IMG/VR virus record: IMGVR_UViG_3300042861_001039
Span: 1 to 21,082 of that record
From: a virus
Length of the DNA: 21,082 nt
Reading direction: 5' to 3' (one strand)
The translations under genes were made by a program, and so were the position numbers. Position 1 is the stretch's first letter, and every line of letters starts with the position of its first letter. Positions 1 through 21,082 of the stretch are shown here, piece after piece. The notes below the pieces were generated by a model, which saw nothing but the letters and a program-made list of their open reading frames with translations, searched no databases and was not told where the DNA came from.

Positions 1-324
1 TGACATTCCATTGACAACGATGTCAACGAACTTAGGGATAATAGGAACAGGAGTCCAATCTAAATTAAGATAAGAAAGGTCACCGTCAATAGCAAGTTCA
101 TTCTTGTACTTACCCACCGACTGCTCACCACGAGCGTATAGACGTAGCCTGTGAAAGTCTCTCCACTGCCCGTAGTATCTACACTTGTTCCCGTCCTTTC
201 TAAACCATTCGTATTGAATAGCTTGACCTACTTGCAACCCAAATTCAAGGGTTGCTTTCTCAGCGTCAGACACGAACTGATTCGGGAATGCGGTAGAAGA
301 TACTTTTATTACTACGTCTTTCAT
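1..324 (-). CDS. Portal protein, N-terminal part (runs off the left edge)
   Basis: The minus strand is open from an ATG at 324 to the window edge, giving 108 residues without a stop. The ATG overlaps the terminase stop as ATGA, which indicates translational coupling. The protein begins MKDVVIKVSSTAF and contains the stretches LRLYARGEQSVGKYKNEL and LDWTPVPIIPKFVDIVVNGM. I associate these with the N-terminus of portal (head-tail connector) proteins of uncultured Bacteroidota phages. Position directly after TerL is the usual place for a portal gene. In the virion the portal forms the ring through which DNA is packaged and ejected. The assignment rests on remembered family sequence plus gene order; only the N-terminus is visible. 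Confidence 0.7.
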   Translation of the reverse strand, partial: MKDVVIKVSSTAFPNQFVSDAEKATLEFGLQVGQAIQYEWFRKDGNKCRYYGQWRDFHRLRLYARGEQSVGKYKNELAIDGDLSYLNLDWTPVPIIPKFVDIVVNGMS

Positions 325-2615
325 CTAATTAATTCACTTGTAGTTCCTTTGTTACTATATCTCGCAAAGTTAATACTTATTTTCTTTTCTTTTTTCTCGG
401 GTATATACATATGTTTTTGATTAGCCATGATGGCTAACCCCGAGCTGATAGAAGCATCGTACTTTGTTCTGTTGTTAATATCAAACTTAGCCCAATCTTC
501 AAGTGTTCTTGTGAAGGGCATCGTTCCAATCTCATCGGCAGGTCTGTATGTCTCAGTCATATCCATACCCACAAATCTCTCTACGTAAGACTCAATGGCA
601 GCAGCATGAGCCTGTTTAATATCTTCTGACGAGTTAGGTATACCACCAAGCTCTCTCTCTGTTGCAGATAACTTAGCGTAAACCTTGTCAGGTCTATTCA
701 TACAAAACCCACGGTATCCCCTATTCTTAAAATGATAGAGCAAGCGCGGCTTATTGTTCTCTGCTAAGATAGGCATTCCGTAGAATACACAAGCCATCAG
801 CACATCTTCAAAGAATATCTCTGCTGTCTGAGGGCGAGCGATATACTCCAAGAAGAACTCGTTGACAGGCGCTTCATCCATGTGGTACTTAGTCATTCCG
901 TGCAGTGACCCATTAGAACCCCTGCCATCTACAACGGCTGAGATATCATAGGGGTCACAACCAAATGAACCCATATGCTCGTTGCCGGGGAATTTTATTC
1001 CGTTGCGTATATGAACATTATTTTGAAGTCCAACATTTGGTGTCCAACTGACTATGAACCTTCCGTTTCTGTCGGGGCTGAAGATTACCTTGGTATCTTT
1101 TATCCCATCCTTCCACATGAATGAACCACGTGTTGTGACATGCTCTTTGATAAGAGTGTCATTGTAGTCAATCTGTTGGTATATCTTGGTTAGGTTGAAT
1201 AACGCCTGCTTACTTTCATCGCGAAATGCGTGAGACTCCGTGCGTGGGTACTGTCTGTAAAATTCATTCAGGCCATCAGCGTCATTCTTCAATCCGTCTA
1301 CCTCCGCCTCCCAAAAGTCAATAGCACCATTGGTAATCCAATTGCCATCTACCCCTCTTACCTTATTCTCAGGCTTGCGAAACACAGGCATGCCATGTAT
1401 GTCGATGAACCCTTCCATGTTCCATTCCATAGGGATGAACAGGGAGTACAGCCCACTCTTAGTCTGTCCGTTGGCATTACGCGTTGTCACACGCGAGTCC
1501 TCATAGATATCTTTGAAGTTCTGACCACCCTTAGCAAGAGCGTTAGAGGTTGAACCCATCATACACTTGCCAATAATCTTGCTACCCAAACGAAGACACG
1601 TCTTTGTTACGCGCCAATTCTCTTTAATGTTATTCGGCTTGGTCCACTTACCACTCTCATCGTGGACAAGCAGCCGTAGCTTCTCACCATCATAGGAGTT
1701 ATCTTCTGTGTTCTTCCAATCTATCGTGGTGTCAAGCCCCTCTACTATGTCTTGCTCAGCATTAAACATGTTCTTCTTCGTAATCTTCGAAGCCGGAACG
1801 CGATACGCCAATTCAGTCTTTGGCTTATCCATTCCATCCATAATAGGTTTGAAGAAAAAAGGAAGACGGCTGTTAATAGGAACAACCTTGTCGGTAAACA
1901 TTTTCTTAGCATCGGCTCCTGTCTTTGATAATATACCTACACGACCATCCTTTACAAGAGTACCTACATTGATACACTCTGACGATGACATGAAGGAGAA
2001 TCCCGAACGACGTATCTTCAGGTAGTCCATTCCAAAGCATCTGTTGTCTGCTACGCATGCTTCCCAAAAGATCCAAAAGATTCTATTAGCCTCACGGAAG
2101 TCGGGGTAGCCCACGTCGATACTCGCCCACTGAAGGTACATCCAATGCGAGCCTGTGATATAGGTGTGAACGCCGTTGTTCATAAACCAATACCCTTCTT
2201 CGCGATAGTCAAACTGCTTCTCAATATAATCTACCCAACGATTCTTAAACTCAGAGGACATATCATTCCATTGGAAGATAGTCTGAATCTTAGATAGTGG
2301 AATAGGCAGATCTTCTCTCTCCCAATATTGCTCTTCGGGGTTAGGGTCCCTTTTGTTACAAGCCATAGGCTTGGCAGGCAGGGCTATGTTTAAACCTGAT
2401 ACGTTTATTATCTGACCTATAGAGCCATTCTTTGATATGATAACGACATCGTACTCTTTGTTGTATCCATACTCCCACGAGTTATCTGCGTTTTTTTTCG
2501 CAATAACTTTAGTCGGGATGTGATTCTCGAGTACACGATATAGACTATTTTGATCGTCGTTCTGCAAATCCTTGTTTTGTATCAACCTTGCTCGGACCTT
2601 TCTCGATAGCATCAA
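321..2615 (-). CDS. Terminase large subunit (TerL), packaging ATPase/nuclease
   Basis: This 764-residue protein should power DNA packaging into the prohead and cut the concatemer. The ATPase half has a P-loop-like segment at about 201-213 (IRRSGFSFMSSSE). It departs from the usual R-x-x-G-K-S/T because Lys is replaced by Phe. A following strand and helix lie at 226-240, a Walker B at 313-320 (LRLLVHDE, with the catalytic Glu after Asp), and a coupling-motif-like GSTSN at 354-358. The C-terminal half carries an RNase-H-like first acidic strand, FGCDPYDISAVVDGR, near 551-565, with further acidic residues near 600. It is longer than the usual 400-600 residues. The ATG at 2615 makes a 71-bp overlap with the upstream gene; a TTG about 16 codons in is an alternative start. 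The stop overlaps the portal ATG by 4 bases. Confidence 0.85.
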   Translation of the reverse strand: MMLSRKVRARLIQNKDLQNDDQNSLYRVLENHIPTKVIAKKNADNSWEYGYNKEYDVVIISKNGSIGQIINVSGLNIALPAKPMACNKRDPNPEEQYWEREDLPIPLSKIQTIFQWNDMSSEFKNRWVDYIEKQFDYREEGYWFMNNGVHTYITGSHWMYLQWASIDVGYPDFREANRIFWIFWEACVADNRCFGMDYLKIRRSGFSFMSSSECINVGTLVKDGRVGILSKTGADAKKMFTDKVVPINSRLPFFFKPIMDGMDKPKTELAYRVPASKITKKNMFNAEQDIVEGLDTTIDWKNTEDNSYDGEKLRLLVHDESGKWTKPNNIKENWRVTKTCLRLGSKIIGKCMMGSTSNALAKGGQNFKDIYEDSRVTTRNANGQTKSGLYSLFIPMEWNMEGFIDIHGMPVFRKPENKVRGVDGNWITNGAIDFWEAEVDGLKNDADGLNEFYRQYPRTESHAFRDESKQALFNLTKIYQQIDYNDTLIKEHVTTRGSFMWKDGIKDTKVIFSPDRNGRFIVSWTPNVGLQNNVHIRNGIKFPGNEHMGSFGCDPYDISAVVDGRGSNGSLHGMTKYHMDEAPVNEFFLEYIARPQTAEIFFEDVLMACVFYGMPILAENNKPRLLYHFKNRGYRGFCMNRPDKVYAKLSATERELGGIPNSSEDIKQAHAAAIESYVERFVGMDMTETYRPADEIGTMPFTRTLEDWAKFDINNRTKYDASISSGLAIMANQKHMYIPEKKEKKISINFARYSNKGTTSELIR

Positions 2616-2847
2616 GAGATTCTTTCTCTGACTCTATCCTGTTAAGTATCTCGAATGCATCAAATATAGCGATTTTTTTTGTAGCCGCTGCGTTCTTTAA
2701 TCTGTCAGCAGCCAACTCAGTCACCTCACCATCGGCATCAACATTCTTTTGCACAATCTTTTCTTCAGCCACCTCGATGAGATGCTGAACGGCTTTGTAT
2801 CCCGACTCAATAATCTTGAGTTTTAATTCTCTTGTGTTGGTAACCAT
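2545..2847 (-). CDS. Possible terminase small subunit (conserved gene upstream of TerL)
   Basis: A 100-residue, mostly helical and charged protein beginning MVTNTRELKLKIIESGYKAV. It is rich in Glu, Lys and Ala, with a helix around NAAATKKIAIFDAFEILNRI and a basic end, GFAERRSK. Its place immediately before TerL, its size and its helical character fit a small terminase subunit, which would bind the packaging site and regulate TerL. No clear helix-turn-helix can be read, so the role is inferred from position. I recall very similar sequences before TerL in Bacteroidota phages. The gene starts 2 bases after the stop of the 187-residue gene upstream and overlaps the annotated TerL start by 71 bp. 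Confidence 0.6.
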   Translation of the reverse strand: MVTNTRELKLKIIESGYKAVQHLIEVAEEKIVQKNVDADGEVTELAADRLKNAAATKKIAIFDAFEILNRIESEKESLDAIEKGPSKVDTKQGFAERRSK

Positions 2848-2849
2848 AG

Positions 2850-3413
2850 TTATATCTTTATCGTAATCTGATGGTCATACATGCGGTACAACTTCTCTCC
2901 GTCCACGGTGAACTCATACTCACTATCAGGTGAGAATACTACGCTGTCTCCCGCCTTAACACCTTGAGATGTTAGATACTCATTGGGATACTTCATGATA
3001 CCCATCAATGGTTCTTCGGAGAATGGCTTGCTGATATAAGACTCGGTAGCAGGCATTGGCTTTACGAAACAATACTTGTCGTAAGCATACCAAGTGTCGC
3101 CCTTCTTATACATGAAGAACTGCTCGTTGTCAATTAGGAAAACATCTTCTCTGAAAAAACTTCTTCCGCTTTTTCGGTTTCCCTTTACGTCGTTATAAAA
3201 CTTGAATACATTGTGGTGTACAAGAAGCGTGTCCCCCTGTTCTATAGGGCCGGTGTACCATAGTGGTGTCTCAACAACAATAGCTTCACGATTGGAGAAC
3301 TTATGATCTTCCTCTGACGTGTTGACTACGAACTCTATTCCTGCTATTTCTTTTGTGTTGTTGTATCTTTTTCCTTCTAATGGTCTCGTTATAAAATAAA
3401 ACGGTGATTTCAT
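2850..3413 (-). CDS. Possible tandem GroES-fold (co-chaperonin-like) protein
   Basis: A 187-residue protein that can be read as two diverged co-chaperonin-like units. Unit 1 (about 5-108) has AGIEFVV, then REAIVVETP and IEQGDTLLVHHNVFK. These line up with the SGLVL, RGVVVEPG and VKGDKIYYDK stretches of the GroES encoded at 13334-13591. Unit 2 (about 109-187) has MGIMKYP, then VKAGDSVVFSPDSEYEFTVDGEKLYRMYDHQI. This resembles the GroES end (V-x-x-GD-x-V-x-F ... I-DG-E-x-Y-x-x-x-x-x-x-x-I). The comparison is by eye and identity is low. A structural or assembly role next to the terminase is equally possible. The gene abuts its neighbours (1-2 bases), so it belongs to the terminase operon. Confidence 0.5.
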   Translation of the reverse strand: MKSPFYFITRPLEGKRYNNTKEIAGIEFVVNTSEEDHKFSNREAIVVETPLWYTGPIEQGDTLLVHHNVFKFYNDVKGNRKSGRSFFREDVFLIDNEQFFMYKKGDTWYAYDKYCFVKPMPATESYISKPFSEEPLMGIMKYPNEYLTSQGVKAGDSVVFSPDSEYEFTVDGEKLYRMYDHQITIKI

Positions 3414-3641
3414 TTAGTAATTTATATTAAATTCAATTGAAGTGGGTATGGCGGAGTTGAACTCCTTCCAAATGAGAATCTCTTGTTTTTCGTTTATAAT
3501 GTAGATCTTGATAGAATCTTTGACGTGGTCATACTTAATGCAATCTATCTCGTAAGAGTCGCCAAGAACTTTCTGTCCCACAAGGTAATGCATTGCACCA
3601 CCCTTGTAGTCAGGTCCTATTGATATCTTACGAATATCCAT
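3414..3641 (-). CDS. Conserved small protein of unknown function
   Basis: A 75-residue protein beginning MDIRKISIGPDYKGGAMHY. It is short, probably mainly beta, with no signal peptide, membrane segment or known catalytic motif. It touches the genes on either side: its ATG shares a base with the upstream stop, and its stop lies directly before the next ATG. It is therefore a coupled member of the head/packaging operon. I recall similar proteins in this place in uncultured Bacteroidota phages but know of no function. Confidence 0.6.
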   Translation of the reverse strand: MDIRKISIGPDYKGGAMHYLVGQKVLGDSYEIDCIKYDHVKDSIKIYIINEKQEILIWKEFNSAIPTSIEFNINY

Positions 3642-4255
3642 TAAATCTGATTGACTGTAAGGATAATGCTTGGGGTAGCAGGATGCACCGCATTAGCAGG
3701 ATCTGCAACCATTGTGATGTTTGTAGCCGTAGCAGTCCACATCAATTGGATGTAGTCACCTGCGTTTAATGCCACGAAATAATTCCAAGCAGCCATAACA
3801 AAGTTTGAATTGCTTTGAAGAACCACCTTACCATTTGTGTCAGCAATGTTAGCCGCTGCCGTTGAGCCGTTCTTACGCAACCAAAAGTCTACCGTCTGTG
3901 AACTTCCTGCTGAGTTAGACAACTGAGAGGAGAACATTATGTTGTATACACCTGCATTAGCCACGGTGATTCTCGTTAGATTAGTACCGTCAGTCACAAT
4001 AGACACACCATTGGTAGCGGTACTATCTGTAGTTCTCAATATCACAGGAACGCCTACGTTAGCGCCGCCTGTTAATGTCTGAGTGATGCTATCGTAGAAT
4101 GAACCCTTGTAAGTATCAAGAACGTCAGGCACTAATGAAAGAACTTCCTGAATTGTAAAGTTCTTTGTAGCGTCATTACTTGCGCTATCAGTACCTATAA
4201 GCTTATCAGAAAGAGTTGGTGTACCTACTAATGCGTATGAACTAATCTTAGCCAT
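3641..4255 (-). CDS. Virion fibre-like protein with TNF/C1q-like beta domain
   Basis: The 204-residue protein starts with MAKISSYALVGTPTLSDKLI and then TKNFTIQEVL at 30-39. This kind of short N-terminal anchor is common on phage tail or head fibres (a 'defined value plus enabled test' pattern). The rest, about 50-204, is rich in Ser, Thr, Asn and Gly with alternating beta strands. The line VANAGVYNIMFSSQLSN and the end SIILTVNQI resemble the jelly-roll C1q/TNF-like heads of phage fibre proteins. No enzyme motif is seen. It lies inside the terminase operon, one-base overlapped with its neighbours. A surface decoration or adhesion role is inferred from composition and fold pattern. Confidence 0.55.
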   Translation of the reverse strand: MAKISSYALVGTPTLSDKLIGTDSASNDATKNFTIQEVLSLVPDVLDTYKGSFYDSITQTLTGGANVGVPVILRTTDSTATNGVSIVTDGTNLTRITVANAGVYNIMFSSQLSNSAGSSQTVDFWLRKNGSTAAANIADTNGKVVLQSNSNFVMAAWNYFVALNAGDYIQLMWTATATNITMVADPANAVHPATPSIILTVNQI

Positions 4256-4596
4256 TATGATAAAGTTAAAAGGTAAAGGGTTTGGTTAACTAAGCTAAGC
4301 ATCTCATCTACTATATTCTGAAGCTCAGAGGAGTAGTTGTTACGCTCGCTATCAAGGGTGCTCTGCATATCCTTAAGGTGATTTACAGCGTCTATGTTCT
4401 TAGACTCAGGGATAACTATCTCAACACGTTTGTTACGACCAAAGTAAACCTCACTGAACTTGTCAGTCAGGTCAAGGATACCATCGTAGTAATGGTTCAA
4501 CGCTTTATGCTCAGCAAACGATGTTGTCTGCAGGTGAGCGATATGCATCGCATCTCTTGATTGGAACAATGTCCCGATAAATTTTCCCGGTGTCAT
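4255..4596 (-). CDS. DUF5856-like / ferritin-like helical protein
   Basis: A 113-residue, all-helical protein. The N-terminal helices carry a His/Glu pattern: SRDAMHIAHLQTTSFAEHKAL at about 13-33 is followed by NHYYDGILDLTDKFSEVYFG. I associate this pattern with DUF5856 proteins, which look like distant relatives of Dps and the ferritin-like four-helix bundle. The His and Glu residues could hold metal, but a complete di-iron site cannot be claimed. Its start follows the upstream stop by 2 bases and its stop shares a base with the next start. The function in a phage operon is unknown. Confidence 0.55.
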   Translation of the reverse strand: MTPGKFIGTLFQSRDAMHIAHLQTTSFAEHKALNHYYDGILDLTDKFSEVYFGRNKRVEIVIPESKNIDAVNHLKDMQSTLDSERNNYSSELQNIVDEMLSLVNQTLYLLTLS

Positions 4597-4598
4597 AA

Positions 4599-4838
4599 TT
4601 ATTCTTGTTTTTTCTTGGTAATCTCCCCTGTCTGAATATTGATGACAGAGTCAACACCATATTTGCTTATTAATTTCTTCTCGTTCTCAGCAGAGACTTT
4701 TCTAATCGCATCGATATCATTAAGGATATCATGCTTTCTCAACTCTAAATCGCCAAGAGCATTCTTAGCGTTAGTGTAGTCTTTGCTCATTGATTGGAGT
4801 AATTCTAACTCCTCTTTTAAAAGTACTGTCGCTTCCAT
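4599..4838 (-). CDS. Small coiled-coil protein, first gene of the terminase operon
   Basis: A 79-residue protein with a heptad-like charged helix over about 5-58 (LLKEELELLQSMSKDY and onward). It ends in a short strand and a basic tail, VINIQTGEITKKKQE. There is no membrane segment. It is the first gene after a TAnnTTTG box (4858-4865) and is therefore probably the head of the unit running to TerL and the portal. Similar small coiled-coil proteins are frequent in these phages, but I know of no established role. Confidence 0.6.
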   Translation of the reverse strand: MEATVLLKEELELLQSMSKDYTNAKNALGDLELRKHDILNDIDAIRKVSAENEKKLISKYGVDSVINIQTGEITKKKQE

Positions 4839-4857
4839 TTGATTAGATTTATTTTTA

Positions 4858-4865
4858 CAAAGATA
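4858..4865 (-). promoter_or_regulatory. Promoter -7 box (TATCTTTG) for the terminase/portal operon
   Basis: The minus strand reads TATCTTTG, a perfect match to the Bacteroidota -7 element TAnnTTTG, 20 bases before the ATG at 4838. It lies in a 28-base gap that is one of the few breaks in this otherwise overlapping gene array. No good TTG is seen 19-21 bases upstream, where the sequence is holin coding DNA. Confidence 0.55.
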
Positions 4866-4866
4866 G

Positions 4867-5367
4867 TTAATTTATATTCTTCTTCATTGCACTACCAAAG
4901 TAGTATCCAAATATGGAAAGGACTACACCCTCAGAGATTCCAATGAGGTGAATCCATATCTCCTTGTTAGCCTCAGGAATCTGAAGGAAGGCAATGGCAT
5001 ATACGATAAAGCAGAATACACCCAAGCCTATTAACCCTGTTAGTGTAAACAAGTAATCGTGCTTCCCTGCCTTAGATATCTCTACCTCGCGTAAGCGAGC
5101 CGACTCTCTGTCTTTCACCTCTGTCTCATACATCTGAGCAAGGTCTGCCGTAAGAAGTTCTTTTTCCTCGGGGCTAAGCTTCTCTGACATCTTGATAAGG
5201 TTCTTGGCTACACCAAGTACTCCCGCATCGGGCAGTAGGTCACCCACTGTCTCGAGGATGTCGGGTGCTTTGTCTTTCAGAAAGACACCTACCTTGGTGT
5301 CCTTGAATTTTTTCTTGTCCTTGTCCTTGCGTCTAAGCTTGGAAAGGAATGTATTTCGTTCTTCCAT
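4867..5367 (-). CDS. Holin candidate with two C-terminal membrane segments
   Basis: A 166-residue protein. The first 100 residues are soluble and highly charged, starting with a Lys-rich stretch, LRRKDKDKKKFKD. Two membrane helices follow, at about 105-129 and 138-160, and then a short MKKNIN tail. The arrangement (charged N-terminal domain, hydrophobic hairpin) and the place directly after an endolysin-type peptidase fit a holin. It resembles the '3TM holin' family found in gene-transfer agents and phages. It overlaps the peptidase gene by 35 bp, so the two are coupled. The holin call is from topology and neighbourhood. Confidence 0.6.
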   Translation of the reverse strand: MEERNTFLSKLRRKDKDKKKFKDTKVGVFLKDKAPDILETVGDLLPDAGVLGVAKNLIKMSEKLSPEEKELLTADLAQMYETEVKDRESARLREVEISKAGKHDYLFTLTGLIGLGVFCFIVYAIAFLQIPEANKEIWIHLIGISEGVVLSIFGYYFGSAMKKNIN

Positions 5368-5785
5368 TTGATTTGATTGCTCTTAGTGAATTTTTGCGGT
5401 TACTCTTAGTGGAGAATGATACGTGAATCCAATCGGGCTGCGCGTCATTTCCAAACTCCCAAATGATTTGGTCGTAGTCAAGGTTCTCTCTGATAAACTT
5501 AAACGCCTCAGCGCACTTGTTTTTGAGGTCAATGTCCACTGCCTGACCGAACTTATGCTGACTTGATTTGGCTCCGCCTATGAGGCTATTTAGCACCTCA
5601 GAGCGATATCCTGAACTGATCTTGATAGGACCACCGATATGAGCACGCAATGGCTCAAGTACTTTTTCGCATAGAGCGGTGAGGTTTCTAATCGACTGTG
5701 CGTTAGGAGTATTGTCAATTCCCTTCTTGATAGCCGTTGGGCTGAAGGTCATCTCCGCTAAGGTAAAGTGTTGTGATAAGTTCAT
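5333..5785 (-). CDS. Endolysin-type peptidase M15 (zinc D,D-carboxypeptidase/endopeptidase)
   Basis: A 150-residue enzyme with the M15 zinc-site pattern. SQHKFGQAVDID at 75-86 gives the S-x-H-x-x-x-x-x-x-D ligands His77 and Asp84. PDWIHVSF at 117-124 gives the third ligand, His121, and IIWE near 107-110 supplies the likely catalytic Glu. SSGYRSEVLN at 57-66 is the usual preceding strand/loop. Such enzymes cut peptidoglycan peptide stems. Here it would be the phage lysin that releases progeny, working with the overlapping holin candidate. There is no signal peptide, so it would depend on a holin. Its ATG overlaps the stop of the small basic gene upstream (ATGA). Confidence 0.85.
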   Translation of the reverse strand: MNLSQHFTLAEMTFSPTAIKKGIDNTPNAQSIRNLTALCEKVLEPLRAHIGGPIKISSGYRSEVLNSLIGGAKSSQHKFGQAVDIDLKNKCAEAFKFIRENLDYDQIIWEFGNDAQPDWIHVSFSTKSNRKNSLRAIKSNGRTKYIPFQA

Positions 5786-5919
5786 CGTCCTTGCCCTCTA
5801 TATTGTTTCTTGTAGTTCTTACTTGACTTAGACACACTTGTCTTGGTCTTGGAGTGAATGCCGGGTCTTGCCACCTTAGGCTTGACAAGCTTAGTTGGAC
5901 TGCTCTGAATTTTCGCCAT
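5782..5919 (-). CDS. Small basic protein (45 aa) between holin-like and lysin genes
   Basis: Read directly from the sequence: ATG at 5919, TGA at 5782-5784 overlapping the lysin ATG. The product begins MAKIQSSPTKLVKPKVARPG and ends NYKKQYRGQGR. It contains about 12 Lys and 4 Arg and almost no acidic residues. It overlaps the 70-residue upstream gene by 29 bp. I recall close relatives (the K-N-Y-K-K-x-Y-x-G-Q-G-R ending) in many Bacteroidota phages, which supports a real gene. A nucleic-acid-binding or virion-packaged role would fit the charge, but that is conjecture. Confidence 0.65.
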   Translation of the reverse strand: MAKIQSSPTKLVKPKVARPGIHSKTKTSVSKSSKNYKKQYRGQGR

Positions 5920-6103
5920 CTTGCTTATTGATTTTTTTCATGTAGTAAGCGATTGCAAATAATCCTGTGATAATCGCAATCAACCCTGACATGGCTGATA
6001 TGATTGGTTGAAACTCTGTAGCCTTAGCCGCTACAGCTGTTACTACTGATGTTGATGCTCCTGCTGCCGCAATGCTATCCTGTATCTCTTGAGGAGTTTT
6101 CAT
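5891..6103 (-). CDS. Small membrane protein, second holin/antiholin candidate
   Basis: A 70-residue protein. It has an Ala/Ser-rich amphipathic first third, one clear hydrophobic helix at about 32-54 (IISAMSGLIAIITGLFAIAYYM) and a polar, charged tail, KKINKQDGENSEQSN. Size, topology and closeness to the M15 lysin fit a holin, antiholin or pinholin-like protein. Its ATG shares a base with the upstream stop. It cannot be told from the sequence which of the three holin-like genes in this window does the actual hole-making. Confidence 0.5.
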   Translation of the reverse strand: MKTPQEIQDSIAAAGASTSVVTAVAAKATEFQPIISAMSGLIAIITGLFAIAYYMKKINKQDGENSEQSN

Positions 6104-6414
6104 TATTCTGTCGGTGATATTACTTCATCATTAATAGCATAACCCGCAAACGCGTGCTTTGGATTCAAAGGTACAACAATAAAGCTTCCGAAATCCACAT
6201 CTTGAATACACATCACATCGTAACAGTATCCCGGGATCGGAACGGGTGGCTCTTGATTATCGTATAGCACACCTATCTCAACGATGGCTTGCACTCCCTC
6301 TCCGTAGACAAGCGTTGTTTCACCGTCAATCTCTTGCTGTACATAAATGCCTTTAGCTAATAGCTCAGCCATTGCCTCGGTCTTATCTGCGAATACTAAT
6401 TTGTATATGTTCAT
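6103..6414 (-). CDS. Conserved hypothetical protein downstream of the tail fibre
   Basis: A 103-residue protein, mixed alpha/beta, beginning MNIYKLVFADKTEAMAELLA. It contains QAIVEIGVLYDNQEP and a Tyr/Cys-containing segment, PGYCYDVMCIQDVDFGSF. There is no membrane segment. It shares one base with each neighbour. Proteins with the start 'M-x-I-Y-K-L-x-F-A-D' follow tail-fibre genes in related phages as I remember them. That suggests a fibre-associated structural or assembly role, but it remains unassigned. Confidence 0.5.
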   Translation of the reverse strand: MNIYKLVFADKTEAMAELLAKGIYVQQEIDGETTLVYGEGVQAIVEIGVLYDNQEPPVPIPGYCYDVMCIQDVDFGSFIVVPLNPKHAFAGYAINDEVISPTE

Positions 6415-8093
6415 TATTTTGTGATATTAATACACTCGGCATCTGATAGCGGGGTTGGATACAACATAATACTTGAAATAAACTTTCTTGCTGACGCATT
6501 ACCAAAAGCTTGCAAAAACTCCATATTTGTTATAGCAAATGAGGTAGCTGATACAACTTTAACTCCGTTCTCAAATATATCTGCGGTTGTTCCATTCCAT
6601 TTAATTGCAATTTTCACATTATCAGTAGTAGTGTTATACAAAGGTGTACCTGCACCTGCAATCCATTTTGATATACTGACTCTTGATGCTGCTGCTGCAT
6701 TTCTTATGTTTATTCCATTGGTAAATCCTCCTGATAAACTATCGATATATATTCCCGATTCAATACCATCTCTTGTAATAGGAATGTTATTTTTTAAATT
6801 AACAAACCAAGTCCCTCCTGCAGCAGTTATTAAACCTTCAGTAAAAATATTACTTCGAGTCATTGTATCCGCATTCCTCGTCACGCTTGCAGATGTTGTA
6901 GGGATGTAGGAAGTGGCGTATGCTCCGACTTCAAGTTGTGCGCCCCATAGAAAGACGGAGGTTGATAGGGTGTTTGATTCAAGTCTTGCAGATGTGCTTG
7001 AAGATACTAACGCAATACCAAAACCACTTAAATTAGTTGCTGCTGCCGTAAATATCATTGAGCAACGATACCACCCGTTACCTACGCTTGTAATTGATGA
7101 CGTAGGGTTGCTTCCAAAGGTAGTGCCTACTGAGCCAACAATACCAATATTTACATCAAAGTTTGCAAATTGACCACCTGTTACATTAAAACTGTATATC
7201 TGTACAAAATTATTTGTTGACTTTTTTACGTAAAATGTAACAGCGTAAGAAGTTCCTGTAGTAAATGAAATCAATGGTTGGTTTTGACTAACAACATGTG
7301 TTGCGGATGTTCCGTTTGCCGTAAAAGTATCTGCGTTAGCAATTCCACTTGGTGAAGTATTTGAATTAGCCGCAACACTTGAAAAACCTTTAGTCCACGT
7401 CGGATCATCAAACTGCTCACTGAATAACGCAAGGTTAGTCCTCTGCGGTTCAAGTAACAAAGCAGCGGTCCCTGTCGAGTAGTCAATACGAGGGATATTC
7501 AATCTTGTTGTTGTTGGAAGATAGTCTAATGCTGATGAACCTTCAACAAGTTGAGCGCCCCAAATGTCTACGCTACCCGCTACGCTCGAAACTATTTTAG
7601 GAGTCGCACTGTTGGAAGTAATTGTTTTTGTTATAGAAATACGCTGCCAAGAAGATGTAATTGCAACTGAAGAAGTATCGTTTCCGATATACAAAGCAAT
7701 TGACGTTAATGAACTTGACTTTATCCAAAGCGAAAATGTAAGAATATCGCCTGTTGTTCTTGTAGATGCCTGTTGTATTTGACCAAATGCAGTACCATTA
7801 AACGTAAGCGTGTCTGCCGTTAAAGTTCCATCAGGTGCAGTTGTAGTGTTTGCCGCTATGGTTGCGCCATTTATCAAACTCCAAGGAGAAATATTAAACT
7901 GCTCACTATACTGCACCAAGTTGTATGGCGTAGTCTCAACAAGCAACGCTCCATTGGTGCGTGTGCCGGTAGTGGCTCGTGTGAATGTCAAGTCACGTGG
8001 GACGAATCGCCCACTATTAACGGCATAGCCAAGTAATGAGCTGCTCTTTACTCCCCAATTGCCGTCACCTATTATTAAACTTTCTCCTGCCAT
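6414..8093 (-). CDS. Tail-fibre-like receptor-binding protein (paralogue 1)
   Basis: A 559-residue protein built from repeated beta modules. After an N-terminal segment with RDLTFTRATTGTRTNGALL, one module runs from about 58 (NLVQYSEQFNISPW) to about 195 (IWGAQLVEGSSALDYLPTT). A second runs from about 218 (NLALFSEQFDDPTW) to about 400 (LWGAQLEVGAYATSYIPTT). A C-terminal LamG/concanavalin-like part follows, ending in PLSDAECINITK. The modules look like carbohydrate-binding jelly rolls (W-x-R-x-S strand, WGAQLE strand). Together with the neighbouring paralogue it is the best candidate for host-surface recognition. The start shares a base with the upstream stop. Confidence 0.7.
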   Translation of the reverse strand: MAGESLIIGDGNWGVKSSSLLGYAVNSGRFVPRDLTFTRATTGTRTNGALLVETTPYNLVQYSEQFNISPWSLINGATIAANTTTAPDGTLTADTLTFNGTAFGQIQQASTRTTGDILTFSLWIKSSSLTSIALYIGNDTSSVAITSSWQRISITKTITSNSATPKIVSSVAGSVDIWGAQLVEGSSALDYLPTTTRLNIPRIDYSTGTAALLLEPQRTNLALFSEQFDDPTWTKGFSSVAANSNTSPSGIANADTFTANGTSATHVVSQNQPLISFTTGTSYAVTFYVKKSTNNFVQIYSFNVTGGQFANFDVNIGIVGSVGTTFGSNPTSSITSVGNGWYRCSMIFTAAATNLSGFGIALVSSSTSARLESNTLSTSVFLWGAQLEVGAYATSYIPTTSASVTRNADTMTRSNIFTEGLITAAGGTWFVNLKNNIPITRDGIESGIYIDSLSGGFTNGINIRNAAAASRVSISKWIAGAGTPLYNTTTDNVKIAIKWNGTTADIFENGVKVVSATSFAITNMEFLQAFGNASARKFISSIMLYPTPLSDAECINITK

Positions 8094-9913
8094 TATTGTA
8101 GTGTGTAGTTAAAGTATGCAGCCATCTTAGCGTATGAGTCGAATGAATCCCCCGTTAGCAGTTCCAACTCCGCGTCAGACAAGGCTGACTTGAAGGCTAT
8201 AAATTCATAATAGTAAATAGGAGTAACATTTACAGTTAATGTTAGTCGAGATAGCGTATTCGTTATAGGAGTAGAGTTAGTACTTGTCGCAACAAGTACT
8301 CCGTTTAAGAAAACTTTATACGCACCTGCCTTATACACCAACGCTACTCTATTGCGTCCTACTACCATAGGTGCTGACGTAATAAGCGTAAACGTATAAA
8401 TTCCTGAAGCTGCGTATATATCAAAAACAATATTTCCCGTGTTATTTACATAAGCATAGTAAAAAAAACTCCCCGCATCATTAGCTATATGAGAAAAAAC
8501 CTGATTGCCTAACCCATTGGGGCGAGGAATACTCATCTCATAAAACACTGTCCCTTCGGTTTGCCCAAGTAACGAACTGATTCCCAACTTAGTTGCTAAG
8601 TCCGCATTCCTCGTCACACTCGCCGTTGTCGTTGGGATATATGAGGTAGGGTATGCGCCAACCTCAAGCTGAGCTCCCCACAATAATATTCCATCTGACC
8701 CATTAGCCGTTACATTTATATCATTATTAGCGTCAGAAATAAAATAGTATAGATTATTTGAAGCACTAATTAAAGAAACATTTGCAGAACATCTATACCA
8801 ACCATTGCCTACATTTGTAATTACAACACTTGTCCAAGCTGTTCCAATTGTTTCAATTGTTCCATTGCTTAAATTAAACCAAACCCCCGTATTAGCTGTA
8901 GAACCTATAACATAAAAGTAAAGAAAATTCTTGCCATCTGCTTTTGCAAATACACTAAAGTTGTATGTATTTACAGGATAACCAGCAACAAATACACCTC
9001 GAACAGAACCTGTTGAATTAGGAAATATTTTATCAGCAGTTAAAGTTCCATTAGGCGCAATTGCGTTATTAGAAATTACTGTAGCAGTATTTTTTGACCA
9101 ATACACATTATCAAACTCCTCACTTCTTAATACTATATTAGTCCTCTGCGGTTCCATCAACAACGTAGGGCATCCGCCTAATGAGTAGTCAATGCGAGGG
9201 ACGTTCTGCCTGTCCGTGGTAGGGAAGTACTCCAAGGCTGATGAGCCTTCGGTTAGTTGAGCACCCCATAAAAAGACGGAGGTGGATAGCGTGTTGGCTT
9301 CACCACGTGCAGAAGTTGCGGATGTTATTAAACACGGATAAATAAAACTACCTGAAGTTGTTGCTGTAGCTGTTGCAGTCATTGTACAACGATACCACCC
9401 ATTACCTATGTTTTGAATTGTTGCTATAGTTCCTGCACCAACTAAACCAACTACCCCATTATTTAAGTCAAAGTTTGCGTATACAGTTGAGCTTGTATAA
9501 ATTGAACCTGTCCCAACTAATTGGATAAAGTCATTAGTATTTTTCTTGGCGTATATTGAATGAGTGTAAGTTACTCCATTAGTTGAGTTTCCTGCTTGAG
9601 TTATTGCGTGAATATTCAATGTTCCATTACCCGTCAAAGTATATGCATCTGTAACCCCGCTTGGTGAAGTAGTAGAGTTAACAGTTACACTTGAAGCCAA
9701 AAGTGTCCAAGCCGCATTCTCAAATTGCTCACTATATTGAACTAAATTCCAACATACTCTCTGCACCAACCCTGATGAGTTAGTACGCCAAGCATCAGTA
9801 GCCCTTGTAAATGACAAGTCACCCGCGCCACTTGAAGGCACGACAGAATAAAGAGTGTCCTCGCTATACCCATTAGGGGTAACAATCAAACTCGCCTTGT
9901 CTAAAAGACTCAT
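8093..9913 (-). CDS. Tail-fibre-like receptor-binding protein (paralogue 2)
   Basis: A 606-residue paralogue of the downstream 559-residue protein. It has the same plan: an N-terminal GDLSFTRATDAWRTNSSGL, module 1 (NLVQYSEQFENAAW to LWGAQLTEGSSALEYFPTT), a linker RQNVPRIDYSLGG...LLMEPQRTN, and module 2 (NIVLRSEEFDNVYW to LWGAQLEVGAYPTSYIPTT). A C-terminal LamG-like domain contains VFLNGVLVATS and ends in KSALSDAELELLTGDSF with an aromatic tail. The first modules and linkers agree closely with the paralogue, while the C-terminal domains differ. That is typical of receptor-binding diversification. Coupled to the small gene upstream by ATGA. Confidence 0.7.
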   Translation of the reverse strand: MSLLDKASLIVTPNGYSEDTLYSVVPSSGAGDLSFTRATDAWRTNSSGLVQRVCWNLVQYSEQFENAAWTLLASSVTVNSTTSPSGVTDAYTLTGNGTLNIHAITQAGNSTNGVTYTHSIYAKKNTNDFIQLVGTGSIYTSSTVYANFDLNNGVVGLVGAGTIATIQNIGNGWYRCTMTATATATTSGSFIYPCLITSATSARGEANTLSTSVFLWGAQLTEGSSALEYFPTTDRQNVPRIDYSLGGCPTLLMEPQRTNIVLRSEEFDNVYWSKNTATVISNNAIAPNGTLTADKIFPNSTGSVRGVFVAGYPVNTYNFSVFAKADGKNFLYFYVIGSTANTGVWFNLSNGTIETIGTAWTSVVITNVGNGWYRCSANVSLISASNNLYYFISDANNDINVTANGSDGILLWGAQLEVGAYPTSYIPTTTASVTRNADLATKLGISSLLGQTEGTVFYEMSIPRPNGLGNQVFSHIANDAGSFFYYAYVNNTGNIVFDIYAASGIYTFTLITSAPMVVGRNRVALVYKAGAYKVFLNGVLVATSTNSTPITNTLSRLTLTVNVTPIYYYEFIAFKSALSDAELELLTGDSFDSYAKMAAYFNYTLQ

Positions 9914-10068
9914 ACGTTCAGTGAATTTAAAGTAGAAAGAAGGCAGCTGCCCGCCTCGAAAATGCCATTGCCATTAGCAACACGCGTAGCGAGGTTAGCT
10001 GAAAGCACAGCCACACCAATCTGATTGCCAATAGTGATGTTCGCAATTATAATAGCCGTGCCGGTCAT
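9910..10068 (-). CDS. Small hydrophobic protein (52 aa) before the tail-fibre genes
   Basis: Read directly: ATG at 10068, TGA at 9910-9912 overlapping the start of the 606-residue fibre gene. The product begins MTGTAIIIANITIGNQIGVA and ends LLSTLNSLNV. It is Ala/Ile/Asn-rich with one Cys and lacks a classic membrane helix or charge pattern. The ATG lies one base after the upstream stop (10070-10072), and the fit at both ends argues that it is translated. Composition resembles a short beta-structured virion piece, perhaps a separated part of the upstream structural protein, but no function can be named. Confidence 0.55.
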   Translation of the reverse strand: MTGTAIIIANITIGNQIGVAVLSANLATRVANGNGIFEAGSCLLSTLNSLNV

Positions 10069-10069
10069 A

Positions 10070-10555
10070 TTACCAAAGGGCTATAATGTCCGTAGCAGTA
10101 GTCCCTGTAGCAGAAACTCTCAATGCCTGAACAGGAACAAACTGACCTGTGTTCAACCCAACAAACGTAACTACGTCACCGCCATTAGTTGTCATAGCAA
10201 CATTCCCCGCACCGCCGATATAAAGGACGCATCCCTGATTGCCGATGGTGCTCTGTGAAGACGCTACATAAACAATGTAGTCCTTATTGATAGCAGTAAA
10301 GATATTAGCGTTTAATACCAATGTCGTCTCGTTAGTTACAGAGACAACAGTAGCGGCAGTACCGTCAGTAGTATTATACACGATGTCTCCCGTACGAACA
10401 AAGTTTGTATTGAAAGTAGCAGCAGTATCAACTAATTGATTAGCCACCACAGAAGTGTTTCTTCCTGTCTGAGCAACAGCAGGATATGGCACGTCACAGT
10501 TATCCGAAGGAAGAACTCTTAACGCGCGATGAGCTTGAATAATTGAAGCAGACAT
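10070..10555 (-). CDS. Probable structural protein (161 aa)
   Basis: A 161-residue Thr/Val/Asn/Ala-rich beta protein beginning MSASIIQAHRALRVLPSDNC. It shows several strand-turn repeats (TGDIVYNTTDGTAATVVSVTN, then VLNANIFTAINKDYIVYV). There is no enzyme motif, signal or membrane helix. It lies between a small Cys protein and the fibre genes, with 5-base or smaller gaps, and is followed by a 52-residue hydrophobic ORF one base later. Composition and location fit a minor head or tail protein, such as a decoration or adaptor protein. This is inference from context only. Confidence 0.55.
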   Translation of the reverse strand: MSASIIQAHRALRVLPSDNCDVPYPAVAQTGRNTSVVANQLVDTAATFNTNFVRTGDIVYNTTDGTAATVVSVTNETTLVLNANIFTAINKDYIVYVASSQSTIGNQGCVLYIGGAGNVAMTTNGGDVVTFVGLNTGQFVPVQALRVSATGTTATDIIALW

Positions 10556-10560
10556 AGTCT

Positions 10561-10716
10561 TTATGGTTTATAGGGGAACACCCTGTTTAATGTATCTTTT
10601 CTTTTTGAGCATCCACAGTCAGATCCTGTAGCTTTTGCTACCGTCTCAACAACCTTCTTAATGCCGGTTGCTGTGGTAATTTTTTCGATTGTATCTCCCA
10701 ATCCTTTGCTTTCCAT
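10561..10716 (-). CDS. Small Cys-Gly-Cys protein (51 aa), conserved in Bacteroidota phages
   Basis: Read directly: ATG at 10716, TAA at 10561-10563. The product begins MESKGLGDTIEKITTATGIK, continues KVVETVAKATGSDCGCSKRK and ends DTLNRVFPYKP. The GLGDTIE...TGIKKVV...DCGC...KR...LN..FPY pattern is one I recognise from many Bacteroidota phages as a conserved, uncharacterised small protein. The two cysteines could bind metal, possibly as a dimer, or a cluster; this is untested. It is the first gene behind the TATCTTTG box at 10721-10728 and lies 5 bases from the next gene's start. Confidence 0.75.
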   Translation of the reverse strand: MESKGLGDTIEKITTATGIKKVVETVAKATGSDCGCSKRKDTLNRVFPYKP

Positions 10717-10720
10717 ATTA

Positions 10721-10728
10721 CAAAGATA
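10721..10728 (-). promoter_or_regulatory. Promoter -7 box (TATCTTTG) for the structural/lysis operon
   Basis: Minus-strand TATCTTTG only 4 bases before the ATG at 10716 and 1 base after the stop of the 96-residue upstream gene. If used, the transcript start would lie at or just inside the ATG, so the mRNA would be leaderless or nearly so. No clear TTG is found 19-21 bases upstream. It is the only TAnnTTTG match noticed in the tightly packed stretch from 4.87 to 12.85 kb. Confidence 0.45.
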
Positions 10729-11019
10729 TTAATATTTTCCTTTTCTATTTGAAGGATTAGAAGTGGTGGCGCCTCCCGGCCCTTTCCACAAATACTTACA
10801 AGACCAATAGCGAGGTGTCAGCTTATCGTTAGCGGTATCACAACTATGTCTCGCCTTGAAACTCTTACGAGCCGCGGCTGAATAGTTGTTGCCATAACCC
10901 TTGGCTCCAAAGTGTAGGAGTTTCTCCTCACCTCCTGAGCAAGCCTTCACCATCATCTTCTTTCCGGGACGGTCAGAAGACTTTGGGCTATTGCATTTCA
11001 TTGCTGATTTATCAGCCAC
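10729..11019 (-). CDS. DUF5872-like protein
   Basis: A 96-residue basic protein, read from a GTG at 11019 that overlaps the upstream gene by 8 bases. An ATG seven codons in (MKCNSPKSS, 11001) is an alternative start. The core KKMMVKACSGGEEKLLHFGA, then RKSFKARHSCDT and KLTPRYWSCKYLW, is what I know as DUF5872. This small family of phages and some large DNA viruses has conserved Cys, His and Arg residues and no known function. The Cys/His spacing (C-x(n)-H-x-C ... C) could make a zinc site. The end is Gly/Asn/Lys-rich. Confidence 0.65.
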   Translation of the reverse strand: MADKSAMKCNSPKSSDRPGKKMMVKACSGGEEKLLHFGAKGYGNNYSAAARKSFKARHSCDTANDKLTPRYWSCKYLWKGPGGATTSNPSNRKGKY

Positions 11020-11161
11020 GGTATGCGCGTGTTTTGTGTCCGTCCCATGGCTCTGATGCTACAGGAGTTTCTTCAACTACAGTCTCTTCAACTACAGTCT
11101 CTTCAACAGCAGGTACAACCACCTCTGTTGGTTCTTCGATTAGTTCTTTTTTCTTAGCCAT
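11012..11161 (-). CDS. Small acidic protein (49 aa) with VEET repeats
   Basis: Read directly: ATG at 11161, TGA at 11012-11014. The product begins MAKKKELIEEPTEVVVPAVE. It contains the unit VEETV two to three times, matching the 15-base DNA repeat at 11071-11107, and ends in EPWDGHKTRAYRG. It is a disordered, acidic, Val/Glu-rich peptide with a short aromatic, basic end. Its stop overlaps the GTG start of the DUF5872-like gene. The repeat tract probably expands and contracts. No function is known; similar MAKKK...E-rich small proteins accompany structural genes in related phages. Confidence 0.55.
   Translation of the reverse strand: MAKKKELIEEPTEVVVPAVEETVVEETVVEETPVASEPWDGHKTRAYRG
11071..11107. 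repeat. 15-base direct repeat, two full copies plus a partial third
   Basis: CTTCAACTACAGTCT occurs at 11071-11085 and 11086-11100, followed by CTTCAAC at 11101-11107. The length is a multiple of three and encodes the VEET(V) repeats of the small minus-strand gene, so copy-number change would keep the frame. Confidence 0.9.
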
Positions 11162-11165
11162 GATA

Positions 11166-11321
11166 TTATTTTTTCTTGGTTGCTTTTTTCATGAACATCT
11201 TCTTCTCAGAAGCTTCCATTCCTTTAGACTCCTTCTTCTCGTGAGCCATCATTGATTTCTTTGATGGATACTTCTCCATCCCTCCGTACTCGGAAACTTT
11301 CTTTGCTACTTTCTTAGCCAT
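11166..11321 (-). CDS. Small Lys/Met-rich protein (51 aa)
   Basis: Read directly: ATG at 11321, TAA at 11166-11168. The product begins MAKKVAKKVSEYGGMEKYPS and ends MFMKKATKKK. Almost 40 percent of residues are Lys, with six or more Met and a YGGMEKYPSKKSMMAHEKKE centre. It starts 2 bases after the stop of the 106-residue gene and ends 4 bases before the next start, so it fits the operon. A DNA-binding, head-packaged basic peptide is a reasonable guess from charge alone. Confidence 0.6.
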   Translation of the reverse strand: MAKKVAKKVSEYGGMEKYPSKKSMMAHEKKESKGMEASEKKMFMKKATKKK

Positions 11322-11323
11322 TT

Positions 11324-11644
11324 TTATTTAGTGTTAGGGTTTTTACAAGACTCATCCATATTATTATAATCAGGTTTACCACCTTTACCGCACTCTACAG
11401 TCTTTCCTTTCTTACCACCTTTGTCTTTACCACCGGCATAAGGAGTGCCATGAAGAGCAGCACCCACACGTGAGCGTTCTCTCCAATCTTTCTCTGTTGA
11501 CTTAGGAGCAGTAGTCTTAAACTCAGGCATCGCAGGTGAAGGAGCAGTTGTCTGATCAGCCTTCTTCTTAGGATCACCATTTCCAAACTTAGTAGAGAAT
11601 CGATTGATGTCTCTGTTTTTAAAGTTGATAGCGTTGTAGTCCAT
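11324..11644 (-). CDS. Small protein with N-terminal 'INFKNRDI' motif (1 of 4)
   Basis: A 106-residue protein. The first 25 residues (MDYNAINFKNRDINRFSTKF) repeat a motif present at the start of three upstream proteins. The rest is low-complexity, Pro/Thr/Lys/Gly-rich (DQTTAPSPAMPEFKTTAPKS), then Gly/Lys-rich (GGKDKGGKKGKTVECGKGGK) and probably disordered. It ends in DESCKNPNTK. It lies 1 base from the upstream stop. The shared N-terminus suggests a common docking or sorting signal on different cargo; the protein itself is unassigned. Confidence 0.6.
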   Translation of the reverse strand: MDYNAINFKNRDINRFSTKFGNGDPKKKADQTTAPSPAMPEFKTTAPKSTEKDWRERSRVGAALHGTPYAGGKDKGGKKGKTVECGKGGKPDYNNMDESCKNPNTK

Positions 11645-11645
11645 C

Positions 11646-12104
11646 TTAGTTGTTGTAGTTGCGAGGTAAGTTACTTCCTTTGTAAGCCTTCTTAGCTTTC
11701 TCTCTTACAGACAGTGTGTTCTTTGTCTCCTTAGCTTTTGCCGGATCAACCGAGAATGCCTTAGAGGTAGTCTTTGTTCTGCTCGTTTCAGGATTAACAT
11801 CAAGTACTCTCTTTCTTCCTGCCTCTCCGGTATACTTGGTTTTGTTTGTAACGTCAACCATCTGCTCACGCGGAGAAACTTTTAATGTGCTTGTAGTAAT
11901 CTTCTTACCTCCTGTACTAAGTTCTTTAGTTACTTTGGTAAGAGCCATCTTGTCGCCCGTAACCTCACGTGTTTTAGTGTTACCATCAGTAGTAATCTTA
12001 ACGTCACGACCAAGTAGATTTTTTCTAACGATAGGGTCATTACTTGCGAACTTGTCAATGTCCCTATTCTTGAAGTTGATAGCGTCGTAATTCATCTTAG
12101 CCAT
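11646..12104 (-). CDS. Basic protein with N-terminal 'INFKNRDI' motif (2 of 4)
   Basis: A 152-residue, strongly basic Thr/Lys-rich protein. Residues 1-24 (MAKMNYDAINFKNRDIDKFA, then SNDP) carry the shared motif. The middle has strand-like Thr/Lys repeats (KITTDGNTKTREVTGDKMAL, KKITTSTLKVSPREQ). The end is helical and basic (KAKETKNTLSVREKAKKAYK) with NLPRNYNN last. There is no membrane or enzyme motif. It overlaps the upstream 84-residue gene by 8 bases. The role is unknown; charge and location would fit an internal virion or scaffold-like protein. Confidence 0.6.
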   Translation of the reverse strand: MAKMNYDAINFKNRDIDKFASNDPIVRKNLLGRDVKITTDGNTKTREVTGDKMALTKVTKELSTGGKKITTSTLKVSPREQMVDVTNKTKYTGEAGRKRVLDVNPETSRTKTTSKAFSVDPAKAKETKNTLSVREKAKKAYKGSNLPRNYNN

Positions 12105-12351
12105 TCTTTCTTGTATTTAGTTTTGTAGGGTTACCTAATCCTGATTGGAATCCTTGAAGAGCACCAAGACCTGCGATGTCCTTAGCACCTCTGCCAAGAT
12201 TCTTCTTAGCAATAGATGAAGCCTTAGCAGCCTTGATCTTCTCAGTCTTACGCGTATTGTAGTCGCTCTCTAAACTAGACAATCGGTCAATCACGCTGTT
12301 CTTGAAAGCGATGTCCTGAGGATTGTCCTTAACAGATTCTTTTGAGGTCAT
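12097..12351 (-). CDS. Small protein with a diverged 'FKNxxID' motif (3 of 4)
   Basis: An 84-residue protein. After a 13-residue lead it has IAFKNSVIDRLSSLESDYN, a variant of the INFKNRDIDKFS motif of its neighbours. A basic helix follows (RKTEKIKAAKASSIAKKNLG), then a Gly/Leu-rich piece, DIAGLGALQGFQSGLGNPTK. The Gly-Ala-Leu-Gln segment resembles short peptides at the ends of phage internal proteins, but no family is recognised. It begins 3 bases after the upstream stop and overlaps the next gene by 8 bases. Confidence 0.55.
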   Translation of the reverse strand: MTSKESVKDNPQDIAFKNSVIDRLSSLESDYNTRKTEKIKAAKASSIAKKNLGRGAKDIAGLGALQGFQSGLGNPTKLNTRKNG

Positions 12352-12354
12352 TAC

Positions 12355-12852
12355 TTACTTTTTTTTAGCTCCTACTTTAGGTGCTGCAACAATAGGTTTC
12401 TTAGCTTTTGTCATAGATGGAAGTTGAATACCTTCTTCTAATTTACGTTGACGAAGACCTCTATTAGAGGTGTTGACAGATTCTCCTGTGTTTGTAGATC
12501 TGCGATTAGCCATTTCTCTCAATCTTCTTGCGTCATCTTTAATTGTCTCAGCACGTTTTGGATCAACAACATTTCCTTCTTTTGTTTTTTTATACCCATA
12601 ACTTTCTAATGCTCCCGGATCTTCTTTTTTTAACGCATCCATAGCCTTACCTCTGTCAGAAGCACTGCGTGCTGTACTTGCCATGTAATGAGCGTTAGCC
12701 AAAGGATCTCCTTTTCCATTAGAAGCCTCATTAAATTCTGTTCCGCTTAACGGTGAGTTTTTTAATTTAATAGGATCTCCCTGTCCAAACTTACCTGAGA
12801 ACTTGTCGATGTCCTTGTTCTTAAAATTAATTGAGTTGTAATCTTTAGCCAT
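12355..12852 (-). CDS. Protein with N-terminal 'INFKNKDI' motif (4 of 4), first gene of its operon
   Basis: A 165-residue basic, helical protein. The start MAKDYNSINFKNKDIDKFSG, then KFGQGDP, carries the shared N-terminal motif in its fullest form; the 106-residue protein has KFGNGDP at the same place. The centre is charged and probably helical (SASDRGKAMDALKKEDPGAL; RAETIKDDARRLREMANRRS). The tail is Lys-rich (KAKKPIVAAPKVGAKKK). It is first behind the leftward promoter at 12885-12892. The start codon lies within the promoter of the divergent regulator gene. Function unknown. Confidence 0.6.
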   Translation of the reverse strand: MAKDYNSINFKNKDIDKFSGKFGQGDPIKLKNSPLSGTEFNEASNGKGDPLANAHYMASTARSASDRGKAMDALKKEDPGALESYGYKKTKEGNVVDPKRAETIKDDARRLREMANRRSTNTGESVNTSNRGLRQRKLEEGIQLPSMTKAKKPIVAAPKVGAKKK

Positions 12853-12881
12853 TGCTTTTTATTTTTACCTGTGTAACTTTG
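12852..12881 (+). promoter_or_regulatory. Promoter of the winged-helix regulator (TTG-N19-TAACTTTG)
   Basis: TTG at 12852-12854 and TAACTTTG at 12874-12881 are 19 bases apart. This matches the Bacteroidota -33/-7 arrangement, and the regulator ATG lies 25 bases downstream. The TTG touches the start codon of the divergent gene, and the -7 box lies just beyond the -7 box of the opposite promoter. The two promoters therefore face into each other. Confidence 0.65.
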
Positions 12882-12884
12882 GAA

Positions 12885-12892
12885 CAAATATA
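12885..12892 (-). promoter_or_regulatory. Leftward promoter -7 box (TATATTTG) for the small-protein operon
   Basis: Minus-strand TATATTTG, 32 bases before the ATG at 12852, in a 54-base intergenic gap. The predicted transcript start falls within the -7 box of the plus-strand promoter. The -33 position, inside the regulator's first codons, shows only TTT or TTC, so the promoter may be weak or activator-dependent. Confidence 0.5.
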
Positions 12893-12906
12893 ATCAAATT
12901 TAATAC

Positions 12907-13398
12907 ATGACGAAATTAAGAGAAGAACGCCCCGAAAGAAAAGACGACTACCTAAAGTATTGGAGATCGATATACCACTACACTAAAGTCAAGCACAACA
13001 TCTCAAGCGCAGACCTTGACATGCTCCTCTTCCTATACTCAGAACCGTACTTTACCACCAAGACATTCCTCGAGTTCAACAAAGTACTCGCCATTAGTCG
13101 AACAAGACTCAAGAAGATGGTCGACGCAGGGTGGATAGACATATTTAGGAAATCAACAAACAACTTAGGCGCACGATATCAGCTATCACGCAAGGCAGCA
13201 GTCCTCGTTACCACCCTATACCGCCAACTTAACGGCGGACCCGTAGTGGAAAGCAACGAGAAACTATTTCAAAAGAAAAATAAGTCGTACATGGACAAGA
13301 GGTATGCAGAACAACTGCACAGAAGGAACGAACTTATTCAACTACAACGACGTCAGACTCTCGAAGCACAGTATACTGCGAACCGCCGATCATCATAG
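12907..13398 (+). CDS. Winged-helix (MarR-like) DNA-binding regulator
   Basis: A 163-residue protein, the only plus-strand gene in the left 16 kb. Residues 15-110 read as a winged helix: helices LKYWRSIYHYTKVKH and SADLDMLLFLYSE, then a helix-turn-helix over FTTKTFLEFNKVLAISRTRLKKMVDAGWID (49-78), wing FRKSTNNLGARYQLS and helix RKAAVLVTTLYRQLNG. The tail, 115-163, is basic and Gln/Arg-rich. The family is MarR/PadR-like by pattern; no exact match is claimed. Its promoter interlocks with the promoter of the leftward small-protein operon, which it probably represses or switches. Its last 65 bp overlap groES tail-to-tail. Confidence 0.65.
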   Translation: MTKLREERPERKDDYLKYWRSIYHYTKVKHNISSADLDMLLFLYSEPYFTTKTFLEFNKVLAISRTRLKKMVDAGWIDIFRKSTNNLGARYQLSRKAAVLVTTLYRQLNGGPVVESNEKLFQKKNKSYMDKRYAEQLHRRNELIQLQRRQTLEAQYTANRRSS

Positions 13399-13591
13399 TG
13401 AAACTATGAGCCTTGTCGTAGTAAATCTTGTCACCTTTGACGATATTTGCTACGTCAGTGCCCGGTTCTACCACCACACCACGCTTATATCTGAACTGAT
13501 TCACGTCCTCACCCGAGAGAACAAGACCTGACTCCGTTGTTACCCCTTCGTCAAGCTGTGCTACCACAATATATTTACCTATCGGTTTCAT
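13334..13591 (-). CDS. groES: GroES co-chaperonin
   Basis: An 85-residue co-chaperonin forming the lid for GroEL. It starts MKPIGKYIVVAQLD, has the mobile-loop hydrophobic motif as SGLVL (IVL in E. coli), then YKRGVVVEPGTD and VKGDKIYYDK, and ends in YTVLRESDVVVVE. These are the usual GroES landmarks, and the length is close to the usual 95-100. The gene order groEL, membrane protein, groES (minus strand) inverts the bacterial groES-groEL order. It overlaps the membrane-protein gene by 17 bp. Its last 65 bp are shared, antisense, with the convergent regulator gene, so the two transcripts could pair. Confidence 0.85.
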   Translation of the reverse strand: MKPIGKYIVVAQLDEGVTTESGLVLSGEDVNQFRYKRGVVVEPGTDVANIVKGDKIYYDKAHSFTMMIGGSQYTVLRESDVVVVE

Positions 13592-13757
13592 TTTCTAATC
13601 TTTTAATGGTTATTGAATCCAAAATCATCTGATGTCGCATAGAATTTAGCTCATTCTCGTACTCAGTACGCTGATACATAGCAAGTCCTATCACAATCAG
13701 CAGCAAAATAGCCAAAACTTGTATAGCCTTACCCTTGTTGTCCATCGTTTGCGTCAT
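13575..13757 (-). CDS. One-helix membrane protein with coiled-coil tail, between groEL and groES
   Basis: A 60-residue protein. A short N-terminus is followed by one membrane helix at about 11-28 (AIQVLAILLLIVIGLAMY) and a charged helical tail (RTEYENELNSMRHQMILDSI, then KRLENETDR). The layout (N-in anchor, periplasmic coiled coil) resembles inner-membrane spanin subunits, but no partner o-spanin is adjacent. A lysis role is thus only possible. Start at 13757 (MTQTMDN) or at the in-frame ATG at 13745; both lie inside the groEL end (overlap 29 or 17 bp). It is coupled to both chaperonin genes. Confidence 0.55.
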   Translation of the reverse strand: MTQTMDNKGKAIQVLAILLLIVIGLAMYQRTEYENELNSMRHQMILDSITIKRLENETDR

Positions 13758-15354
13758 AAGTGCGTGCCATGGTGATCACAGCGTTGGTACTTAGTATCGT
13801 TACAGCCACACTGATAGCATTTTGTAGCGCACTACGCGTCACCTTCAGCGGGTCAATGACACCCATCTTGATGAGGTCACCCTTTTTACCTGTCTTGATG
13901 TTAACACCCTCACCAAATTCCTCTTTACCGTGGTATAAGTTGTTCACACATAGCCCCGCGTTCTCAATAATCTGATTCATCGGAGCCAAAAGAGCCAAGT
14001 TCAATATGTTACGTGCAGCAATATACTCCTTGCTCGCTCCGTCAGGTGTCGAACCGTCAACCATGTAAGCCAATGACATCCCTGCACCGGGTAAGATACC
14101 CTCCTCAAGGGCTGAACGTACCGCACATACCGCATCGTCAACTCTATCGTACAACTCTTTCTGCTCAAGGTCAGTGTTACCACCCACGTGGATAACACCA
14201 ATGCCACCTGTAAGCGAAGCGATGCGCTCAAGGATAAAGTCTTTGTCGTGTTTCTTCATAGCAAGGGCGTGAGCGCTCCATAGCTGAGCAACACGCTCGT
14301 CAATTATGCTTTGGTTATCTCTGATATCAGATTTAATAATAACGGTCTTATCGGCGCTTACAATGATTTTCTTAGCATGACCAAGGTCACTGTACTTGAT
14401 GAGACCCAAATCGTCACCGGTCTTCTCACTGAAGTAGGTAGCACCAACACTAACCGCAATGTCTTGCATCAGCTCATGCTGCTTGTACCCGAAATTAGGC
14501 GGAGCCACAACACAGATCTTTAAGTTACCCTTCATCACGTTAGCAGCAAACGTGTTAACCACATTCACATTGCACGGCGCAACAATCAACAACTTCTTAC
14601 CCTCAGTGATGATAGGCTTCAAGATACTCTCAATCTGTAACACATTGCTTATCTCCATGTCAGCAACAAGCACCATCACATCCTCAAAGACACACTCGTC
14701 TTTCTTCTGATCATTGATGAACAACGGTGAGGTATACCCACGGTCAAACTTAATACCCATCGTCGTCTCAGTGTAAGTGTCAGCAGACTGACTGCGCTCA
14801 ACAGTAATCAAACCGTTCTTGCCCACAGACTTGTACACATCTGAAATCAACTTACCTATCTCCTTGTCATTGTTCGAAGAGATAGTCGCCACGTCAAGCA
14901 ACATAGACTTGCTCAACTTCTTAGACTTCTTCTTTAACCTCTCCACCACCCTGTCGCTCTGCTCCACCAAAGAACGTAACACCTCAGTGCGGTTCAGTCC
15001 CGCCTCCATCAACTCACTACCCGCCAACACCAAAGCCTCAGTCAACACAATAGCAGTAGTCGTACCATCACCCGCAGCAGTCGCAGTGCGATCAGCCGCC
15101 TCCTTCATCATACGTACCGCAAGGTTCTCGACAGGGTCAAATAACTCAATAGACCTCGCAACAGTAACACCATCCTTAGTCACAGTCAAACCATGAGTGT
15201 GCTGAGTAGACTCAATAAGAACCGTATTACCATTGGGACCTAACGTGCTCTTGACAGCTCTCGCCATCTTAGCAACCCCCTTAATCAATTTACCACGACC
15301 CGAAGCGTCGAAGAATAAGTCCTTGGGCGAATAACCCTGTTGTGTGTTTAGCAT
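13729..15354 (-). CDS. groEL: GroEL chaperonin, 541 aa
   Basis: Complete group I chaperonin subunit. Landmarks: KSTLGPNGNTVLIE (about 36-48), the nucleotide/hydrolysis loop AAGDGTTTA (about 93-101), and GGIGVIHVGGNTDLEQKE. RVDDAVCAVRSALEEGILPGAG follows in the equatorial/intermediate part, and DPLKVTRSALQNA near the end. The C-terminus is ARTYDANDGQQG, without the Gly-Gly-Met tail typical of bacterial GroEL. I start it at the ATG at 15354 (MLNTQQGYSP), because the longer reading to 15402 would begin upstream of the -7 box at 15372-15379. The role would be folding of phage virion proteins, with the co-encoded GroES. Overlaps the membrane-protein gene. Confidence 0.92.
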   Translation of the reverse strand: MLNTQQGYSPKDLFFDASGRGKLIKGVAKMARAVKSTLGPNGNTVLIESTQHTHGLTVTKDGVTVARSIELFDPVENLAVRMMKEAADRTATAAGDGTTTAIVLTEALVLAGSELMEAGLNRTEVLRSLVEQSDRVVERLKKKSKKLSKSMLLDVATISSNNDKEIGKLISDVYKSVGKNGLITVERSQSADTYTETTMGIKFDRGYTSPLFINDQKKDECVFEDVMVLVADMEISNVLQIESILKPIITEGKKLLIVAPCNVNVVNTFAANVMKGNLKICVVAPPNFGYKQHELMQDIAVSVGATYFSEKTGDDLGLIKYSDLGHAKKIIVSADKTVIIKSDIRDNQSIIDERVAQLWSAHALAMKKHDKDFILERIASLTGGIGVIHVGGNTDLEQKELYDRVDDAVCAVRSALEEGILPGAGMSLAYMVDGSTPDGASKEYIAARNILNLALLAPMNQIIENAGLCVNNLYHGKEEFGEGVNIKTGKKGDLIKMGVIDPLKVTRSALQNAISVAVTILSTNAVITMARTYDANDGQQG

Positions 15355-15371
15355 TTGATTTAATTTGAAAG

Positions 15372-15402
15372 CAAAGATATATGAAACCAATCCTAAAAAC
15401 AA
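15372..15402 (-). promoter_or_regulatory. groEL promoter (TTG-N20-TATCTTTG)
   Basis: On the minus strand TTG (15400-15402), a 20-base spacer and TATCTTTG (15372-15379) fit the Bacteroidota -33/-7 consensus exactly. The ATG lies 18 bases after the box, preceded by an A/T-rich leader, ATTAAATCAA. This is the best-formed leftward promoter in the window, and it fixes the groEL start. Confidence 0.8.
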
Positions 15403-15599
15403 AACGCGTCAATGTCGGTTTTTTTCCCTACTTCTATATATATCCCCCTTTATTATTATTATATTTATATTACTATATTTCTCTTTTAAAATTGACATTA
15501 TCGACATAAAATAAATAATATATTAATAATCAATAAGTTAGAAAAAATAAGAAGACGCAAAAAGATACAGGGCTGCGACGATAATCTATCACAAAGAAC
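15403..15599. other. AT-rich intergenic stretch, no gene seen
   Basis: About 200 bases with long A/T runs and pyrimidine-then-purine polarity (TTTTTTTCCCTACTTC at the left, GAAAAAATAAGAAGACG at the right). No ORF of worth in either strand. TTGACATTATCGACAT at about 15491 shares TTGACAT with GTCAATGTCGG (about 15408) in opposite orientation. This is a loose dyad that could be an operator or chance. The stretch separates the terminator at 15600 from the groEL promoter. Confidence 0.4.
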
Positions 15600-15631
15600 A
15601 AAAAAAAGAGGGGAGACAAAAATCCCCCCTC
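15600..15631 (-). terminator. Rho-independent terminator of the small holin-like unit
   Basis: On the minus strand a hairpin with arms GAGGGG and CCCCTC (15608-15631) and a T/A-rich loop is followed by eight Ts (15600-15607). It lies 24 bases beyond the stop of the 53-residue membrane protein and closes the two-gene unit started at 16053-16060. Confidence 0.8.
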
Positions 15632-15654
15632 CATTTACATGACGAAATCTATCC

Positions 15655-15816
15655 TCAGCTCTTAGCCACTACAGACCAAACACCTCCGATAATGACCATA
15701 ATCGACGCAATTAAATCCGTCATCAATGACTCATCGACCAATCCCTTAGCCAACAAAATACCACCAACAAATGTTAACACGTGGCGGATAACTCCCAACT
15801 TCTGTTCCTTGTTCAT
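15655..15816 (-). CDS. Small two-helix membrane protein, Pam3-gp28-type holin candidate
   Basis: A 53-residue protein. I start it at the ATG at 15816 (MNKEQKLGVIRHVLTFVGGI), one base after the upstream stop; a longer start at 15837 would overlap the upstream gene by 20 bp. Two membrane helices, about 9-25 (VIRHVLTFVGGILLAKG) and 33-51 (TDLIASIMVIIGGVWSVVA), are joined by a short VDESLM turn. This pattern is what I remember as the Pam3-gp28 family of putative phage holins. It stands far from the lysin gene and has its own promoter and terminator unit. Confidence 0.65.
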   Translation of the reverse strand: MNKEQKLGVIRHVLTFVGGILLAKGLVDESLMTDLIASIMVIIGGVWSVVAKS

Positions 15817-15817
15817 A

Positions 15818-16036
15818 TCAACAGTTTTTAAGTTCATTCATCATCTCACCTCGAGCAGCGCCCTCAGCATACATGTTAACCTTCTTCTCATAACGCATAG
15901 ACTTACGAGCCATAGCAAGCTGCTGAATACCCGTCATGCCATCAGGACGATTGTTAACCAAGCGGCCGTCCTGAACATTCAAGCCCATGCCGGCGCCATT
16001 ACTTTGGTAGATACTACCTTCCATTTTCATTTTCAT
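15818..16036 (-). CDS. Small Met/Gly-rich protein of unknown function (72 aa)
   Basis: A 72-residue protein, started at the ATG at 16036 (MKMKMEGSIYQSNGAGMGLN) because a TATCTTTG box lies 17 bases upstream. The open frame continues to 16201, but that part is upstream of the promoter and low in gene-like character. Features: a Gly/Met-rich first third, the line VQDGRLVNNRPDGMTGIQQL, then a helical, basic end with MARKSMRYEKKVNMYAEGAA, and the last residues KNC. No membrane segment. It is the first gene of a two-gene unit with the holin-like protein. Function not recognised. Confidence 0.6.
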   Translation of the reverse strand: MKMKMEGSIYQSNGAGMGLNVQDGRLVNNRPDGMTGIQQLAMARKSMRYEKKVNMYAEGAARGEMMNELKNC

Positions 16037-16052
16037 AGTTTTAATGTTTTGA

Positions 16053-16060
16053 CAAAGATA
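16053..16060 (-). promoter_or_regulatory. Promoter -7 box (TATCTTTG) of the 72-aa/holin unit
   Basis: Minus-strand TATCTTTG, 17 bases before the ATG at 16036, the same box as at groEL. No TTG at the expected -33 distance. It sits at the left border of the low-complexity region. Confidence 0.55.
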
Positions 16061-16194
16061 ATGAATATCAGATGATAGTAGTGTTGGGGCTATAGCAGCA
16101 TTTTGAAATCGAATTGCAATTTGAAAAGTGCTTTTTTTTCGGTAGTGGGGGTGCTTGTTTCCGTTTCCGCACCCCGAAATTTTGGCGTTTTTTC

Positions 16195-16215
16195 GCCCCA
16201 AGCCCCAAGCCCCAA
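16195..16215 (+). repeat. Three tandem heptamers GCCCCAA
   Basis: Units at 16195-16201, 16202-16208 and 16209-16215, with a degenerate fourth (GCCCAAA) to 16222. No gene runs through them. Length and tandem layout could be iteron-like, or simple slippage. Confidence 0.85.
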
Positions 16216-16278
16216 GCCCAAAGGCGCTACATTGCGCCCCTGTTCGCCCCTATTCGCCCTTTCCTTCACCCCTTCGCC

Positions 16279-16300
16279 TTTGTCCTATCAATCGGACAAA
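16279..16300 (-). repeat. Hairpin repeat copy 1 (inverted orientation)
   Basis: Arms TTTGTCC and GGACAAA around TATCAATC. The loop is the reverse complement of the one in the right-hand copies, so this copy is in minus orientation. It lies in non-coding low-complexity DNA, preceded by CACCCCTTCGCC. Confidence 0.9.
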
Positions 16301-16313
16301 TACAAAGGGCGCT

Positions 16314-16337
16314 ATTTGTCCTATCAATCGGACAAAT
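16314..16337 (-). repeat. Hairpin repeat copy 2 (inverted orientation)
   Basis: Full 8-base arms ATTTGTCC and GGACAAAT around TATCAATC, 13 bases from copy 1. It follows ACAAAGGGCGCT, a word also found in coding DNA near 17047. Confidence 0.9.
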
Positions 16338-16477
16338 GCAAGGAAAAGCGCACCACTACAAAGGGCGCAAAGCCCCTATTTTTCCTCCTTCGCCTAAATT
16401 CCTTTCCTTTCCTCATTCGCTCAAAGCCTTACTAATAAAGGGCTGTAGAAGGGGCTAAACTTTTTTTTACTTCTTTG

Positions 16478-16507
16478 TTGCATATATAAAGTTTTATACT
16501 ATCTTTG
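16478..16507 (+). promoter_or_regulatory. Rightward promoter (TTG-N19-TATCTTTG) of the Lys/Ala-tail gene
   Basis: TTG at 16478-16480, a 19-base spacer, and TATCTTTG at 16500-16507, in plus orientation, preceded by a T-run (TTTTTTTT). It is a full Bacteroidota consensus and begins the rightward gene set. The ATG of the first long gene lies 80 bases downstream, leaving a leader of about 75 bases. Confidence 0.8.
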
Positions 16508-16515
16508 TGTCCGTT

Positions 16516-16587
16516 ATGAATGAGTTAACAGCGCCTCTCTTTATAACCTAACTAAACAAAAGGCGCTAAAATTAATACCTATTTTTT
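16516..16587 (+). promoter_or_regulatory. Leader with short upstream ORF and a stem-loop
   Basis: Between promoter and gene lies an 11-codon ORF (ATG 16516, TAA 16549-16551; MNELTAPLFIT). A 7-bp stem, AGCGCCT (16530-16536) with AGGCGCT (16561-16567), has its left arm inside the uORF and its right arm beyond it. A T-run (TATTTTTTATG) just precedes the gene start. It could act as a translation-coupled or attenuation leader; translation of the uORF is not demonstrated. Confidence 0.3.
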
Positions 16588-17304
16588 ATGTCAAACTCAG
16601 TTAAATTAACGGCTTCGGAAAAGAAAAGCCTATTTGTTTTGGAATTGTCAACTATCACAAAGGCTATCTTAGATAGTGACCTTAAGCGCTTTGAAAACAG
16701 CGAAGTTCAAGCCCGATATGTAGCGAAGGCGCATTTGTGGTTGAAAAGCGCTTCGGGCAAAGCCTTAATGGTTCGCGAAAAATGCGGAATTCGCGAAGTA
16801 ATAAAGGGCAATTTTCCTTTTGATAAAACGCAATATTATCATTTATTGGAATTTGCGAAATTCGCGGAAGCAAAGCCCGAACTTTTGAAGCAATGGAAAA
16901 AGGAAGTATGCGCTATCAAGGAACAAAAGGTTAGCATTGCCCTAAGTACCACTGAATATGTGAAGTACTACAAAGAAGCCACATTGGAAGGCGAAGGCGA
17001 AGGGAAGCCAAAGCCAAAGGGCAAAGAGAAGGCGCTTTTCTCATTCACAAAGGGCGCTATTTCCGTTCGAATGATAGGAGGCGAATTGAAAGGTAAAGCG
17101 AAGTTAAGCGAAGTGATAAGCGCCCTTGAAGAAGTGAAGGCAATGCTCGAAGCCCTAACGAAGCCAAAGGCTACAGCGAAGGCTACAGCGAAGCCAAAGC
17201 CAAAGCCAACAGCGAAGGCAAAGGCGAAGGCAAAGGCGAAGGCGTTAACTATGCAAGACGTTGTAATTCAAGAAGAGGTTGAATTGATAGATTCACCTTT
17301 CTAA
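16588..17304 (+). CDS. Putative DNA-binding protein with histone-H1-like Lys/Ala/Pro tail
   Basis: A 238-residue protein. An N-terminal helical domain covers about 1-130, with a possible helix-turn-helix-like stretch around IREVIKGNFPFDKTQYYHLL. An EGEGEGKPKPKGKEK linker at 134-148 leads to a second small domain, 149-190. A Lys/Ala/Pro tail at 191-219 (KPKATAKATAKPKPKPTAKA onward) precedes a short acidic end, EEVELIDSPF. Such tails are found in histone-H1-like and other nucleic-acid-binding bacterial proteins. I do not recognise the domain. It is first behind the rightward promoter and alone before two terminators. Much of the gene, not only the tail, is made of the DNA words GCGAAG, AAAGCC and GGCGCT that also fill the flanking non-coding DNA. 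Confidence 0.55.
   Translation: MSNSVKLTASEKKSLFVLELSTITKAILDSDLKRFENSEVQARYVAKAHLWLKSASGKALMVREKCGIREVIKGNFPFDKTQYYHLLEFAKFAEAKPELLKQWKKEVCAIKEQKVSIALSTTEYVKYYKEATLEGEGEGKPKPKGKEKALFSFTKGAISVRMIGGELKGKAKLSEVISALEEVKAMLEALTKPKATAKATAKPKPKPTAKAKAKAKAKALTMQDVVIQEEVELIDSPF
17155..17245 (+). repeat. Imperfect GCGAAGGC/AAAGCC tandem tract inside the gene
   Basis: Short, shifted units such as GGCTACAGCGAA, GCCAAAGCCAAA and GCGAAGGCAAAG follow each other and encode the Lys/Ala/Pro tail. The same words recur outside the gene (17301-17330, 17395-17430, 17515-17565). Confidence 0.7.
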
Positions 17305-17323
17305 GCGAAGCCCCAAAGCAAAG

Positions 17324-17357
17324 CAAAGCCCCTTTTCGAAGGGGCTTTGTTTGTTTA
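17324..17357 (+). terminator. Rho-independent terminator with TTCG loop
   Basis: An 11-bp perfect stem (CAAAGCCCCTT, 17324-17334, with AAGGGGCTTTG, 17339-17349) is capped by TTCG and followed by TTTGTTT. It begins 20 bases after the stop at 17304. UUCG is an extra-stable tetraloop. Confidence 0.85.
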
Positions 17358-17358
17358 C

Positions 17359-17385
17359 AGCCCCTTTTGATAGGGGCTATTTTAT
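17359..17385 (+). terminator. Second terminator hairpin in tandem
   Basis: A 7-bp stem, AGCCCCT (17359-17365) and AGGGGCT (17372-17378), with loop TTTGAT is followed by ATTTTAT. It sits 10 bases after the first terminator. Together they insulate the downstream cassettes from the 16588 gene. Confidence 0.65.
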
Positions 17386-17600
17386 GCAACAAAGCGAAGC
17401 CTTAAACGAAGCCCCAAAGCGCCCCAATAAACGAAGCAAAGGGGCGAAGGTGTACCTATATACCAAAGGGCTAATTTAAGGCGCTTAAAAGGGCTGTAAT
17501 GAAGCCAAAGGAAAGACGAAGCGAAGCGCGAAGCGAAGCGAAGCCCAAAGGCGAAGCGCAAAGGTATAAAGCGCAAAATTTATATCGCAAATTGATTCGG
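17386..17600. other. Gene-free low-complexity stretch between terminators and the cassettes
   Basis: Purine-rich words in plus orientation (GCGAAGCCTTAAACGAAGCC, GCGAAGCGCGAAGCGAAG), with no start context. A long minus frame, 17382-17576, is only the complement of these repeats. No TAnnTTTG box was found here, although a gene starts at 17639. Confidence 0.5.
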
Positions 17601-17622
17601 TTTGTCCGATTGATAGGACAAA
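17601..17622 (+). repeat. Hairpin repeat copy 3
   Basis: Arms TTTGTCC and GGACAAA around GATTGATA, forward orientation. It ends 16 bases before the ATG at 17639, with CCAAAACTTACAAAT between. Confidence 0.9.
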
Positions 17623-17638
17623 TCCAAAACTTACAAAT

Positions 17639-17827
17639 ATGAAATTCATTTTATTCTTAAACCTGTTTTTCAGTGGGCAAATTGCCTTGGACTCTGATAA
17701 TCTTTATACGCTACGAAGCGAAGGCGAAGTATACGAACACGTTTGTTATGGTGAAATAATGAACTACCTTGAAGCAAATGAGTTCGTTTATAACGATAAT
17801 CTTTGCGAATGTGGTGAACTTGAATGA
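17639..17827 (+). CDS. Small acidic protein of unknown function (62 aa)
   Basis: The product begins MKFILFLNLFFSGQIALDSD and ends in NDNLCECGELE. It has a hydrophobic first 14 residues that might be a short signal or anchor, then an acidic body with Tyr, Asn and three Cys in C...C-E-C. The A/T-rich leader with a hairpin repeat upstream matches the other cassette genes, which supports it. No promoter box is visible directly upstream. CGAAGCGAAGGCGAAG within the gene is a leftover of the neighbouring low-complexity words. A strong promoter lies after its stop. Function unknown; the short length leaves some doubt that it is real. Confidence 0.5.
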   Translation: MKFILFLNLFFSGQIALDSDNLYTLRSEGEVYEHVCYGEIMNYLEANEFVYNDNLCECGELE

Positions 17828-17872
17828 ACATAACTCGAACACAATTCTCAGACAAAATAGTTTGTACTTTCC

Positions 17873-17903
17873 TTGCGAGAGCCATAACTTTGTCGTATCT
17901 TTG
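17873..17903 (+). promoter_or_regulatory. Rightward promoter (TTG-N20-TATCTTTG) of the cassette array
   Basis: TTG at 17873-17875, a 20-base spacer and TATCTTTG at 17896-17903 form a full Bacteroidota promoter. A second box, TAACTTTG, lies just before it at 17885-17892. The next ATG is at 18020, leaving a leader of about 110 bases that contains hairpin copy 4. No other full promoter was found to the right, so it may drive all cassettes to the window end. Confidence 0.8.
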
Positions 17904-17964
17904 CGGAGTTATTGGGAGTCATAGTAGATTGCCTCGGAAAATAACACTATCAATTTGGAAAACG

Positions 17965-17988
17965 ATTTGTCCGATTGATAGGACAAAT
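17965..17988 (+). repeat. Hairpin repeat copy 4
   Basis: Full arms ATTTGTCC and GGACAAAT around GATTGATA, in the leader of the 68-aa membrane protein, 31 bases before its ATG. Confidence 0.9.
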
Positions 17989-18019
17989 GAAATAGTAAAC
18001 AATTAAACAATCAATAGTT

Positions 18020-18226
18020 ATGGAAAAAGTTCTTAAACCTTTTGTAGTGCTAACCACTTATGTAGTGTTGTATGCGCTCACGTATTCACTAATTAGCGCT
18101 GTTGTAAGTGCGCTGTTTTGGATAAACTATTTAGACGTAGTGCAGTCAAACGCTATGAAAACTATTTTAGTTCTATTCTCAATTGCTCATTCTATCTATG
18201 CGCTTGTCGTTGAATGTGAAAAATAA
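18020..18226 (+). CDS. Small two-helix membrane protein (68 aa)
   Basis: A 68-residue membrane protein. The first hydrophobic part, about 7-36 (FVVLTTYVVLYALTYSLISA and on), is followed by a loop, NYLDVVQSNAMK, and a second helix at 46-64 (KTILVLFSIAHSIYALVV). It ends in ECEK. The ATG is behind AACAATCAATAGTT, the usual A/T-rich leader. The last base of its stop is the first base of hairpin copy 5. It is not clearly a holin and is far from the lysin. Small inner-membrane proteins among early phage genes are often involved in superinfection exclusion or host takeover, but here that is only a possibility. Confidence 0.6.
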   Translation: MEKVLKPFVVLTTYVVLYALTYSLISAVVSALFWINYLDVVQSNAMKTILVLFSIAHSIYALVVECEK

Positions 18227-18249
18227 TTTGTCCGATTGATAGGACAAAT
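18226..18249 (+). repeat. Hairpin repeat copy 5
   Basis: Full arms ATTTGTCC and GGACAAAT around GATTGATA. It starts on the last base of the upstream TAA and is followed by the leader CTTAAAATCAGTAAAAC and then AATCAATTTATATG. Confidence 0.9.
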
Positions 18250-18282
18250 CTTAAAATCAGTAAAACTTAAAAATCAATTTAT

Positions 18283-18699
18283 ATGTCAGAGAGAATTAAA
18301 TCTTGGGTGGGCTGTTATGTCCGCATAAAACGAAAGTACATTGTAGCGATTCCCGATTACGATGACAACAATTGGGGTAGTACACACTTAGAAGGAACAC
18401 CATTCGACCAATTCTTTGATGATGGCGAACTTACTTCGCAGTTGTACAATGACGATAGTCTTGACTTTGGTTCGCGAGTCCCACAAAATTGGGTTGGTCG
18501 GGTTCACGCTCAAGTATATGGTACTGAAATTTTGCCTTCAAACTATGCGATTACACAGCCGAAAAATATGCTTGTCATTGACGGCTTTCCCGCTCAAGGT
18601 TGGCTTTATGTGTGGGAAGCAGATTACTTTGAAGTTGTCAAAGAGAAAACCATTTCAGTAACCAAGTGGGAAGTTGACGAAGAATTTACTAACCAATAA
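18283..18699 (+). CDS. Acidic cassette protein, paralogue A (138 aa)
   Basis: A 138-residue protein beginning MSERIKSWVGCYVRIKRKYI and ending TKWEVDEEFTNQ. It is rich in Asp, Trp and Tyr (PDYDDNNWGS, QFFDDGELTSQLYNDDS), predicted beta, with no membrane segment. It shares its start (MSE-[RK]-IKS), the line FEVV before the end and the final W-x-x-D-[ED]-x-F-x-NQ with the protein at 19121-19465, so the two are paralogues. Followed 12 bases later by the 116-aa gene without a hairpin between. I do not recognise the family. Confidence 0.6.
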   Translation: MSERIKSWVGCYVRIKRKYIVAIPDYDDNNWGSTHLEGTPFDQFFDDGELTSQLYNDDSLDFGSRVPQNWVGRVHAQVYGTEILPSNYAITQPKNMLVIDGFPAQGWLYVWEADYFEVVKEKTISVTKWEVDEEFTNQ

Positions 18700-18711
18700 A
18701 AATCAATCGAT

Positions 18712-19062
18712 ATGAAATTCATTTCTTCACAAGATGAAGCCGCTATTGAGGCGCACTTAAGTCGTGAGAACGCACCCGAAAATGAGGTCTTGTACTCTTG
18801 CGGTGGTGTGTATATGCACGGCAAGTTACAAGATGACATTGGCTATGACATACCAATTTTATTAGACGATGATATGCAAAGGGGCATAAACATTTGCGAG
18901 GTTCAATTCCCTGACGGAGAAGTCAAGTTGGCTATTGCCTTTATTTGGGAGACCAAGATGAAGATGAACTCGTGGGGTGTGCGTGGGCTTATTGTCTACG
19001 GCAATGAACCCGACCTTGATTACGTTCGTGAGTGTTATTCTAAAAAAGCAGAACACCTGTAA
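18712..19062 (+). CDS. Acidic cassette protein (116 aa)
   Basis: Begins MKFISSQDEAAIEAHLSREN, contains VYMHGKLQDDIGYDIPILLD and VKLAIAFIWETKMKMNSWGV, and ends in YVRECYSKKAEHL. Mixed alpha/beta with alternating acidic and hydrophobic residues; no signal or membrane segment. It follows the 138-aa gene after 12 bases (AAATCAATCGAT leader) and precedes hairpin copy 6. It therefore closes a two-gene cassette whose next counterpart (19121 and 19477) repeats the layout. Not recognised. Confidence 0.55.
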   Translation: MKFISSQDEAAIEAHLSRENAPENEVLYSCGGVYMHGKLQDDIGYDIPILLDDDMQRGINICEVQFPDGEVKLAIAFIWETKMKMNSWGVRGLIVYGNEPDLDYVRECYSKKAEHL

Positions 19063-19066
19063 ACTA

Positions 19067-19088
19067 ATGTCCGATTGATAGGACAAAT
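19067..19088 (+). repeat. Hairpin repeat copy 6 (shortened left arm)
   Basis: Left arm ATGTCC instead of TTTGTCC, loop GATTGATA, right arm GGACAAAT; only 5 bp (TGTCC/GGACA) can pair. It starts 4 bases after the stop of the upstream gene. Following leader: ATTCAATTCAGTAAAAC and AATCAATTCATATG. Confidence 0.85.
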
Positions 19089-19120
19089 ATTCAATTCAGT
19101 AAAACTTAAAATCAATTCAT

Positions 19121-19465
19121 ATGTCAGAAAAAATCAAATCATTTTCAGGTAGACACGTTCGTGTAAGACTTGAGTTTTTAGACGAGTGCGGACAAGTAAA
19201 AACGTCGAGGTTAAGACATTACCACGACATTGACTTTTCACAAAAGATACTCGAAGTGTCGGCTGAATTTTATGGTGTATATATGGATCTTTTGTACGGA
19301 GAGACCATTGAAACGGCGCTCATTCAATCGATTGAACCCGAACATTACATTTCATTCTACGACTTAGATAAGCACCCTCGACCTGTGTTCTTTAACGCTA
19401 ACCTTTTCGAAGTAGTTAGACAGGAATACCATTGGGTGGCAGACGATAGATTTAATAACCAATAA
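19121..19465 (+). CDS. Acidic cassette protein, paralogue B (114 aa)
   Basis: A 114-residue protein beginning MSEKIKSFSGRHVRVRLEFL and ending HWVADDRFNNQ. The conserved ends with the protein at 18283-18699 (MSE-x-IKS; NLFEVV and W-x-x-D-x-x-F-x-NQ) mark it as a paralogue, with the middle diverged and shortened. Beta-rich, Tyr/His/Asp-rich (RHYHDIDFSQKILEV). Leader and start match paralogue A, including hairpin and AATCAATTCATATGTCAGA. The identity of leader and N-terminus argues that the cassette duplicated with its leader. Function unknown. Confidence 0.6.
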   Translation: MSEKIKSFSGRHVRVRLEFLDECGQVKTSRLRHYHDIDFSQKILEVSAEFYGVYMDLLYGETIETALIQSIEPEHYISFYDLDKHPRPVFFNANLFEVVRQEYHWVADDRFNNQ

Positions 19466-19476
19466 CTTAAATTTAT

Positions 19477-19842
19477 ATGAGCAATTTAGCAAGATTCTTA
19501 TCGCCCTATATTGAGACAATTGAGTTGGACAATATCATTGGGGCTGTCGTGGAAAATAGGCTCAAGCAGGGGCTTGTACTATGGATTGGTCACTCTAAAT
19601 ATGTAGAGATATTGTGCGAGAAACACACATTCGATATGTCAAATTGGTCTGAGGTGTCAGCAATAAGCGACGTGTCGTTTGGGTATAATTATCATTTTAC
19701 GCACGGAGAAGATGAGTTGTCTTCGCCTGAATACGATACGCTTCTTATCCTTGAGGATAACGGCTACGATGATGTGGTGTTGGCGCATTACAAGTTAAAG
19801 GACAATGACCTTGAAAGTCTCGTGGGCTATTTTAGAATATAA
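19477..19842 (+). CDS. Acidic cassette protein (121 aa)
   Basis: Begins MSNLARFLSPYIETIELDNI, contains VLWIGHSKYVEILCEKHTFD and YDTLLILEDNGYDDVVLAHY, and ends in LESLVGYFRI. Alpha/beta, acidic, no membrane segment; possibly partly globular with a beta sheet in the C-terminal half. It follows paralogue B after 11 bases (CTTAAATTTAT) and its stop (19840-19842) is directly followed by hairpin copy 7. Not recognised. Confidence 0.55.
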   Translation: MSNLARFLSPYIETIELDNIIGAVVENRLKQGLVLWIGHSKYVEILCEKHTFDMSNWSEVSAISDVSFGYNYHFTHGEDELSSPEYDTLLILEDNGYDDVVLAHYKLKDNDLESLVGYFRI

Positions 19843-19864
19843 ATGTCCGATTGATAGGACAAAT
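19843..19864 (+). repeat. Hairpin repeat copy 7 (shortened left arm)
   Basis: ATGTCC, GATTGATA, GGACAAAT, immediately after the upstream TAA (19840-19842). Following leader: ATTAAAACTTAAATTC and AATTATATG. Confidence 0.85.
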
Positions 19865-19886
19865 ATTAAAACTTAAATTCAATTAT

Positions 19887-20258
19887 ATGCAGTATCCATT
19901 TAACGAGGGTGATACCTATTACACCTTTGACGAAAAAAATAAACTTATTGAGTCCTGTTGGGACGACCAAAGCGAGGTGTTGTATAGCGAAGACAAAAAG
20001 TATTTCACCGCTACACCCATAACAAGAGATGAGTTCTCAGACCTATGCGATTTAGGCGAGGAAGATGTGTGTGATATTCCCACTCGTTACTACGAAGATA
20101 AATGGGGTATGTGGTGTGAGTATGGGTGTGTCTTAAAGTGCGGTGGGCATACACTTGTCTTGTGTGTTTACACAGAGGTTAACACCGAAGGCTATGAGTT
20201 TAGACCAAGCGAACGTAACTACTCAGTACTAACTCTTAAACAAAAAATGTCCGATTGA
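19887..20258 (+). CDS. Acidic cassette protein (123 aa)
   Basis: Started at the ATG at 19887 (MQYPFNEGDTYYTFDEKNKL), because the upstream in-frame ATG at 19851 is not behind a leader and lies in the hairpin. 19887 has the same A/T-rich context as the other genes. The product is rich in Asp, Glu, Tyr and Cys: LCDLGEEDVCDIPTRYYEDK, WCEYGCVLKCGGHTLVLCVY. It ends in LKQKMSD, where the last codons ATG-TCC-GAT and the stop TGA lie inside hairpin copy 8, so the coding end and the hairpin overlap. The Cys set (C..C..C) could hold metal. Not recognised. Confidence 0.55.
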   Translation: MQYPFNEGDTYYTFDEKNKLIESCWDDQSEVLYSEDKKYFTATPITRDEFSDLCDLGEEDVCDIPTRYYEDKWGMWCEYGCVLKCGGHTLVLCVYTEVNTEGYEFRPSERNYSVLTLKQKMSD

Positions 20259-20268
20259 TAGGACAAAT
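20247..20268 (+). repeat. Hairpin repeat copy 8 (overlaps a coding end)
   Basis: ATGTCC, GATTGATA, GGACAAAT. The preceding gene reads through ATGTCCGATTGA and stops in the loop. Leader after it: CTTAAATCAGTAAATTTT and AATCAATTCATATG. Confidence 0.85.
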
Positions 20269-20300
20269 CTTAAATCAGTAAATTTTAACAATCAATTCAT

Positions 20301-20468
20301 ATGAAAAACTCAACCTTCTATGCGCTGCTATGGTTTGCAGCCGCGTTCACCATTGTCTCAATGGTCTCCTGTTCAACCCCTAAAAGTGGGTATGACTACA
20401 AAACTCATCATCGCAAGGCGCACAACGCCAAGCCGAGTAAGTGCTATACTAAGCATAACAAATGGTGA
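20301..20468 (+). CDS. Small predicted lipoprotein (55 aa)
   Basis: Read directly: ATG at 20301, TGA at 20466-20468. It has a signal peptide: Lys2, then hydrophobic YALLWFAAAFTIVSMVS, then Cys24 at a lipobox-like site (SMVSC). The mature part of about 31 residues is basic and His/Lys/Tyr-rich (YDYKTHHRKAHNAKPSK, CYTKHNKW). This is what a lipid-anchored exported peptide looks like. Small phage lipoproteins can block receptors or DNA entry of competing phages (as T5 Llp does), but the family here is not recognised. It follows a hairpin and leader like the other cassettes. Confidence 0.65.
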   Translation: MKNSTFYALLWFAAAFTIVSMVSCSTPKSGYDYKTHHRKAHNAKPSKCYTKHNKW

Positions 20469-20512
20469 CAGCACCGACATTAAAAATGTAAACAATTAAA
20501 CAATCAATTCAT

Positions 20513-21082
20513 ATGTCAGAAAAAACAAATGATGTACAGGTCGAAGACTTAGTAACCCTGTATGGCGACAATGGCGAGGCGCCACGTTCGCAATGTAAAA
20601 TGTTCACTATCGGTGTGTACAAAGATGAGTACTACCACGTGGACGATGATAACGCGTACCGACTTCAGTCGGGTGAGATTTGTCATCGAGAAGATGACGA
20701 TAACGAGATATACGAAACCGTATGCGGTGACCGATTCCACACCGACGAGCAGGAGGAATTGGAAATTGTGTGGTTAGATGTCGACGATTGCTATGCCTAC
20801 TCTTGCAATTGCACCTATGGCTACGTCACGTTTCATCACGAGGGTTACTTCTTAGATGACAATGACTATGTCGAGTGCGATGGTCAGTACTACATTAACG
20901 AGCGCATAGCCAACTACCACAACGTGTACTACTACGATTCGGTAGGCGAGTATCGCCACGTTGACGATGCACCCGACGATGATTGTGACGATGATGATGA
21001 AGATGAAATCATCAATGTATATGACGACCCCGACAATACGGACTACGTGCATAGTTACCACACCAATCCCGACAGACGTTGG
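20513..21082 (+). CDS. Tyr/Asp-rich acidic protein, N-terminal part (runs off the right edge)
   Basis: The frame is open from the ATG at 20513 to the end (190 codons, no stop). The leader TAAACAATTAAACAATCAA and start ATGTCAGAAAAAA resemble those of the other cassettes, but no hairpin precedes it. Composition is extreme: Asp/Glu near 30 percent and many Tyr, with repeated Y-x-x-D-D-x-x-Y elements and several Cys (CYAYSCNCTYGY, VECDGQYYINERIANY, then APDDDCDDDDEDEI). It ends in SYHTNPDRRW. The pattern reminds me of proteins that precede or form the N-terminus of phage amidoligase-type ATP-grasp enzymes. That cannot be tested within the window. Confidence 0.6.
   Translation, partial: MSEKTNDVQVEDLVTLYGDNGEAPRSQCKMFTIGVYKDEYYHVDDDNAYRLQSGEICHREDDDNEIYETVCGDRFHTDEQEELEIVWLDVDDCYAYSCNCTYGYVTFHHEGYFLDDNDYVECDGQYYINERIANYHNVYYYDSVGEYRHVDDAPDDDCDDDDEDEIINVYDDPDNTDYVHSYHTNPDRRW

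Follow-up and report, generated by a model that had tools for sequence, protein, structure and literature searches.

What does a short, hairpin-like repeat do when it recurs almost unchanged between the small genes of a phage early region, and what reads it? The question is raised by a 21,082-nucleotide stretch of viral DNA (IMG/VR record IMGVR_UViG_3300042861_001039; the window, meaning the whole stretch that was analysed), in which the leftward genes include those for TerL, portal, GroEL, a GroES-like protein, endolysin and tail, and the rightward genes are small early genes. TerL relatives are found in Flavobacterium, Cellulophaga, Tenacibaculum and Maribacter phages and in many IMG/VR contigs, and the window phage belongs to the flavobacterial podovirus group. 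In a phage collection, the nearest record by TerL is MW202828, a podovirus whose circular genome of 60.85 kb comes from Manatee Spring, and the closest relative found is L217, with a TerL 80% identical to that of the window. Overall, we believe from comparative sequence analysis that the window repeats are probably operators for the protein encoded by gene 1 of the early operon, and that they may act in stoperator-like fashion at early cistron junctions.

The repeat, TTTGTCCGATTGATAGGACAAA, is present in eight copies, with none in the shuffled window and none expected (Table 1). The initial annotation described the six plus-strand copies, which are real, and overlooked two more on the minus strand. 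The plus-strand copies sit between a stop codon and the next ATG, often touching the upstream stop, and from copy 1 to copy 6 the element ends about 17, 32, 34, 33, 23 and 33 nt before the ATG. The statement that copies keep out of reading frames, save at the end of one gene, holds as to placement, with the correction that copy 6 takes in the last 13 bases of that gene, stop included, and not 12. The shared A/T-rich leader that was noted after the repeat is likewise real, but its AATCAAT..ATATG part also precedes genes that have no hairpin (18697-18714 and 20498-20515) and the leader is therefore that of the gene, not a part of the element. Genes 18283 and 19121 are paralogues, and the TATCTTTG motif is not enriched across the window overall.

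Table 1. Copies of the repeat and neighbouring features, in order along the window
Feature	Position	Strand	Remarks
Element copy 7	16279..16300	-	exact TTTGTCCGATTGATAGGACAAA; where the late (-) and early (+) operons diverge
Element copy 8	16315..16336	-	exact TTTGTCCGATTGATAGGACAAA; same region as copy 7, at 36 bp from it
Promoter motif before gene 1	16500..16507	+	Bacteroidota-type -7 motif TATCTTTG; consensus match only
Gene 1, early operon	16588..17304	+	helix-turn-helix-like protein with C-terminal alpha/beta domain; putative element binder
Element copy 1	17601..17622	+	exact TTTGTCCGATTGATAGGACAAA; 17 nt before ATG 17639
Promoter motif upstream of copy 2	17896..17903	+	-7 motif TATCTTTG; also at the matching place in L217
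Element copy 2	17966..17987	+	exact TTTGTCCGATTGATAGGACAAA; 3' of promoter-like TATCTTTG, 5' of gene 18020
Small gene 18020	18020..18226	+	between copies 2 and 3; L217 homologue 72% identical
Element copy 3	18227..18248	+	exact TTTGTCCGATTGATAGGACAAA; directly 3' of the gene 18020 stop
Two-gene unit	18283..19062	+	18283-18699 and 18712-19062
Element copy 4	19066..19087	+	outer left TT to AA; before gene 19121
Two-gene unit	19121..19842	+	19121-19465 and 19477-19842
Element copy 5	19842..19863	+	outer left TT to AA; overlaps the stop of 19477-19842
Gene 19887	19887..20258	+	between copies 5 and 6; stop inside copy 6
Element copy 6	20246..20267	+	outer left TT to AA; contains the stop of 19887-20258

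At the core of the element is the 16-mer GTCCGATTGATAGGAC, of the pattern GTCC-N8-GGAC with 4 bp per arm. Its 8-nt centre is invariant in all eight copies, and the three copies with the TT to AA change have lost both outer base pairs, uncompensated. As RNA, the hairpin folds only modestly (z of -2.7, -1.1 and -0.2). The annotation's view that this is no normal terminator is borne out: read in the direction of the genes, the element does not show a G+C stem with a U-run behind it, and scoring in that direction found none of the six plus copies to be terminator-like. At 22 bp it is also far too short for an integron attC. An Rfam search of the window gave no match, and the window carries no hammerhead ribozyme.

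The exact sequence seems to be a private one. The window 16-mer has only two matches in viral contigs, both of chance type and inside coding-like sequence, a search of genome contigs with an 18-mer gave two single matches, and isolate phages gave no DNA match to the element; in these searches, which may not have covered near-identical records, no other contig had it in a meaningful setting. Its counterparts are not. We examined 80 early regions, collected through their glutamine-amidotransferase gene, and about 40 other contigs, and in dozens of these relatives the equivalent junctions carry a palindrome of the relative's own. The majority class, GTGTCTTCAAAGACAC, is found in most relatives and in many contigs; other lineages among the 80 early regions have GTGTCCTCAAGGACAC, GTCTCTTCAAAGAGAC, GTCCGTTTAAACGGAC, TCCGTTATAACGGA, GTGTACACATGTACAC, AGTCTGTTCGAACAGACT or GAGAGTTCAAACTCTC, and a few loci show no repeated palindrome. 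Copies number up to about 15 per genome; MW202828 has 14 of GTGTCGTTAACGACAC, all within its rightward early region. In 51 of 64 relative loci an element lies upstream of gene 1, mostly about 140-210 bp before the promoter motif and not covering it, and in L147 the palindrome peculiar to that lineage stands before a homologue of gene 17639. Loci with a majority-type gene-1 helix and no exact repeat contain degenerate sites with a variable centre (in L161, nine majority-type sites at up to two mismatches, against 0.35 in the control). The window element occupies the same kinds of place as the family does, both the junctions of early cistrons and the divergent stretch ahead of gene 1, and shares its 16-bp core of inverted half-sites, of which it is the least symmetrical example, with G at base 5 on one side and T on the other. 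The hairpins that the annotation expected between unrelated genes of other phages therefore exist as analogues at equivalent junctions, though not in the window's own sequence, and the covariation that it looked for in the arms is seen between lineages, where both arms change and the palindrome is retained in most of the 80 early regions, but not in the window, where the outer pairs vary without compensation.

Consider the two junctions on either side of gene 18020. L217 has four copies of GTCTGTTCAAACAGAC, with the centre in either orientation, and two of them flank a gene 72% identical to 18020. The counterpart of copy 2 is GTCTGTTTGAACAGAC, that of copy 3 is GTCTGTTCAAACAGAC, and both match the window copies in their position relative to promoter motif, ATG and stop. 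The surroundings of the gene align between the two phages and the element differs. Since the L217 palindrome occupies the place of the window hairpin beside the same gene, the site has changed while its neighbourhood stayed. The genes that follow the 18020 unit differ between the two phages, and in the more distant L011 (TerL 30% identical) the counterparts of genes 18020, 20301 and 20513 lie next to one another, with no elements between them; gene content differs among the window, L217 and L011, and the sites therefore stand where it turns over. This makes a recombination role of the element possible, namely that of a boundary for cassette shuffling on the model put forward for the mobile regulatory cassettes of T4-type phages, and the paralogy of 18283 and 19121, which may reflect duplication of a unit, and an MW202828 reading frame that runs through an element into an amidoligase gene are both in keeping with it. 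Nonetheless, any short identical sequences may undergo recombination, no matter what they do, the copies found inside TerL and a helicase-like gene in relatives are no cassette borders, and shuffling leaves unexplained why the sites track gene 1. As the explanation of the repeat, we consider it unlikely.

That tracking is a clue to what reads the sites. A gene-1 homologue is present in nearly all early regions examined and is missing from L011; searches with window gene 1 alone, or with gene 18283 alone, found no relative. AlphaFold models (mean pLDDT 87 for the L160 protein, 82 for that of the window) show an N-terminal domain that is helical and contains a helix-turn-helix-like pair, followed by an alpha/beta domain at the C-terminus. 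PDB, Foldseek and Pfam comparisons yielded no solved homologue, named family or trustworthy match, and four uncharacterised viral proteins match the model. Distance between elements correlates with distance between gene-1 proteins (r 0.64-0.66), and in a common set only weakly with that of one neighbouring gene, the amidotransferase (0.24), and not with that of another, the phrog_17028 regulator (-0.07), which we rejected as the binder. At matched background distance, the helix differs by 0.29 between pairs of phages with the same element and by 0.59 between pairs with different elements. A single residue, the last of the QKSFFYK stretch, goes with a single base: across 39 non-redundant combinations, it is Lys or Arg in 33 of 33 with C or A at base 5 of the half-site and in none of the six with G (Asp or Glu in four, His in the window, Leu in L214), counts that come from non-independent lines including at least two separate acidic cases. 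The window conforms, with G at base 5 of its left half-site only and the non-basic His in the helix, and among the top-ranked residue-base pairs this one has the highest mutual information. Contact of Lys or Arg with G, and of Asp or Glu with C, is ordinary major-groove chemistry. The L217 and L209 phages share both the half-site GTCTGTT and a W-F-x-[DE]-L helix in gene-1 proteins that are 20% identical. Partial-correlation scans peak also in the gene-1 N-terminus and in the tail of the amidotransferase, a sign that lineage contributes to the signal; once gaps are treated correctly, the N-terminus ranks as high as the helix or higher, and we discarded these scans as a means of pinpointing the recognition helix. 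The case for the binder is built on the whole-gene correlation, the matched-distance pairs and the base-5 rule, by which half-site sequence statistically tracks the gene-1 helix-turn-helix-like protein.

Two other kinds of DNA site have to be set against these data. A promoter for a phage RNA polymerase at each cistron, either an N4-like DNA hairpin or a T7-like site, would account for sequences that are invariant within a genome and divergent between genomes, and for copies that follow stops and precede ATGs, with some in genes. It is highly improbable, given that the half-site tracks a helix-turn-helix-like protein, that some elements are instead preceded by -7 motifs of the host type (TATCTTTG), and that the MW202828 giant virion protein, our candidate for such an enzyme, and the larger early proteins scanned have no match to an RNA polymerase family, although a divergent polymerase could escape such a scan. 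Architectural or partition-type (parS-like) sites might equally be 16-bp palindromes, up to about 15 to a genome and some of them in coding genes, served by one helix-turn-helix-like protein, yet in the window, L217 and MW202828 they cluster in the early region, and Pfam ParB matches none of 51 gene-1 members, although a divergent fold could escape such a family search; this explanation, too, we regard as highly improbable.

A separate issue is whether the palindrome works as DNA or as RNA. In the majority class, 180 of 296 sites lie between genes, though 84% of the sequence is coding, and the remainder are instructive: the 16-mer occurs letter-perfect inside TerL of many relatives, where flanking codons vary, and also inside the helicase-like gene. 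These coding copies are unoriented (61:55) and show no pairing of their flanks, from which it follows that the core functions at the DNA level, as it also does from the tracking of the helix-turn-helix-like protein by the half-sites and from the uncompensated arm changes of the window. The intergenic copies are strongly oriented with the next gene (159:21), and many relatives have a further feature beside them. Type III hammerhead ribozymes, sought with a strict descriptor, occur in 64 of the 80 early regions, all matches listed being on the coding strand, and give no match in shuffles, in the window or in MW202828; the one hammerhead tested scored 23.8 bits in Rfam, where the threshold is 48.5. 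Of the intergenic sites, 204 in all, 54 have a hammerhead no more than 30 nt downstream, and their flanks pair compensatorily, with -2/+18 paired in 48 of the 54 and in at most 36 in shuffles. Our limited literature search found no description of this arrangement of palindrome hairpin and hammerhead.

The orientation bias, these covarying flanks and the position of the plus-strand copies between cistrons could be read as those of an RNA hairpin in a polycistronic early mRNA, a 3'-end stabiliser or processing site read by an RNA-binding protein or nuclease. We think it improbable that this is the main function: the coding copies are indifferent to orientation and unpaired in their flanks, the elements of the window and MW202828 have neither flank extension nor ribozyme, the outer arms of the window vary uncompensated, and the arms are invariant among the copies of any one genome, although drift would be expected if they only had to form a stem. 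Sequence comparison would place an RNA role in the relatives that carry hammerheads, and in those only. The initial proposal of a common RNA control site bound by a protein is therefore best retained as a cis-acting site that the early genes share and that a phage protein probably reads, with RNA given up as its primary role. A more complicated model, which is doubtful but deserves somewhat more credence, is a two-layer control of early genes in many relatives, with a gene-1-type protein on the DNA palindromes and a transcribed hairpin that caps the upstream mRNA before a hammerhead, which would cut the polycistron into separate messages.

Returning to the operator reading, we infer that the gene-1 protein physically binds its sites, recognises them as a dimer and affects transcription. 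The 16-bp double-stranded, palindrome-like core (GTCCGATTGATAGGAC and its flanks) would be the bound sequence, the protein would regulate its own operon through the sites of the divergent control region and those between cistrons, and at the junctions the bound protein would most likely slow or block transcription, as at a stoperator. Each lineage of the flavobacterial podovirus group would have its own version of the site, with protein and sites changing together. At the same time, several observations do not sit easily with this model: a simple dimer site would need neither an asymmetric core nor an invariant 8-nt centre, as the window has; the 159:21 orientation bias is unexpected for a symmetrical operator; and the elements upstream of gene 1 do not lie over its promoter motif.

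These data suggest that a large group of aquatic phages has a system of gene control not described before. If the model is right, it would be the first defined regulatory code for this large, mostly uncultured group, and about ten half-sites paired with proteins, together with the rule that joins a helix residue to base 5, would make operator-protein co-evolution testable. The analysis also reveals that hammerhead ribozymes scoring under the Rfam threshold are frequent in the early leaders of phages.

Regardless of the precise mechanism, the element can be compared with several known systems. T4-type mobile regulatory cassettes combine a promoter and a terminator. Like them, the element forms repeated stem-loops between small accessory genes of varying content; unlike them, it has in the window neither promoter nor T-run, and its sequence tracks a phage protein. 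The N4 virion RNA polymerase uses promoters that are short inverted repeats before early genes; here the copies are many more, the MW202828 proteins scanned gave no match to a polymerase family, and host-type motifs precede some elements. Type III hammerheads (Rfam RF00008; PMC3088659), many of them right after a palindrome, are a neighbouring feature in relatives and not the element itself. Closest are the stoperators of cluster A mycobacteriophages such as L5 and Bxb1, of which there are many per genome, mostly oriented with transcription (PMC6550527, PMC9283540), and whose consensus differs between phage groups in correlation with the distance between cognate repressors (PMC6550527). The window sites are likewise oriented, with six plus copies following early genes and the two of the divergent region opposite, and across the relatives the many sites differ between groups together with their putative binder. 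Stoperators are 13-bp asymmetric sites bound by a monomeric repressor (PMC6550527, PMC9283540), whereas the sites described here are 16-bp palindromes and the protein is unrelated and uncharacterised. Because stoperator sites are asymmetric, the element is not a member of that class, and the cluster A system is its nearest documented analogue.

In the early regions of the relatives' genomes, the coding strand matches the type III hammerhead ribozyme descriptor at L137, L143 and 62 other loci, and in many of these matches the palindrome lies immediately 5' and the next ATG 3'. The single match that was tested against Rfam scored well under threshold.

The majority 16-mer of the palindrome, GTGTCTTCAAAGACAC, is also found within coding genes. 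Many relatives (L013, L015, L017 and others) carry it in the TerL gene at about +234, with every letter kept, where it codes for CLQRH and is flanked by variable codons; in several genomes, a conserved helicase-like gene contains it in antisense.

Descriptor matches and example antisense 16-mers in relatives
Feature	Locus	Position	Strand	Source
Type III hammerhead match	L137	5162-5215	coding	descriptor search
Type III hammerhead match	L143	3318-3368	coding	descriptor search
GTGTCTTCAAAGACAC in helicase-like gene	L117	538	antisense	
GTGTCTTCAAAGACAC in helicase-like gene	L118	8761	antisense	
GTGTCTTCAAAGACAC in helicase-like gene	L127	3758	antisense	
GTGTCTTCAAAGACAC in helicase-like gene	L125	2945	antisense	

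Downstream of gene 1, which encodes the inferred element binder, window 17150-17580 holds strong hairpins and repeats rich in GCGAAGC/AAAGCC, and the matching place in L217, the closest relative found, is occupied by another tandem repeat, AAGGTCCT.TGCTGTGC. Gene 1 was not found in the more distant relative L011, where a parS-like palindrome of the TGTTCCACGTGAAACAT type occurs five times within 1373-2418.

The genes that open the window's two-gene units, 18283-18699 and 19121-19465, are paralogues (E 2e-5), which suggests duplication of a unit. An annotated 574-aa ORF in MW202828 (45925-47649) crosses the palindrome at 46522 into an amidoligase-like gene, and is apparently two units fused. 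At the right end, window 20513-21082 encodes an acidic stretch, the N-terminal portion of a longer protein. The homologue of that protein in L011 appears to combine an amidoligase with a class II glutamine amidotransferase located after it.
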